NCBI RefSeq assembly: GCF_014696675.1
Contig: NZ_JACJQN010000014.1
Location: 62,001 to 126,000, forward strand
DNA: 64,000 nucleotides
Source of the DNA: Phormidium tenue FACHB-1052
Lineage (GTDB): Bacteria; Cyanobacteriota; Cyanobacteriia; Phormidesmidales; Phormidesmidaceae
Reading direction: 5' to 3'
This document shows, one piece after another, positions 1-64,000 of this stretch. Below the pieces are notes generated by a model. That model saw only the letters and a program-made list of their open reading frames with translations. It did no database searches and had not been told where the DNA came from. The position numbers were made by a program, and so were the translations under genes. The stretch's first letter is position 1; every line of letters starts with the position of its first letter.

Positions 1-59
1 AGTTTGCTGGTCTGGAAAATTCTTCGTCCGCTGTTCTCAATCCTGGAGATGCAACCCCA

Positions 60-905
60 ATGACGGCACCCCTCGATATTCGCCCGACGCGATCGCGCTT
101 CAACCTGCAAAAGTTCGCCAATTCGTCTCTGGATGCGCTCAAGGGACTGATTCCCCCGGTGGTGGCGATTCTGATCTTCTTGGTCATCTGGCAAGTGCTC
201 ACCATGGGGCCTGATGCCAACCTGCCTACCCCGGTGCGCACGGTGACAGAAACCTGGGAACTGATCATCAACCCCTTCTTTAACTACGGTGGCACCGATA
301 AGGGTCTGTTTTGGCAGGTGTGGACTAGTCTGCAGCGGGTTGCCCTGGGCTTTACCCTGGCGGCGGTGGTCGGCATAGCTCTGGGCATTTTGGTGGGCAC
401 CAGCTCGCTAATGTATAGCGCCCTCGACCCCCTGTTTCAAATTTTGCGCACGGTGCCGCCCTTGGCCTGGCTGCCGATTTCGCTGGCGGCGTTTCAGCAG
501 GCGAATCCTTCCGCTATTTTCGTGATTTTTATTACGGCGATCTGGCCCATCATCATCAACACCACCGAGGGTGTTCGCCAGATTCCGCAAGACTACAACA
601 ACGTGGCGCGGGTGCTCCAGCTATCTAAGTCTCAGTACTTCTTCAAAATTTTGTTTCCGGCCACCGTGCCTTACATCTTCACCGGATTGAGAATTGGCAT
701 TGGCCTATCTTGGCTGGCGATCGTGGCGGCAGAAATGCTGATCGGCGGCGTGGGCATCGGCTTCTTCATCTGGGATGCCTGGAACAGCTCCCGCATCAGC
801 GACATCATCATCGCCATTCTCTACGTGGGTATTGTCGGTCTGCTGCTCGATCGCCTGATTGTATTCGTCGGTGGCCTGGTGCTGCCCGAAGAACAGAAGC
901 AGTAG
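60..905 (+). CDS. nrtB: Nitrate ABC transporter, permease subunit NrtB
   Basis: This is the inner-membrane permease of the NrtABCD high-affinity nitrate/nitrite importer. The 281-residue product has a short cytosolic N-terminus and a first membrane segment at about residues 33-52 (IPPVVAILIFLVIWQVLT). Several further hydrophobic helices follow, plus a binding-protein-dependent EAA-type loop around residues 170-205 (ARVLQLSKSQYFFKILFP). Length and order match cyanobacterial NrtB. The ATG at 60 follows a CTGGAG ribosome-binding site. It is followed by nrtC and nrtD on the same strand; nrtA probably lies just left of the window. The TAG stop codon lies inside a GTAGGG palindromic repeat (902-1027). 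NtcA control is known for this operon elsewhere, but its promoter is outside the window. Confidence 0.95.
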   Translation: MTAPLDIRPTRSRFNLQKFANSSLDALKGLIPPVVAILIFLVIWQVLTMGPDANLPTPVRTVTETWELIINPFFNYGGTDKGLFWQVWTSLQRVALGFTLAAVVGIALGILVGTSSLMYSALDPLFQILRTVPPLAWLPISLAAFQQANPSAIFVIFITAIWPIIINTTEGVRQIPQDYNNVARVLQLSKSQYFFKILFPATVPYIFTGLRIGIGLSWLAIVAAEMLIGGVGIGFFIWDAWNSSRISDIIIAILYVGIVGLLLDRLIVFVGGLVLPEEQKQ

Positions 906-1027
906 GGTGGGCACTGCCCACCGTTCCCCTGCACGACCCAGCGGTCAAATCGCCAATGTGTCAGGGGACGCGCTGACCTAAACCTGTGATTCTGCCAAAG
1001 GTGTGTGGTGGGCAATGCCCACCCTAC
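902..1027. repeat. Inverted-repeat (REP/MITE-like) element between nrtB and nrtC
   Basis: Seen directly: the left arm at 902-922 begins GTAGGGTGGGCACTGCCCAC. The right arm at 1007-1027 is its near-perfect reverse complement and ends CCCACCCTAC. Each arm is itself palindromic (GTGGGCA/TGCCCAC). The whole is a 126-bp inverted-repeat element. Its first bases provide the TAG stop of nrtB. It belongs to the GTAGGG...CCCTAC class found at several other sites in the window. It could act as an mRNA stabiliser or partial terminator between nrtB and nrtC (inference). Confidence 0.8.
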
Positions 1028-1082
1028 GCCGCCAAACTTTCTGGCTTGCTCGCTCGAACTGCACCTTCATTCCCTGAGCGCT

Positions 1083-3083
1083 ATGTCTGTCTTTGTTGAA
1101 GTTGACCATATCGATCGCGTCTTTAAGCTGCCCACAGGCGGCGAGTACATTGCCCTCAAAAACATCGACCTGCAAATTCACAAAGGGGAGTTTGTCTCCC
1201 TGGTAGGTCACTCGGGCTGCGGCAAATCGACCCTGCTCAACATTCTCTCAGGGCTAGATCAGCCCAGCGCGGGCGGCATTGTGCTCGAAGGGCGGCAGGT
1301 CACCGAGCCTGGCCCCGATCGCATGGTCGTCTTCCAAAACTATTCCCTGCTGCCCTGGCTGACGGTGCGCGAAAACATTGCCCTAGCGGTAGACCGGGTG
1401 ATGAAGAAGCATCCCCAGGCGGTGCGCGATCGCATGATTGACCACCACATCGAGATGGTGGGCCTGCAAAAGGCGGCGAACAAGCGCCCTGGCCAAATCT
1501 CGGGCGGCATGAAGCAGCGGGTGGCGATCGCCCGCGCCCTGGCCATTCGCCCCAAGCTACTGCTGCTGGATGAACCCTTTGGGGCACTGGACGCCTTGAC
1601 GCGCGGCGGGCTACAAGAACAGCTAATGCAGATCTGCCAGGAAAACGAAGTCACCTGCGTCATGGTCACCCACGATGTGGATGAGGCGCTGCTGCTGAGC
1701 GATCGCATCGTGCTGATGACCAACGGCCCCGAGGCCCACGTGGGCCAGATTGTCGATGTGCCATTCCCCCGGCCCCGCGAGCGCATGGAGGTGGTCAAGC
1801 ACCCCAACTACTACAGCCTGCGCAACGAGATCGTCTACTTCCTCAACCAGCAGAAGCGGGCCAAGCTGCATAAGGCCAAGCCCGTGGTGGCCGTAGCCGC
1901 CAATGGCCTGGAGAAGGTCAATCTGGAACTGGGCTTTATTCCCCTGGTCGACTGTGCGCCCTTGGTCGTCGCCAAAGAAAAGGGCCTGTTTGAGGCCCAT
2001 GGCCTGAGCAACGTCACCCTGAACCGGGAGCCGAGCTGGAATGCGATCGCCGACGGCGTGGCCACTGGCCGCCTCGATGCCGCCATGATGGTGGCGGGTA
2101 TGCCCCTGGGTATGACCCTGGGCTACGGCAACCAGCAGCCCAGGCCCATGGTCAGCGCCCTCACCCTCAGCCGCAACGGCAACGCCATTACCTTTAGCAA
2201 GCGTCTATTTGACGAGGGCGTGCGCAGCCTGGCCGACTTCAAAGCGGCGATCGATCGCCGTCCCGATCGCGTCCACACCCTGGCTGCCGTGCATCCCACC
2301 TCAATGCACAACCTGCTGCTGCGCTACTGGCTGGCCGCTGGCGGCATCGACCCCGATCGCGATGTCAGCGTCACGGTGATTCCCCCGGCGCAGATGGTTT
2401 CGACCCTGAAGGCGGGCACCATCGACGGCTACTGCGTTGGCGAACCCTGGAATGCCCGCGCCGTCAGCGAAGGTTTGGGCGTGGTGATGGCGATCGACAA
2501 CGACATCTGGCCCGGCCACCTGGAGAAAGTGCTCGGCGTCACCGAAGCCTGGGCCGAACAGTATCCCAAGACCCACGTGGCCCTGGTCAAAGCGCTGCTC
2601 GAAGCCTGCGAATACTGCGACGATCGCCGCAACCGCGAAGAGATTGCCGACATGCTCTGCAAGCCCGAATATGTTGGGGCTGACGAAGCTCTCATTCGTC
2701 AAGGCTTTGTAGATCCCTACGATCGCGGCGACGGCAGCGATCCCGAGCCGGTGCTCAACTACATTCAGTTCTTTACCGGCAAGGCCAACTACCCCGACGT
2801 CTCTGAGGCGGTGTGGATGATGACCCAGATGGCCCGCTGGGGCATTACACCCTTCCCTCGCAACTGGCTGGCCGTGGCCGAGCGGGTGAAGCGGGCCGAC
2901 ATCTTTGGCCAAGCCGCCCGCGAGCTGGGGCTGGTGGATACAGGGCGCGATCGCCATCCCATTCAGTTGTTTGATGGCGTTGTCTTTGACCCCGACGAAC
3001 CGCTGAAATACCTGGAGCAATACGCCATCAAGCGCGACCTACGCATCGAAGAAATCCCCATGGATATTGCCAACGCACGGTAG
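1083..3083 (+). CDS. nrtC: Nitrate ABC transporter ATPase NrtC with C-terminal NrtA-like domain
   Basis: This is one of the two ATPases of the nitrate importer. From the ATG at 1083 the protein has 666 residues, the usual NrtC length. Residues 1-260 are the ABC domain: Walker [10 protein letters not shown] (42-50), signature [14 protein letters not shown], Walker [13 protein letters not shown] and the H-loop [10 protein letters not shown]. Residues from about 279 to the end resemble the substrate-binding protein NrtA ([21 protein letters not shown]). In characterised cyanobacteria this domain mediates ammonium inhibition of transport; that role is assumed here. An upstream start at 1005 was rejected because it lies in the repeat and encodes no conserved residues. 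Confidence 0.95.
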
Positions 3084-3098
3084 AGGCTCCGGCTATTC

Positions 3099-3162
3099 AG
3101 AAACCGGGTTGCTTCTGTGGATTCCTGACCTAGGCTAACTCCTCTCCAGAGACCCGGTTTCT
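3099..3162. repeat. AAACCGGGTTT-type inverted repeat between nrtC and nrtD
   Basis: AGAAACCGGGT (3099-3109) and ACCCGGTTTCT (3152-3162) are perfect 11-bp reverse complements separated by 42 bp. A related hairpin occurs before rnc (46277-46344). It is an intergenic repeat of unknown mobility. It may fold in the nrt mRNA. Confidence 0.65.
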
Positions 3163-3164
3163 TG

Positions 3165-3206
3165 CCCACCTATCCACTCCCAGCTCCCCACCCACTCACT
3201 CCCCAA
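3165..3206. repeat. C-rich heptamer-like run upstream of nrtD
   Basis: A pyrimidine-rich stretch built from variants of CCCACTC/CTCCCCA ends four bases before the nrtD ATG. It leaves no purine-rich ribosome-binding site. Similar runs are at 10981-11017, 17491-17557, 52164-52224 and 60341-60450. Confidence 0.55.
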
Positions 3207-3209
3207 ATC

Positions 3210-4046
3210 ATGCAAGTGCTCAACTCCCCTACCCAGTCCACCATTGACCGTCAGACCCAGGAACCGTTCCTGATTTTCGACAACCTCTCTAAGGTCTACC
3301 CCACCCCCACAGGCGATTTTGTGGTGCTCGACGGCATCGATCTGGCCATCAATGAAGGGGAATTTGTCTGCGTCATTGGCCACTCAGGCTGTGGCAAATC
3401 GACCCTGCTGGATATGGTGGCCGGGTTTCGCCAGCCCACCGACGGCGAAGTGCGCCTGCAATCCCAAACCATTCAGGAACCCGGCCCCGATCGCATGGTG
3501 GTGTTTCAAAACTACTCGCTGCTGCCCTGGCTCACCGCCTACGAAAACATTTACCTCGGGGTTAACTCGGTCTTCCCCAACAAGCCCGAAGCCGCGAAAA
3601 AGCACATCGTCATGGAGCACCTGGAGATGGTGGGTCTGGCCGATGTGGCCAACAAAAAGCCCAGCGCCCTCTCCGGGGGCATGAAGCAGCGGGTCTGCAT
3701 TGCCCGTGCCCTCGCCCTGCGTCCCAAGGTGCTGATCCTTGACGAACCCTTCGGTGCATTGGATCCGATCACGCGAGAAGAACTGCAAGAGGAGCTGTTG
3801 ACCATCTGGCGCGACCACCAGATCACCGTGCTGATGATCACCCACGACATCGACGAAGCGCTGTTTTTGAGCGATCGCGTGGTGATGATGACCAACGGCC
3901 CTGCCGCCAAAATCGGCGAAATCATGCAGGTGCCCTTTGCCCGCCCCCGCGATCGCGCCCGCATGATGGAAGACCCCAAGTTTTACGAGCTGCGCAACGA
4001 AGCCCTCGACTTCCTCTATAACCGTCACGCCCACGCCGACGATTAG
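3210..4046 (+). CDS. nrtD: Nitrate ABC transporter ATPase NrtD
   Basis: This is the second ATPase of the nitrate importer, a single-domain partner of NrtC. The product is 278 residues from the ATG at 3210. Walker [10 protein letters not shown] is at 57-65, with signature [14 protein letters not shown], Walker [13 protein letters not shown] and H-loop VLMITHDIDEA. It closely parallels the NrtC ABC domain but lacks the NrtA-like extension. A TTG at 3162 would add 16 residues encoded by low-complexity C-rich repeat and was rejected. No Shine-Dalgarno precedes the ATG, so translation may be coupled or leader-independent. A strong hairpin follows the stop. Confidence 0.94.
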   Translation: MQVLNSPTQSTIDRQTQEPFLIFDNLSKVYPTPTGDFVVLDGIDLAINEGEFVCVIGHSGCGKSTLLDMVAGFRQPTDGEVRLQSQTIQEPGPDRMVVFQNYSLLPWLTAYENIYLGVNSVFPNKPEAAKKHIVMEHLEMVGLADVANKKPSALSGGMKQRVCIARALALRPKVLILDEPFGALDPITREELQEELLTIWRDHQITVLMITHDIDEALFLSDRVVMMTNGPAAKIGEIMQVPFARPRDRARMMEDPKFYELRNEALDFLYNRHAHADD

Positions 4047-4071
4047 GGTCGAATCCTCTCTCGCTATCCTC

Positions 4072-4103
4072 AAAGGCTTCAGGGTATTCGCTCTGAAGCC
4101 TTT
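4072..4103. terminator. Hairpin terminator after nrtD
   Basis: AAAGGCTTCAG (4072-4082) pairs perfectly with CTGAAGCCTTT (4093-4103) over 11 bp around a 10-nt loop, 26 bases after the nrtD stop. Stem ends are A/T-rich on both strands. It can therefore serve nrtD and possibly the convergent glycan gene whose stop is at 4199. Confidence 0.75.
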
Positions 4104-4198
4104 GACTTAGGTGCGCCGAGGCCTCTACTGGTTGATTGAATTGGGTGTTGCGGGCTTGGGGGCCGACGCAAGATTCAGTGCCGAGACGGCAGGAACGG

Positions 4199-6763
4199 CT
4201 ATTGCGATCGCAGTTCAGCTTGATACGGTTCCAAGGCCCTATCCAGCGCTGGCAAGAACGTCGGCGAGGTAAACAGCGGTTCGAAGAACTGCACCACCGG
4301 GATGTTCTCTACCCGAGGCAAAAAGTCCGAGGGGTTAGGCCCGTCGATATGGCGGCTAAGGATCCCAAAGCCCAGGCGCTGGCTGCGGGGTTGCCAGCTC
4401 GGTGCCGTGCGCTGAAGCCAATCGGTGAAATCCGCAGCACCTGCCATGCTAGCAACGAGTTGAGTAATCATTTGGGGCTCCGGCAAAGCTAGAGCTAGGT
4501 CATCAATATCTTCGGGCTGAGTGACCCAGGCTCTCTCTAGCAGTGCTTGGCGCTGATCGGGGGTTTGCCAGGCCAGAATAGCGTACTTGGCCGGGGTTTC
4601 GGGCCAGGTGTCAACATCCACAGGCTGGCCCTCAGCGAGCGTGAGACAGCCCTGCTGAAGGTCGCCGCCGCTGGTTTGCCAGTCTTCGCCTGCCCCAGCC
4701 AAATCACCGCGCCACCAGCGCAGACTGCCCCTAGCCTGGTGTAAAAAACTGGTCAACGTTGGATCTTCGGTCTGCTGGAGCAGTTCCCCGTAGCGCTGTT
4801 CGACCTGGTTGAGCACGGCAGGATAGATATCGGCAAAGCCCTCCACTCGCCAGAGAGGACTGGCCACCAGGGCAGGATGGCGGATGGCTTCTAGGGTAAA
4901 GGCCTCGGTGGCGCAGTCGAGGTCGCCGGTTCGCAGGCAGGCAAACCCCAGACCAAAGAACACACCCATTTTGGCGGGCACCAGGGCGATCGCCTCCCTA
5001 AACGACGCCTCAGCCTCATCGAACTGGCCCTTTTCAATTTGAAGCCAGCCCAGGTTCGATTGGCCAAATTCCTGGTAGGGCACCGCCTGATTGCCGGTTT
5101 TAAACCAGGCGATCGCATCGTCAAGCAGCACCTGGCGCAGGGGCGGGTTATCGCTCGTTTGCAGGGCAAATTCGCCCAGGTGGTAGCCCAGCTGGTAGGG
5201 GTAGTAGGGCTCCCAGGGGGACAGCTTATGGGCCTGCTCTAGCTGGTTGGCAAAGCGATCGATATCGGCAGGTTCTGCTGTCAGGGCCGAGAAGCCACTG
5301 CTGGCGGTGCCCCAAGCACGGTGGGTGGGCACTAACCAGAGGGTCATGGCCAGCATCAGGCCGAGGCCAGCTCCGGCCAGCCAGCGGTGACGACGGGGCG
5401 ACGAAGCCAAGTCCTCGGTTGTGGAAACGGGGTTGAAGGTGCAGGCGAGCACGGCCAGATAGAGGGCGAGGGTGCCTGCGATCGCCGGAATATCCAGCTG
5501 ATAGTCGGTCAGACTCATCAACCCAAAAGCAAACAGCCCCGCTAGCAGACTCCACACCAGCACCGGGGGCAGCCCGTTGGGGGTATCCTGCGCGCCGCGC
5601 CGCATCCACCGCACCGTTAGCAGCACCAGCACCAGTACTAGGGCCAAGGCTGTGGCGATGCCCCAAATACCCATCTCCCCCCACAGCTGCGCCGGGGTGC
5701 TGTGCAGCTGGAACTGTAGCTCGGCATCGCGCCCGGCCCAGTGGGGGCGATATTTCTGGTAGACCAGCGGCACGCTGCCCGGCCCCACCCCGGTAAAGGG
5801 ACGGCTCAGGCCCATGCGCCATCCCGTGACGTTGGTCACCACCCGGTAGGACAATTCTCCCCCAGCAAAATTGCCCTGGGCTAGGCTGCCCAAGACCTGC
5901 CGCAGGCGCGGATTGGCGATGATGCCCAGTACCCCCAAGCCCAGGGCGGTGCCGCCGATCGCCAACGCCAGGGGGCGGGGCAAACGGTTGTAGAGCAGAG
6001 AAATGCCCACCGCGATCAATCCGGTGACCATAAGTGCCAGCCAGCCGCCGCGCGAGCTGGTGGTGTAAAGGTTGAGCAAGCCGAGCACCATACCCGCTAG
6101 CCACAGCCAGCGTCGCCAGCCCCGATCGCTCCAGGCCAGCCCTGCCAGCAAAGGCAGCACTAGCACCAGATAGCCCGCCACGTAGTTTTGGTGGCCGATG
6201 GGCTGCCAATTGCGCAGGCTGGTGAGGCCAAAGTTAAATGTCTGATTGACGCCGTAGCCCTGAAGCGTTGACAACCGCGCCAGCTCAGGTTGATAGATCT
6301 GGGTGATCCACAGCACCAGACTGAGCAGAATGAAGGCTAGACCCAGGTAGCCCTGAAACCGCAGCAGAGTGTGGAACCGCTGGGGATGGCGGAGCCAGCT
6401 ACCGAGGGCATAGAGGGTAGCGATCGCCCCCACCGCCGCCCACCCATACCATCGCGCCTGGGCCGGAAATTCTGCCCCTATCGTAGAGACGACCAGCCCA
6501 ACTACGGCCAGCAGGGCCACCCAGTCGAAACCGTTCCCCAATTTTTTGAAAGGGCGGTGCCAAAGCTGCCACAGCAGCCACAGCATGGGCAAAGTCAGCC
6601 CTACCTGCCACAAAAATACCCAGGGCCAAGCCACTATCAAGGTGCTGCTGCCCGGCAGCAGGGTAAAAACTACGTAGAGCGCTGCTATGAGCAGGGCTAG
6701 CAGCGTGCCATCGCTAGAATCTTGGGCTGAGGGTTTTGGCTGGGGTAGGGCATCCTCGGTCAT
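4199..6763 (-). CDS. O-antigen ligase/polymerase (Wzy_C) family membrane protein with TPR-like C-terminus
   Basis: The 854-residue protein has about 12 hydrophobic segments in residues 20-475. These include the O-antigen ligase/polymerase core with PIGHQNYVAGYLVLVLP and a large exported loop, TGVGPGSVPLVYQKYRPHW followed by LHSTPAQLWGEMG. Residues after about 500 are soluble and helical with TPR-like periodicity (WLQIEKGQFDEAEASFREAI). The family joins or polymerises polyprenyl-linked glycans at the outer face of the inner membrane; the substrate cannot be told from sequence. The ATG at 6763 lies 29 bp after the stop of a paralogue (6793-9420). Together with the upstream sugar transferase this suggests one exopolysaccharide or S-glycan operon. 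Confidence 0.85.
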   Translation of the reverse strand: MTEDALPQPKPSAQDSSDGTLLALLIAALYVVFTLLPGSSTLIVAWPWVFLWQVGLTLPMLWLLWQLWHRPFKKLGNGFDWVALLAVVGLVVSTIGAEFPAQARWYGWAAVGAIATLYALGSWLRHPQRFHTLLRFQGYLGLAFILLSLVLWITQIYQPELARLSTLQGYGVNQTFNFGLTSLRNWQPIGHQNYVAGYLVLVLPLLAGLAWSDRGWRRWLWLAGMVLGLLNLYTTSSRGGWLALMVTGLIAVGISLLYNRLPRPLALAIGGTALGLGVLGIIANPRLRQVLGSLAQGNFAGGELSYRVVTNVTGWRMGLSRPFTGVGPGSVPLVYQKYRPHWAGRDAELQFQLHSTPAQLWGEMGIWGIATALALVLVLVLLTVRWMRRGAQDTPNGLPPVLVWSLLAGLFAFGLMSLTDYQLDIPAIAGTLALYLAVLACTFNPVSTTEDLASSPRRHRWLAGAGLGLMLAMTLWLVPTHRAWGTASSGFSALTAEPADIDRFANQLEQAHKLSPWEPYYPYQLGYHLGEFALQTSDNPPLRQVLLDDAIAWFKTGNQAVPYQEFGQSNLGWLQIEKGQFDEAEASFREAIALVPAKMGVFFGLGFACLRTGDLDCATEAFTLEAIRHPALVASPLWRVEGFADIYPAVLNQVEQRYGELLQQTEDPTLTSFLHQARGSLRWWRGDLAGAGEDWQTSGGDLQQGCLTLAEGQPVDVDTWPETPAKYAILAWQTPDQRQALLERAWVTQPEDIDDLALALPEPQMITQLVASMAGAADFTDWLQRTAPSWQPRSQRLGFGILSRHIDGPNPSDFLPRVENIPVVQFFEPLFTSPTFLPALDRALEPYQAELRSQ

Positions 6764-6792
6764 GGCTTGGGTAGATGGGTAAGGGGGGCAAA

Positions 6793-9420
6793 TTAATCTG
6801 ATTTTGTCAGGTGAAAGTGGTTGTGGGTCGGGTGGGGCAGGCCCAGAGCTTGGGTGCGGAGAGCCTCAAGGCGATGGTCGAGGGCAGGAAACTCCCTCGG
6901 CCAGGCCGGGAAGAGGTTGAGCTTGGCTACCAGGGTATAGTGCTGGAGGTTTTGCGGCGTCAGCATGAGGGTAATTTGTTTGGCCTGGTAGTTGCGGTAG
7001 GCGAAGGTGAGCGACCCTCGATAGCCCTCCTCTGGGTCGGTGACGACGGAGGTCAGCCACAGGCGCAGCGGTTGGGTGCCAAGGCTTTCTTCAATTAGCA
7101 CATCGTCTAGGTCGGGTGGGCCATCCTGGGGCTGGGCCGGGCTGATGGGATAGGTGCTGGGGTCGAGCCAGGCGGCGAGCAGCCTCAGCTCGGGGCTGTG
7201 TTGCCCCAGACGCAGGTCGTGCGCTACCGCCTCAAGGGCAGCCTCAGGATCCGATTCGGCTAAGAGCAACCCCGAAACCACAGGTCGTAGCACATTGGGA
7301 TCGACCTCCACGGTGGGTTGCTCAGTCCACCAGGCAAGTAGGGCACGGGTTTCGTAAAGGGTGGCAAAACCAGGCTCGCTAGGAACAACGTTTTTGAGTA
7401 GGGCATCGTATTCGGCGAGGGTGGCCTGCACCACAGAGGCATAAATCGCCTGATAGGGAGCGGCTTGCCACTGGGGATAAGTCAACGCAGCAGGGTTGAC
7501 TAGGGCTTCTAGGGTGAAGGCAGCAATGGCACCTGTTTCGTTCCCCGTCTTCTGCAGCAGATCGCCCAGCAGCCAGTAGCCGTAGTGGCGGTGGCGGGGC
7601 ATGAGCTGCACGGCGCGGGAGGCATAGGGCAGGGCTTTAGCTGGGTCAGTAGTTTGGTGTAAAACGGCTAGATTGTGGTTGAACCAGGCATCGTTGGGGG
7701 CGGCCTGCTGGGCCTGGTGGGCGTAGTCGAGCAGCAGCGATCGCACATTATCCTGCGCTTCAGATTCTCCCAAAACCTGGTTGAGACCCCACAGCGCTTC
7801 ACTAGCTACCGCCGAAGCAGTCGGATCCCAAGAGCTGAGGCGGTGGGCCTTGTACCAACGGGTGTCGGCCAGGTTGAGCTGCTGGTTGTAGAAGGCGCGA
7901 TCGGCCAGGGCACCGTAGGCCACGGTGAGTGTGAAGGGTAGCCATAGGGTCAACAGTATCCCCAGCCATAGAGAAACTGCCAGTCGCGATCGCCGCCTGG
8001 CAGCCTGTCCCAACGGTGTGGCCGTGGGTAGATAGCGATCGCCCAACACCAGCAGCAGCACCACAATTCCTAGGAGCGTGCCTGCGATCGGAATATTCTC
8101 CAGTTGATAATCGGTCAGGCTAGAGACTCCGTAGGCCAACAGGCTGCCGCCAATGCCTCCCAGCAGCGCCCGATCCGTGGCTTCGAGCGGCTGCCGCCAA
8201 AGCCCGATCCACAGCCGTAGAACGAGCACAATCCCAGCTAAAAATATCCCCAACCCAACCAGCCCCAGTTCCCCCGCAATCTGCACCGGGGTATTGTGGA
8301 GCTGTTGAATATGCTCTAGGCCTGCCCCCGTTTCGATCGGGCGATAGAGGTTTGACACCCGACTCATAACACCGGGGCCAATGCCAAACAAGGGGCGATC
8401 GCGCAGAATATTGCCGCCCAATCGCAACATAAACCAGCGATCGAGGGTCGGGCCGTCGGTAATACCGCCCGCGCTAAACCAGGCGCGAATGCGGGGATTG
8501 CTAGCCAGGGCCAACCCCAGAGCCACAGTTCCCCCCAGGCCAGCTAAACCCCAGCGCCAGCGCTGGGATGGTTTGAGATCTCTAAAGCGACTTAGCCAAG
8601 TGATCAGCAGCCACACCACCAGCCCCAGCGCCGCCCCCCGCGATCCGCTGACGTATAACGCCACCAGCATCAGTCCGGCAGAAATCAGCCAAACTCCACG
8701 CAGCCAGCCCGTTGTAGCCACCGCCGCCGCCACCGCCAGGGGCAGCATCAGCACAAAATAGCCGCCCACAAAGTTGTGGTGCCCCAGGGGCTGATGGTTG
8801 CGCAGCGCCGTCAGAAAATTGTCTGCCGCCCACATAGCGTTGTCGGGTCGCCAGAGGGTCAGGCTCACCACTGCGGCCCCGGCGGCCACCACGACTAAAC
8901 CCCACCACAGCCGGAGGCGACTCAGCCAGCTGCGTTGGCCGGGCCCAGACGCATCGACCACGTTGCGGTAGAAATACAGCACCGCAATATAGGTCACCAC
9001 CAGGCTCACATTCCACAGCGCCACACGGGGAAACGGCGACACCAGCGCCGACAGGGCCAGGACAAGACCCATCCCCAGCGCCACCCAATCCAGTCCGTAA
9101 CCCAGGGCGTAGAAAGCTCGTTCGGGCTCTGAGCCAGATGCTTGTGCTGCGTCAGTGCTCCAAGCCTCTGGATAGTGCAGCCGCCGCCACAGCCCCACCA
9201 ACAGCGCTATACCGCCTGCCTGCCACAGCAAAATCCAGGCCCAGCCAACCATGCGGTAATAGCTCAGCGGCAGCCAGCTAAAGATCAGGAGCATCAGTCC
9301 TCCGGCCAGCCATAGCCCCGGCTTTTGGCCAGTCCAGCCGTTCCGACGGTGGTCAATTCCCGAGTTCGCCGCATCGCCGGAATCTGTTGCCCCTGGCGAA
9401 GGGGAAGAATCGGCGGTCAA
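6793..9420 (-). CDS. Second O-antigen ligase/polymerase (Wzy_C) family protein with TPR-like C-terminus
   Basis: This is an 875-residue paralogue of the next gene downstream, with the same plan. N-terminal membrane helices precede the core PLGHHNFVGGYFVLMLP, and the exported loop carries FGIGPGVMSRVSNLYRP and QQLHNTPVQIAGELG. A soluble C-terminal half with helical repeats starts after about residue 500. The start is a TTG at 9420 overlapping the stop of the sugar transferase in TTGA, which argues for translational coupling. The next in-frame ATG is more than 40 residues in and would cut the first helix. It probably polymerises or ligates glycan repeat units assembled by the neighbouring transferases (inference). 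Confidence 0.85.
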   Translation of the reverse strand: MTADSSPSPGATDSGDAANSGIDHRRNGWTGQKPGLWLAGGLMLLIFSWLPLSYYRMVGWAWILLWQAGGIALLVGLWRRLHYPEAWSTDAAQASGSEPERAFYALGYGLDWVALGMGLVLALSALVSPFPRVALWNVSLVVTYIAVLYFYRNVVDASGPGQRSWLSRLRLWWGLVVVAAGAAVVSLTLWRPDNAMWAADNFLTALRNHQPLGHHNFVGGYFVLMLPLAVAAAVATTGWLRGVWLISAGLMLVALYVSGSRGAALGLVVWLLITWLSRFRDLKPSQRWRWGLAGLGGTVALGLALASNPRIRAWFSAGGITDGPTLDRWFMLRLGGNILRDRPLFGIGPGVMSRVSNLYRPIETGAGLEHIQQLHNTPVQIAGELGLVGLGIFLAGIVLVLRLWIGLWRQPLEATDRALLGGIGGSLLAYGVSSLTDYQLENIPIAGTLLGIVVLLLVLGDRYLPTATPLGQAARRRSRLAVSLWLGILLTLWLPFTLTVAYGALADRAFYNQQLNLADTRWYKAHRLSSWDPTASAVASEALWGLNQVLGESEAQDNVRSLLLDYAHQAQQAAPNDAWFNHNLAVLHQTTDPAKALPYASRAVQLMPRHRHYGYWLLGDLLQKTGNETGAIAAFTLEALVNPAALTYPQWQAAPYQAIYASVVQATLAEYDALLKNVVPSEPGFATLYETRALLAWWTEQPTVEVDPNVLRPVVSGLLLAESDPEAALEAVAHDLRLGQHSPELRLLAAWLDPSTYPISPAQPQDGPPDLDDVLIEESLGTQPLRLWLTSVVTDPEEGYRGSLTFAYRNYQAKQITLMLTPQNLQHYTLVAKLNLFPAWPREFPALDHRLEALRTQALGLPHPTHNHFHLTKSD

Positions 9421-10901
9421 TAGGCCCCCTTGCCCCAGAGCACAATTCCCAGGGTGGCGGTGAGAATTTCTAGATCCAAATTCAGCGACCAGTTATCGAT
9501 GTAGTGCAGGTCGAGGCGAGCCACATCATCAAAGGTGTCGATGTCAGAACGGCCCGAAATTTGCCACAGCCCCGTCACCCCCGGCAGCACTTGGTGACGA
9601 ATGTTGTGCCAACCGTCGAACTTGGCCACATCGCGCACCGGCAGCGGACGCGGCCCCACTAAGCTCATCTGGCCGCAGAGCACGTTAAACAATTGGGGCA
9701 ACTCATCGAGGCTGGTGCGGCGCAGCAGGCGGCCTACCCGAGTAATGCGCGGGTCGTGCTTGACCTTGAAGAGCACCCCATCCGCCGACTCATTGTGCTG
9801 CTCTAGCTCGGCCTGGAGCCGAGGCGCATCGACCACCATGGTGCGAAACTTCCACACCTGGAAGATATTGCCGTGCAGGCCCACTCGCTCCTGGCGAAAG
9901 AAAATTGGCCCGGCTGAGTCGAGGCGAATCGCTAGGGCAATGCCCAGCAGCACTGGCCCCAGGGCGATCACACCTAGGCCTGCCCCCAGGTAGTCCATCG
10001 AGCGCTTGAGGCGGTAGTCCCAGCCGCCCATCAGGGGGGCGTCGAGACGCAGGGTCGGCAAGCCTGCTACAGTCTCGGGGGTGCCCCGGCGGTAGAGCAT
10101 GTCGCGGCTGGTGGGGAGCAGCTGCATGGCAATGCCCGCCCGCCGCAGCTTCCAGTACAACTCAGAGGCCAGGTCGGCGGAGGGAATGCTCTCAGCCAGC
10201 ACTAGGGTGGCTCCGGAGGCCAAAATCGCCTGGTAGGTGGTAGCAGAGTTGGCGGTGGTCGCCAGGGCTGCCCCAATGACGGGAACCCTAGCCCGCTGAG
10301 AGAGCACATCGGCCAGGCGCTTGAGCCGGGGGGCAGGGGCAATCAGAAAGACTGAGGCGGGCACCTTGGATTGGGTGAGGGGGCGCAGCAGCAGCGTTGC
10401 CACTAGCCGCAGCCCTACCACCAGCCCCACCCCGCTAAACCAGGCCGAGAAAAACAGCGATCGCGGCAAATCCAGCTTGGGGTCGTAGAAATACATCACC
10501 ACCAGCGCACTCAGATACACCAGGCTGAGCAGCTTGCCCGCCCGCAGGTGCTTTTGCCCCTGTGATTTGGTGTCGTAGAGCCCACCGTAGGCAAACAGCC
10601 CCACGGCACAGGCCACCAGCACCCAAAAGGGGCTGGGCAGCCCCAGCCAAGTCCACCATACGAGCTGAGGCGGAATGGGTGAGAAGAATTGGTTGAGCGA
10701 TCGCGCAATGTTCCACGACAGCCCCAGCGCCAAAATATCCGTAGCCAGCAGCACCAGCCCCCGCCGCCCCGAGCCAGCCAAGGCGTCGCGTAGCTGAAAT
10801 CTAAGTCCTCGGGGGGCGCGAATATCTTGGCGGTAGCGGGGCCGCTGTTGCATTACGGCGGGTACGGCACGGTGACAATCCATAGCAGGGGGCAGACGCA
10901 T
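9417..10901 (-). CDS. Polyprenyl-phosphate sugar-1-phosphate transferase (exopolysaccharide initiating enzyme)
   Basis: The protein has 494 residues in the WbaP/WcaJ layout. N-terminal membrane helices (about 45-185) precede a soluble middle part and a C-terminal bacterial sugar transferase domain (about 295-494). The latter carries KRSMDYLGAGLG, FRQERVGLHGNIFQVWKFRT, RTSLDELPQLFNVL and VGPRPLPVRDV; these hold the conserved acidic and basic residues of the family. The reaction is transfer of sugar-1-phosphate onto undecaprenyl phosphate, the first step of capsule or exopolysaccharide assembly. The gene overlaps the downstream Wzy-like gene by 4 bp. ATGs at 10901, 10883 and 10853 are all possible starts; none has a clear ribosome-binding site. 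Confidence 0.9.
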   Translation of the reverse strand: MRLPPAMDCHRAVPAVMQQRPRYRQDIRAPRGLRFQLRDALAGSGRRGLVLLATDILALGLSWNIARSLNQFFSPIPPQLVWWTWLGLPSPFWVLVACAVGLFAYGGLYDTKSQGQKHLRAGKLLSLVYLSALVVMYFYDPKLDLPRSLFFSAWFSGVGLVVGLRLVATLLLRPLTQSKVPASVFLIAPAPRLKRLADVLSQRARVPVIGAALATTANSATTYQAILASGATLVLAESIPSADLASELYWKLRRAGIAMQLLPTSRDMLYRRGTPETVAGLPTLRLDAPLMGGWDYRLKRSMDYLGAGLGVIALGPVLLGIALAIRLDSAGPIFFRQERVGLHGNIFQVWKFRTMVVDAPRLQAELEQHNESADGVLFKVKHDPRITRVGRLLRRTSLDELPQLFNVLCGQMSLVGPRPLPVRDVAKFDGWHNIRHQVLPGVTGLWQISGRSDIDTFDDVARLDLHYIDNWSLNLDLEILTATLGIVLWGKGAY

Positions 10902-10980
10902 AGGGATGAGTTGGCCCTAGTATTCCGCAATTGTGCTGAGAATCCATCATTGGAGGATGGGTTTGAGGTGGAAGGTTTAG

Positions 10981-11017
10981 GGGGGTAGGGGGTGAGGGGG
11001 TAGGGGGTGAGGGGGTA
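10981..11017. repeat. G-rich tandem repeat between glycan genes
   Basis: Plus strand shows GGGGGTAGGGGGTGA repeated about 2.5 times. It contains many runs of four to five G and could form a G-quadruplex; the C-rich strand is the transcribed strand sense. It lies in the 131-bp gap between the WecG-type gene and the sugar transferase. Confidence 0.6.
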
Positions 11018-11032
11018 CATAAACCGTGAACC

Positions 11033-11836
11033 CTAAACCTTAAACCTGGAACCCTTTTCGCTAGCCCGTGCTCCCCACAGCCGATATCTGGCCACCTGCG
11101 CCCCAAACAGCAGCACAAACATAGGGTTATTCACCAGATAGCGCTGCCACAGACGGCGCGGCTCTTGGCCAAAGCGGTAGAGCCACTCTAGGCCGAGGCG
11201 CATCATCCAGCGGGGTGCTTGGGAGACATCGCCGCTGAAGAAGCTAAAGGCCGCGCCAACGCCGATCATGACAGCGTTGACCTGGCTTTGGTGGCGGTGC
11301 ATCCACTGCTCTTGCTTGGGGCAGCCCAGGCCGACAAACACCACCCGCGCCCCCGACTGGTTAATGCGCGCCACATCATCGGCGGCTTCCTCGGCTGAGA
11401 GCGGGCGAAAGGGCGGGGCGTGGGTGCCCGCAATCGGCAGGCCGGGGAATTGCTGCTGGAGGGAATTGGCCATTTTCTCTAGCATGGGGGCGGTGCCGCC
11501 GTAGAGGTAGATGGGTAGGCCGAGCTGGGCGGCGCGATCGCACCAGGCCAGCATCAGATCTGGCCCATAGACTCTGCTCTGGCCAGGCACCCCCAGCAGC
11601 CGCAGCCCCATCACCAAGGGCATACCATCGGAGGTCACCAGGGCAGCATCTTCGAGAATGCGCTGGTACTGCGAGTCCCAGTAGGCGGTCATCACCACGT
11701 GGACGTTGGCAGCGACCACGTAGCCCGATCGCCCGGTGGTGGCCCAGGTTTGAATGCGATCGCAAGCATCCCTATAGCTGGTGGCATCCACCCGAGTTTT
11801 GAGAATGCGCCTAGCTTGAAGCACTGGCTCCGTCAT
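11033..11836 (-). CDS. WecG/TagA/CpsF family glycosyltransferase
   Basis: This 267-residue protein has all hallmarks of the family: AANVHVVMTA near residue 43, TSDGMPLVMG (with the conserved Asp), YLYGG, VFVGLGCPKQEQWM, GVGAAFSFFSGDV and APRWMMRLGLEWLYRF. The family transfers N-acetyl-mannosamine(uronic acid)-type sugars to a lipid-linked acceptor on the cytosolic face of the membrane. It lies upstream of the sugar transferase and the two ligase/polymerase genes on the same strand, so it likely adds the second sugar of the same glycan (inference). ATG at 11836. Confidence 0.92.
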   Translation of the reverse strand: MTEPVLQARRILKTRVDATSYRDACDRIQTWATTGRSGYVVAANVHVVMTAYWDSQYQRILEDAALVTSDGMPLVMGLRLLGVPGQSRVYGPDLMLAWCDRAAQLGLPIYLYGGTAPMLEKMANSLQQQFPGLPIAGTHAPPFRPLSAEEAADDVARINQSGARVVFVGLGCPKQEQWMHRHQSQVNAVMIGVGAAFSFFSGDVSQAPRWMMRLGLEWLYRFGQEPRRLWQRYLVNNPMFVLLFGAQVARYRLWGARASEKGSRFKV

Positions 11837-11896
11837 GGTAGTGACCCTTGCATAGCACCTATTCTATCGGGGTCTGAGGTCTGGCCCCCTTAGCTT

Positions 11897-13918
11897 CTAA
11901 TCTCGGCGGGGGGCGAGGCCGAGCTGGCCCTGAAGCTCCATGTGGTTGGGGGTGAAGGCGGTGGTGGCGCTGAGGCTGCGCAGGCTGCCGAGGTAGGGTT
12001 TGGCGACATCGAAGCTGGGGTCGTCGTGGAAGCCAAACACTTCGTAGGCCAGGGCTAGGGTAGCGCCCACGTTCAGATAAAAGTAGCCGTCGTTGGGAGT
12101 GGGGAAGGTCGCTGTCGCCTCGTCGAACAAGAAAAAGTCAGACAGAGGATCGTGGGGTGAGGGGGCCAAAATACTGGCCATAGGCACCGCGCCAGAGGTG
12201 ATAGCCAGGGTATCGTCGGTGACCCAGCCGTGGCTGCCCACGCTGAGGTCGGGCACATAGTCACCGTTCAAGCTAGAAAACAATTCCCAACTTGTGGCGG
12301 GCTGTTGATTGACGGTTCTGGGGTGAACGGTGAGGCCAACGCTGGGCAGCAGGTCATCCACCGCGGCCAGGGTGCGATCGGCGGTGGGGCGATCGCTGGT
12401 CTGCAATAGCAGCCCCAGCCCCACGTACTGCAAGGGGCCACCTTCGGTGGGAAAGGCGGCGATCGCATATTCCCCGTCCATCCAGCCAAAGACATCGTCG
12501 TCGAGGTCAAGCCCGGTGAAGAGGGTGAACCCAGCGCGTACCGTGGCCAACCCATCGCGGGTAAAGTCGCTAGCCTGGTCTAGAACACTGGCCACAGTGC
12601 GCCAAAGGCCCGCGATGTTGCGGCCACTCATGACCACAAAAGTCGAGGCAGGCAGCAGCTCTAGGGGGCTGTCGGCGTTGGCCACCGTGGGGGTGAGGCC
12701 AAAGGTAAAGGGCACCGCATCGTAGTAGTAGCGGCCTCGAACTTGCATGCCGGTTGCCATGGGATACACCAGGGCCTCTAGAGTGCCGCCAAAGTTAAGC
12801 GATCGCAGACTTCGCAGCGTTTCGTCATCCAGGCTGGTGGGAGGCGTGGGGAAAGGCAGCGGCAGCTCGGCGGCGGGCAGATCCGTGGCCGAAAGGTTGT
12901 AGTTCAGCAGCTCCAGGGCGTTGCCATAGACGGCAAAGAGAGCCTGGGTACGCTGTCGATTAGTTAGGGTGCGCTGAAATTCTCGGCTATCGGTGAGGGA
13001 GTTTTGGGCTGCGCTCTGGCGCAGGTGTAGGTATTGCTCAAGGGCGGCGGGGCTTTCTGCTGTGATCAGAGCGTCGGGCAAAAAGGCTACGGCCAGGCCG
13101 CTAGGGCCAAACTCTGGCAGGGGTACTGGCACCTCGACCTCAAAAGTTTCTTCCTCTTCATGAAAGGGGCTAACGGTAAGGGGCAAGCCTACCGCACCGT
13201 TAAAGCGCAAAATTTGCGGAGTAGGACTGGCTTTCAGCGGCACAATCTCCGCCTCCCCGGCTTCGAGGCTGGGATCGTCGATAGCTTCTGGATCCGCTTC
13301 ATCGTCCCAATTGCAGGGGTCTGCGTTGACCTCAGCGGGGCCACAGGCTTCTGGAATGGCTGGCTCAGACCACTCGTCAAACTCGGGGGTAGGCCAAAAG
13401 TAGATCTCGGTGCCCAGGGCAGAGGTCACCTCTGGGGCATCCCCTTGCAGCTCAAAGAAACTGTCGCGAAAGGCGGCAAAGGCTTCAGCGTTAGTAACTG
13501 GAGCCACCATGATCGAGGCTTCGGCAATAGTCGCCGATTCGCCCGGTGGCACCGGCAGCAGCGCCACCACGGCGGTGTCGCCGATCCAGGGAGCTACCTG
13601 GCTGGCAAAGTCAATCCCGTAGGGCAGGTAGGGCAACCCCGGTAGGGCTGGGGTCAATCCCTGTTCTTCGTCCAGCAGTTTAAAGAGTTGGTACTGACTG
13701 AGCTGACCCCAGGTATCAGTGGTGGTGTCGATCAGCAGCACCAGGGCGGTGTTGTTGGGCAGATGATGCCAGGCGTCGGGTTCAACGGCGTGGGTGGCTA
13801 GGGGCGGAAGGGTGCCAACCGCTATCCCTGACCCCATAAGTCCTAAGGCCAACCTTCGTCCCAGGGGATAGAGGCTTGTCCACCGAATCCAACCCAGTCC
13901 TCGATTCCCAGTGTCCAT
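11897..13918 (-). CDS. DUF3352 domain-containing exported protein
   Basis: The 673-residue protein starts with a basic segment and a hydrophobic stretch at about residues 18-45 (GRRLALGLMGSGIAVGTLPP), a probable signal peptide or anchor. The rest is a DUF3352-type domain: LPNNTALVLLIDTTTDTW near the mature N-terminus and repeated segments with alpha/beta character. DUF3352 proteins are widespread in cyanobacteria and have no assigned activity. Start ATG 13918 is preferred over a TTG at 13936. There is a 60-bp gap to mutY upstream on the same strand. An acidic insert around residues 170-220 is rich in Asp/Glu. Confidence 0.85.
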   Translation of the reverse strand: MDTGNRGLGWIRWTSLYPLGRRLALGLMGSGIAVGTLPPLATHAVEPDAWHHLPNNTALVLLIDTTTDTWGQLSQYQLFKLLDEEQGLTPALPGLPYLPYGIDFASQVAPWIGDTAVVALLPVPPGESATIAEASIMVAPVTNAEAFAAFRDSFFELQGDAPEVTSALGTEIYFWPTPEFDEWSEPAIPEACGPAEVNADPCNWDDEADPEAIDDPSLEAGEAEIVPLKASPTPQILRFNGAVGLPLTVSPFHEEEETFEVEVPVPLPEFGPSGLAVAFLPDALITAESPAALEQYLHLRQSAAQNSLTDSREFQRTLTNRQRTQALFAVYGNALELLNYNLSATDLPAAELPLPFPTPPTSLDDETLRSLRSLNFGGTLEALVYPMATGMQVRGRYYYDAVPFTFGLTPTVANADSPLELLPASTFVVMSGRNIAGLWRTVASVLDQASDFTRDGLATVRAGFTLFTGLDLDDDVFGWMDGEYAIAAFPTEGGPLQYVGLGLLLQTSDRPTADRTLAAVDDLLPSVGLTVHPRTVNQQPATSWELFSSLNGDYVPDLSVGSHGWVTDDTLAITSGAVPMASILAPSPHDPLSDFFLFDEATATFPTPNDGYFYLNVGATLALAYEVFGFHDDPSFDVAKPYLGSLRSLSATTAFTPNHMELQGQLGLAPRRD

Positions 13919-13995
13919 AGCTACGCTGCGCTCCAAACAATCTTTTCTATCAAAACCGAGGAAAAGAGCGATGTCTGTAAACTATGGCGGTTTAT

Positions 13996-15276
13996 TTACG
14001 TTGAGGGCGAAATTTCGACCACATCCACGGGTATTTGGCCCGCCGCGTAGGCCCGCAGGGCGTTGATGATGTGGATATTGGCCTTGGGAAAGGGAAACTC
14101 TTCAATGGTGTCGAGGGTGACCCAGCGCACCTCATCGCACTCGATGGGCTGGGGGTCGCCGCTCAGATGGGTGCAGTGGTGCACGTTGAGGGTGACTTTG
14201 AAGTGCGAATAGGCATGGGTGACGGTGCAGAGGCGATCGCCCACCGCAATCTCAATCCCCAGTTCTTCCTGAATTTCCCGCGCGATACAGGCCTCAATCG
14301 TCTCGCCGGGTTCAATTTTGCCGCCGGGAAACTCCCACAGCCCACCCAGTAGCCCCTCCTGCTTGCGGCGATCGATCAGGATTTGGTCTTGCCCATTCCA
14401 AATCACAGCGACGCCAATTTGCTTGTGGGGCAGGGGGCCTTTGGTTTCTGACATGGGCAGCTCCGATTGAATATTGCGATTATAGGCTTGGCAGTGGGCC
14501 TGCCAGGGGCAGCGATCGCACTGAGGATTGCGCCGCGTACAGAGAGTTGCACCCAGATCCATCAACGCCTGGTTAAAGTCGCGGGGGTTCTGAGGATCCA
14601 GAAGATGCTCCGAAAGCACCCACAGATCCTTTAAGGCTTTGGCTGGCGGCACCGGCAGCGCCACCAGCCGGGCCAGCACCCGCTTCACATTGCCGTCGAG
14701 AATGGCGTGGGGTAGGTTAAACGCCGAACTGAGAATGCCCCCCGCCGTGGTTTTGCCAATACCGGGGAGCGTGGTGATGGTGTCAAAATCTTGGGGAATT
14801 GCGCCCTTATGCTCTGTGGCAATGCGCTGGGCAGCCTGGTGCAGGTTGCGGGCGCGGGCATAGTAGCCTAACCCTTCCCAGGCTTTAAGCACTGTTTGCT
14901 GGTCAGCGGCGGCTAGCGCCTCCACGGTGGGAAACTGCTCTAGCCAGCGCTGGTAGTAGGGCAGCACCGTCTTCACCTGGGTCTGCTGGAGCATAATCTC
15001 CGAGATCCAAATGGCGTAGGGGTGGTCAATATTGCGCCAGGGCAGGGTGCGGCCACAGTCGGCGTACCAGGCCAGCAGCTCTGCTCGCAACGCCTCAACA
15101 GGAAAATCCGGCCAGGGCAGCGTTGCCAGGGCCGGATTGGGGGAAAGAGGGTTTAGCACCCTCCTCGTGCTCGTTGTGTAAGAACCCTCAGTGTCGCGCG
15201 CGGTAGAACGGCGACGGCCAAAGGAGGAATTGAAACTTGGTTGATCCGCTGGGACAGGTGGTTGACTAGGGCTCAC
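13996..15276 (-). CDS. mutY: A/G-specific adenine glycosylase MutY fused to an intact Nudix box
   Basis: This enzyme removes adenine mispaired with 8-oxoguanine. The catalytic Glu is E93 in SEIMLQQTQV, the HhH motif is LPGIGKTTAGG (170-180) and the catalytic Asp is D194 in ILDGNVKRV. The 4Fe-4S cluster ligands C246-x6-C253-x2-C256-x5-C262 are all present. The C-terminal domain (about 285-426) recognises 8-oxoG in the family. Here it also retains a complete Nudix signature, G-x5-E-x7-REIQEELGI (319-341). The start is GTG at 15276; the first ~50 residues are not conserved. It sits 10 bp downstream of the DUF760 gene, probably co-transcribed. Confidence 0.95.
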   Translation of the reverse strand: MSPSQPPVPADQPSFNSSFGRRRSTARDTEGSYTTSTRRVLNPLSPNPALATLPWPDFPVEALRAELLAWYADCGRTLPWRNIDHPYAIWISEIMLQQTQVKTVLPYYQRWLEQFPTVEALAAADQQTVLKAWEGLGYYARARNLHQAAQRIATEHKGAIPQDFDTITTLPGIGKTTAGGILSSAFNLPHAILDGNVKRVLARLVALPVPPAKALKDLWVLSEHLLDPQNPRDFNQALMDLGATLCTRRNPQCDRCPWQAHCQAYNRNIQSELPMSETKGPLPHKQIGVAVIWNGQDQILIDRRKQEGLLGGLWEFPGGKIEPGETIEACIAREIQEELGIEIAVGDRLCTVTHAYSHFKVTLNVHHCTHLSGDPQPIECDEVRWVTLDTIEEFPFPKANIHIINALRAYAAGQIPVDVVEISPST

Positions 15277-15286
15277 TCAGCTTCGA

Positions 15287-15637
15287 CTATTCGGGATCCG
15301 GGGCAGATTCTGCCGACATCAGCGAGTCCTCAAAGGCCATGCGCTGTTCAGCGCCCCGCAGAAAATACCCGCTCATCATAGCAGAGGCCAGCAGACGACC
15401 CAGGTTTTCGCGGTTGGTGGTGATTTCTACGTCAAAGTGCTGGGAGGGCAGCCCGCCGAGCAGCCCGATAATGTTGTGTTCCATCATCTGTTGCACTTCG
15501 GTAGAAGCAGGATTAGAGAGCTGGGCAATCGTCTCAGGGCTCATGCCATGGACGTACTGCATGAGGGAGTTGGGATGCTCAGAGGAGTTTTTGAAGCCGT
15601 TGAAAAGGTCTTGGGCTTTACCGGAAGAATTGCTCAC
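15287..15637 (-). CDS. DUF760 domain-containing protein
   Basis: A 116-residue soluble protein carries the pattern YVHGMSPETIAQLSNPASTE and MMEHNIIGLLGGLP, followed by LGRLLASAMMSGYFLRGAEQR. This matches the DUF760 family found across cyanobacteria and plastids; its function is unknown. The GTG start at 15637 is preceded by GAGG at eight bases. It is the first gene of a short minus-strand unit with mutY. Confidence 0.88.
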   Translation of the reverse strand: MSNSSGKAQDLFNGFKNSSEHPNSLMQYVHGMSPETIAQLSNPASTEVQQMMEHNIIGLLGGLPSQHFDVEITTNRENLGRLLASAMMSGYFLRGAEQRMAFEDSLMSAESAPDPE

Positions 15638-16135
15638 AGGAGATACCTCGCTTGGCTAGCAGTGTGCGTGCGGCCTGGGTTTATCGAATTGAGCTGGATA
15701 GGGTTATTGTTCCCCATTGGGATTAGAACCCTAACTTTTTGTTGTCTACGTCACTATTGACTATCTACATGGAGTCGCTCAGTCATTCCTGAAACCCATG
15801 TAACTAAGTTAACAGGCTAGGTTTTGTCGCTGGGTAGGCAGAACCGTACCACTGGTGGAGAGGTTTTGCCCTGAAACGGCTGTGGGATGTTTCTCCATAG
15901 ATAGATGTCTGGGTCAACCCTAGGGTTCAAGCTGAAGCAAGACTTTCTACGGGTATTCCATCTAACTGAAAATCCTAATCGAGGTTACTGAGATCAAATG
16001 TTCGGTAGAGCATGGTTTGGGATGAGGATAGAGCCAGAATAATCCCAGGAAGGTTTTAGACAATTTAAGGTAGTCATCATTTTGTCATGAGTGCTATCTG
16101 TCACAATTGCCAGCAATGTCCCCAAAAGCCCCAAA
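15638..16135. other. Divergent intergenic region between DUF760 and egtB
   Basis: About 500 bp with no supportable gene. It must contain the divergent promoters of the DUF760-mutY unit and egtB, but no clear operator is visible. A 7-bp inverted repeat TACATGG...CCATGTA near 15767-15803 is the only fold noticed. Confidence 0.5.
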
Positions 16136-17443
16136 ATGACGCTTTCTTCACCCTTTGCACCATCGTTAGAGGTCTCCTTGGCCACCGCTGTAGTGGCTCA
16201 GTATAGGGCTGTGCGCCACCTCAGCGAAACCCTCTGTGAACCACTTGAGATTGAAGACTATGGTGTGCAGAGCATGGCCGATGTTAGCCCTCCGAAGTGG
16301 CATCTGGCCCACACCACCTGGTTTTTTGAGACCTTTCTTCTGCGCCCCTACCTCGAAGGCTACCGAGAATTTCACCCTGGCTACGGCTATTTGTTTAACT
16401 CCTACTATGAGGCAGTGGGCGATCGCCACCCCCGCCCCCAGCGCGGTCTGCTGTCGCGCCCTACGGTGAAGGAGGTCTACGAGTATCGCGCCCATGTGGA
16501 TGCGGCGATGGAGAGGCTGCTGGGCGATGGTCAAGGACCGGCCCGAGAGGGCGATCGCGCCGACCATCCCACCGTGGCAGAACTGACTAATCTTGGCCTG
16601 CACCACGAGCAGCAGCACCAGGAACTCATCCTCACCGACCTCAAATACAACTTGGCGATCAATCCCCTGCGCCCCGCCTACCGTTCAGATGTCGCATTGG
16701 GACAGGCTGAATCCTCAGCACCGCTGACGTTCATAGATTTTCCTGGCGGCCTCTATGACCTTGGCCATCAAGCTGCTGGGTTTGCCTTTGACAACGAAGG
16801 CCCAGCCCATCGGGTCTATCTCCAAGATTTTGCCTTGGCCAACCGTCTGATCACCAACAGCGAATATCTAGAATTTGTTGCTGACAAGGGCTATCAGACC
16901 GCTGCTCACTGGCTCGCCGAGGGTTGGGGCATGGTGCAGAGCGAAGGTTGGCAAGCGCCTTTGTACTGGGAGCAGCGCGACGGTGAATGGTGGGTGTTTA
17001 CGCTGGGCGGCATGCAGCCCGTGAACCCAGCGGCTCCCGTATGCCACCTCAGCTACTTTGAGGCCGATGCCTTTGCCACTTGGCGGGGCGATCGCCTCCC
17101 CACCGAAGCCGAATGGGAAGTGGCCGCCGCCCAGATGCCCATCCAGGGCAACCTTCTCGCTGCCGACCACCTGCACCCTCAACCAGCCTCTGCATCCCAA
17201 AACCTTCAGCAGCTCTACGGCGATGTTTGGGAATGGACCCAGAGCGCCTACCTGCCCTACCCCGGCTTTCGCCCCGCCCCCGGTGCCGTGGGAGAATATA
17301 ACGGCAAGTTTATGTGCAACCAAATGGTGCTGCGCGGCGGCTCCTGCGTTACTCCACCCGGACACATTCGCCCCAGCTACCGCAATTTCTTTCCGCCCAG
17401 CGCCCGGTGGCAGTTTAGCGGCCTGCGGCTAGCGAAGGGGTAA
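16136..17443 (+). CDS. egtB: Ergothioneine biosynthesis sulfoxide synthase EgtB
   Basis: This iron enzyme joins a thiol donor to the C2 of trimethyl-histidine (hercynine) using oxygen. The 435-residue protein has an N-terminal DinB-like four-helix domain and a C-terminal FGE-sulfatase-like domain. Iron ligands are expected at WHLAH (His56/59 region) and HHEQQHQE (His157 and His161). The C-terminal domain shows GGLYDLG, RLPTEAEWEVAA, WEWTQSAY and VLRGGSC. ATG 16136 is chosen; a GTG at 16091 adds 15 unconserved residues. egtD follows within 115 bp, so the two core ergothioneine steps are clustered. Confidence 0.93.
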   Translation: MTLSSPFAPSLEVSLATAVVAQYRAVRHLSETLCEPLEIEDYGVQSMADVSPPKWHLAHTTWFFETFLLRPYLEGYREFHPGYGYLFNSYYEAVGDRHPRPQRGLLSRPTVKEVYEYRAHVDAAMERLLGDGQGPAREGDRADHPTVAELTNLGLHHEQQHQELILTDLKYNLAINPLRPAYRSDVALGQAESSAPLTFIDFPGGLYDLGHQAAGFAFDNEGPAHRVYLQDFALANRLITNSEYLEFVADKGYQTAAHWLAEGWGMVQSEGWQAPLYWEQRDGEWWVFTLGGMQPVNPAAPVCHLSYFEADAFATWRGDRLPTEAEWEVAAAQMPIQGNLLAADHLHPQPASASQNLQQLYGDVWEWTQSAYLPYPGFRPAPGAVGEYNGKFMCNQMVLRGGSCVTPPGHIRPSYRNFFPPSARWQFSGLRLAKG

Positions 17444-17490
17444 GGGGGGGTAGGGGTTAAGGGGGTGATGGAGCTTTTAACCCTCGATCA

Positions 17491-17557
17491 CTCCCCTACT
17501 CCCTACTCCCTACCCATCTCTCCCACTCCCCTATCTCCCCCACTCCCCCACCTCCCC
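17491..17557. repeat. C-rich heptamer-like run abutting the egtD start
   Basis: The run CTCCCCTACTCCCTACTCCC and its variants continue directly into the egtD ATG, replacing any purine-rich ribosome-binding site. It belongs to the same low-complexity class as the run before nrtD. Confidence 0.6.
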
Positions 17558-18529
17558 ATGCCCCCCACCTCTCAAACCAAGCCCTCTCCCGTCAAGCTCT
17601 ACGACTTTCACCCACCCGTGGAAGACTTTCGCAGCGCCGTGCTGCGGGGTTTGAGCCAGCCGCAGAAGACCCTTTCTCCTAAGTTTCTCTATGACAAGCG
17701 GGGGTCGGAGCTGTTTGATGCTATCTGCCAACTGCCGGAGTATTACCTGACGCGCACCGAGATGGCCATTTTGCAGACCCATGCGGAGGCTATTGCGGCG
17801 GCTCTAGACCACCGCGTCTTGGTTGAACTGGGCAGCGGCAGCAGCCAAAAAATTCGCATTTTGCTGAATGCTGCGCCTCAGGTAACAACCTACGTGGGAG
17901 TCGATATTTCGCGGCAGCATTTGCAGGAGGCCTGCGCGGCGCTGATGGGAGATTTTGGGGGGCTGGATGCGATCGCCGTTTGCGCTGACTACACCCAACC
18001 CCTGCCCATCGCCGCCATTCCTGAGCTGCAGAACCGCCCCACCATCGGCTTTTTTCCCGGTTCTTCCATTGGCAATTTAGAGCCTACCGAGGTGATCACT
18101 TTCCTCAAAACTGTGGCGGTGCTGGGCGACTTAATCGTGGGGGTAGATCTTAAGAAATCCCCTACCATTCTCGAACCCGCCTACGACGATGCCCAAGGGG
18201 TTTCAGCAGCCTTTGCCCTGAATGTGCTGGAAAGGATCAACCGAGAACTGGGGGCCGATTTTGACCTGAGCCAGTTTGAGTATCGGGCGCACTACAACGA
18301 GGCCCAGGGGCGGATCGAGATGGCGATCGCTAGCCTCTGCGATCAAACGGTGCATCTGGGCGATACAGCGATTGCGTTCAAAGCGGGCGAAACTCTACGC
18401 ACTGAGCATTCCTATAAATACACGGTGGATGAGTTTCAGCTCTTGGCAATGGAAGCGGGTTTTCAGCCGGTGCAGGTGTGGACTGATGAGCAGCAGCTCT
18501 TTAGCCTGCACCATCTAAAGCAGATTTAG
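17558..18529 (+). CDS. egtD: L-histidine N-alpha-methyltransferase EgtD
   Basis: It makes hercynine by three SAM-dependent methylations of histidine, supplying EgtB. The 323-residue protein is the usual length and has YDKRGSELFDAICQLPEYYLTRTE (residues 45-68, substrate-binding region). The SAM motif VELGSGSSQK is at 89-98, and VGVDISR and GFFPGSSIGN are also present. ATG 17558 gives the canonical N-terminus; an upstream ATG at 17465 would add 31 residues translated from the C-rich repeat. A MITE lies 28 bp after the stop. Confidence 0.94.
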   Translation: MPPTSQTKPSPVKLYDFHPPVEDFRSAVLRGLSQPQKTLSPKFLYDKRGSELFDAICQLPEYYLTRTEMAILQTHAEAIAAALDHRVLVELGSGSSQKIRILLNAAPQVTTYVGVDISRQHLQEACAALMGDFGGLDAIAVCADYTQPLPIAAIPELQNRPTIGFFPGSSIGNLEPTEVITFLKTVAVLGDLIVGVDLKKSPTILEPAYDDAQGVSAAFALNVLERINRELGADFDLSQFEYRAHYNEAQGRIEMAIASLCDQTVHLGDTAIAFKAGETLRTEHSYKYTVDEFQLLAMEAGFQPVQVWTDEQQLFSLHHLKQI

Positions 18530-18557
18530 GGCGCTGGCCTATAGAAAAAACTTTTCT

Positions 18558-18707
18558 GGCGTTGCTGATCAGCGGTATGATTTGCCCCCCTAGCCCCCCA
18601 ATTCTGGGGGGAACCGGACAACTTCAAAGTCCCCCAAATTTGGGGGGTTGGGGGGCCGATGCAGCAACTGTTGCTTTTGCAGATTCATTCCTCAATTCAT
18701 CAACGCC
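18558..18707. mobile_element. MITE copy 1 (150 bp, 8-bp target duplication)
   Basis: The element begins GGCGTTGCTGATCAG and ends TTCATCAACGCC, with terminal inverted repeats of about 11 bp. It is flanked by the identical octamer ACTTTTCT (18550-18557 and 18708-18715). The interior holds runs of C and G (CCCCCCTAGCCCCCCAATT against AATTTGGGGGGTTGGGGGG) that fold back. No transposase is encoded. Two further copies are at 36945-37093 and 53210-53358. Confidence 0.85.
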
Positions 18708-18784
18708 ACTTTTCTACAGCAAGCAATGCGTTGCGGAACTGTAATCCATTCGCGATCGCAGCAAACACCAGTGGTAGGATGCTA

Positions 18785-18872
18785 TCAAGCTAGGGGTGTC
18801 CGAGGAATCGGACTGAGATCATACCCTCAGAACCTGACCTGGTTGATACCAGCGGAGGAAAGCGTTGCTTGA
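18785..18872 (+). promoter_or_regulatory. TPP riboswitch (THI box) upstream of a sodium:solute symporter
   Basis: The P1 stem TCAAGC (18785-18790) pairs with GCTTGA (18867-18872). Core elements are in order: CTAGGGGTG, hairpin GTCCGA-GGAA-TCGGAC, CTGAGATCATACCC, and GAACCTGACCTGGTT...ATACCAGCGGAGGAAAGCG. All match the thiamin pyrophosphate aptamer consensus. A second hairpin, CGTTCTGGA/TCTAGAACG at 18903-18928, follows. It lies 180 bp upstream of the symporter ATG. Confidence 0.93.
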
Positions 18873-19052
18873 GGTCACGCACCGAAACGACGAGCCTATA
18901 GGCGTTCTGGACTTGTAGATCTAGAACGATTAGTGATGTATCGGCATGGCCTGATGCTTGCTAGCTGTAGCGCTTGTTGTTCGGTTTGACCCGCCCTCAC
19001 CCGCCCAGGAATCTCCTCTAGCGCCACACCGTTGTTTGTGAGGTGCGTTTCT

Positions 19053-20558
19053 ATGACCCTTGGTGCGACAGCGATCGCTGTGATTTTGATTACGGCGGCT
19101 AGCTTTACCCTGCTTGGGTTGCTCCAGGCCAGCCGCCACACCATTAGCCTCGAAGACTACATGGTGAGCCGCAATCGGGTGGGCACCGGCATGGCTCTGG
19201 CGACCATTGTGGCTTCGGCCATGGGCGCTTGGATTTTGTTTAGTCCGCCGGAGGTGGGGGCCACTAGCGGCATCGCCGGGATTGTTGGCTACTGCATTGG
19301 CCAGGCGACCCCGGCAGCGCTGTTTGCCTTTATGGGCACGCGTATGCGGTTTCTCATGCCTAAGGGCCACTCATTAAATGAGTATGTGCTGCACCGCTTT
19401 GGTAAGGCCATGTATCGGCTGACCCTGGCGATCGTGGTGTTTTACATGTTTGTGTATTTGGCGGCAGAGCTAACGGCAGTCGCTAAAGCCGTCGAACTCA
19501 TGGCCGGGGTACCCCTCTGGCTCACGGCTCTGCTGGTGATTAGCGCTGTGTTTATCTACACTATAGTAGGCGGCCTGGAAGCAACGATTTTTACCGATGC
19601 AATTCAGTTTGCGGTGATTGTGCCGCTGCTGCTGCTGAGCTTTGGCATTGCGGTGTTTGCTTTGGGCGGCTGGGGAAATGCGATCGCCCCCGTCATCCAG
19701 ACCGCCCCAGAGCTGCTGACCCTGGCCAACGGCCCCGGCATCAAATTTGGGGCGACGTTGGTGATTGCGGTGATTGCCGCCGAAATGTTTAACCAGACCA
19801 ACTGGCAACGCATCTACGCTTGCAAGAGCGATCAGGTAGTGCGGCGATCGTTCTTAGGATCGTTCTTAGTGATCTTGCCTATGCTGTTCATTGCGGGGCT
19901 GCTGGGCATTTTGGCTATGAACTTTGGCTTCAACGACGATCGCGCCTTTTTCTCACTAATTCAAGCGCTGAACCTTCCCGGCTGGGTGAGCATTGCAGTG
20001 CTGGTGCTGGTGCTGGCCCTAGTAATGAGCAGTCTGGACTCGCTGCTGAATGGCATTGCCAGCGTGTTTACGCCCGAGCTGCTGCGCTTTTTCCCCGATC
20101 AATCTACCAACGGCATTCTGCGGCTGAGCCGGGTGTTGACGGTGGCCGTGGGCATTCCCGCCATTCTGATCGCCTCGCGGGGCTACAACGTGCTGTACCT
20201 GTTTTTACTGGCCGATCTGGTCTGTGCCGGGGCGTTGTTTCCGGTGCTGTTTGGGCTATATTCCAGACGACTGACGGGGACGATGGCGTTTTGGAGTGCG
20301 GTGGTTGCGATCGCAACCGGTGCCCTGTTCTTTCCCCGGCCCGACTTTAGCCCCTGGAATGGGCTGCCCTTTGGAGGCGATCTGTTGGTCAGCTTTGCCG
20401 CCCCCATCGTGGTGTCGACGCTGATTTGCTTGCTCTGGATCCAGATCAAGGCCCAGGGCGGTAAGACGGAAGCGTTTGACTTCGGCATTCTCAGCCGCGA
20501 CATCCGCGCCTATGGGGAGGGAGATACTTTTTCTGTGGGGAAGTTGCCCAACAGGTAG
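19053..20558 (+). CDS. Sodium:solute symporter family protein, probable thiamin or thiamin-precursor transporter
   Basis: A 501-residue membrane protein with about 12-13 hydrophobic helices fits the SSS family (LEDYMVSRNRVGTGMALATI, IYTIVGGLEATIFTDAIQF, MFNQTNWQRIYACKS, VMSSLDSLLNGIASVF). The GLEA..TDAIQ region is the family's sodium-site signature. The ATG at 19053 has GTGAGGTG upstream at a spacing of about 8; the TTG at 19032 was rejected. The TPP riboswitch in its leader predicts repression by thiamin pyrophosphate. Import of thiamin, HMP or a related pyrimidine is therefore the best guess. Substrate specificity is an inference from regulation, not from residues. Confidence 0.85.
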   Translation: MTLGATAIAVILITAASFTLLGLLQASRHTISLEDYMVSRNRVGTGMALATIVASAMGAWILFSPPEVGATSGIAGIVGYCIGQATPAALFAFMGTRMRFLMPKGHSLNEYVLHRFGKAMYRLTLAIVVFYMFVYLAAELTAVAKAVELMAGVPLWLTALLVISAVFIYTIVGGLEATIFTDAIQFAVIVPLLLLSFGIAVFALGGWGNAIAPVIQTAPELLTLANGPGIKFGATLVIAVIAAEMFNQTNWQRIYACKSDQVVRRSFLGSFLVILPMLFIAGLLGILAMNFGFNDDRAFFSLIQALNLPGWVSIAVLVLVLALVMSSLDSLLNGIASVFTPELLRFFPDQSTNGILRLSRVLTVAVGIPAILIASRGYNVLYLFLLADLVCAGALFPVLFGLYSRRLTGTMAFWSAVVAIATGALFFPRPDFSPWNGLPFGGDLLVSFAAPIVVSTLICLLWIQIKAQGGKTEAFDFGILSRDIRAYGEGDTFSVGKLPNR

Positions 20559-20896
20559 AAACCCGATTGCCTCTCTTAGCGGCCTCTATCATGCCACAGG
20601 TTCTAAGTTTCTTGTGGCATCGTAGACGGGATGGCAAAGGTAGTGGCTTAGATGGATGCTGGACAATTCCTGCTGTTGGGGTATTACGTATCATATTTAA
20701 CGAATAATGCCCTTAGCATCCTTACATAACCCTGGGATCTATCAATGAAGCTTCAAATCCCTGAACCTATCAAGCGGATAATCTGTCTATTCCCTTAAAA
20801 ACTGAGCCTCATCGTATAGATTTATCGGACATTAGAGAAATAGCTAGCTTACATGCCAGATCCAATATATAACTTAGGCAAATTCAGAGAGTTTAT
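20559..20896. other. Intergenic region entering an AT-rich segment
   Basis: No gene is supportable here. An 8-bp stem ATGCCACA/TGTGGCAT (20591-20598 with 20613-20620) could act as a weak terminator for the symporter. Beyond ~20690 base composition becomes markedly AT-rich, marking the edge of the inserted-looking segment. Confidence 0.45.
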
Positions 20897-21160
20897 ATGG
20901 AACAACAAATCAAAGAATTTAAAGATGCCCATGAGGGCGTCAGTGTCATCAAGGACGACTATGTAATTAAGATGAAGTCCGGAGAGCATAGTGACTGGAA
21001 GGAATCAGAATTCACTCGATATATAGTTGAAAACATAAGAGGTCTAGAGGCATTCCAATTTGTATTAAGAAAAGAAGAAGATTTTGCAAAATTATCAGAA
21101 GTTCTTGTCAAAAAGCCTGAGCTTTTCAAAGATTTTCTGGCTGTTAGATATGATGGCTGA
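20897..21160 (+). CDS. Hypothetical protein, probable N-terminal part of an interrupted HEPN gene
   Basis: This is an 87-codon reading frame, AT-rich unlike its neighbours, from ATG 20897 to a TGA at 21158-21160. The product is charged and soluble (KEFKDAHEGV, SDWKESEFTRYIVENIRG, KPELFKDFLAVRYDG) with no recognised domain. The next frame at 21173 is in the same reading frame, separated only by this TGA and four sense codons. A single TGG-to-TGA change would join them into a 418-residue protein. Alternatively it is a separate small gene. Confidence 0.6.
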   Translation: MEQQIKEFKDAHEGVSVIKDDYVIKMKSGEHSDWKESEFTRYIVENIRGLEAFQFVLRKEEDFAKLSEVLVKKPELFKDFLAVRYDG

Positions 21161-21172
21161 ATTGAAGTTTAT

Positions 21173-22153
21173 TTGAATGATATTGGCCGTTCTGCTTTTA
21201 AGCTTCGAGATAGAGAGGTGATGATTGAGATAGAATTGAATTATCACAGGAACGATGTAAGAATACAAATAAAACAAGAAGAGTTTACAGATACATCAGT
21301 CGGAATATTGGCCTCATTCATGAAGGGAACTCGCTTCCTTCGGCGAACGAGTACAATACTAGCTATTGAAGGACTTGAGCGCCCCTCAAATGAAGGACTG
21401 GAATCTGACGTTCGAAATATTATTAATTCCGTACTATTTGACATTGAATGTTCCTACGGATTGGTGTTTGAAACGGCAAATATCGAAACTTATAAGATGA
21501 GGCGAACTGGCCGCAGATCTAGTTTTAACGAAATCCCTGAAACCCCAATCCAATTACTGTATAAAGAATATGTACCGGAATTAATTGAGTATTTCCACAT
21601 AGCGCAAAAAGTAGACTATCTGCCCTTCAAATACATTTGCTATTTTCATATAGTTGAGTATTTTATGGATAAGGCAGCCTATGCGGCAGTTTCACGGAAG
21701 ATAAAAAACATAATGTCTAATCCAGATTTCCACATTAGAAGCAAAGAATATATTTCTCAAGCAATAAACATATTTAAGAAAGAGAACGAGAAGTACACCA
21801 CTGATAAAGTCAAAATAGGTCGAGTTTTTCGTGAATTTGTAGAAAAAGAATCTATTTCAGAGCATTTAGAAAATATAGGCCTAAAAGATCACTTTGAGAA
21901 AGAGCATAGCCTACAGTGCTCAAAGATCTTGAATGTGTGTGCAATTGATAGCTCCAACGAAAACAACTTTTACGATACATTGACAAAGAGAGTTTACGCA
22001 CTAAGGTGTTCCATCGTTCATTCAAATCCTGATTTCGATGAGTCGAAGGCGGTTCCTTTTATTGCAAATCCAAAAAATATGGATTTTCTGCGCGATGAGA
22101 TAGAACTTTTGAAAGAAGTATCCAGAAAAATCATAATTAATAGTGTTGCCTAA
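21173..22153 (+). CDS. HEPN-like domain protein, C-terminal part of an interrupted gene
   Basis: The frame encodes 326 residues from a TTG at 21173, or 310 from ATG 21221, which has GAGAGGTG just upstream. It is AT-rich. The C-terminal helical region contains RVYALRCSIVHSN, an R278-x4-H283 motif in the setting typical of HEPN domains, many of which are RNases of toxin or abortive-infection systems. The middle part (FKYICYFHIVEYFMDK) is helical and fits HEPN-type apo-proteins of unknown role. It shares frame with the fragment at 20897-21160. The HEPN assignment rests on the motif only. Confidence 0.6.
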   Translation: MNDIGRSAFKLRDREVMIEIELNYHRNDVRIQIKQEEFTDTSVGILASFMKGTRFLRRTSTILAIEGLERPSNEGLESDVRNIINSVLFDIECSYGLVFETANIETYKMRRTGRRSSFNEIPETPIQLLYKEYVPELIEYFHIAQKVDYLPFKYICYFHIVEYFMDKAAYAAVSRKIKNIMSNPDFHIRSKEYISQAINIFKKENEKYTTDKVKIGRVFREFVEKESISEHLENIGLKDHFEKEHSLQCSKILNVCAIDSSNENNFYDTLTKRVYALRCSIVHSNPDFDESKAVPFIANPKNMDFLRDEIELLKEVSRKIIINSVA

Positions 22154-22181
22154 TATCAAAAATCATGAAACTGGGTTCAAT

Positions 22182-22233
22182 CCTACAAGCCCAACGAACC
22201 GCAGGAGTTGGGCTTCGCCACAACACACCCTAC
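22182..22233 (-). repeat. GTAGGG-type palindromic repeat
   Basis: Read on the minus strand the element starts GTAGGGTGTGTTGTGGCG and contains the stem AAGCCCAAC/GTTGGGCTT before ending in GTAGG. It lies 29 bp after the HEPN-like gene. Confidence 0.6.
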
Positions 22234-22354
22234 AACATCGTTTAATTAGGACTATCTGCTTACACAGCGCCAGGCGAATGATCCATAGGTTCTCAGCCGT
22301 CTTCAACGCCGAACCGTTAGCTCGCAAACCGTACATATAACGTTGAGCACTAAA

Positions 22355-22386
22355 TAAGCGCACGGCCAAAAATCACCGTGCGCTTA
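22355..22386 (-). terminator. Hairpin terminator downstream of the DUF4383 gene
   Basis: TAAGCGCACGG (22355-22365) and CCGTGCGCTTA (22376-22386) form a perfect 11-bp stem with a 10-nt loop. On the minus strand it is followed by TTTAG, 65 bases after the DUF4383 stop codon. Confidence 0.75.
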
Positions 22387-22450
22387 GGGCCAGACCTGAC
22401 GCTTATAAAGTCAATTTGTAGCGTCAGCTGATGGCAGAGCTATTAGCTAA

Positions 22451-22951
22451 CTATTGGGTAGAAGGAGCCGTTGATTCGGGATGGCTGGGATGCCAGACGA
22501 AGGCGAAGTAAGCCGCGATCGCCCCGGTTACCGCATTGAACCAGACGTTGTTGCCAAAGATGGGCATGATGCCGAACAGGGTATTGGAAAGCGGGATCAA
22601 CCCCATGATGGCAAGTAGCAAATAGCTAATGGCAAAAAATCGATTGTACCTAAATGCCCCTTCTTTACCTGTAGCCGAAAACAGACCAAAGCCGCCAATA
22701 GCCAAGTGAACCATATTGTGAAGCAGGTTGGTCGGGAAAAGTCCAAACAAATAGCCAAAACCTCTTAGGTAAGCAGCTATGTAAGTAGGCCCACCGCTAA
22801 CTGGAATATCGCTTGTGTCTACCGGTACACTAGCTCCCATTTCTGCGCCAGGCAGGTTGATGAGAGCGGGAATGAAACCAGCAATTCCTAAAAAGGTAAA
22901 GATGATTCCCAGTGCTAATGCACATTTTTGTTCACTGTTCATGTTGTTCAT
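22451..22951 (-). CDS. DUF4383 domain-containing membrane protein
   Basis: A 166-residue integral membrane protein has four hydrophobic segments: CALALGIIFTFLGIAGFIPAL, NLLHNMVHLAIGGFGLFSA, FFAISYLLLAIMGLIPL and NAVTGAIAAYFAFVW. The LLHNMVHLxIG motif is typical of DUF4383, a family without assigned function that is often stress-linked in cyanobacteria. Start ATG 22951 is chosen; ATG 22942 is nearly equivalent and a TTG at 22987 is unlikely. It is transcribed against thiC, with a shared upstream region. Confidence 0.82.
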   Translation of the reverse strand: MNNMNSEQKCALALGIIFTFLGIAGFIPALINLPGAEMGASVPVDTSDIPVSGGPTYIAAYLRGFGYLFGLFPTNLLHNMVHLAIGGFGLFSATGKEGAFRYNRFFAISYLLLAIMGLIPLSNTLFGIMPIFGNNVWFNAVTGAIAAYFAFVWHPSHPESTAPSTQ

Positions 22952-23382
22952 TTTTAAGATACTCCGTGCGACAAAATCTTTCGACAAAACTTTCCGTAAG
23001 AACAGTAATATCTATGACTAGTAAATAAAAGCGGTAGCTATACTGCTCTCAACTATCTAGACTGTGGAACTCGATTGGTTACTGCTTTCGTAGCTGGCTT
23101 TTCTATCCTTTTTGCGCTCTATGCTCAGAGAGGCTCCATGACCTCAGCTGATAGCGTCGCCACTCCTGTAGAAAAAGTCAGCGGTAACGCTAAGTGCATC
23201 CTAAGAACTACGTGATGCCGCTTCCTCTGACTGAAGAACTAAGTTAGTTAGCGCTTTACCTGTCAGTAGGAGTATTTATGGCTAACGGTTTTTGTCTGCG
23301 TCCTGACCGTAGGGCGTCGGTACGCTCTGTGAGGAACCATAACTAATTCGCGCTTCCCCTAGATATCAGTGGTACGATGCCT
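22952..23382. other. Divergent intergenic region upstream of the thiC riboswitch
   Basis: About 430 bp with no supportable gene. It must contain promoters for the DUF4383 gene and for the riboswitch-thiC transcript. No operator or known RNA was recognised before the aptamer. Confidence 0.45.
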
Positions 23383-23472
23383 GCAAGCTAGGGGTGTCCG
23401 ACTCGCATCGGACTGAGATCATACCCTCAGAACCTGACCTGGTTAATACCAGCGGAGGAAAGCGTTGCTTGA
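23383..23472 (+). promoter_or_regulatory. TPP riboswitch (THI box) upstream of thiC
   Basis: P1 is formed by CAAGC and GCTTG at the ends. The order is CTAGGGGTG, hairpin GTCCGA-CTCGCA-TCGGAC, CTGAGATCATACCC, then GAACCTGACCTGGTT, ATACCAGCGGAGGAAAGCG. The core is almost identical to the aptamer at 18785-18872, pointing to duplication of the control element. It is expected to repress thiC when thiamin pyrophosphate is abundant. Confidence 0.95.
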
Positions 23473-23625
23473 GGTTATCAGCCGAAACAACGGATAGATT
23501 GACGTTCTGGCGCTATGCCAGGGCATTGGGTGAAGATTCAGCAGATGGCTGAGCTTTGCTTGCGATCGCTCCACCCTGTTCGGCCTTACCCATCCTCACT
23601 TACCCAACGTGATCTACCAGGCAAG

Positions 23626-23648
23626 ACCTCTAGCGCCACACCAGAGGT
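23626..23648 (+). promoter_or_regulatory. Ribosome-binding-site-sequestering hairpin of the thiC riboswitch
   Basis: ACCTCT (23626-23631) pairs perfectly with AGAGGT (23643-23648), which contains the thiC Shine-Dalgarno AGAGG six bases before the ATG. The loop AGCGCCACACC contains AGCGCCA, complementary to TGGCGCT at 23508-23514 just after the aptamer. This would make a competing long-range pairing. The 16-nt run CCTCTAGCGCCACACC recurs at 19015-19030 before the symporter. Confidence 0.7.
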
Positions 23649-23650
23649 AA

Positions 23651-25024
<1,374 letters not shown>

Positions 25025-25064
25025 ATTCGCGATTTGGGAAAGCCAGATTCATAATCGAGACCCT

Positions 25065-25092
25065 GTAGGGGCGTAGCATGCTATGCCCCTAC
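25065..25092. repeat. 28-bp GTAGGGGC palindrome after thiC
   Basis: The element begins GTAGGGGCGTAGCATG and ends CTATGCCCCTAC, nearly perfectly palindromic. Elements of the same 28-bp design lie at 39222-39249 (inside gltB) and 49524-49551. Confidence 0.75.
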
Positions 25093-25220
25093 GGGATCCC
25101 TACCCCTGGCGCAAAAGATATTTTCAAGGTAAAGGCACACAGCCTGCGCTCTTGAGAGGCAAAAAACTATGCGTCAAAACAGCACCTATGATGCTTATTG
25201 AGCAGTGATCAGGCACCGTT

Positions 25221-26699
25221 ATGACCGAATTGGGGACTCTCAAGAACTACATCAACGGCCAGTGGGTGCCGTCTGCGGCAGGGGATGTGCTTTCGGTGAA
25301 TAATCCGGCTACGGGGGAAGTGCTGGGTCAGGTGCCCGTTTCCCCCAAAGAAGAAGTCAATCAGGCCGCCCAAGCTGCGGCGATCGCCTTCGAAGACTGG
25401 CGTCGCGTACCCCCGCCCCAGCGCGTGCAGCCCCTATTCAAGCTCAAAGACCTGCTGGAAAACCACCTGGACGAGCTAGCCCAGATCATCACCCAGGAAT
25501 GCGGCAAAACCCTGGCCGAGTCGAAGGGTGAACTGCGGCGGGCGATCGAGAATGTAGAGGTAGCCTGCGGTATTCCGATGATGATGCAGGGCACGGTGCT
25601 AGAGGATATTGCCAGCGGTATCGACGAGTTTATGATTCGGCAACCGCTGGGGGTGGCGGCGGCGATCGCCCCCTTCAACTTTCCCGCCATGATTCCCTTC
25701 TGGTTTATGCCCTACGCCCTGGCCTGCGGCAACACCTACATCGTCAAACCCTCCGAAAAAGTGCCCCTGACCATGCAGCGCATCTTCGAGCTGCTGGACG
25801 CGGCGGGCTTTCCCCCCGGCGTGGTGAACCTGGTGAATGGGGCCAAGGAAACGGTGGATGCGATTTTGGAACACCCCACCATTCGGGCGATCAGCTTTGT
25901 CGGCTCTTCCCCGGTCGCCAAGTATATCTACGCCCAGGCGGCGGCCCACGGCAAGCGGGTGCAGTGCCAGGGCGGGGCGAAGAATCCCGTTATCGTACTG
26001 CCCGATGCTGACCAGGACATGACCACCCGCATTGTGGCCGATAGCGCCTTTGGCTGTGCCGGTCAGCGCTGTCTGGCGGCGTCTCTGGCGGTAACGGTGG
26101 GGGCAGCGACCGAGTGGTTTACCGATGCGATCGCCCAAGCCGCCGCCACCCGCACGGTTGGCAACGGTTTGGACTCCAATGTACAGATGGGGCCGGTGAT
26201 CACAGCCCAGAGCCAGCAGCGGATTGAGAGCCTAATTCAAACTGGCGCTGAGGAAGGAGCGACTGTGCTGGTGGACGGTCGAAATGCCCAAATTCCCGAC
26301 CTGGAAGCCGGTCACTTTGTCAAACCTACGGTGCTGCAAAACGTGCCCCCGACCGGAGAAATTGCCCACACCGAAATCTTTGGCCCGGTGCTGGGGCTGA
26401 TGGCGGTGGATACGGTGGAGGACGCGATCGCCCTGGTAAACCAGAGCCCCTGGGGCAACATGGCCTGCCTATTCACCAACAGCGGTGCCGCCGCCCGCCA
26501 GTTTCGCTACGAAGCCACCGCTGGCAACATCGGCATCAACATCGGCGTGGCGGCACCGATGGCGTTCTTTCCCTTCAGCGGCTGGAAAGACAGTTTCTTC
26601 GGCGACCTCCACGGCCAGGGAGCGCATGCGGTGGAGTTTTTTACGCAAACCAAGGTGGTGGTCGAGCGCTGGCCCAAGGAGTGGAGTCGCCAGTTTTAG
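25221..26699 (+). CDS. mmsA: CoA-acylating methylmalonate-semialdehyde dehydrogenase
   Basis: This 492-residue NAD-dependent aldehyde dehydrogenase is of the CoA-acylating type. It shows [34 protein letters not shown], catalytic Cys in [11 protein letters not shown], and the signature tail [28 protein letters not shown]. The position of the usual general-base Glu carries Gln in [10 protein letters not shown]. Loss of that Glu is normal for this subfamily, which uses CoA instead of water. The enzyme oxidises malonate or methylmalonate semialdehyde to acetyl- or propionyl-CoA. No valine or inositol pathway partners are nearby. A different short aldehyde substrate is possible. Confidence 0.9.
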
Positions 26700-26788
26700 C
26701 ATCGGCGATCGCCGTGGTTCTGTCGCCGCATCGCCCCCCGAACCAGTCACCCTGTCACAGGTGGTGGCGTAAAAATCACTAAGTGTCT

Positions 26789-27676
26789 ATGGAAGTTTTG
26801 ATTTCGGCGATGCTGCCCGTTGCCCTGGTCGCCCTGGTGGGGTTTGGCGTAGGGCGCAGCTTTGAGCTAGACATGCAAACCCTGACGCGGTTAAACATCT
26901 ACGCCCTGCTGCCCGCGCTGGTGTTGACCAGCCTGGCCGAGACCACGCTAGCGATGGGCAGTGCGATCGCGATCGTCACCAGCTTTTTGCTCAATACCGT
27001 GGTGCTATACCTGCTGGCGGTGGGGCTGAGCCGTCGCCTCGACTTTTCAGCGGATGAGCAAAAGAGCCTCATTGCCATCGTGATGTTTTCAAATGTCGGC
27101 AACCTGGGGCTGCCCTTCATTTTGTTTGCCCTCGGCGAGGCCGGGCTAGAGCGAGCAGTCGTGTATCTGGTGGGTTCTAGCGTCATGATTGCCACCGTCT
27201 TTCCCATTGTGCTACAGCAGGCCGGGCTCAAGGCAGGGCTCAACGTCACGCTGCGGCTGCCGGTATTTTGGGCCGCCCTGGCGGGCATCGGGCTTCAGGC
27301 TACCCAGGAAGCATTTCCGCTGCCGCTGGAGCGGGGCATGGCACTACTGGGGGAGGGCGCAATTCCGGTGGCGCTGCTGACACTGGGGGTACAGCTGGCG
27401 CGGACGGAGCTGGTATTCGGTCGCTATGAAGTAATCGGTGCGGTGCTGCGGCTGGTGGTGGCACCCCTACTGGCCTACGGCATTGGTACGGCGCTGGGTT
27501 TGCAGGGGTTAGACCGGCAGGTGCTGGTGCTCCAGGCAGCCATGCCCGTGGCCGTCAACTCGCTGATCTGGGTAACGGAACTGGGTGGAGACAGAACCCG
27601 CGTCGCTAGAACTATTGTGCTTTCGACCTTGCTCAGTGTGTTTACCCTGCCCGTGGTGCTGTGGCTCAGCAATTGA
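26789..27676 (+). CDS. AEC (auxin efflux carrier) family transporter
   Basis: A 295-residue membrane protein with about ten helices carries the AEC landmarks RLNIYALLPALVLTSLA, VMFSNVGNLGLPF and LGEGAIPVALLTLGVQLA. The C-terminal half also has QAAMPVAVNSLIW. Members export small organic anions such as malate or auxin-like acids; the substrate here is unknown. ATG 26789 is taken as start; GTG 26783 is equally close. It follows the aldehyde dehydrogenase by 89 bp on the same strand. Confidence 0.88.
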   Translation: MEVLISAMLPVALVALVGFGVGRSFELDMQTLTRLNIYALLPALVLTSLAETTLAMGSAIAIVTSFLLNTVVLYLLAVGLSRRLDFSADEQKSLIAIVMFSNVGNLGLPFILFALGEAGLERAVVYLVGSSVMIATVFPIVLQQAGLKAGLNVTLRLPVFWAALAGIGLQATQEAFPLPLERGMALLGEGAIPVALLTLGVQLARTELVFGRYEVIGAVLRLVVAPLLAYGIGTALGLQGLDRQVLVLQAAMPVAVNSLIWVTELGGDRTRVARTIVLSTLLSVFTLPVVLWLSN

Positions 27677-27704
27677 TCGGGCGGTTTTGAATTCTGGATT
27701 TAGG

Positions 27705-28373
27705 ATGATTGTTGCAATGCCGCCGAATGATGTAGCCAAGATCCTAGATAGCGAGCTACTGCCACCTAGCCCTGAGCTGCGGCAGGCGGTGGCGGTGGTG
27801 TGCGCTCGCGACCCCACCTTTCAGCGCATTGAGGTCGAAGCTGGCCCTCTCACCGTACGCGCCTGGGCACCGGGCTTTCCCTCGCTGGTGCGAATTATTC
27901 TGGGGCAGCAGCTCTCGTCGCGGGCTGCCCAGGCCATCTTTCAGCGGTTGCAGAAAGAACTGGAGCTGACGCCTGAGGCGATCGCCGCTGCTCCAGCCAC
28001 CACCCTACAGCGGGTAGGGCTGAGCCGCGCCAAAATTGCTACCTGTCAGCGGCTTTCAACCGCTATTTCATTGGGCCAGCTCAGCTTAGAAACCCTCGCC
28101 ACCTTGCCCGACCAAGAGGCGATCGCCCATCTAACTCAGATCAAAGGCATTGGCGTTTGGACAGCGGAAGTCTATCTGCTGTTTTGCCTCCAGCGGTTGA
28201 GCACTTTCCCCGCCTCAGATTTGGCCATTCAAATTAGCTACCAGCGGCTACACAATCTGGAAAGCCGCCCCATGCGCCAAGACCTATTGGCCTCTACAGC
28301 ATCGCTGCATCCCTGCCGGGGCGCAGTGGCCCATCTACTGTGGCACTACTATCGACATTTAGCCCAGCAGTGA
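27705..28373 (+). CDS. DNA-3-methyladenine glycosylase II (AlkA-type)
   Basis: This base-excision glycosylase for alkylated purines has 222 residues. The HhH motif is HLTQIKGIGVWTAEVYLLF (142-160) and the catalytic Asp is D172 in FPASDLAIQ. GPLTVRAWAPGFPSLVRIILGQQLSSRAA matches the substrate-pocket region. The N-terminal domain of E. coli AlkA is missing, as in many short bacterial members. Start ATG 27705 or 27717; the latter has AGGA at 11 bases. The 3' end overlaps the convergent fur-family gene by 15 bp. Confidence 0.9.
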   Translation: MIVAMPPNDVAKILDSELLPPSPELRQAVAVVCARDPTFQRIEVEAGPLTVRAWAPGFPSLVRIILGQQLSSRAAQAIFQRLQKELELTPEAIAAAPATTLQRVGLSRAKIATCQRLSTAISLGQLSLETLATLPDQEAIAHLTQIKGIGVWTAEVYLLFCLQRLSTFPASDLAIQISYQRLHNLESRPMRQDLLASTASLHPCRGAVAHLLWHYYRHLAQQ

Positions 28374-28832
28374 TTGACAGCTAGGGCAAATGCCATACAC
28401 CGTAAACTGGCAGTTCAGCAGCGAGAACCCGTGGGAGGCGCTTTCACTGCTGCCCACCTGGGTCATTTTAGCGTCTTCAAATTCCTCCACATCCCCGCAG
28501 TGAACACAGACCAAATGGTGGTGCTGATCCATAAAGGGAGTGTTGAGTTCGTAATACTTTCTGCCCTCGGCTAACTCTAGCTCTTGCAGCAGCCCGAGCC
28601 GAACCATGACGTGCAGCGCTCGGTAAATCGTTGAAAAGCTAATCTTTTCGCCCTGATCTATCAACTGCTGGTGAATCTCTTCGGCGTTGAGATGATGCCC
28701 TAGGGCCGCTAGCTGAAACAAATCCAGAATCTTTTGCCGCTGACTGGTGAACCGAAACCCCTCTTTATTAAGAACGGTTTTGAGTAATTCGGGTTCCTGA
28801 TTTAAGCTGGGCAGCGGTGGTTCGTTTTCCAT
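28359..28832 (-). CDS. Fur-family transcriptional regulator
   Basis: A 157-residue regulator has the winged-helix DNA-binding domain FTSQRQKILDLF...ISFSTIYRALHVM and a metal-sensing dimerisation domain. The HHHLVCVHC motif and the zinc pair C109-x2-C112 with C149-x2-C152 are present. It is more like FurA/FurB than the cysteine-poor PerR-type of cyanobacteria, but iron and zinc specificity cannot be decided here. Start ATG 28832 gives the usual length; ATG 28892 would add 20 residues. It is divergent from dps, with two Fur-box-like palindromes between them. Confidence 0.9.
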   Translation of the reverse strand: MENEPPLPSLNQEPELLKTVLNKEGFRFTSQRQKILDLFQLAALGHHLNAEEIHQQLIDQGEKISFSTIYRALHVMVRLGLLQELELAEGRKYYELNTPFMDQHHHLVCVHCGDVEEFEDAKMTQVGSSESASHGFSLLNCQFTVYGICPSCQSLLG

Positions 28833-28996
28833 TGTGGGTTCGTTGCGCTTAAAGAAGCTGGGGCTTTGCCGAGATAAATTAGGGATCGTCATCTGGCTAG
28901 GGGCATATTTATAAAACAGGTTTGCGAGGCCAAGGTGGTTCTGGGACAAACTAGCCAAAACCGTCAAACGTGTCTTTTACCAAAGGATTTAAGACT

Positions 28997-29047
28997 ATCG
29001 AAAACTATTTTCGATATACAATTCCATGGTTATTGAAAATCATTTTC
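28997..29047. promoter_or_regulatory. Two Fur-box-like palindromes between the fur-type gene and dps
   Basis: ATCGAAAA-CTA-TTTTCGAT (28997-29015) is a perfect 8-3-8 palindrome. GAAAAT-C-ATTTTC (29035-29047) is a 6-1-6 palindrome of the Fur/Zur operator type. They sit in the ~360-bp divergent region and could let the regulator control itself and dps. Confidence 0.6.
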
Positions 29048-29194
29048 GCTATTCATATTGGCAATCTACTTTTGCATTTCTCTATACTTTCTAAGCAACT
29101 AAAGTTATTAGCTAGATTCAAAAAAGTAGGGTAGGCTCAGAAAGTAGCTGCCAAACATTGGGGTGGCTTTTACTGCTGATAAAGGGGGATGGTT

Positions 29195-29731
29195 ATGCCA
29201 ATCACTGAAACACTGCTGCAAACCTATGGCGAGGTAGCAAACAACCCAGTTTTGCTTGAGAAGTCGGTTACAGAGCCGGTGGTGGATGGACTGGCGACGC
29301 TCTATGCCAGCTTTACGGCCCTGTCGTTGCAGTACCAAAAACACCATTTTGTGGTGGAAGGTTCTGAGTACTACATGCTCCACAACTATTTTGAGGAGAG
29401 CTACGAAGCGGCCCAAGGCCATGCCCACGAAGTGGGTGAGCGCCTGCATGGGCTGGGGGGAATTCCGCCTTTGAGCTTTGGCAAACTGGCGGAGCTGTGC
29501 TGCTTCGACATGGAAAACGACGACACCTACCGCTGCCGCATCATGATCGACCACGATCTGAAGGCTGAGCAAGCGCTGATCGAGCTGATTCGTCGGCTGG
29601 CTGCCCAGGCTGAAAGTTTGGGCGATCGCGCTACCCGCTACCTCTACGAGCAAATTTTGCTGAAAACCGAGGAGCGAGCCTACCATCTGGAGCACTTCCT
29701 CACCCCAGACAGCCTGAAGCTGGGCTGGTAG
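29195..29731 (+). CDS. Dps/DpsA-type ferritin-like DNA-protecting protein
   Basis: This 178-residue dodecameric mini-ferritin oxidises and stores iron and protects DNA from peroxide. The ferroxidase half-sites are seen as YQKHHFVVEGSEYYMLHNYFEESYE near residues 47-72. A ferritin-like four-helix pattern extends to the C-terminus (YLYEQILLKTEERAYHLEHFL). Its Cys-Cys at ELCCFDME is unusual for Dps. GGGGG precedes ATG 29195 by six bases, favouring it over ATG 29189. Fur-box palindromes upstream suggest metal- or stress-dependent control together with the divergent regulator. Confidence 0.9.
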   Translation: MPITETLLQTYGEVANNPVLLEKSVTEPVVDGLATLYASFTALSLQYQKHHFVVEGSEYYMLHNYFEESYEAAQGHAHEVGERLHGLGGIPPLSFGKLAELCCFDMENDDTYRCRIMIDHDLKAEQALIELIRRLAAQAESLGDRATRYLYEQILLKTEERAYHLEHFLTPDSLKLGW

Positions 29732-29742
29732 CCACTCTCTTA

Positions 29743-29761
29743 CCCCCCTTTTTAAGGGGGG
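29743..29761. terminator. Short C/G hairpin after dps
   Basis: CCCCCCTT and AAGGGGGG form an 8-bp stem around a 3-nt T loop, 12 bases after the dps stop. This CCCCCCTTTTTAAGGGGGG motif is a common intergenic repeat in cyanobacteria and may terminate transcription. Confidence 0.55.
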
Positions 29762-29830
29762 CAGGGGGGATCTTCCTACATCGGCACTTTCCCCAATTTC
29801 GCACATCTCACGCTGGCTCACGCCCACCCC

Positions 29831-29938
29831 CTACCCATCGAGATACACCTTCCAGACAATCCAGCTAGAGAGCGCTACAAAGGCGATAATCACCAGCCAG
29901 TGATCTAGCCGCTGGGGGTCAAATTCCTGGGCAGTCAT
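29831..29938 (-). CDS. 35-residue single-pass membrane peptide
   Basis: The peptide reads MTAQEFDPQRLDHWLVIIAF then VALSSWIVWKVYLDG: a short polar N-terminus, one membrane helix (about residues 13-30) and a charged tail. Its ATG overlaps the stop codon of the ferredoxin-like gene in ATGA, the same arrangement that links that gene to the one before it. This strongly suggests it is translated. The function is unknown; a small anchor or partner for the ferredoxin-like protein is conceivable. Confidence 0.6.
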   Translation of the reverse strand: MTAQEFDPQRLDHWLVIIAFVALSSWIVWKVYLDG

Positions 29939-30522
29939 CGTTTTGCATCCAGCCGCGCTAGCGCTTCGGCAGGGCTGGCCCGGTGCAGCATTTGTCCATT
30001 GGGCAGGCGCAGGTTGGGGCCTTGCTTGCAAGCTTTCATGCAGCCAGTGCCCTTAATGGCCACGTGGGCCAAAGCCGGATCGCGATCTACAGCGTCTTGC
30101 AGAGCGGTTTGGAGCTGGCGACCGCCCTGCTTGTAGCATTTGCCTTTGGTGCAGACCTCGATGCACATGCGCTTTGGTGAGGTTTGAGCCAGCGCTGGGG
30201 CCGGGGCCAGGTCGCCCCACTGTTGGCTCAGCACCGCTGCCTCGCACTGGGGCAGCGGCAAAATATTGATGGCCCGCCAGCGATCGCCCTCAGGATAGGC
30301 CCAGACCTGCACAAAATCGCCCGGCGCTAGCTCTCGCAACAGCATGGGGCGCAGATATTTGGGCAGCTTGACGGTGAACTCAGTCTCCCCCGCTTGCAGC
30401 AGCAGCCCCTTGATCTTGCCTTTGTCGGAGCGATAGGCCCCGCTGTACTGGCCTTTGAGCACGTGGCCAGCCGGGGTGGCGGTTTCAGCCTCTAGAATGG
30501 CGGGCTCGTGGAGGGTTCTCAT
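29935..30522 (-). CDS. (2Fe-2S) ferredoxin domain-containing protein
   Basis: A 195-residue protein. Its C-terminal thioredoxin-like ferredoxin domain has cysteines at MCIEVCTKGKC and GTGCMKACKQGPNLRLPNG, the C-x10-12-C...C-x3-C pattern of a 2Fe-2S cluster. The N-terminal ~100 residues form a separate small domain with GLLLQAGETEFTVKLPKYLRP and DFVQVWAYPEGDRWRAINI. It is a cyanobacterial family of unknown partner. The ATG at 30522 has AAGGAG at six bases and overlaps the preceding stop (ATGA); its own stop overlaps the next ATG. Confidence 0.85.
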   Translation of the reverse strand: MRTLHEPAILEAETATPAGHVLKGQYSGAYRSDKGKIKGLLLQAGETEFTVKLPKYLRPMLLRELAPGDFVQVWAYPEGDRWRAINILPLPQCEAAVLSQQWGDLAPAPALAQTSPKRMCIEVCTKGKCYKQGGRQLQTALQDAVDRDPALAHVAIKGTGCMKACKQGPNLRLPNGQMLHRASPAEALARLDAKR

Positions 30523-30806
30523 GTCAAACTCCTTTGCTGCCAGCAGCACTTGAGGTGGTCGGCGAGAACTTGCTTAGGCTGGGTGGCCGCCTGCACCACG
30601 CTCCAGACCAGCAGGGCATCAGCGGGGGTGTGAATGGCAACGGTGAGAGGGCGATCGCCACCACAGGCACACACTAAGCTCAGCTCTTGCAGACGACGGT
30701 AGACGTTCCAGCGGGTGACCCGGTCTAAATCAACCACGGTTTCAGCGGGGGCAGCGTTTTGCAGGTCTTGCCCTGACCCTAAATAATCTGACTCTAAAAC
30801 GTGCAT
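30519..30806 (-). CDS. Asr1405/Asl0597-like small protein
   Basis: A 95-residue protein contains DRVTRWNVYRRLQELSLVCACGGDRPLTV, and ALLVWSVVQAAT further on. This fits the cyanobacterial Asr1405/Asl0597 family, whose function is unknown. Paired cysteines (CAC and CC) suggest metal or redox behaviour. It is the first gene of a three-gene unit joined by 4-bp overlaps with the 2Fe-2S protein and a 35-residue membrane peptide. Confidence 0.75.
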   Translation of the reverse strand: MHVLESDYLGSGQDLQNAAPAETVVDLDRVTRWNVYRRLQELSLVCACGGDRPLTVAIHTPADALLVWSVVQAATQPKQVLADHLKCCWQQRSLT

Positions 30807-31179
30807 ATTAACTCGACTGAATCTCCATAGTGATGACCGCCAGGGGCCTGAACTTATTGAAACTAACTCTGAACTAAACGCTAGAACATGGGGCTCAGCC
30901 GAGGCTTAAAAGAGCTGAACCCCTGTCCTAGCAAGCATCGAGGCATTTTTTGAGAATTACTGAAGGCGATACCCTGGGGACATCGGCTGTTGTTGTTATT
31001 GACTATCGTTATTACTAAGATACCCAAGCCCTGGGATTAATGCAACAGATTTTCAATAAGGCTTGCCTATTGCCAGGGCTAGTCTTGCCGGTCAGTGCGA
31101 TCAGAAAAGCGCGATTGGAACAGCGTGGGTTTGCCCTGACCGATACAATTGCATCCAAGAGCAGCTATTGCGATCGCCC
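30807..31179. other. Divergent intergenic region before the SNF2 gene
   Basis: About 370 bp with no supportable gene. A fold GGGGCTCAGC (30890-30899) with GCTGAACCCC (30914-30923) has one mismatch and could affect either transcript. Otherwise nothing is recognised. Confidence 0.4.
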
Positions 31180-34100
31180 ATGCCCGCCCCCAACAAAATC
31201 GCTGCCCAGCGCGATCAATTACTGACCACTTACAAGCAGCTCTCCCCTGAGGAGAAAGAGCTGTTGCAGCTGCTGTCGCTGCTCTACGCCCCGGTAAACC
31301 GAACCAAGCTGCTTGACATCTATAATCGCTACCTGAAAAGCGTTCAGAAAAGCCCGACCAGCATTAATCACCTGAACCCCTTGTTCACTCGGCTGTCACG
31401 CAAGGAATTGATCGTGGCGGCGAGCAACCAGGGCTCCCATACCCAACCTCTGCTCACTGAGTTGCTCACCCGCGATGCCGTTGCCCAGGGCCGCTTTGAG
31501 CCGATGGTGACTGCAATTCAGGCAGCCCTGCCCATTCGCACCCACGGCTGGAATAAAGATCTGCTTTTGTTCTCCAGCGAAGACGAGTTCATCCGCGAGG
31601 TGCGCATTGGCGTCTACCGCTACGACTGGAAATTTATCAAAAAGCAGTTCGAGAGCTTCTACAGCAACCCCTACAACGCCAGCCGTATCTCTCTAGCCGA
31701 GGTCTATGCGCTGATCTGCGACAATCCCTTCGATCGCGATTGGTTTCTCACCCTCAAGCGAGTTCCTGAAATCTACGAAGCCGCTCTGGGCAGCCTCTGC
31801 CGCAGTTCCTTTACCGACCTCGTCCCCAACGAGCACTTTTTTGAACTGCTCCAAGAGGAATGTAGCCAGCCCAACTCCACCGCCAGCGATCGCCTCAAAA
31901 GCATCTGGATCGAGCAGCTCATGGCCCGAGGCCGACTGGCAGAGGCCGACGTCGCCCTAGAGCGCTACGCCAAAGACGACCCCATCGAAGAACTGCTGCA
32001 CCAAAGCTGGCTCGACTGCCTACGGGGCGACTACCCCCAAACCATCGAAGCTGGCCGCGTTGCCCTTAAACTGCTGAAAAAAAGCACCGGCAAACGCAAG
32101 ATCTATTTTGACAATTTGCCCGGCATCTTTTTGCCCCTAGCTCTCATGCAAGAGGGCTCCTCCCTTAGCTTTAGAGAGGCCGAGGGCTACGCCCACATCA
32201 TCGCCGAGCAGAGCTACCACCACTGGATGAGCGTGATCTATAACTGCCTGGAGAAGGTGGCCCAAACGCTCCAGGGCAATGCCGCCGCTAAGCGCTATCT
32301 CACCAACAGTCCCGTCAGTGACCTGGACAACAACACCAGCATTGAAGTGCTGATCGACATGATCTGCCTCTATTGGGTAGATGTAGAAAACGCCCAGGCA
32401 CGTTTGCCCAGAATGGCTCAGGCATTCTATAAAGCCGCCACCGAAGCTGGCTACGACTGGCTGGCTCTCGAAGCCGCCACCCTGCTCACTCGTCTAGGCG
32501 ATAACACCTACAGCGCCAAAGCCGCCGCCCTACAACAGAAAACCGGCATTGTGCCCCTGGTGGATATTCTCAAACCCAAACAGCCTTGGGAACTGTCGCT
32601 CACCGCGCTGATCGGCCTCAACCCCACCACACCCTCCCAGCAGGCCAAGGCCCCCGTCGCCAGCGACTATCGTTTGGCCTGGTTTATCACCTACTACTCC
32701 GAGCAGAGCTGGCAGCTCCAGCCCAAGGAGCAAAAGCTCAGCGCTAAGGGCGGCTGGAGCAAGGGACGGGCGATCGCCCTGCGCCGCCTCAAACAAGAAC
32801 TCTCCAGCTTTCCCTACCTAACCACCCAAGATCGCGAAATCTGCTCGCACCTCACCCACGACCCCTACAGCTACGGCTACGACAACTACAAATTTTCGCC
32901 CCAGGTGCTGCTGGCACTGGTGGGCCATCCCCTGGTGTTTTGGGAAGATGCCTCGACGACGCCGGTGGAGGTGGTGAAGGGGGAACCCGCTCTGCTGGTG
33001 CGCCAGACGAAAGCGGGCAAACTGGCGATTTCGCTGACCCCGGCAGTGGCGAGCAAGCAGGCGATCGCCCTAATCAAAGAAACCCCCACTCGCCTCAAGG
33101 TGATCGAGTTCACCCCCCAGCACCACCGCATTGCCGAGGTGCTGGGGCCAAAAAATTCTTTAGAGGTGCCTGAGAACGCGAAGGAACAGGTGCTCGCCGC
33201 CATCAATGCCGTGGCTGGGTTGGTCACCGTGCATTCCGACATTGGCGGCGGTGTGGCCGATGCCGAAGCGGTGGAAGCGGTGCCTAAACCCCATCTGCAC
33301 CTGCTGCCTGCGGGGGAAGGTCTCAAAGTTTCTCTGCTCACCCGGCCCTTTGGCGACGACGGCCCCTACTATCGACCGGGAACCGGCGGCGAAATGGTGA
33401 TCGCCGAGATCGATGGCCGACGACTCCAAACCCACCGCAAATTAAAAGAAGAGAAAAAACTCGCCCGCGCCCTCGAAAAAGCCTGCCCCACCCTGCAACG
33501 CCTCGACGACACCGACGGCGAATGGCTGATCGACGACCCCGAAGACTGCCTGGAGTTAATTTTAGAGCTGCAAGACGTAGGCGACCAGGCAGTGGTGGAA
33601 TGGCCCGAGGGCGAAAAACTCCGCATCGCCAACCGGGTCAGCCTCAGCAACTTCAAAATTCAGATTCAGCGGCAGCGTGACTGGTTTGCCGCCAGCGGCG
33701 AACTGCAAATCAGCGACGACGAAGTGCTGGGCATGAAACAGCTAATGGAGCTGCTCGACGCTGCCCCCGGTCGATTTGTGAAGCTGGCCGATGGCCAATT
33801 CCTCGCCCTCACCCAGGAGTTTCGCAAGCGGCTTGATGACCTGCGCGCCTACTCTGAGACCAGCGGCGACGGTGTGCGGTTCCATCCCCTCGCCTCGTTG
33901 GCCATGGAAGACTGGATGGATGAGGTGGGCCAGCTCAAAACCGACAAACACTGGAAAGACCACCTCAAGCGGTTGAAGGAAGCCAAGGATCTCAAACCTG
34001 AGCTGCCCTCCACTTTGCAGGCAGAATTGCGGGATTACCAGGTTGAGGGCTTTAACTGGCTGGCGCGGCTGGCCCACTGGGGCGTAGGAGCCTGCCTGGC

Positions 34101-35403
34101 CGACGACATGGGCCTGGGCAAAACCCTGCAAGCCCTGGCGCTAATTCTCACCCGTGCTCCCGAGGGACCGACACTGATTATTGCACCGACCTCGGTGTGT
34201 ATGAACTGGTTGAGCGAGGCCGAAAAGTTTGCGCCAACGCTGAAGCCGATGCAGTTTGGCACGGGCGATCGCCAGCGCACCCTCGACAACCTCCAGCCCT
34301 TTGACCTCTTGGTGTGCAGCTACGGCCTGCTGCAACAGGATGACGTGTCAGACATGCTGGCCAAAGTCGAGTGGCAGACCATCGTGCTCGACGAGGCCCA
34401 GGCAATCAAAAACTCCGCCACCAAGCGATCCAAGGCGGCGATGAAGCTTCAGGGCGGTTTCAAAATTCTCACCACCGGCACCCCGATCGAAAACCACCTA
34501 GGCGAACTGTGGAACCTGTTTCGCTTTATCAACCCCGGCCTGCTGGGGTCGCAGGATCAGTTCAGCACCCGGTTTGCCAATGCGATCGAGCGCAACCAGG
34601 ACAAAGCCGCCCGCAACCGCCTGAAAAAACTCATCCAGCCCTTCATTCTGCGGCGCACCAAAACCCAGGTGCTCGACGAGCTGCCCGCCCGCACCGAAAT
34701 CACCCTCCAGGTCGAGCTTAGCGCCCAGGAAATGGCCTTCTACGAAGCGCTGCGGCGCGAAGCGGTAGAAAAACTCGCCGACCCCACCATCGAGTCGGGC
34801 ACCAAACACCTGCAAGTGCTAGCCGAGATCATGAAGCTACGCCGCGCCTGCTGCAACACCCGCCTGGTCAAGGGCACCACCGCCCTGCCCAGCGCCAAGC
34901 TCGAAGCCTTTGGCGAAGTGCTGGAAGAATTGCTGGAGAATAACCATAAGGCCCTGGTGTTTAGCCAATTCGTCGATCACCTCACCATTCTGCGGGAGTT
35001 TCTCGACGGGCAAAATGTCAGCTACCAGTACCTCGACGGCAGCACCCCCGCCAAGGATCGCAAAAAGCGGGTCGATGCCTTCCAGGCCGGTGAAGGCGAT
35101 GTGTTTTTGATCAGCCTCAAGGCCGGAGGCACCGGGTTAAACCTGACCGCAGCGGATTATGTGATTCACATGGACCCCTGGTGGAACCCGGCGGTGGAGG
35201 ATCAGGCCAGCGATCGCGCTCACCGCATCGGCCAGCTACGCCCCGTCACTATCTACCGACTGGTGGCCAAACACACCATCGAAGAAAAGATTGTGGACTT
35301 GCACAAGCAAAAACGCGACCTAGCCGACAGCCTGCTTGAAGGCACCGACATGAGCGGCAAGATCTCTACCGACCAACTGCTTCAACTGATCAGCGCGGGC
35401 TAA
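31180..35403 (+). CDS. SNF2-family DEAD/DEAH-type ATPase
   Basis: A 1407-residue DNA translocase-like ATPase. The C-terminal ~470 residues form the SNF2 motor: QVEGFNWLARLAHWGVGACL, Walker A DDMGLGKT, IIAPTSVCMNW, motif II DEAQ, TTGTPIENHLGELW, and the helicase C-terminal lobe QYLDGSTPAKDRKKRV with GGTGLNLTAADYVIHMDPWWNP and AHRIGQ. The first ~900 residues are poorly characterised and helical, and include a SNF2-associated region ahead of the motor. Bacterial SNF2 proteins act in repair, transcription recycling or defence; the role here is open. ATG 31180 is chosen; the upstream TTG start lacks conservation. Confidence 0.9.
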   Translation: MPAPNKIAAQRDQLLTTYKQLSPEEKELLQLLSLLYAPVNRTKLLDIYNRYLKSVQKSPTSINHLNPLFTRLSRKELIVAASNQGSHTQPLLTELLTRDAVAQGRFEPMVTAIQAALPIRTHGWNKDLLLFSSEDEFIREVRIGVYRYDWKFIKKQFESFYSNPYNASRISLAEVYALICDNPFDRDWFLTLKRVPEIYEAALGSLCRSSFTDLVPNEHFFELLQEECSQPNSTASDRLKSIWIEQLMARGRLAEADVALERYAKDDPIEELLHQSWLDCLRGDYPQTIEAGRVALKLLKKSTGKRKIYFDNLPGIFLPLALMQEGSSLSFREAEGYAHIIAEQSYHHWMSVIYNCLEKVAQTLQGNAAAKRYLTNSPVSDLDNNTSIEVLIDMICLYWVDVENAQARLPRMAQAFYKAATEAGYDWLALEAATLLTRLGDNTYSAKAAALQQKTGIVPLVDILKPKQPWELSLTALIGLNPTTPSQQAKAPVASDYRLAWFITYYSEQSWQLQPKEQKLSAKGGWSKGRAIALRRLKQELSSFPYLTTQDREICSHLTHDPYSYGYDNYKFSPQVLLALVGHPLVFWEDASTTPVEVVKGEPALLVRQTKAGKLAISLTPAVASKQAIALIKETPTRLKVIEFTPQHHRIAEVLGPKNSLEVPENAKEQVLAAINAVAGLVTVHSDIGGGVADAEAVEAVPKPHLHLLPAGEGLKVSLLTRPFGDDGPYYRPGTGGEMVIAEIDGRRLQTHRKLKEEKKLARALEKACPTLQRLDDTDGEWLIDDPEDCLELILELQDVGDQAVVEWPEGEKLRIANRVSLSNFKIQIQRQRDWFAASGELQISDDEVLGMKQLMELLDAAPGRFVKLADGQFLALTQEFRKRLDDLRAYSETSGDGVRFHPLASLAMEDWMDEVGQLKTDKHWKDHLKRLKEAKDLKPELPSTLQAELRDYQVEGFNWLARLAHWGVGACLADDMGLGKTLQALALILTRAPEGPTLIIAPTSVCMNWLSEAEKFAPTLKPMQFGTGDRQRTLDNLQPFDLLVCSYGLLQQDDVSDMLAKVEWQTIVLDEAQAIKNSATKRSKAAMKLQGGFKILTTGTPIENHLGELWNLFRFINPGLLGSQDQFSTRFANAIERNQDKAARNRLKKLIQPFILRRTKTQVLDELPARTEITLQVELSAQEMAFYEALRREAVEKLADPTIESGTKHLQVLAEIMKLRRACCNTRLVKGTTALPSAKLEAFGEVLEELLENNHKALVFSQFVDHLTILREFLDGQNVSYQYLDGSTPAKDRKKRVDAFQAGEGDVFLISLKAGGTGLNLTAADYVIHMDPWWNPAVEDQASDRAHRIGQLRPVTIYRLVAKHTIEEKIVDLHKQKRDLADSLLEGTDMSGKISTDQLLQLISAG

Positions 35404-35461
35404 GGGTCTGTGACTGGGAATTGGGATTGCTTGCGGAATCTACTCTTCTTTTGTCAAGCCG

Positions 35462-36496
35462 TTAACGTTTTAGGGTAGGGATCGCGATCGCATTCATGTC
35501 TTGCTTCACCCGGCGGTGCCACCCCTTGATATTCAGGCGACGTGACATATACTCAGCCACCGCTAAGCGCAGGCCAAAAAAGCTGATGCGGCGCTGCCAC
35601 ATAAATACCTTATCAGCCAGCTTAAACCGTTTGATATCTAGAGAGTTGACCGGCAACCTAGGCAAGTTGCTGAGCTCATACCCTCGATCGATCAGTAAAT
35701 CTGAGATATTGGCTTCTACTACCTGGATTTCCCAGGGAGAGAGATGCGATCGCCATAACCCACTAAACTTCGGATCAGGCCGAGTAAAGTAGCTGCCTGC
35801 TTTGCTAAAGTTCAGCATTCGAGCATTGTAGTCAACGCCTAGAAATTCACAAACTTCTGTCAACGTCCCTACCGTGTCGTTGACCATATCCTCATAGGTA
35901 ATTTCTAAATATTGCCCCTCGGGCAGATGCTGAGCCAGGCGATCCCAGGCTTGCTCTGCCTCACGCCACTTTTCAGCGGCGAACCAGGGATTTCCAAAGA
36001 GATGCATTTCTTTCATCCAAGAGTAGGCAACATCTCGTCCGTCGCGCACCAGGTGGATGAATCGGGCATTGGGCCAAAGTCTTAAAAGCCGAATAAAGTC
36101 AAAGTGGCTGATCGCCCCCACTGCCAGCTTGTCGCTGCAATCTCTCTGTTGGCAAAGAAAATCATTCACCAACCCACGAAAATCTAGGTCAGGGTCAATA
36201 GTAAAGTCGCAGCAAGATTGAAAAATAAACTCAGATTCTAACCACTGGCGATACGTTGCAATATCAGGGATAGCGCCATCGTCAGACACCAACTCGGTGA
36301 TGTAGCCCACCTCGTCGATACAAGATAGCTGGGGGTGATGATCTAGCATGAGGCGCAGATGGGTAGAGCCAGAGCGCCCTGAGCAACATATAAAAAAGGG
36401 AGAGCTAACAAGCGGGCGCTGAGTACTGCGATTCTGGGCCAACGTATTGACAGCCGCAGCCGCAGCAAAGCTGGGCGATGCACCTTGCTTCACCAT
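35462..36496 (-). CDS. Sulfotransferase family protein
   Basis: A 344-residue soluble enzyme of the PAPS-dependent sulfotransferase fold. The 5'-phosphosulfate loop is CSGRSGSTHLRLMLDHHP (38-55), the 3'-phosphate motif is RFIHLVRDGRDVAYSWMKE and the C-terminal KAGSYFTRPDP helix follows. It transfers sulfate from PAPS to a sugar, lipid or protein; the acceptor is unknown. ATG 36496. It is isolated between the convergent SNF2 gene and a 1.3-kb gene-free region. Decoration of surface polysaccharide is an attractive but untested role. Confidence 0.85.
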   Translation of the reverse strand: MVKQGASPSFAAAAAVNTLAQNRSTQRPLVSSPFFICCSGRSGSTHLRLMLDHHPQLSCIDEVGYITELVSDDGAIPDIATYRQWLESEFIFQSCCDFTIDPDLDFRGLVNDFLCQQRDCSDKLAVGAISHFDFIRLLRLWPNARFIHLVRDGRDVAYSWMKEMHLFGNPWFAAEKWREAEQAWDRLAQHLPEGQYLEITYEDMVNDTVGTLTEVCEFLGVDYNARMLNFSKAGSYFTRPDPKFSGLWRSHLSPWEIQVVEANISDLLIDRGYELSNLPRLPVNSLDIKRFKLADKVFMWQRRISFFGLRLAVAEYMSRRLNIKGWHRRVKQDMNAIAIPTLKR

Positions 36497-37844
36497 ATCT
36501 ATGAGTCCTTAAGTTGGGGCAGTACTTAAAGGCGATAGATAACCCCTACAAAAGCAGAGCAAAGGTTATCTAAAGGTAAACTTATACTTAAGACATAGTA
36601 GGCAGGGTTAACTTTAGATTAATTAAAGTTTTGATTATTCTAGATAAAGTTTCTGTGAAGTTGACTGCTTGATAAAGTGCATTTACCCCATATCTATCTT
36701 TAGAAATAGAGTCCGACGAAACGGCAAATCAATGGGTCAGAGGGCTTGGAAGCAGTGCCAGCGAGCTTGCAACCCTGGCAAAATACCAACCAGGCGACAG
36801 ATTGACATTTAAGCGCAAATCATGTAAAAGATCAGGTTTTGCTTGACAGGTCAGCACCCACCAAGTCTGAACTAGGGTAGAAAGTCATAGCCGCCTGGAG
36901 AGGAGGCGAGAAGAGTGCAGGGATAGGCTCCACGAAGGTTAAGGGCGTTGCTGATCAGCAGTATGATTTGCCCCCCTAACCCCCCAATTCTGGGGGGAAC
37001 CAGACGACTTCAAAGCCCCCCAATTTTGGGGGGTTGGGGGGCCGATGCAGCAACCGTTGCTTTTGCAGATTCATTCCTCAATTCAGCAACGCCGGTTAAG
37101 GACGCAGAGGACTTTACTAAAGGGAAGTGCGGCCTGCTGGAGCGATCGCAACATTTGCCGCTGCCACAACCCTAAAAGCGGCAAAATAAGGCTTTTATGG
37201 CTTAGCGATCGCACCAATTGTGGTCATTGTTTGCAGCCCTTGCCTGACCAGCACAAACAATTAGATCTCTCGCTCTGTTAGCCCAAACTGTGGAATTGTT
37301 GTGAGTCCCAAAGCTGCATATCTTCAACAGGCTACACAGGTTGCAAGTCTATGCAATTTTTCAAACAGCAATAGGCTTCAAAGCAACCTTTGGAGTATAT
37401 TGTCTTGGGTGAGAAAGGCCAAGATTATCATTAATCTACGAGAAGGCATCAGGCCTATAAAAGAGGAATTTTGACCTCAAACAAATGCCTGAAAAGTAGA
37501 AAAAGGGGTTAGTAGGCGACCAGGGTGACAATTGATCCTGTTGGGAACAGCCCCTCAACCTGACGAAAAATGAGCCTATTGGCACTAAAACCAGCCAATT
37601 CCAGCTCAACCAAGCCAACCCAGTGACCAACCTGGTATATCTTTTCTTGTAGATGTGCTCGATTTAGCAGAAAATCTTGGCGATCAAAAAGCCCTGACCT
37701 TTGTGATATTTCGCAAACTTTTTAAGGCATTGATCTGATTATTTTCTTAAGAGACTAGTCAGGAACCCACGCCTCATCGCAGAATGTCTAGGCGCAGTCT
37801 ATAGCTGTCCCTGTTTGAGTTCCTTCCTGTTGCTCGATAAATCA
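36497..37844. other. Large gene-free region upstream of gltB
   Basis: This 1.35-kb stretch holds MITE copy 2 (36945-37093) and no supportable gene. The rest, notably 37100-37840, is moderately AT-rich with several small folds such as AGGCAT...ATGCCT around 37445-37490. It must hold the gltB promoter. No NtcA GTA-N8-TAC site and no glutamine riboswitch were recognised. Confidence 0.5.
36945..37093. mobile_element. MITE copy 2
   Basis: Begins GCGTTGCTGATCAGCAG and ends AATTCAGCAACGCC, with the same C/G-rich foldback centre as copies at 18558 and 53210. GGTTAAGG lies on both sides (36937-36944 and 37094-37101). The first G of the terminal repeat is either shared with the duplication or lost. 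Confidence 0.82.
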
Positions 37845-40800
37845 ATGACCCTATCTCAACCGCCCCAAGCTCAAGGTCTTTACCATCCCCAGTACGAGCA
37901 CGATGCCTGTGGAGTTGGCTTCATTGTCCATATGAAGGGCGCTCAGTCGCACAGCATTGTGCAGCAGGGGCTAACAATTTTGGTCAACCTGGCTCACCGG
38001 GGCGCGGTGGGGGCCGAGGCCAACACTGGTGACGGGGCAGGTATTTTGCTACAAATGCCCCACAAGTTTATGGCTCAGGTAGCGGCGGCAGAGGGCATTT
38101 CCCTGCCAGAGCCAGGGCACTACGGTGTTGGGTTCTTTTTCTCGTCGCCGAATGCGAGCGATCGCGCCAAAGGTCGCCAAGTCTTTGAGCAAATCGCCGC
38201 AGACGAAGGGCAGAACGTGCTGGGCTGGCGCGATGTGCCCACCGACAATACCTCCCTGGGCGAGACCGCTAAGGCCAGCGAACCGTTTATGCAGCAGGTA
38301 TTTATTGGGCGATCGCCCGACTTGGCTGACGACCAGGCCTTTGAGCGCAAGCTCTACATCATTCGCAAGCGCACCCATTCAGCCATTCACCCCACCGGGG
38401 TAGACCCCTACTGGTATGCCACTAGCCTGTCGTGCCGCACGGTGGTCTACAAGGGCATGCTGACGCCAGAGCAGGTGGGGATGTACTTTCCCGACCTGGC
38501 CGATGAGGCGATGGAAAGCGCCCTTGCTCTGGTGCATTCGCGCTTTAGCACCAACACCTTCCCCAGCTGGGAGCGGGCGCACCCCTACCGCTATGTGGCC
38601 CACAACGGTGAAATCAACACCCTGCGCGGCAACATCAACTGGATGTATGCCCGCCAGTCGATGTTTGGCTCTGAGCTGTTTGGCGGCGACCTCGATCGCG
38701 CCAAGCCCCTAATCAACAAAGAAGGCAGCGACTCCGGCATCTTCGACAACACCTTAGAACTCATGACGCTGGCGGGCCGTTCCCTGCCCCACGCCATGAT
38801 GATGATGGTGCCCGAGCCCTGGACGGCCCACGAGTCGATGAGCGCCGAGAAAAAAGCTTTCTACGAATACCACGCCTGCCTGATGGAGCCCTGGGATGGC
38901 CCAGCGGCGATCGCCTTTACCGACGGCACCATGATGGGTGCGGTGCTCGATCGCAACGGCCTGCGCCCCTCCCGCTACACCGTCACAAAGGATGACCTGG
39001 TGATCATGGCCTCAGAAGCCGGAGTGCTACCCATTGAACCCGAGCAGGTCGCCTACAAGGGCCGCCTGGAGCCGGGCCGCATGTTTTTGGTGAATATGGA
39101 AGAGGGCCGGATCGTCTCCGACGAGGAGATCAAGCACCAGATCGCCGCCGAGCAACCCTACCGGGAATGGCTCGATCAACATTTGGTCAAACTGGCGGAT
39201 CTGCCGGAGGCCACAGACTCCGTAGGGACAAATGGCCATTTGCCCCTACCCACCCCTGCGCCCCTATCGATCGCCCAAACCGCCTTTGGCTACACCTTCG
39301 AGGAGCTGCGCCTGCTGCTCAAGCCCATGGCCGAGAGCGGCGTCGAAGCCGTCGGGGCTATGGGTACCGACACGCCGCTGCCCGTGCTGTCGAATAAGCC
39401 CCGGCTGCTGTACGACTACTTCCACCAGCTGTTTGCCCAGGTGACCAACCCGCCGATCGACTCCATCCGCGAGGCGATCATTACCTCGGCCGATACCACC
39501 ATCGGCAGCGAGCGCAATTTGCTCAAGCCCGAGCCCGAGAGCTGTCGGCTGATCAATCTCAAAACGCCAATCATCACCAATGCGGAGCTGGCCAAGCTGA
39601 AGAATGCTGGGGCTAGCGGATTTCCTTCGACGACACTGCCCATTGTGTTCAAGGCAGCTGACGGTGAAGCGGGGCTAGAAGCGGCGCTAAATGGCATCTT
39701 TGCGGCGGCGGATGAGGCGATCGCCAACGGCACCAGTTTGATCATTTTGAGCGATCGCACCATTGACGCCGACCACGCCCCCATCCCTGCGCTGCTCGCC
39801 GTCGCGGGCCTACACCACCACCTGATTCGCAACGGCAGCCGTACCCGCGTTGGCCTGGTGCTAGAGTCGGGCGAACCGCGCGAAGTCCACCACTTCGCCA
39901 CCCTGATCGGCTACGGCTGTGGTGCCATCAACCCCTACCTGGTGTTCGACACCATCGAAGGCATGATGGCCGACCAGCTCCTTCCCCCCATGGATTTGGA
40001 GAAGGCCTGTCAGAATTTCATCAAGGCGGTCACCAAGGGGGTGATCAAAATCGCCTCCAAGATCGGCATCTCCACCATTCAGAGCTATCGCGGTGCGCAG
40101 ATCTTCGAGGCTCTGGGACTCAACCAAACCGTCATCGACCAGTACTTCACCTGGACAGCTTCGCGCATTCAGGGCATAGGGCTGGACATGCTGGCCGAAG
40201 AAGCCCTCAAACGGCACCGCCATGCCTTCCCCGATCGCCCCACCGACCGTGTCACCCTTGATGTGGGCGGTGACTACCAGTGGCGCAAAGAGGGCGAAGC
40301 CCACCTGCTCAGCCCCGAGGTCATCCACACCCTGCAAAAAGCGGTACGCACTGGGGATTACGCGGCCTACAAACGCTATGCCACTCTAGTCAACGAGCAA
40401 GACAAGCAGATGTTCCGCCTGCGCGATCTGCTGCAATTCAAGCAGCGCGAGCCGATTCCCCTTGACGAGGTGGAGCCGGTAGAGGCCATCACCCGCCGGT
40501 TTAAGACCGGGGCGATGAGCTACGGGTCGATCTCGAAGGAGGCCCACGAGGCGCTGGCGATCGCCATGAACCGCATCGGCGGCAAGTCTAATACGGGCGA
40601 AGGCGGCGAAGACCCCGATCGCTACACCTGGACCAACGAAAAGGGCGACTCCAAAAACAGCGCCATCAAGCAGGTAGCCTCTGGCCGCTTCGGCGTTACC
40701 AGCCTCTACCTGTCCCAAGCACAAGAGATCCAGATCAAAATGGCCCAGGGTGCGAAACCGGGCGAAGGCGGGCAACTACCGGGCCGCAAGGTCTATCCCT

Positions 40801-42455
40801 GGATTGCCAAGGTGCGCCACTCGACCCCCGGTGTGGGCCTAATTTCGCCCCCGCCCCACCACGACATCTACTCCATTGAGGATCTAGCTGAGCTGATCCA
40901 CGACCTCAAGAACGCCAACCGCGACGCCCGCGTCAACGTCAAGCTGGTGTCTGAGGTGGGCGTTGGCACCATCGCCGCTGGGGTAGCCAAGGCCCACGCC
41001 GATGTAATTCTGATCGCTGGGTTCGACGGCGGCACCGGGGCCTCACCCCAAACCTCCATCAAGCACGCCGGGCTACCCTGGGAGTTGGGTCTAGCGGAAA
41101 CCCACCAAACCCTGGTGATGAATAACCTGCGCAGCCGCGTCATCGTCGAAACCGACGGCCAAATGAAAACCGGTCGTGATGTTGTCGTCGCGGCTCTGTT
41201 GGGGGCTGAAGAATTTGGCTTTGCCACCGCGCCCCTGGTCTCCCTAGGCTGCATCATGATGCGGGTCTGCCACCTGAACACCTGCCCCGTAGGTGTCGCC
41301 ACCCAAGATCCTGACTTGCGGAAGCACTTCATGGGTGACCCCGACCACGTGGTCAACTTCATGCAGTTCATCGCCCAGGATATGCGCGAGCTGATGGCCG
41401 AGTTGGGCTTCCGCACCCTCAATGAGATGGTGGGCCGCACCGATGTGCTGGAGCCCAAACAGGCGATCGCCCATTGGAAGGCCAAGGGCCTCGATCTTTC
41501 CCCCATGCTCCACCAGCCGGAGGTTGGCCACGAGGTCGGTCGCTACTGCCAGATGGCCCAGGATCACGGTCTCGAGAAATCTCTAGACATGACCACCCTG
41601 CTGGAGCTGTGCGAGCCTGCGATCGAGCGGGGCGAACAGGTCACCGCTACCCTACCCATCCAAAACATTAACCGGGTAGTGGGCACCATTCTCGGCAACG
41701 AGATCACCAAGCGTCACTGGGAAGGATTGCCGGAAGACACTGTTCACCTCCACTTCCAGGGCAGCGCTGGCCAGAGCTTTGGGGCCTTTGTGCCCAAGGG
41801 CGTCACCCTAGAGCTGGAAGGCGAAGCTAACGACTACCTGGGCAAGGGCCTCAGCGGCGGCAAGCTGATTGTCTACCCGCCCAAGCAGTCGACCTTCGTG
41901 CCCGCCGAAAACATCATCACTGGCAACGTCGCCTTCTACGGCGCGACCAGTGGCGAAGCCTACATTCGGGGCCTAGCGGGTGAGCGCTTCTGCGTGCGCA
42001 ACTCGGGCGTGACCGCAGTGGTAGAAGGCGTCGGCGACCACGCCTGCGAATATATGACCGGCGGCAAGGCGATCGTGCTGGGGCTAACTGGGCGCAACTT
42101 TGCGGCGGGCATGAGCGGCGGCATCGCCTACGTGCTCGACGAAGCCGGTGATTTTGCCACTCGCTGTAACACCGAAATGGTGGATTTAGAACAGCTCACC
42201 GACCCCGAAGAAATTCGCGACCTGCGCGAGCTGATTCAGCGCCATGTCGATTACACCGAGAGCAAGCGGGGGCTGAGCCTGCTAGAAGACTGGGATAACG
42301 CGATCGCCAGGTTTGTGAAGGTAATGCCCCGCGACTACAAGCGGGTGCTGCAACACATCCAAAAAGCCCTGGCCGATGGGCTAACCGGCGACGATGCCCT
42401 CACCGCCGCCTTCGAAGAAAACGCCCGCGATGTCGCCCGCATTGGCGGAAGTTAG
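37845..42455 (+). CDS. gltB: Glutamate synthase large subunit GltB
   Basis: This is the large subunit of NAD(P)H-dependent GOGAT, which makes two glutamates from glutamine and 2-oxoglutarate. The 1536-residue protein starts with a ~21-residue propeptide before the catalytic Cys22 (HDACGVGFI) of the class II amidotransferase domain. A central domain, the FMN-binding synthase domain and the 3Fe-4S motif [12 protein letters not shown] follow, then the beta-helix GXG C-terminal domain ([23 protein letters not shown]). gltD follows downstream, so it is the NAD(P)H rather than the ferredoxin enzyme. ATG 37845 preferred. A 28-bp palindromic repeat lies within the coding sequence at 39222-39249. Confidence 0.95.
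39222..39249. repeat. REP-like 28-bp palindrome inside gltB
   Basis: Begins GTAGGGACAAATGG and ends CCATTTGCCCCTAC, palindromic with a single mismatch. It encodes roughly [10 protein letters not shown] in the linker between the amidotransferase and central domains. It is the same design as the intergenic copies at 25065-25092 and 49524-49551. Confidence 0.75.
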
Positions 42456-42462
42456 ATCAACC

Positions 42463-42540
42463 GTAGGGTGCATTCGCGCCAGCAATGCACCGCGCGAGAA
42501 ATCTTGCACCGTGGTGCATTGCTTCGCGAATGCACCCTAC
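42463..42540. repeat. GTAGGGTGCATTCGCG inverted repeat between gltB and gltD
   Basis: The left arm GTAGGGTGCATTCGCG, then AGCAATGCACC, is mirrored by the right arm GGTGCATTGCT and CGCGAATGCACCCTAC. This gives a 78-bp element with arms of nearly 30 bp. It lies in the gltB-gltD gap and would form a strong hairpin in the mRNA, perhaps setting the ratio of the two subunits (inference). Confidence 0.8.
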
Positions 42541-42597
42541 AAATTCTTCTGACTCACAAAAATCCCAAAGCATCCAAACATCTTCAGGACAACCACC

Positions 42598-44082
42598 ATG
42601 GGAAAACCGACTGGCTTTATGGAATACCTGCGGGAAGTGGCGCAAGAAGTTGCCCCCGCCGATCGCATTCGAAATTGGGATGAGTTCCACCTCCACATGC
42701 CGGAGGAAAACCTCCGCACCCAGGGCGCTCGCTGTATGGATTGCGGCACCCCCTTCTGCCACACCGGCATGACCATCAGCGGCATGGCCAGCGGTTGCCC
42801 CGTCAACAACCTGATTCCTGAATGGAACGACCTGGTCTATCGCGGCCTGTGGGAGGAAGCCCTGGAGCGGCTACACAAGACCAACAACTTCCCTGAGTTT
42901 ACCGGGCGCGTCTGCCCCGCCCCCTGCGAAGGCTCCTGCGTGCTGGGCATCACCAGCCCCCCGGTGACGATTAAGAATATTGAGTATTCCATTGCCGAAA
43001 AAGGCTGGGAATCGGGCTGGATTACCCCCACGCCACCGCAGCAGCGCACGGGCAAAAAAGTCGCGGTGATTGGCTCTGGCCCCGCCGGACTGGCCGCCGC
43101 CGCCCAGCTCAACTCGGCAGGCCACTGGGTCACTGTGTACGAACGGGCCGATCGCCCCGGCGGCTTGCTGATGTACGGCATCCCCAACATGAAGCTCGAT
43201 AAGCAGCAGGTGGTGCAGCGTCGGTTGGATGTACTGGAGGCTGAGGGCGTCACCTTTGTCTGCAACACCGAAGTCGGCAAAGACATTTCGGCTGAAAATC
43301 TGCTCAAGGAGTTCGATTCTGTAGTGCTCTGCACCGGCTCTACCAAGCCTCGCGACCTGCCCATCGAAGGGCGAGAGCTGAAGGGCATTCACTTTGCGAT
43401 GGAATTTCTCACTGCCAATACGCGATCGCTGCTGGATGGCTACCCCGGCAACGACTACATCTCGGCGGCGGGCAAGGATGTGGTGATTATCGGCGGCGGC
43501 GACACGGGCACCGACTGCGTGGGCACCTCCATTCGCCACGGGTGCAACAGCGTCACCCAGGTGGAAATCATGCCCCAGCCGCCTGAAACCCGCTCGGCAG
43601 GTAACCCCTGGCCCGAGTGGCCCAAGGTCTACAAGATGGACTATGGCCAGGAGGAAGCCGCCGCGATGTTTGGTGACGACCCCCGCGCCTACCTGACTAC
43701 CGCCACCAAGTTTGAGGGCGATGAGCAGGGCAACGTCAAAGCTGTCCACACCGTGCAGATTCAGTGGGGCAAAGACGAAAACGGTCGGTTTGTGCCGCAG
43801 AATGTGCCTGGCACCGAGAAGGTTGTTCCCGCCCATCTGGTGCTGCTGGCGATGGGGTTTCTTGGCCCCGAGCAGCCGTTGATCGATGCTTTGGGTCTCG
43901 AAAAAGATGGCCGCAGCAATGTGAAGGCTGAGCATGAGCAGTACACCACTTCAATTCCGGGCGTGTTTGCGGCTGGGGATTGTCGCCGGGGGCAGAGCCT
44001 GGTGGTGTGGGCGATCAATGAAGGGCGTGGGGCGGCGCGAGAGTGCGATCGCTACCTAATGGGCACCACCGAGCTGCCCTAG
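42598..44082 (+). CDS. gltD: Glutamate synthase small subunit GltD
   Basis: This FAD- and 4Fe-4S-containing subunit passes electrons from NADPH to GltB. The 494-residue protein has the N-terminal cysteine cluster [11 protein letters not shown] and [12 protein letters not shown], the FAD-binding [10 protein letters not shown], the NADPH-binding GGGDTGTDC, and the C-terminal [19 protein letters not shown]. It is 142 bp after gltB, separated by an inverted-repeat element. The last 17 codons ([17 protein letters not shown]) have a diverged second copy at 46209-46262 on the far side of a two-gene island. Confidence 0.96.
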
Positions 44083-44118
44083 CCCATTAACTCGAAGTCA
44101 GGTCTATTTGCCTAGCTC

Positions 44119-44161
44119 AACCCTCAAGGCCCGTAAGCACGACTTATGGGTCTTGAGGGTT
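44119..44161 (+). terminator. Strong hairpin terminator after gltD
   Basis: AACCCTCAAGGCCCGTAAG pairs with CTTATGGGTCTTGAGGGTT over 19 bp including two G-U pairs, loop CACGA, followed by GGTTTATTG. It starts 36 bases after the gltD stop. Confidence 0.85.
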
Positions 44162-44589
44162 GGTTTATTGTGGCTTGCCTACGAAACGGCAGATTTAGGC
44201 GGTGGTTGTACCAAGAGGCTAATAGGAGCGATCGCAAGGTTGGATAAATGTTTAACCAAGGCTAAATAAATTTTTAGCCATCTAAATATATTGAGTAATC
44301 CTCTGCTAAGTAGCAATGATAGTTTGAGTAAATGACAGACGGTGCTCACCGCTCAACTCATACCGTTGTGTATAAAGAAAACATCTTCTTTCAGGGAATT
44401 TACTAGTTCAGTTTTACCAGTTCAGCGAGCGATTGAGCGAATCACAACCTTAAATAGAACATTTGAACCTCCAAGCAAAAATCTTTTAGGTTGTTAGAGT
44501 GGAGCAAAATTTAGGGAAAGCTAGTAGTGCCTACCAGACGATAGGTAGCTATACGCAGTTTCTACCTTCAAATCTAAAGCGAATTTACT
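44162..44589. other. AT-rich leader of the J-domain/HNH island
   Basis: No gene is supportable in these ~430 bp. Composition falls to AT-rich directly after the gltD terminator. The region presumably carries the promoter of the J-domain gene; no operator or RNA was recognised. Confidence 0.4.
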
Positions 44590-45159
44590 ATGCCATCTAA
44601 TCAGCTTAACTCACTCATTCAAGAAGAGATTAGTCGCCTCGCCGAGCATCACAATGTTGGCTCCGAAATACTTCTTGAATTTGCTCAGTTTGTTATTGAA
44701 AATCACAAGAAAAAAGATAAAGCAGCTAAGAAACCAGCGAAGAAGATCAAGCCCCTGTCGATGGCTGAGCTTAAAAAGGCTGTTTACAGCTATTTTGAGG
44801 TCAAGAATACAACTGAGCTGAAGAAATCTGGCTCCTTCAAAATGGCCATAGACGGTATGGAGCCAATGAACTTAGGCCTGAAAGATTCCTGGGAAGTTCT
44901 ATACCGAAAGTTTATTGGCGTTCTTCCTGGGGAGGAGCAGGAGAAGGGCTACGGCTGCATCAATGGAATTGATATATTTAAATATTTTTCGCCTTGGCAA
45001 GTATTTGACCTAGATCCAAAATCAGCTTCAAAAGAAGATATCAAAAAGGCTTATCACGCTTTAAGTAAAACATATCATCCAGATGCTCCAGGCACGGGTG
45101 ACGCTAAAGTTTTTGACCGCATCAACACCATGTACCAAAGCATTGGTGCGGAGGCTTAG
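44590..45159 (+). CDS. J-domain (DnaJ-like) protein of an AT-rich island
   Basis: A 189-residue protein with a lysine-rich linker (about 40-55) and a C-terminal J-domain: SPWQVFDLDPKSASKEDIKKAYHALSKTYHPD, with HPD at 163-165. The first 130 residues form an unfamiliar helical region ending EKGYGCINGIDIFKY. J-domains stimulate Hsp70; here one is paired with an HNH nuclease-like protein that starts two bases after the stop. The gene is AT-rich relative to gltD and rnc, indicating transfer. A chaperone-assisted effector module is one possible reading. Confidence 0.75.
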   Translation: MPSNQLNSLIQEEISRLAEHHNVGSEILLEFAQFVIENHKKKDKAAKKPAKKIKPLSMAELKKAVYSYFEVKNTTELKKSGSFKMAIDGMEPMNLGLKDSWEVLYRKFIGVLPGEEQEKGYGCINGIDIFKYFSPWQVFDLDPKSASKEDIKKAYHALSKTYHPDAPGTGDAKVFDRINTMYQSIGAEA

Positions 45160-45161
45160 AA

Positions 45162-46175
45162 ATGGCAAGAGACACCTCAAATTTCACTATTAGAGACGAA
45201 GAGTTAGCGAAAGCTCTAGAAATAACCGTTGAAGAGTTAGAGAAAATCATAAGATTCTTCGAGTCCGATCCCAATGATGAGTGGGAACTACGCGAGAAAG
45301 ATCACTATATCTACATTAATAGGAACTATAAAGAACGTATATTTGCAGAGCACGGAGCATTTGCGATCGCAAAGTATATGGACTCAGTAGAACCCAAAAG
45401 CTTTTGGGCTACCATTATTGAGTTTATAACTAGACACAAAGAAAAACTTCGAAATGCATTTGTTCGACGAAAAATTCATGAGAACTGTAGCTCTTTAACC
45501 CTTCGAAACAACAGGCATTTTCTATCTAAGAAGGATGCAGTCAATATTTTTTGCACAAGCTATGCCCGTCTTAATCGAGCGTTTGATGCAATTCAAAGTT
45601 CTGGACAACCCCTTGAAAAGTTCAAAGACTTTGATGATTTTGACGGCGTTAGATATTATTCTTTATCTGGCTTTTATCGTTTGGGCAAAGAATTGTCTCA
45701 ATCGCTTACTGTAAAAGATCGCAGAGAATGGTGCAAAGCGCTTGAGGTAGTAGGAGAAAAAGCATTTAAGCTGATTATTAGCGCTGAAGAGTCTCGAAAA
45801 AAAGAAATAGAAAAGGCAAAAAATGCTGCTAAAGACAGAGATCGAAAGACATGCCAGATCACTCTAATTCAGAGCAGTAGAGCACATAAATTCGATCTTG
45901 CAGCGCATCATATTTACTCTGACAAAGCATATCCAGATCTGGCAGCCTGTGTAGATAACCTCATTACACTCAATGAGGAAATTCACAAAGAATTTCATAC
46001 CTGGAATGGTGGTACTAGAGTTAGTTGCACAGCTGATGACATGATCAACTTTATTATGGAACGATACCCCGACGCTGAAGAGGTGCTGCTAAAGCTTTAC
46101 AGAGTTAAGTCTGTGTTTGGTCATCACCAACCAACTGCTGCATCAGGGCGTAGGTCTTTTCCACCTGCCGCTTAG
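45162..46175 (+). CDS. HNH endonuclease-like protein of an AT-rich island
   Basis: A 337-residue protein with an N-terminal helical region, a coiled, charged segment (ESRKKEIEKAKNAAKDRDRK, 210-229) and a C-terminal HNH-like domain. The domain shows TCQITLIQ, H249-H250 in AAHHIYSDKAYPDLA, N266 in DNLITL, and H275/H279 in IHKEFH; these are the metal and catalytic positions of beta-beta-alpha-metal nucleases. The zinc-finger cysteines seen in classical members are mostly absent. It is translated with the J-domain gene (2-bp gap). A DNA-degrading effector is likely, but the target is unknown. Confidence 0.75.
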   Translation: MARDTSNFTIRDEELAKALEITVEELEKIIRFFESDPNDEWELREKDHYIYINRNYKERIFAEHGAFAIAKYMDSVEPKSFWATIIEFITRHKEKLRNAFVRRKIHENCSSLTLRNNRHFLSKKDAVNIFCTSYARLNRAFDAIQSSGQPLEKFKDFDDFDGVRYYSLSGFYRLGKELSQSLTVKDRREWCKALEVVGEKAFKLIISAEESRKKEIEKAKNAAKDRDRKTCQITLIQSSRAHKFDLAAHHIYSDKAYPDLAACVDNLITLNEEIHKEFHTWNGGTRVSCTADDMINFIMERYPDAEEVLLKLYRVKSVFGHHQPTAASGRRSFPPAA

Positions 46176-46208
46176 TTAAGCAGATTCACAATCTACTATT
46201 TCCCTAGT

Positions 46209-46262
46209 GGAACCGCGCAAGAGTGCGATCGCCACTTCATGGACACCACTGAACTATCCTAA
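46209..46262 (+). pseudogene. Diverged duplicate of the gltD 3' end
   Basis: In frame the segment reads GTAQECDRHFMDTTELS and ends in TAA. It aligns without gaps to the last 17 codons of gltD ([17 protein letters not shown]), sharing 10 of 17 residues; several codons differ synonymously. No gltD similarity is seen further upstream. It marks the right border of the J-domain/HNH island and looks like the displaced or replaced end of an integration target. Confidence 0.75.
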
Positions 46263-46276
46263 GCTCACCGGTTTTG

Positions 46277-46344
46277 AAACCGGGTTTCGACTAAACTTTA
46301 ATAGCTAAATTAGCTTTTGAAGTTTAGAGCAAGAAACCCGGTTT
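46277..46344. repeat. AAACCGGGTTTC inverted repeat before rnc
   Basis: AAACCGGGTTTC (46277-46288) and GAAACCCGGTTT (46333-46344) are perfect 12-bp reverse complements. Inside, CTAAACTT and AAGTTTAG extend the fold. Related to the 3099-3162 repeat. It would form a hairpin directly upstream of the RNase III gene, a conceivable autoregulatory cleavage site. Confidence 0.7.
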
Positions 46345-46364
46345 TTCTGTCTAGTGAGCCTAAA

Positions 46365-47018
46365 ATGCTTCTGCCTAGTTTTCAAAATCCAGCTTTGCTT
46401 CGGCAAGCGCTCACCCACAGCAGCTACGCCAACGAACATCCCAACGAAGGCCCCGACTACGATCGCCTAGAGTTTTTGGGCGACGGCATTCTTGAACTTG
46501 TGGTGCGCGACTTAATCTTTGCCCGCTATCCTCACCTGGCTGTAGGGGAAATGTCGCAGCGGTGCGATCGCCTCGTCGATGAGCCTTCCCTCGCAGAGCT
46601 AGCAGTGCAGCTAGGCATTCCCGACCAAATGCGCCTTGGGGCTGGAGCCCAGCACGAACGCCACAATCCCAGCGTTCAGGCCGACATGTTTGAAGCGGTG
46701 ATCGGCGCTTACCGCTTAGACGCTGGCATTGCCGCCGCCTATAGCTATGTTGAGGCGATCATGAGCCCCCTGATCGATCGCGCCCTAGACCTTCAGGCCA
46801 CCGACCCCGTGACTGAGCTGCAAGAATATGTACAGGCCCACATGGGTGGCACGTTGCCCAGCTACCTAGAAAAAGAGCGCCTTGGCCCAGACCACGCCAA
46901 AGTATTTACCCTAGAAGTTTGGGCTGGCGGCACAAACTATGGCATCGGCCAAGGCCGCAGCATCAAAGAAGCACGTAAAAACGCCGCGATCGCAGCACTG
47001 AGGATCTTAAAGCCATGA
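46365..47018 (+). CDS. rnc: Ribonuclease III
   Basis: This double-stranded RNA endonuclease processes rRNA and structured mRNAs. The 217-residue protein has the signature RLEFLGDGILELVV (34-47) with the catalytic acidic residues and a second acidic site in ADMFEAVIGA. A C-terminal dsRNA-binding domain runs from DPVTELQEYVQ to SIKEARKNAAIAALRIL. ATG 46365 gives the canonical start; an upstream TTG at 46317 would translate the hairpin repeat. It overlaps the next gene by 4 bp. Confidence 0.95.
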   Translation: MLLPSFQNPALLRQALTHSSYANEHPNEGPDYDRLEFLGDGILELVVRDLIFARYPHLAVGEMSQRCDRLVDEPSLAELAVQLGIPDQMRLGAGAQHERHNPSVQADMFEAVIGAYRLDAGIAAAYSYVEAIMSPLIDRALDLQATDPVTELQEYVQAHMGGTLPSYLEKERLGPDHAKVFTLEVWAGGTNYGIGQGRSIKEARKNAAIAALRILKP

Positions 47019-47839
47019 ATGCAGCAATTTTGGGCTGTGGATACGTGGGCAAAGCAGTGGCCCAGCTTTGGGGCAGCCAAGGCGTCAAGGTCACCGCCAC
47101 CACCACCAACCCCGACCGAATTGAAGAGTTACGTTCCATAGCAGCGGCTGTGCAGGTAGTGCAGGGGTCAGATGCAGGTGGCATTGCCGCTCTCCTACAA
47201 GATCAAGACACGCTGCTCATCTGCGTAGGGGCCGGTCGCCAGGCCAACTACGAAGAAGTCTACTTAAAGACGGCTCAAACGGTTGTGGGCGCTCTCGATC
47301 AGGCTCCTAGCCTAAAACAGATTATCTTCACCAGCAGCTATTCCGTGTATGGCAACTACGATGGCGCTTGGGTGAGAGAAGATGACCCAGTCAAACCCGC
47401 CACCGACAATGCCCGCACCATGGCCGAGACCGAGCAAACTCTGCTGAAGGCAACTACGCCCGAGCGCAACGTCTGCATCTTCCGTCTCGGCGGCATCTAC
47501 GGCCTAGGGCGCGAGTTAGCCAAAATCTACAGCCGCGCCGCTGGCACCACCCGCCCCGGCTCCGGCCACGAAGGCAGCAACTGGATTCATTTAGATGACA
47601 TTGTAGGGGCGATCGCCTTTGCCCAATCCCAATCCCTCAGCGGCCTTTACAACCTGGTGCAAGACGAAATTCCCACCGTACGCGAGCTGATCGATCGCGT
47701 CTGCCAGGCCCACCAACTGGAACCCGTACAGTGGGATCCATCTCAACCCAGTGCTCGGCCCTACAACGTGCGGGTGTCGAATCGAAAACTCAAGGCGGCA
47801 GGCTACACCTTTCGCCACAGCACCTTCGAGGGCATTTAG
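47015..47839 (+). CDS. SDR-family NAD(P)-dependent epimerase/dehydratase-like protein
   Basis: A 274-residue Rossmann-fold protein of the atypical SDR/YeeZ type. It shows dinucleotide-binding AILGCGYVGKAVAQ, IIFTSSYSVYG with the Ser, and a GGIYGLGRELAKI substrate-side segment. WIHLDDIVGAI is also present. The usual YxxxK is not evident (TMAETEQ), so classical catalysis is uncertain. The ATG overlaps the rnc stop in ATGA, suggesting coupled translation. The substrate is unknown. Confidence 0.85.
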   Translation: MNAAILGCGYVGKAVAQLWGSQGVKVTATTTNPDRIEELRSIAAAVQVVQGSDAGGIAALLQDQDTLLICVGAGRQANYEEVYLKTAQTVVGALDQAPSLKQIIFTSSYSVYGNYDGAWVREDDPVKPATDNARTMAETEQTLLKATTPERNVCIFRLGGIYGLGRELAKIYSRAAGTTRPGSGHEGSNWIHLDDIVGAIAFAQSQSLSGLYNLVQDEIPTVRELIDRVCQAHQLEPVQWDPSQPSARPYNVRVSNRKLKAAGYTFRHSTFEGI

Positions 47840-47844
47840 AAAGC

Positions 47845-49620
47845 CTAATTTTGCCCCACAAACTCAATGCTGGCCAGATGCAGTTTGCCCTGGGGAACCT
47901 GATCAAACACTAGCTCCACACTCGTCAACGCCGCCAGATCTACGCCTGAAAACTGCCCTAGGGGAACGCGCAGGGCGCTGGGATAGAGGGGTGCCGTGTT
48001 GCCGTGGGTAGAGTCAGCCTCAAACTGCCTCAAAGCAGGCACCGTCGAGAGAATTTCGACTCGTGCCGCCCCTCCTTGGCGATCGCGCAGCACCACCGCA
48101 AACACGGGCTGCCCCTGGGGTATCGACCAGGATGGGTCAGGGGCGAGACGCAGTTCCAGGCTGGTAAAACTGCTGACGTTGACGCCCTCCAGGGGCACTT
48201 GCAGCGATTCTGTAGCGGCCTCCCACCCCAGGGTGAGCAGGGTCGGAAAGTGTGGATAGGGGCGTGAGGGCTGCTGGCAATCGGTCAGCGGCTCACAGAA
48301 GGTTGCCTTGAGACCGGCGGTGAGAATGGCAGCCGGAGCATCCTCAGCCTCAAAGACGGTGTAGCGCTGGGCATTGGGAGACACGAGAGCGGTGAGTACC
48401 GACTGTTCAAACAGCTCCGCTGGAGCCGCTCGGTCAGGAGCCATGCCCACTTCAGCGAGGCCAGCCGATCCAGGGGGAGACCAGACGGTGCGCAAAAACG
48501 CCTGGGTATATTGGGCGAGAAAGTCTTCTTGGGCCACCCGCGATAGGCGATCGCGTGATCGCTGAGGGTTGCACAACGGCCCGTTATCTGGTTGCCGATA
48601 ATAATCATCCTCAGCCACAGCGGCGTTGAAATAGTTGTGGTTGGCTCCTGGAAGTAGAATTCCGGCAATCGGCGTAGTGCGGGGCTGCTGCCGGGCGGTT
48701 TCGACGTAGTAGAGGCTGCTGAGGTCAAAAATGTCGCGATCGCACCCCCCAGCGATCACCGCCGTCGGCACATCAGGCAGCTGGTAGGCATTGGGGCGTT
48801 GGGCAATGGGGTAGCTGCGGGTAGGGCTGATCAGCACCAGGGCCGACGGGTTCAGGTCAGAAACGGTTCTACCTTGCAGAGCGCTGAGGGCCGCTGCGCC
48901 ACCGCCCATAGAGTGACCCACCATCGCCAGACGGGTCGAGTCAACGCGGCCCACCAACGGTATCCCAAAACCAGAGACATCTCCTTGGTTAGCCAGGGTC
49001 AGGCGGGTGAGGTGAGCGTCAATAATCTGGCCGCTGCGCTGGTCAGCAAAGTCGTTGCGGGTGTCGGCGGTGGCCCCGTAGGTCTCGCTAAAAGCCGCAT
49101 TGAGATTGGGAATCAGCACACCGTAGCCAGCTTCAGCCAGAGCTTGGGCTAGGTAGGCAAAGCCCAGATCAAAGCGAGGTTCAGGGTCACAGGGCCACTG
49201 GCTGGTAGCCTCGGGCTGAAAGTGGCACCCAGCATGGCGACCGTGAAGCACCACGACCCAGGGAACAGGAGAATTGCCGGGAGGAAGGGCGATCGCCCCC
49301 GTCAGCGCCAGCGGCATGGTGTCTACAGCCGTGCCACTCTGGGCCAGATTGGCCATGCCCAAATCGTAGGATTTCACTAGAGGAAAATCTGCCAAATCTG
49401 GGGTAAGAGCCGTCTCCGGCGGGGGCAAAAGCGCCAGGCCCGCGATCGGCATTCCCCCTAGGCTGAGCATCAGGGTGAGAATTACCAGAGCTAGGAACCT
49501 TTTGGCGTCCCTGCTTGCTCTAGGTAGGAGCACAGCATGCTGTGCCCCTACAAACCTTGAACAAGGATATCGACATCGCCCAGCAGCTCTGCGATGAGGA
49601 TTAACCCACCGCAGAGCCAT
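47845..49620 (-). CDS. Alpha/beta-hydrolase family protein with signal peptide
   Basis: The protein has a hydrophobic export signal (KRFLALVILTLMLSLGGMPIAGLALL), then an alpha/beta hydrolase with oxyanion-side VVLHGRHAGC, nucleophile motif GHSMGGGAA and a likely His in GANHNYFN. A C-terminal beta-rich domain follows (LELRLAPDPSW, VFAVVLRDRQGG). It resembles chlorophyllase/dienelactone-type hydrolases; the substrate is unknown. The start is uncertain: ATG 49620 reads through a REP-like palindrome (49524-49551), whereas ATG 49470 would cut the signal peptide and GTG 49533 lies in the repeat. It is convergent with the SDR gene. Confidence 0.75.
   Translation of the reverse strand: MALRWVNPHRRAAGRCRYPCSRFVGAQHAVLLPRASRDAKRFLALVILTLMLSLGGMPIAGLALLPPPETALTPDLADFPLVKSYDLGMANLAQSGTAVDTMPLALTGAIALPPGNSPVPWVVVLHGRHAGCHFQPEATSQWPCDPEPRFDLGFAYLAQALAEAGYGVLIPNLNAAFSETYGATADTRNDFADQRSGQIIDAHLTRLTLANQGDVSGFGIPLVGRVDSTRLAMVGHSMGGGAAALSALQGRTVSDLNPSALVLISPTRSYPIAQRPNAYQLPDVPTAVIAGGCDRDIFDLSSLYYVETARQQPRTTPIAGILLPGANHNYFNAAVAEDDYYRQPDNGPLCNPQRSRDRLSRVAQEDFLAQYTQAFLRTVWSPPGSAGLAEVGMAPDRAAPAELFEQSVLTALVSPNAQRYTVFEAEDAPAAILTAGLKATFCEPLTDCQQPSRPYPHFPTLLTLGWEAATESLQVPLEGVNVSSFTSLELRLAPDPSWSIPQGQPVFAVVLRDRQGGAARVEILSTVPALRQFEADSTHGNTAPLYPSALRVPLGQFSGVDLAALTSVELVFDQVPQGKLHLASIEFVGQN
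49524..49551. repeat. 28-bp GTAGGAGC palindrome in the hydrolase 5' region
   Basis: Begins GTAGGAGCACAGCATG and ends CTGTGCCCCTAC, palindromic with one mismatch. It is the same family as the palindromes at 25065 and 39222. It falls in the N-terminal coding or leader region of the hydrolase gene. Confidence 0.7.
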
Positions 49621-49645
49621 CAAGCCTCGCCGCACAAAACCGGGC

Positions 49646-51193
49646 CTAGTAGCCGTAGCTCCAACGGGCTCGGTAGCCCCGCACATCGATATGGGTAAAC
49701 ACCGAAGAACTGGCCAGCCCGCCCCGGTTGCCCCACCAGCCGTTGAGCCGCGCATATACATCAAAGCACCGCACACCGGGCACCACAAAGTCCACCGCAT
49801 CGCCCGATAGGTGACGCGACATTGAGGCTCCGCCTACCGCCGCGTTGGTGGCCGGGTCACGATACCAGGAATTGATTTTCAGCGGCTTATCGCCGTACAT
49901 CTTGCGAATTTCTTCCATGGCGTCGGCCACTTTCAAAATGTTATAGACGACGCCAGCGTTGGCGGGGCGACGGTAAGCCCCCGTAGAGCGGTTGACGTGC
50001 AGAGCCTCACCCCAGGTAAAGTTGCCCCGCACACCATAGCGGTTTTTGGGCTGAATCGGATCGTTGGAGTAGTAGGTGCCCGTAAATCCAGGGAAGCTCA
50101 TCGCCACGCCCCGATCAACAGGATTGCTGGGCTGTCCTGGCCCTTGGTCACCGGGACGGTTATCAATTTCGGTGCCCGAAATCTGAATATCAGGCACATA
50201 GGCATACCAAGAGGTGCGATTTTGGGGGCCGAGAAAGGCACCTTGCAGGGCCACCCGCACATGGTTGCTCTCGGGCTGAGCGTAGGAGTTTAACAAAAAC
50301 ACCGTGCCCTTCTTCACCAGCACTTTATCGGCATCAGAGAGCTGGCTAGCTTGCACGGGCCGAGCCTTAAAGATGGTGTCACCCGTAATTTCTAGGGTCT
50401 GCCGGTTGCCGTCTACCTTGGTGTCGAGGCTGTAGACATACCATTTGGTGTTGACTTCGGCCCCTACGATCGCATCAGCCAGTTCGACCTCATAGTGGTC
50501 ACCTGCCGCTGGCTTAAAGGCCAGCAAGTTTAGCTGGGTGCCGTTTTTCACAAACACCTTCTGCGACTCGCTTAGCTGCGACGAAATTTTAGGCTCGGTC
50601 TTGAAGAGGGTATCGCTGATCACCCGCAGCCGCACGCCGGTCAACACGTCAATGTCTGGGGTGTAGACATACCAGGTGCGATTGGTTTTATCGCCCAGGG
50701 TGGGTTCGAGCAGCTGCACCTGCCAGTGGTTTTTGCCTACGTCGATATAGTACTGAATATTAAAGGTCGTGCCGTTGGTGACCAACACCTTTTCAGCATC
50801 GGTGAGATCGCTGGCCAGTTTGGGTTGGAGCTTAAAGTAAGTCGTGCTCTTGACCCGCAGCGCCAGGCTCTTGACAGGTTCGGGAGCGGGTTCGCCGTCC
50901 GCGCCCGGTTCTGCGGGCGAAGTGCCGCCCGTCGGGGGTGGAGTTTCGCCTTCGGGCGGTGGGGTTTGCCCCCCTGATGAACCCGCCTGCTCTGGCTCTG
51001 GCCCACCAGTACCTACCGACACCGTCATGGCTAGGGGCGAGTCCGATCGCAAAAACCAGTCCCGCATGCCCTCGACATTCAGCACCCGCTCGTTGGGGTT
51101 TCCGGCAGAGGGACGCTTCTGAATGCGGGAGATCCACTGGTTTCCCTGCATCAGGTAAAAAGCTTCATCGGTTTCCTTAACCCAGGTACCCAT
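49646..51193 (-). CDS. Peptidase M15 (D-Ala-D-Ala carboxypeptidase-like) with three repeats
   Basis: A 515-residue protein. After a ~60-residue N-terminal segment and a Pro/Gly-rich linker there are three ~75-residue tandem repeats, each of the form T-x-FK-x-(K/R/E)P...L-K-V-x-V-K-x-G-T...W-Y-x-Y. A zinc peptidase M15 domain ends the protein: SRHLSGDAVDF (459-469; His461, Asp468) and FTHID (His501). Family members cleave D-Ala cross-links of peptidoglycan. No signal peptide is visible, so the export route or phage/lysis origin is unclear. ATG 51193. Confidence 0.85.
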   Translation of the reverse strand: MGTWVKETDEAFYLMQGNQWISRIQKRPSAGNPNERVLNVEGMRDWFLRSDSPLAMTVSVGTGGPEPEQAGSSGGQTPPPEGETPPPTGGTSPAEPGADGEPAPEPVKSLALRVKSTTYFKLQPKLASDLTDAEKVLVTNGTTFNIQYYIDVGKNHWQVQLLEPTLGDKTNRTWYVYTPDIDVLTGVRLRVISDTLFKTEPKISSQLSESQKVFVKNGTQLNLLAFKPAAGDHYEVELADAIVGAEVNTKWYVYSLDTKVDGNRQTLEITGDTIFKARPVQASQLSDADKVLVKKGTVFLLNSYAQPESNHVRVALQGAFLGPQNRTSWYAYVPDIQISGTEIDNRPGDQGPGQPSNPVDRGVAMSFPGFTGTYYSNDPIQPKNRYGVRGNFTWGEALHVNRSTGAYRRPANAGVVYNILKVADAMEEIRKMYGDKPLKINSWYRDPATNAAVGGASMSRHLSGDAVDFVVPGVRCFDVYARLNGWWGNRGGLASSSVFTHIDVRGYRARWSYGY

Positions 51194-51265
51194 GGTTGAA
51201 CTCCCGTAGACACAGTGCAGTGCTGGCCCATGCAGAGATGGCCACCTAGCTATGAATATTAGAGT

Positions 51266-52087
51266 TTAAAAGCCGTTGTGGCGCAGTTTTGTCGCCAATA
51301 CACGAGGTTTGTTACCCAAAGCCGTTGCCAGCGGCTCATGGGTAGAAGCTGACCCCAAAATGTGGGCGCTCAGGTCAGTGCGCCCAGCTTCTAAAAACCC
51401 AAGGGAAGACAGGTCTGGGCCAGCATTGTCCCGGTTGCCCTTCAGGTGGCCCCAGCTTTGGTAAATCAGCGGCAGGGCGCTGCTGCCGATCAGCAGGGCG
51501 ATCGCCAAACTCAAGGCTCCATCGACCCAAAACCAGTGAAACAGCGCCATACACAGCGCCCCCACAATCACCCCCACCGAACTCACCAGGTCGGCCACCA
51601 CGTGCAAAAACGCCCCGCGCCGATTCAGCGACTCATCGCCCTGGCCGTGCAGCAGCCACACTCCAAATCCGTTGATGGCTAGGCCCACTAGGGCCGTCCC
51701 CAACATCGGCCCGCTAACCAAGGCCACAGGTGGCGCACTTAGGTGCTGCCAAGCCTCTAGGGAGATCAACCCCGCCATGGCCAGCAGTCCCAGGCCATTT
51801 ACCAGAGCCGCGATCGCTTCCAGTCGCGGCTGCCCCGGTCGAGGGCGGGCCAGCGTCAGCCGCGTCAGCCAGCTCGCCGACAGCGCCAGGGCGATCGCCC
51901 CCACATCGGTCAGCATGTGCCCCGCATCCGACTGAAGCGCCAGACTGTGGCTCTGGCTACCCACCAGCCATTCCACCACCGCAAACCCCAGCACTACGCT
52001 CAGGAATAGTCCCAACCGCTGGCGATCGACGGCATCAAGACCACAGCGACAGGCAAAGGTTGACGTTGGGTGAACCGAACAAACCAT
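51266..52087 (-). CDS. Cation diffusion facilitator (CDF) family metal transporter
   Basis: A 273-residue membrane protein with six helices. Metal-site motifs are SDAGHMLTD (D54, H57, D61) in helix 2 and HVVADLVSSVGV in helix 5, the zinc/cobalt-type pattern. A His-rich loop is absent. The cytosolic C-terminal domain is very short and unlike the usual ~90-residue ferredoxin-like fold. It exports Zn2+ or a related ion. ATG 52087 is preferred; ATG 52141 and GTG 52171 would add cysteine-containing residues. It lies next to C-rich repeats. Confidence 0.85.
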   Translation of the reverse strand: MVCSVHPTSTFACRCGLDAVDRQRLGLFLSVVLGFAVVEWLVGSQSHSLALQSDAGHMLTDVGAIALALSASWLTRLTLARPRPGQPRLEAIAALVNGLGLLAMAGLISLEAWQHLSAPPVALVSGPMLGTALVGLAINGFGVWLLHGQGDESLNRRGAFLHVVADLVSSVGVIVGALCMALFHWFWVDGALSLAIALLIGSSALPLIYQSWGHLKGNRDNAGPDLSSLGFLEAGRTDLSAHILGSASTHEPLATALGNKPRVLATKLRHNGF

Positions 52088-52163
52088 AGGTAAACCGCAA
52101 AACTGAGCAATTTTTCTAGCATCTTGGCATGGTTCCAGCATTGTGGGCGCATCAATAGACACT

Positions 52164-52224
52164 TTCCCCACTCCCCTAGCCTACCCCTCCCCCCTGCCCA
52201 CTCACCCTCTACTCCCCTCACCCC
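52164..52224. repeat. C-rich heptamer-like run
   Basis: Variants of CCCCACTCCCCTAGC and CTCACCC run in tandem upstream of the CDF gene on its non-coding side. Same low-complexity class as before nrtD and egtD. Confidence 0.5.
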
Positions 52225-52381
52225 ATCGACAGCTTCACCTTTAGCTGAGAGAATCTTCCGCCGATCGCCTGGTTGTCCCTATCCCGTTGCGAGCCGCCCG
52301 TAGAAAACAGCAGATGAGGGCAAAATCGTCCGCTAAGCGGCCTAGACTTAGGCTTGGGAAGCTTATCGTTAAATCTGGCCA

Positions 52382-53134
52382 ATGCCCGTTCTCAAACTGC
52401 TGCTTGTGCGTCACGGCCAGTCGGTGGGCAACACCGAGGGCCGCATGGAAGGATGCAGCTCTACCGAGCTAACCCCCCTGGGCGTTGAACAGTCGCGACG
52501 GTTGGGCCAACATTTGGCCATCACCGGCTGGCACCCTACCCACCTCTATTGCAGTCCCTTGGCCCGCTCCACCGCCACCCTGACAGACATAGTCAACGGC
52601 TTAGGAGAAAAGACTTTTCAAGCGATCGATGGGCTGACCCCGGCCCCAGATGCTGATACCACGGAACCTCCGAAGCCTGTGACTCTGGCCTCTGATCAAG
52701 CGGTGCCCATGACCCTGCTGGATGACCTTAAAGAATACGACGCCGGAATTTTTACGGGCTTGACCTGGGCTGAAGCCCGCGATCGCCATCCCGACCTCTG
52801 CCACCAGCTCGAAACCAGCCTCGACTGGCAGCCCATTCCCCAAGCCGAAACCCTAGAGCAAGGCCACAACCGAGCCCAGCGGGTAGTGGATGGGCTGATC
52901 GAGCGTCACCGCAACGGCGATCGCATTCTCGTCATTGGCCACCACTGGATTTTGCAGCACGCGATCGCCTGCCTGATGGGCTGCGATCGCGCCTGGGGTC
53001 TGCCCATGGCCAACACCGCCCTGTTTGAATTTTGGCTCGATCGCGATCGCTGGCCCCAACCCGGCCCCAACCGCCTCAATAGCGAACTGTGGCGCATTAA
53101 ACGCTTCAACGACACCACTCACTTGCAGAGCTAA
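52382..53134 (+). CDS. Histidine phosphatase (phosphoglycerate mutase-like) family protein
   Basis: A 250-residue enzyme of the RHG superfamily. The phospho-His motif is LLVRHGQSVGNTEGRMEG (about 7-24), with conserved Arg in YCSPLARSTATL and the second catalytic His in VIGHHWILQHA. A ~35-residue insert (PAPDADTTEPPKPVT) sits before the EYDAGIFTGLTWAEA region. The substrate is unknown; it may be a small phosphate ester. ATG 52382, with an AT-poor leader. Confidence 0.88.
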   Translation: MPVLKLLLVRHGQSVGNTEGRMEGCSSTELTPLGVEQSRRLGQHLAITGWHPTHLYCSPLARSTATLTDIVNGLGEKTFQAIDGLTPAPDADTTEPPKPVTLASDQAVPMTLLDDLKEYDAGIFTGLTWAEARDRHPDLCHQLETSLDWQPIPQAETLEQGHNRAQRVVDGLIERHRNGDRILVIGHHWILQHAIACLMGCDRAWGLPMANTALFEFWLDRDRWPQPGPNRLNSELWRIKRFNDTTHLQS

Positions 53135-53209
53135 CGCTAGTTTTGAATTCTCAATTTTGAATTTTGAGCTGTGCTCAAACGCGAAAATTCAAAACCAAAC
53201 CCTCAAAAC

Positions 53210-53358
53210 GGCGTTACTGAATTGAGGAATGAATTTGCAAAAGCAATAGTTGCTGCATCGGCCCCCCAACCCCCAATTTTGGGGGATTTTGAAGTCGTCT
53301 GGTTCCCCTCAGCATTGGGGGGCTAGGGGGGCAAATCATACTGCTGATCAGCAATGCC
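53210..53358. mobile_element. MITE copy 3
   Basis: Inverted relative to copies 1 and 2: begins GGCGTTACTGAATTGAGG and ends GCTGATCAGCAATGCC. The octamer CTCAAAAC flanks it on both sides (53202-53209 and 53359-53366). The right duplication contains the stop codon of the adjacent minus-strand gene. Confidence 0.85.
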
Positions 53359-53359
53359 C

Positions 53360-54337
53360 TCAAAACTGAATCCGTGCATCCAAAATAAACGCATCCGTCA
53401 GCTGAGGCACCCCCGCCGAGCTGGCCGGTTGCAGACGCAAACGCTGCCGCACTACACAACCCACCAAATCATCCACCGCGCTGTTACCCGTGCCCTGCAC
53501 CAGCCGCACGTTAGAAATCTCGCCGCTGGGCTCCACCCGAATCTGCATTTGCACCGAGGCAGTCGAGCTTCCTGCCAGCAGCGCGTCTAGGTTGGCAAAC
53601 CCACAGATCGAGGCTAAAGGCCGCACTGCAATAGCGCTGGTGCTCAACAGCTGCGGAGCTGTTTCAGGAATGTCACGGCCATTGGGGTCAGGGCGAATAC
53701 CCACGGGCATCACTTGCCCGCCCTGCCCCTCAGTCTCACCCGACGCACCATTCCCTGGGGGTGCCGACGGTGGCGGCGCAACCTGGGACGGACTATCCAC
53801 CCCAGGTTGCGCCTCTGTCCCCGGCGGTCGGCTGACCTCTGGCGCTGGCGAAACCGGTGGTTCCGGACGGGGAGAGACTGGAGCCACCGGAGGCGGTGGC
53901 GTAACTGAAGCCGGAGTAGGGCGAGGAGCCGGAGCCACTGGCGGACTATCCACTGGTGGCGGTGAGGAAACCGACGGTTCTATCGACGGGAGGGCCAGAG
54001 CAACTGGCGAAGCTTCTGCTGGGGCGGTCTGCAGCGATGGGGACGTCGCAGCCGCCGCCAATGGATCCGTTGTTGCAATCGAGGCGTCAGCCAAGGATGC
54101 GACATCCGTGTCTTCGGCGAACTGCCCAGGGGCAGCCTGAGCGGCAGACAACTCCACTAGCTGAATCGGCAGCGGAGCCATCTCACCCTCGGGCAGAGTC
54201 GGGGTTTGAATAGCTAGGGTTCGTACCATTCCCAAGGCCAGGCCGTGGGTTAGCACTGAGGCCACAGCAGCCACTGGCCACAGCAGCTTGGGGTCGCGGT
54301 GGCGGGCAAAGGTCGTCAGAAATGAGGAGTTGGCCAT
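53360..54337 (-). CDS. TonB-like energy transducer family protein
   Basis: A 325-residue protein with one N-terminal membrane helix (LLWPVAAVASVLTHGLALGMV, residues 18-38) and a long Pro/Ala/Ser-rich periplasmic region (about 95-220). A C-terminal TonB-type domain follows (ASVQMQIRVEPSGEIS, VRLVQGTGNSAVDDLV, GCVVRQRLRLQP). It would couple a proton-driven complex to outer-membrane receptors, but no ExbB/ExbD genes are present here. ATG 54337 is chosen; an upstream start at 54469 is unsupported. MITE copy 3 abuts its stop codon. Confidence 0.8.
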   Translation of the reverse strand: MANSSFLTTFARHRDPKLLWPVAAVASVLTHGLALGMVRTLAIQTPTLPEGEMAPLPIQLVELSAAQAAPGQFAEDTDVASLADASIATTDPLAAAATSPSLQTAPAEASPVALALPSIEPSVSSPPPVDSPPVAPAPRPTPASVTPPPPVAPVSPRPEPPVSPAPEVSRPPGTEAQPGVDSPSQVAPPPSAPPGNGASGETEGQGGQVMPVGIRPDPNGRDIPETAPQLLSTSAIAVRPLASICGFANLDALLAGSSTASVQMQIRVEPSGEISNVRLVQGTGNSAVDDLVGCVVRQRLRLQPASSAGVPQLTDAFILDARIQF

Positions 54338-54543
54338 AGCTAGCAATGCCCTCGCTAGGGCAGACCAAAGACAGTATCGGCGTTGTCGAGCTGTAAATAA
54401 AATGATTCTCTCGATCGTACTCCCTGGGCAGGGAGAGAAGGGTATATTGACTGCTAAGGCGATGGCCAACCGTCCGGCTGAGGGCCGGGCACTCGCTCCG
54501 CGAACGGCAGCGCTGGCAATAGTTGTGTTTGCCGCAGAGGCTC

Positions 54544-55164
54544 ATGGTACAGGCCGACCCAAATATTTCTTCTTCCCTTCCGGCCCCGGCAGCACCCCAG
54601 CCGCACGTTCGCCCAGCCAGTCTGCGCGATCTCGACCGGCTTACCGACGTGCTCACCGGCAGCTTTTACGATCGCGACGGCTGGCGGCTGTGGGTCTATC
54701 CCTTCATTCGGCTCGGCATTTACGAAGATTTGAAGCAGCGGCTCAAGGCCCAGTCGCCTCGCTACGCCTGTCTGGCTGCCGTCGCCACCCCCACCTCAGG
54801 TTCTACTGCAACTAGCGGAGAGGCCATTGCCGGTACTGTGGAAGCCTCGCTCCGCCAGCCCTGGCCCTGGCAGGGCGATCGCCACGTCTACATTTCAAAT
54901 TTGGCGGTCGATCAAACCTTTAGGCGGCAGGGCATTGCCATCACCCTGCTGCGATCGTGCGAACAGGTGGCGCAACGGTGGGGCATCCGTGAGCTGCAAC
55001 TCCACGTCATGGAAGACAACCTAGCGGCCCGGGCACTTTATCGCAAGGCAGGATTTTCAGTCGTGCAGACCGAGGACTCACCAGCCTCATGGCTAGGGCT
55101 ACAGGCCCGGCGGCTGATGATGCACAAAACCCTACAGCCGCCGTCTCACCCAACCAAGCCCTAG
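54544..55164 (+). CDS. GNAT family N-acetyltransferase
   Basis: A 206-residue acetyltransferase. The acetyl-CoA motif is VYISNLAVDQTFRRQGIAITLL, then LQLHVMEDNLAARALYRKAGF completes the GNAT fold. The N-terminal ~25 residues are Pro/Ala-rich and the middle (RLKAQSPRYACLAAV) carries a short insert. The acceptor is unknown, although ribosomal-protein or antibiotic-type acetylation is possible. ATG 54544 has GAGG four bases upstream. Divergent from the TonB-like gene. Confidence 0.9.
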   Translation: MVQADPNISSSLPAPAAPQPHVRPASLRDLDRLTDVLTGSFYDRDGWRLWVYPFIRLGIYEDLKQRLKAQSPRYACLAAVATPTSGSTATSGEAIAGTVEASLRQPWPWQGDRHVYISNLAVDQTFRRQGIAITLLRSCEQVAQRWGIRELQLHVMEDNLAARALYRKAGFSVVQTEDSPASWLGLQARRLMMHKTLQPPSHPTKP

Positions 55165-55362
55165 TCCGACCAGACAACTTCACAGAAACATCAAGCTACA
55201 AACAGAGAAATTTATCCCTACTTCAGCGTAGCTAAACACTTCACCGAGGGCTCGATAGGCGTTTACCCTAGAATGAAGGCCTGGGAACACTTAGTAACCA
55301 GAGCACTCAAAAATAACCCAGACTGTAGCTAATTGAGCTGTTGTCGCTACTATGTGACGGGG

Positions 55363-55938
55363 ATGATCTCCAACTTTGAGCAGAATATTCCAGGGCCAGG
55401 ATACGGGAGTTCTCTGCACTCCCCTGGATTTTCTGCGGCTCGGCCTATGCTTTCCCACGCCGTTAGCCCAGTGAGTAGCCTGTCAAACCCATTTTTTGAG
55501 TCTGGCCTGCTGCTGCCAGAAGACGATGACATTCTGGCTAGAATTCGCGGTGGTGAACTGTGGGTTGTCAACAGCCGCCGTCGCAACGGTTTGATTATCC
55601 ACAAAGAGTTTTATACCGAGTTTGCCGGCCCTGGTGCCGCTGTAGGCGGTGGCCTGGATGCCGACTGCCGAGCTGTGATTCCCCTGGGCAGCCTGTCGCT
55701 CATTTCTCCTGAATCGGCCGAGGCCCAGCAAAAAGCCCTTAAAATTCGCCTGCAGTGGGTGCGGCTCACCCAAAACTTTACCGATAAGCCGGTGCCCATC
55801 GATCGCGCCCAGCTTATCCTCGAACAGTTCAAGAGCTACTTTGACCAGAGCATTGTCGACAACGTGCCCGACGAGGCCTTTGCCCTGCTCGTAGGCGTGC
55901 TCCCCTACACCGTCCGCCGCGCTAGAGCCCTGGTGTAG
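55363..55938 (+). CDS. Conserved cyanobacterial hypothetical protein
   Basis: A 191-residue soluble protein without a recognised domain. An N-terminal disordered stretch precedes FESGLLLPEDDDILARIRGGELWVVNSRRRNGLIIHKEF. The second half is helical (LKIRLQWVRLTQNFTDKPVP, QLILEQFKSYFDQSIVDNVPDEAFALLVG). ATG 55363 follows ACGGGG. Its TAG stop is the TAG of a GTAGGGG repeat shared with the convergent hisC terminator region. Confidence 0.7.
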   Translation: MISNFEQNIPGPGYGSSLHSPGFSAARPMLSHAVSPVSSLSNPFFESGLLLPEDDDILARIRGGELWVVNSRRRNGLIIHKEFYTEFAGPGAAVGGGLDADCRAVIPLGSLSLISPESAEAQQKALKIRLQWVRLTQNFTDKPVPIDRAQLILEQFKSYFDQSIVDNVPDEAFALLVGVLPYTVRRARALV

Positions 55939-56002
55939 GGGCAAAGGGCATTCGCCCGACCGCACTGAGAGTGACAGACAGGCTTTCGGCGAAGCACCCT
56001 AC
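55935..56002. repeat. GTAGGG...CCCTAC element between convergent genes
   Basis: Starts GTAGGGGCAAAGGGCATTCG and ends GCACCCTAC. Both ends coincide with stop codons: TAG 55936-55938 of the plus-strand gene and TAG 56001-55999 of hisC on the minus strand. Internal arms match poorly, suggesting a decayed element. Confidence 0.65.
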
Positions 56003-57123
56003 AGCTGCTGCATGTGGGCTAAGGTTCGCTGATTCTCCGCTGGGGTGCCGATGGTGATTCTCAGGCCGCCACCTGTGTGGCGCACCAGCGTTCCTTGCCT
56101 GCGCAGACAGTTAAACCAGCGCTCTAGCTCTGCGCTTGAAGATTGACCAGAGGACACTGGCAGTCGCCCATAGAGAAAGTTAGCGTCGCTGGGCCAGAGC
56201 CGCAGGGGGGTGTGCTGGGCGATCGCATCGGCCAGTTCCCGCCGCTGCTGCTGAATCTCGGGCACCACTGCCAACAACTCCTGCCTGTGGGCGAGGGCCA
56301 GCTGAGCCACCGCCTGGGTGAGGCTGGGCAAGTTGTAGGGCAGGCGCACCTTTTCGAGCGCCTGAGTCAACTCTGCATTCGCCACGGTATAGCCCACTCG
56401 GTAAGCCGCCAGGCGAAAGGCTTTCGAAAACGTCCGCATCACCACCCAGTTGGGTCGAGTCAGCACCTCCGCCACGGTGGTCTGCTGGCTGAATTCGAAA
56501 TAGGCCTCGTCCACCACCACGAGGATTTCGGGGGGCAAAGACTTGAGCCACTCTACCTCGGCGGCGGTGAGAGCATTGCCCGTGGGGGAGTTGGGGTGCA
56601 CCACAAACACTACTCGCACCGGGGCTTCCTGGGGTTGGTCAATCGCCTGCTGCGCTGCGGCCAGATCGAGCTCAAAGGTGGCTTCACTGCGGCCTACTGT
56701 CACCACCGGAATGCCCAGGGTGCGGGCGAGAATGCCGTACATCGAAAAGGTGGGGTTGGCCACCAGGACCGAGCCTTCACCGCCGACGGAGGTGGCGATC
56801 AGCAGCGAGCGAATCAGTTCGTCGGAGCCGTTGCCGACGGAGATATGGTCGGCGCTAACGGCGGTTCCGCTGGCGGATTCGGTGACGTACTGGGCGATCG
56901 CGCTCTTCAGGGCCCCATGCCCACCGTCGGGATAGCGGTTGGCGGCGACGTCGTGGTGCAGGTGCCAGGCCAGCTTTTCTTTAAGCGCCTCGGGCAGATC
57001 GTAGGGGCACTCGTTGGTGTCAAGGATGTCGAAATTAGCGGGGGATGGGTCGTCTGCTGACTCAACGTGAGGGGTGTAGGCCGTCAGTTGAACCACCGCC
57101 GATCGCAAAAAGGGCAAAGCCAT
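55999..57123 (-). CDS. hisC: Histidinol-phosphate aminotransferase HisC
   Basis: This PLP enzyme converts imidazole-acetol phosphate and glutamate to histidinol phosphate. The 374-residue class I/II aminotransferase has [44 protein letters not shown] and the PLP lysine K234 in [19 protein letters not shown] 57123. It stands alone, as is usual for cyanobacterial his genes. The stop codon lies in a GTAGGG-type element. Confidence 0.92.
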
Positions 57124-57325
57124 GGAGAACGCAAGTGCAGTAACCCCCCCATTATTGCAGAGCCGGTAGGACGGCTAGGAAGATGGGCATTAGCGGTATA
57201 CTTTTGCCAACCTGGCTCCCCCAGTGGCGTTTCGTCGGCTGCTTTTGATCCAGGGGAGTACACTGAGAGGGATAGGCACTTAGCCTATAACCGCTGCAAA
57301 ATCAAGGCCAGAACCGCAGACCACC

Positions 57326-58408
57326 ATGCTAGACGCACTGATCATCTTTTCATTTATCCTGGCCGGGGCGGGCATCGGGTTCTACAGCATTGATCTGCTG
57401 CCCCAGCCGATTTTGCAGCAGGTTACCAACATTGAGGCGCTGGGTGCAGTGACCGCCGTGTTCGGCGGGTTGATTGGCACGGGCTTGGGCCTGGTCATGC
57501 AGACCAGCTACCGCCGCCTAGAAAGCCAGGTTAAAGAACTGCCGCCCGATCGCATTCTCACCCGCGCCGTGGGTCTGGTGCTAGGTCTGCTGATCGCCAA
57601 CCTGATGCTGGCACCGCTGTTTTTGCTGCCCATTCCCTCGGAGTTTGGCTTTATTAAGCCGATGACGGCGGTGTTAGGCAGCGTGCTGTTTGCGGTGTCG
57701 GGGATGAACCTGGCCGACACCCACGGGCGATCGCTGCTGCGCCTGGTCAGCCCCAGCACGCTGGAATCGACCCTGGTGGCCGAGGGCACCCTCAAGCCCA
57801 GCAAGACCAAGGTGCTCGACACCAGCTGCATTATAGATGGCCGCATTGAGGGGCTAATGGATACCGGCTTTTTGGAGGGCCAGCTGCTGGTGCCCCAGTT
57901 TGTGCTGCAAGAGCTTCAGAACGTAGCCGATGCCAGCAATGACCAAAAGCGCGATCGCGGTCGGCGTGGGCTAGATGTACTCAATCGCATCCGCGAGTCT
58001 TACCCCAACCGCCTGTTGATCAATTCTGTCGACTACGATGACATCCCCACCGTGGATGCCAAGCTGGTAAAGCTGGCCCAAGAACTCAACGCCATGCTGC
58101 TTACCAACGACTACAACCTCAACAAAGTCGCCAGCTTTCAGGATGTCGAAGTCCTCAATATTAACGATCTAGCCCAGGCTATTCGCCCCGCCTACCTGCC
58201 CGGCGACGACATTGATCTGAAGATTCTCAAAGAGGGCAAAGAGCCCTCCCAGGGCGTGGGCTATCTCAACGACGGCACTATGGTGGTGGTTGAAGAGGGC
58301 CGCGACTACATTGGCGAAGAGCTAGAGGTGGTGGTGACCGGGTCACTGCAAACCTCCGCTGGACGCATGATCTTTGCCCGCCCCAAGACCTCTATAGTGG
58401 CCTCCTAG
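57326..58408 (+). CDS. PIN/TRAM-domain membrane protein (YacL-like)
   Basis: A 360-residue protein with four N-terminal hydrophobic segments (about 5-130). A PIN nuclease-type domain follows ([16 protein letters not shown] and [12 protein letters not shown] supply the conserved acidic residues). The C-terminus is a TRAM-type RNA-binding domain ([21 protein letters not shown]). YacL-type proteins are widespread and thought to act in RNA metabolism. The intact acidic residues suggest nuclease activity is possible. ATG 57326. Confidence 0.9.
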
Positions 58409-58458
58409 GCCGGACTGCAATAGGGTACGATCAGCATCGGCTTTTCATTACCGTTGCC

Positions 58459-59814
58459 ATGACCGCCCGCATTGAGCTAACCGACGCTGCCCCGCACCAA
58501 ACCCTGACTCTTGAGTTCCCTGCCGACGGGGTGGCGCTGCGAGGCCGAGTGCGGGTGCCGGGGGATAAATCGATTTCCCACCGATCGCTGATGCTGGGGG
58601 CGATCGCCAAGGGCGAAACTCGCATTCAGGGCCTGCTGCTAGGGGAAGACCCGCGCAGCACTGCCGCCTGCTTTCAAGCCATGGGCGTTACCATGTCATC
58701 GCTTGAAGACGAATGGGTAACGGTGCAGGGAGTGGGCCTGGGCAATTTACGAGAACCGGCAGACGTGCTCAACGCCGGAAATTCAGGCACCACTCTGCGA
58801 CTGATGCTGGGGCTGCTGGCGTCACACCCCGCTCGCTATTTTGCGGTGACGGGCGACGGTTCGCTGCGATCGCGCCCCATGGATCGGGTGATCAAACCCC
58901 TGAGCCTAATGGGCGCAGAGATTTGGGGTCGGCAGAACAACCGCCTCGCTCCCCTGGCGGTTCAAGGGCAGTCTCTCAAACCGATTCACTATCACTCTCC
59001 TGTGGCCTCCGCCCAGATCAAGTCCTGCATTTTGCTGGCCGGGCTGCTGACCGAAGGCGAAACCACCGTCACTGAGCCCAGCCTATCGCGCGACCACAGC
59101 GAGCGCATGCTGCGAGCCTTTGGAGCCGACATTGTCGTAGACCCCGACACCTGTAGCGTCACCGTGCGCGGCCCCGCCACCCTCACCGGACAGACCGTGG
59201 TGGTGCCGGGCGACATTAGCTCCGCCGCCTTTTGGCTGGTGGCTGGTGCCATCACCCCCGGCTCCGATCTAGTCATTGAAAACGTGGGCATCAACCCTAC
59301 TCGCACCGGCATTCTCGACGCCCTAGCAGCCATGGAAGCCGACATTACTCTAGAGAATTCCCGTGAAGTTACCGGAGAACCTGTGGCCGATCTGCGGGTG
59401 CGCCACAGCCGCCTCAAAGCTGTCCGCTTGAGCGGTGACCTCATCCCCCGCATGATTGATGAGGTGCCAATTTTGGCCGTGGCAGCGCTGTTTGCCGAGG
59501 GCACTACGGTAATCACCGACGCTGAAGAATTGCGGGTGAAGGAGTGCGATCGCATCGCCGTTATGGCCAGCCAGCTCAACCAACTGGGTGCCCGAGTTGA
59601 AGAACACCCCGATGGCCTCACCATCCACGGCGGCACAGGCCTCACAGGGGCCATCGTCGATAGTTACACTGATCATCGAGTGGCCATGAGCCTGGCGATC
59701 GCCGCCCTACGAGCCAAAGGCTCAATGCAAATTCAGCGAGCCGAAGCAGCAGCGGTTTCCTACCCGAGCTTTACCGCTACCCTAGCTGAGCTTTGCGGAT
59801 TGAGCGTAGGTTGA
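58459..59814 (+). CDS. aroA: 3-phosphoshikimate 1-carboxyvinyltransferase (EPSP synthase) AroA
   Basis: This shikimate-pathway enzyme makes EPSP from shikimate-3-phosphate and PEP. The 451-residue protein has [52 protein letters not shown] and [14 protein letters not shown]. The C-terminal blocks include [15 protein letters not shown] and [15 protein letters not shown]. Both PEP- and S3P-binding signatures are present. ATG 58459. It follows the PIN/TRAM gene by 50 bp on the same strand, so they may be co-transcribed. Confidence 0.96.
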
Positions 59815-59911
59815 GTTAAGTTCGTGCCCAAACCATGACTTAGATCGTCACCCTGGGCACACTCTAAGCAAGCCCAAGAGGCAATTTTAGGGCTCGACGT
59901 TTCAGCACCCG

Positions 59912-60370
59912 ATGTGGCAACCGTTGAAAAACTTTGTCAATAGCCTGACCACCTACATGGCCCTCAGCCCCGACATGGTCGCCCGACAACGGGTGAACCA
60001 GTGGCTGCGATCGCGCCCGTGCCTCACCTGTGACGAGTGGTACCGCTACCATTGGACCCCGCCAGCAGTGCGCCGGCCGCTGCCCAAACCGCTGATTGAC
60101 TTTACTTACCAGCAGCTCACCGACTACTCCGGCCTCGAGATCGGTCGCGTCAAGCCCAGCGATCACCTGGTTGACGATTTGTCGTTTCCAGCGGTGTGTT
60201 GGTTTGACTGGAGCCTCACCCTCTGTGAAGATTTCTACGAAACCTTTGGCCTTGATATCAGCGAGCACTTCGACGAAACTCAGCTGTTCACCTGCGCTGA
60301 TTTGGTGAACTTTTTAGAGCAGCAGTTGGAGAGTCGCAAAGATGAGGAGATCAGGGAGATAGGGGGATGA
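59912..60370 (+). CDS. Small protein with an acyl-carrier-like C-terminal half
   Basis: A 152-residue protein. Residues 80-145 resemble an acyl-carrier fold: SDHLVDDLSFPAVCWFDWSL, then EDFYETFGLDI and LVNFLEQQL. The Ser that would carry phosphopantetheine is missing (FPAVCWFDW instead of DSL), so it is more like DUF1493-type proteins. The N-terminus has WLRSRPCLTCDEWYRYHW with a Cys pair. The C-terminal tail (KDEEIREIGG) is encoded by a G-rich repeat at 60341-60390. No function assigned. Confidence 0.65.
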   Translation: MWQPLKNFVNSLTTYMALSPDMVARQRVNQWLRSRPCLTCDEWYRYHWTPPAVRRPLPKPLIDFTYQQLTDYSGLEIGRVKPSDHLVDDLSFPAVCWFDWSLTLCEDFYETFGLDISEHFDETQLFTCADLVNFLEQQLESRKDEEIREIGG

Positions 60371-60450
60371 GGGAGATGAGGGAGTGCTTGGGATGCTGCT
60401 TTTTACCTTAGTCTTTCCCTATCTTCCCCACCTTCCCCATCTCCTACTCG
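60341..60450. repeat. G-rich/C-rich low-complexity foldback
   Basis: Plus strand runs GGGAGATAGGGGGATGAGGG and, about 20 bases on, TTTCCCTATCTTCCCC, which can pair with it. The repeat encodes the end of the preceding gene and may act as its terminator. Confidence 0.5.
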
Positions 60451-60523
60451 CCCCAGCAGCGGTTTGAATTAAAGTGAAAGGGTAGCCTACAACGCGCCGT
60501 CGAGATAGGCGTAAGGATTCCCC

Positions 60524-60982
60524 ATGAGTTTGAAAGACCGCATCAGCGACGACATCAAAACCGCTATGAAGGCTAAAGAAAAGGTGCGCCTAGAGACGGT
60601 TCGCAGCATTAAAAAAGTGATTCTCGAAAAAGAGTCTTTGGTGCGCCCCAGCGGACAAGATCAGCTCACCGCCGACCAAGAACTAGAGGTGCTGACCCAG
60701 CTGGCCAAACAGCGCAAAGACTCAATCGAGCAGTACCAAAAAGCCGGGCGCGACGAGCTTGCTGCCCAGGAAGCTGAAGAACTAGCCATTATTGAAGAAT
60801 ATCTGCCCCAGCAGCTCAGCGATGCCGAAGTCGAAGCCATCATTGACGATCTGATCGCCCAAACCGGGGCCTCGTTGCCCAAAGATATGGGTAAAGTGAT
60901 GGGACCAGCCATGCAGCAGCTCAAAGGCCGCGCCGATGGTGGAAAGGTGCAGGCTTTGGTCAAGGCCAAACTAGCGGGCTAG
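60524..60982 (+). CDS. GatB/YqeY domain-containing protein
   Basis: A 152-residue helical protein of the YqeY family, related to the tail domain of GatB. It shows LKDRISDDIKTAMKAKEKVRL, LETVRSIKKVILEKE, RKDSIEQYQKAGRDELAAQE and the GKVMGPAMQQLKGRADG block. The precise role is unknown; amidotransferase-like tRNA handling has been suggested. The ATG at 60524 follows AAGGATT. It ends in KAKLAG. Confidence 0.92.
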   Translation: MSLKDRISDDIKTAMKAKEKVRLETVRSIKKVILEKESLVRPSGQDQLTADQELEVLTQLAKQRKDSIEQYQKAGRDELAAQEAEELAIIEEYLPQQLSDAEVEAIIDDLIAQTGASLPKDMGKVMGPAMQQLKGRADGGKVQALVKAKLAG

Positions 60983-61098
60983 AACCGAATTTAAGCCTTT
61001 TCATCCTCAGTCTGTTGGGGCAGATGACGATCGCTCCCGCAAGATCTAGCCATCGCCAGACCTGGTAAAACACTTTGCTCAACCTTTTGGGGTGATGT

Positions 61099-61608
61099 CT
61101 ATACAGTGGGCTGTTGGTTCTGGCTTTGCAGCTTGTAGCGCAGCTCGGTGAGATAGTCGTCGTCACCAATCAGGTGCTCGTTATAGTTGCGCTGCCACAC
61201 CGACTGCCCCAATTGGTTAAGCCGCAGATTGATGCGCTTGGCCGCTACCGCTTTAAAGCTGGCAATAAATGACGACAGCAGCCAGGGCTTTTGGCCTTCA
61301 TCAATGCCGGTTAGCCCGGCACCAACTGTAGCTGGCACCTGTAAAAAGACAATGCTTTGCAGACTAGTGGGGGTAATTGTCCAAACATCGAGGTCGATGC
61401 CTTTGCGATTGGCAGCAGATCGGACCCACTCGTCAGCCACGATCAAGCCGCAGTCGTTGAGACACAGCTGGCCCTGCCTGTAGTCGCCTAGTAGCGGCTG
61501 CTGCTGAAAGGTCGAAAGCCTAATCAGGTAGGGCTTAGGCGCAGCGGAATGAGTCAAGATATTTGCCCTCGAAGCAACTATGGCGTAGGCGTTATTGCGT
61601 AGACTCAT
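61099..61608 (-). CDS. Degenerate REP-associated (Y1/RAYT-type) transposase-like protein
   Basis: A 169-residue protein whose backbone matches Y1 transposase-like RAYT proteins: PYLIRLSTFQQQPLLGDYRQ, LNDCGLIVADEWVRSAANRK, WTITPTSLQSIVFLQ, KPWLLSSFIASFKAVAAKRIN and VWQRNYNEHLI. The HUH motif expected as NHLHG is TSLQS here (His82 to Ser, His84 to Gln). The usual YY pair near the C-terminus is YN. Catalysis is therefore unlikely. The ATG at 61608 is preferred. It may be a domesticated or relic REP transposase; many GTAG-footed palindromes occur in the window. Confidence 0.7.
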   Translation of the reverse strand: MSLRNNAYAIVASRANILTHSAAPKPYLIRLSTFQQQPLLGDYRQGQLCLNDCGLIVADEWVRSAANRKGIDLDVWTITPTSLQSIVFLQVPATVGAGLTGIDEGQKPWLLSSFIASFKAVAAKRINLRLNQLGQSVWQRNYNEHLIGDDDYLTELRYKLQSQNQQPTV

Positions 61609-61707
61609 GAGCGCCAAACCATGAAAGCACCAGTACCCTAAGTCTTCCCAACCGACTCGGGCCAGTATCAACGTTGGGGATGAAGTTACGGTGTTGTTGC
61701 GGCTGTT

Positions 61708-62175
61708 CTACAGGCCATCGCTTAAAGCTTGGATGAGCTTGTCTAAATAGCTGTTGATGAGCTGGGCTGACGCCTCGGGTAAGGCAGCCAACACTTGAGC
61801 TTGCAGGCTGCGGTAGGCGGCGATCGCAGAGTCCTGTTTATGCAGGGCGCGGGTAATGTTCTGCATCCACATCACATACTCTTCCATAAAGCCGTCTGGG
61901 TCATCGATCAGAACGGCTTTAGCAATGCACTCTAGGGTATAGAGCATGTCGCGCCGGCACTTGGCTCCGTGGGCTTGCACCACCTCGCGGTATGAACCCA
62001 CCATGAGCTGGCGCAGGGCGTTGAGCACCAGAGTTTCACCGTCTGCTCTCAGACGGGCATAGGTCTTAAAACGCGTATCGAAGGATGCCACAAACTGGGC
62101 TAGGGGCCGTAGTTCTAAATCGCTGAGGTAGCGACCGTCAGACTCCCGAATGGAGTTGAGCAGAGTGTGGTTCAT
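61708..62175 (-). CDS. Phycobiliprotein-like protein
   Basis: A 155-residue helical protein similar to the phycobilisome protein family (globin-like alpha/beta bilin-binding fold). RYLSDLELRPLAQFVASFDTR fits the family N-terminus. AKCRRDMLYTLECIAKAVLIDDPDGF contains C73 in the position of the bilin-binding Cys-84 (CLRD) of allophycocyanin-type subunits. The C-terminus AQLINSYLDKLIQALS resembles the family end. Shorter and more divergent than light-harvesting subunits. ATG 62175 is preferred over one upstream start. Confidence 0.65.
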   Translation of the reverse strand: MNHTLLNSIRESDGRYLSDLELRPLAQFVASFDTRFKTYARLRADGETLVLNALRQLMVGSYREVVQAHGAKCRRDMLYTLECIAKAVLIDDPDGFMEEYVMWMQNITRALHKQDSAIAAYRSLQAQVLAALPEASAQLINSYLDKLIQALSDGL

Positions 62176-62280
62176 AGCCGGGGGAAGTGCGTTGACCCAA
62201 ACAAATATCGCTCTAAGTTGCACCTGGAGTTGCAAAAGGTAACAATTGGAAACGCTTAGAGACAGCAGGCTGCGCTCACG

Positions 62281-64000
62281 TCAATTATTTTTTTCAGGCG
62301 GATCTGGCTGGTTAATAATGTCGTTGATGACGTTATCAACTGCCACGGTGAGGCGGTAGGGAATGACATTTTCTGATTGAGATACCACCACAATCTCGTA
62401 ATAACCTGACTGGGGCAGCTCTCCAGCCCAGGTGTTTTGCTCGGCATCGGCCAGAATGTGGGGCAGCTCGTCGGTGGGCACCGGCACGTAGAGCGAGAGG
62501 CGGGTGCTCTCCGGGGGGGCTTGCAGATTTAGACGCAGCAGCTGCTGAGCGGTGAGATTGACAACATAGATCTGGCCGTGGCCAGGGCTGAGGTTGCCTT
62601 CCTGCTGCTGGTTGAAGGTGCCTGGCTCAAAGGTAACTTCGGTTAGGTTTTCGCCATTTTCCATGGCGTTGACTTGGTCCTGGGCCAGAGCAAACCAGAT
62701 TTGGTCAACAGCAGTTTCGACAAAACCCTCTCTTGCCCGCTTCGGAAACAGCTGGCTAAAGCGAGCGTCAGCCAGATCGTAGAGGGCATTGCTGCTGACG
62801 TAGAGGGCGTTGACCTGGCTTTTCCAGCGATCGCTGTCGGTAGGGTTGTAGCGGCCTAGCTTGCTGCGGGCGTCAGTGCTGAGGTTGGCTTCGATCAGGT
62901 CTAGATTGTCAGCGGCGATCGCATCCCACGCCGCCCGCAAAGGCTCATCCTGGGGCTGATCGGTGAGCTGAGTACCCTGGCGATCGGGGTTTTGCTCGTA
63001 AAACAGCTGGTCGGTCAGGCTGGTGATGTAGGACCAATCAACGCTGAGCGTGACGGAGCGATCGCGCAGGGCCTGTTTGCGCTCGCGCTCAGCCTCACTG
63101 AGGTTGGGATTGCTGACATCACTGCCGCCGGGCGAAACAACGTCAGAGCCATCCCCCCCCAACTGGCTCAGGGGGTCTAGCCACCACCATAGCCCTCCGG
63201 CGACTCCCACCATAACCAGCAACCCAGCCAGGGCAGGCCAACACCCCGACGATGTTTTTTGCACCGGCACTGCCCGAGGCGGCGGGGCCACGGTAGCCGT
63301 GGGATCGTAGGCCATGGGTGGTGCGTAGGGAGCCGCCGGAGCGATCGCCACCGTAGGCGCTGGCCTCGGCGGTTCAGGCTGGGGCGGTGGCACCGTGGGC
63401 TGCATGCGAATGGGCATGGGCTGCGACCAGGACGCTGAGAGCGAGTCGGGGTGGGCCAGGTTAAGGGCAGCCATCGCCTGCCCGGCAGACTGGTAGCGAT
63501 CGCCTGGATCGTGGGCCACCAGCTGAGTCAGCACTTGGCGCAGGGTAGCCGATAGCTCGACCTGCTCTGGCCAAACCCAGCGATCGCGGCGGTCGTCATA
63601 GAGGGCGTCGGGGTCTTTGCCCGTCAGCAGCACCAGAGTCGTCATGCCCAAAGCGTAGAGGTCGGTGGCCGGGCTCACCTGGCCCGATTCGAGCTGTTCT
63701 TCGGGGGCATAGCCCACGGTGCCTAGGCGGGTGATAGTGCCATCGGCGGCCTGGTAGGGCTGGGCTACCCCAAGCTGATAGCGCACATTCACCACCAGCT
63801 GCTTCACGCCGCCAAAGTCGATCAGCACCGGGCGACCGTCGGCATTGCGCTGAATTAAGTTGTCGGGCGAAATATTGCGATGCACGATGCCGATGCTGTG
63901 CAGGTATTGCAGCAGCGGCAGCGTTTGCATTAGGAACTGCACCCCCTCCGCTTCGCTAAAGCTCTCGCCGACGGCACGACGGCGATCGAGCAGTTCCTGG
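62281..64000 (-). CDS. Serine/threonine protein kinase-like protein, incomplete at window end
   Basis: The C-terminal ~572 residues of a membrane kinase; the start lies beyond position 64000. It shows the kinase C-lobe: GIVHRNISPDNLIQ (catalytic HRD appears as HRN), LIDFGGVKQ (DFG intact), GTVGYAPEEQ. A single membrane helix follows (WPALAGLLVMVGVAGGLWWW), then an extracytoplasmic region (LSVDWSYITSLTDQLFYEQNP) and a C-terminal beta-rich domain reminiscent of PPC-type domains. The Asp-to-Asn change at the catalytic base suggests weak or no phosphotransfer. Confidence 0.8.
   Translation of the reverse strand, partial: QELLDRRRAVGESFSEAEGVQFLMQTLPLLQYLHSIGIVHRNISPDNLIQRNADGRPVLIDFGGVKQLVVNVRYQLGVAQPYQAADGTITRLGTVGYAPEEQLESGQVSPATDLYALGMTTLVLLTGKDPDALYDDRRDRWVWPEQVELSATLRQVLTQLVAHDPGDRYQSAGQAMAALNLAHPDSLSASWSQPMPIRMQPTVPPPQPEPPRPAPTVAIAPAAPYAPPMAYDPTATVAPPPRAVPVQKTSSGCWPALAGLLVMVGVAGGLWWWLDPLSQLGGDGSDVVSPGGSDVSNPNLSEAERERKQALRDRSVTLSVDWSYITSLTDQLFYEQNPDRQGTQLTDQPQDEPLRAAWDAIAADNLDLIEANLSTDARSKLGRYNPTDSDRWKSQVNALYVSSNALYDLADARFSQLFPKRAREGFVETAVDQIWFALAQDQVNAMENGENLTEVTFEPGTFNQQQEGNLSPGHGQIYVVNLTAQQLLRLNLQAPPESTRLSLYVPVPTDELPHILADAEQNTWAGELPQSGYYEIVVVSQSENVIPYRLTVAVDNVINDIINQPDPPEKNN

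Follow-up and report, generated by a model that had tools for sequence, protein, structure and literature searches.

The 64,000-nucleotide stretch of the Phormidium tenue FACHB-1052 genome analysed here (the window) encodes an SSS-family symporter that is likely a TPP-repressed, Na+-coupled importer of HMP (the pyrimidine half of thiamin), and perhaps of its amino precursor too, of the ThiV/SSSP kind. This kind of transporter is already known; new are the phylum and the setting, in which the symporter gene and thiC each follow a predicted TPP riboswitch. The locus consists of the following features:

18782..18877, + strand: TPP riboswitch aptamer (THI element) of the symporter gene (Rfam RF00059, 67.7 bits, E 3.8e-11, model positions 1-105)
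19053..20558, + strand: SSS-family symporter, ThiV/SSSP-like, predicted HMP:Na+ symporter of 501 aa (Pfam SSF, structural model, fold matches, dN/dS)
23380..23477, + strand: TPP riboswitch aptamer of thiC, sister of the symporter's (Rfam RF00059, 69 bits, E 1.8e-11, model positions 1-105)
23654..25024, + strand: thiC, phosphomethylpyrimidine synthase (TIGR00190, 715 bits versus a cut-off of 460)

Both aptamers match RF00059 over its full length and exceed its gathering score of 54.3, and the RF00059 search of the 5.82 Mb genome gave no TPP riboswitch beyond these two, which lie 4.6 kb apart with that of thiC downstream. Both are predicted to bind TPP and to control the gene that follows. The first-pass annotation had called the thiC riboswitch almost identical to that of the symporter, which is fair for the aptamer region, where 104 nt aligned without gaps are 87% identical, but not for the whole leaders (74%); a second shared block of 26 nt near the Shine-Dalgarno sequence is 85% identical. 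Directly upstream of the riboswitch-symporter unit lie egtB and egtD of ergothioneine biosynthesis (window 16091-18529, + strand), and on the opposite strand a single frame (13996-15276) combines a MutY-type adenine glycosylase with a C-terminal MutT-like NUDIX domain.

Orthologues of the symporter are encoded in 51 of the 63 genomes of the window's family; a 52nd match (G027) was rejected as a paralogue with 26% identity. A TPP riboswitch lies at most 500 nt upstream in 50 of the 51 carriers, the aptamer match ending 7-339 nt before the protein match, and 48 of these 50 aptamers score above the gathering score (those of G053 and G056 fall below it). The one carrier without an upstream TPP match, G001, is cut at the contig end. 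Such conservation excludes a chance linkage of riboswitch and symporter, and it bears out the full TPP aptamer (67.7 bits in the window) that had been noted ahead of the gene from the letters alone. The order TPP-SSS-thiC within 700 nt and with a single riboswitch was found in 24 of the 51 carriers, and a second riboswitch before thiC in the same stretch in 10, the window included; in two, thiC follows further downstream and lacks a separate riboswitch. Twelve carriers have thiC at another place in the assembly (a riboswitch accompanies it in 11, G001 counted, and none was seen in one), and in three (G021, G038, G041), all fragmented assemblies, it was not found. A single riboswitch covering both genes, as in the 24 genomes, is also what would be expected if the symporter were a passenger with an unrelated substrate, caught between thiC and the riboswitch that serves it. 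We regard this as highly improbable, as the two genes of the window have separate riboswitches and all 16 non-cyanobacterial loci have a riboswitch and no thiC in the stretch examined.

Three cyanobacterial loci from outside the window's family or genus (L183, L186, L198) have the order TPP-SSS-TPP-thiC, in which about 8 nt separate the end of the second aptamer match from the thiC match; the doubled riboswitch is therefore not confined to the window's genus. In G022, a partial second symporter copy (L116:7011-8021, residues 161-497, 90% identity) lies between the intact copy and thiC, and Nodosilinea nodulosa PCC 7104 (L158) has a partial copy in the same arrangement; no second riboswitch was found at the partial copy of either locus. 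In G021, the second TPP leader runs not into thiC but into a frame that by eye is transposase-like (L117:10500-12200).

In a sample of 386 genomes from across the phylum, each at least 90% complete, a search at E<=1e-40 detected the symporter gene in four, one of them the genome of the window. The phylogenomic test of SSS genes with THI boxes that the first-pass annotation had proposed is thus positive where the gene occurs, the gene itself being restricted. By symporter protein, strains of Nodosilinea and Leptolyngbya are the closest named relatives among the 80 best of 333, and by this measure the window comes from a filamentous cyanobacterium, most likely a Nodosilinea. Cultured carriers include N. 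nodulosa PCC 7104 and two strains of Leptolyngbya sp., PCC 7375 and PCC 6406. At the margin of the family or beyond it, none of the TPP matches of the cyanobacterial loci L192, L195 and L196 reaches the gathering score, and at L219 no TPP match was obtained at E<=0.5.

Control by the riboswitch is probably exerted at translation. The leaders contain the following elements:

18789..18796, + strand: GCTAGGGG in the 5' strand of the aptamer, which may pair with the element downstream (sequence, complementarity survey)
19015..19022, + strand: leader element CCTCTAGC, candidate switch element, complementary to GCTAGGGG (survey of leaders)
19040..19045, + strand: Shine-Dalgarno-like GAGGTG of the symporter gene (sequence; the local fold pairs it with GCGCCAC just behind CCTCTAGC)
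23627..23634, + strand: CCTCTAGC, identical element in the thiC leader (leader survey, leader comparison, fold)
23644..23647, + strand: Shine-Dalgarno-like GAGG of thiC (sequence)

The element sits about 30 nt (symporter leader) or 19 nt (thiC leader) before the start codon and is complementary to the aptamer 5' strand over 8 bp in both leaders. An element of this kind is found at that place in 36 of 48 cyanobacterial leaders, compared with a mean of 2.0 and a maximum of 7 in 200 shuffles and a mean of 1.1 and a maximum of 5 for random 9-mers drawn from the same leaders; the 48 were thinned from 80 and are still related by descent. Its variants CCCCTAGC, TCCCTAGC and CTCCTAGT preserve the pairing. 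Taken one by one, the leaders that have the element give weak evidence (p about 0.005 to 0.15 each), and the complementarity survey did not find the element in the seven non-cyanobacterial leaders that it reached.

We propose that, at low TPP, the leader element CCUCUAGC would pair with the aptamer 5' strand (partner stretch GCUAGGGG) and leave the Shine-Dalgarno sequence open, and that binding of TPP would release the stretch ahead of the start codon, which would then mask the Shine-Dalgarno sequence. Folding gives this exact switch good support at thiC but no more than partial support at the symporter. For thiC, pairing between the element and the aptamer 5' strand has a probability of about 0.95, and the element alone folds into a local hairpin (ACCUCU/AGAGGU) over the Shine-Dalgarno sequence. 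The minimum-energy fold of the symporter leader cut at the start codon has six of the eight element-aptamer pairs (probability 0.58); this pairing drops to 0.11 when the leader is folded to 19060 and to 0 at 19075, where the partner of GCTAGGGG is instead the beginning of the coding region, as is also the case at 19060. The loss of the predicted pairing in the longer symporter fold and the 12 of 48 leaders without the element speak against the proposed switch. Relative to its composition the symporter leader is unusually stable (z -4.7) and the thiC leader is not (z -1.5).

Searches for intrinsic terminators gave two matches in 18530-19100, upstream of the aptamer and inside the gene, neither convincing, and for the thiC leader an unconvincing match at 23537, one of 4 where 2.5 were expected. 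The want of a good terminator and the leader-element evidence together make translational control likely. Gene conversion between the two leaders was rejected: in 17 of the 17 genomes for which our script located both leaders, each leader is closer to its orthologue (similarity 0.75-0.98) than to its neighbour (0.56-0.76), so the two are old paralogues and not recent copies.

The start of the symporter was placed at ATG 19053, which is common to most of 19 aligned sequences (the ORF list opens at TTG 19032). The protein matches Pfam SSF (PF00474) with 95.9 bits (gathering cut-off 22.8) and NCBIfam TIGR00813 (sss) with 130.4 bits, below the curated cut-off of 184, and misses the equivalog cut-offs of PutP (65 versus 515.5 bits) and PanF (44.2 versus 328.05 bits). 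The gene is under purifying selection, with dN/dS of 0.07-0.14 to five orthologues that were compared without gaps. Its AlphaFold model (mean pLDDT 89.3, pTM 0.87) matches CHT1 (9bim; Z 38.5, rmsd 2.8, 468 residues), DUR3 (9vim; Z 36.1) and SiaT (5nva; Z 35.9, rmsd 2.9, 449 residues). The symporter thus shares its fold over nearly the whole length with solved SSS structures (CHT1, DUR3, SiaT, SGLT), but these are only about 16-21% identical and have other substrates. Ser is found at 326 in 47 of 47 aligned members and Ser or Thr at 327 in all 47, aligned to the SSL of vSGLT; we take this position to be that of the Na2-site serines of vSGLT type, and coupling to Na+ is predicted for the symporter.

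For HMP/thiamin symporters a residue pattern has been given in SiaT numbering (PMC11452348): Tyr 78 in TM2, an acidic residue at 139 in TM3 (Asp in the legend) and Phe 254 in TM6, followed by His or a polar residue. In our symporter Y80, E139 and F246, the last followed by N (38) or H (9), are fixed in 47 of 47 aligned members, the residues being mapped to the SiaT numbers by motif context and the vSGLT alignment and not by a residue-level SiaT alignment. The underlying alignment (A2) holds 46 of the 80 fetched loci, picked for spread, with L228 left out. A wider alignment of 23 clade rows has Y80 and E139 in all 23 and F246 in 20, the three haloarchaeal rows having Ile or Val at this position, and among 21 SSF paralogues E139 occurs in none, Y80 in two and F246 in one. 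The Glu at 139 where the legend gives Asp, and the haloarchaeal Ile or Val at 246, count against an HMP importer.

In a tree of 44 SSF proteins, a branch with 100/100 support separates all 23 rows labelled TPP or tenA from the 21 paralogues, which were fetched as loci from the same genomes and records. Two of the labels are loose, those of L219 (no TPP match) and L237 (neither TPP nor tenA), both of which are counted among the 23; L236 and L239 were outside the Rfam scan. No TPP riboswitch was detected within a flank of roughly 1.5 kb at any of the 20 paralogues scanned (of 21). Riboswitch linkage and the conserved stretches GAWIL, GY, AELT and F[NH]Q together form a signature of the clade, a sequence definition for a group of proteins whose plasmid relatives in several cases carry the annotation 'sodium:proline symporter'.

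Relatives outside the cyanobacteria (44-50% identity, among the best 80 of 333 retained from the scan of named genomes) derive from Chloroflexota (SAR202 among them), Kiritimatiellae and Opitutae. Each of the 16 loci fetched from these groups has a TPP riboswitch, which is directly upstream of the symporter in 15. In L234 it heads an operon of thiE, thiM, a gene for a thiL-like AIRS protein, tenA, the SSS gene, thiW and an ABC ATPase gene, with thiD nearby. L235 has two divergent riboswitches, one facing the SSS gene and the other an FAD-dependent oxidoreductase of the DAO family that we read as ThiO-like. Plasmid relatives were found in nine records (36-42% identity), and neighbours were examined in four: tenA adjoins the symporter in Haloferax; the Halobaculum gene lies beside tenA, a second TenA-family gene, thiD and a thiamin-phosphate synthase gene; Haladaptatus (L237) has neither a TPP riboswitch nor a thi neighbour; and the Halomonas relative has a TPP riboswitch and no thi gene among the neighbours tested. 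The latter falls inside the TPP/tenA clade on a long branch. The absence of a TPP match in L219 and L237, the matches below the gathering score in L192, L195 and L196 and the neighbours in Halomonas weigh against an HMP importer. No virus-borne symporter copies were found in viral_contigs, and the 'phages' set gave two distant SSS matches only (27% and 23%).

The first-pass annotation had predicted a transporter for thiamin or HMP. A place in the thiamin pathway is supported by the riboswitch linkage in several phyla, the arrangement with thiC and the thi-salvage neighbours of some distant relatives; of the two substrates HMP is favoured and thiamin less so. We surveyed 18 distant carriers (16 non-cyanobacterial and two cyanobacterial MAGs) and six cyanobacteria for thiamin-pathway genes: thiD and TMP-TENI/thiE were present in 24 of 24 genomes, as was thiL (23 over the cut-off; 18 in the distant carriers, 17 over the cut-off). 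A thiC match was absent in 17 of the 18 distant carriers, MAGs of which the completeness is not stated, and chance loss of thiC alone is unlikely because these 17 assemblies all hold other thi genes. Thiamin pyrophosphokinase (TPK) was found in 0 of 37 genomes (35 carriers, two non-carriers) by a search that, as a control, had matches in 7 of 14 known genomes. Such a gene content is typical of an HMP auxotroph that would import the pyrimidine and finish the vitamin itself, and thiD, thiE and thiL kept, thiC mostly missing and TPK not found together argue for HMP over thiamin.

A TPP-controlled symporter that takes up whole thiamin, either alone or equally with HMP, seems rather unlikely to us. 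Thiamin transporters are also found under TPP riboswitches (PMC3766115), PMC4260697 leaves it open whether SSSP takes thiamin or HMP, and imported thiamin may be used through ThiK and ThiL. Besides the lack of TPK matches and the retention of thiD, thiE and thiL, this reading is opposed by a SAR11 strain with ThiV, which is described as taking up HMP specifically and as unable to use exogenous thiamin (PMC11452348). It is also opposed by the L234 operon, which already holds a thiazole kinase and ThiW, so that its missing piece would be the pyrimidine.

A pyrimidine degradation product, aminomethyl-HMP or its formyl form, fed to TenA is a still less probable substrate, despite TenA-family genes in 36 of 37 genomes and a tenA adjoining the symporter in two haloarchaea and present in the L234 operon. 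The window genome has its TenA-family matches on contigs other than that of the symporter, and the substrate measured in SAR11 cells was HMP (PMC11452348).

For the HMP importer that we favour, we envisage that when TPP is scarce the symporter would be made together with ThiC, and the cell would both make HMP-P and scavenge HMP. ThiD and ThiE would turn HMP into thiamin phosphate, which ThiL would convert to TPP. The presence of thiC in 48 of the 51 family carriers, which need no HMP import, is a point against this substrate, and because of it the benefit of an importer can only be guessed: it might save the ThiC reaction or recapture leaked HMP. We give about even chances to the broader idea that filamentous HMP-producing cyanobacteria run synthesis and Na+-driven scavenging or recapture as one TPP-regulated unit of riboswitch, symporter and thiC; in Nodosilinea this unit would be divided between two related leaders.

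The symporter would work like ThiV/SSSP and is probably a member of that group. It resembles ThiV of SAR11 (SAR11_0811; SSSP in eukaryotic algae; PMC11452348, PMC4260697) in family, in the TPP riboswitch upstream, in the scarcity of thiC among distant carriers and, as far as the mapping by context goes, in the Tyr / acidic / Phe-(His or polar) pattern. It differs in that SAR11 is an HMP auxotroph, whereas most cyanobacterial carriers have thiC, often adjoining the symporter gene. HMP uptake by ThiV was measured at the level of SAR11 cells (PMC11452348), the link of ThiV to a TPP riboswitch is credited to Rodionov 2002 as cited in PMC4260697, and thiV is listed among the TPP-controlled genes of metagenomes (PMC2211319).

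According to a 2013 survey of 14 cyanobacterial genomes, the TPP riboswitch occurs only at thiC and no transporter is TPP-controlled (PMC3766115). The locus described here shares the RF00059 aptamer before thiC with those genomes and differs in having the symporter as a further gene predicted to be TPP-controlled. The same survey had already noted Chloroflexi auxotrophs with several TPP-controlled transporters. In the open literature, mainly as titles and abstract openings, we found no report of a TPP-controlled transporter of this kind in cyanobacteria, and the excerpts of PMC10881298, PMC12442306 and PMC12637900 report none.

Cyanobacteria have been described as producers of B1 and HMP (e.g. 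PMC12442306). If the broader idea is true, cyanobacteria of this type would be consumers or recapturers of dissolved HMP and not just net producers, and would be open to HMP analogues such as bacimethrin, the entry of which via ThiV and CytX is a speculation in PMC12637900. With a predicted HMP importer under its own TPP riboswitch in cultured strains, HMP uptake by prototrophic phototrophs is directly testable.

Another SSS symporter in the window's genus may be a guanidine-linked transporter: in G044, a guanidine-I riboswitch (L257:2863-2996, - strand, 81.5 bits) overlaps the 5' end of an SSF symporter frame (L257:1270-2934, - strand), the true start of which is, given this overlap, probably further downstream.
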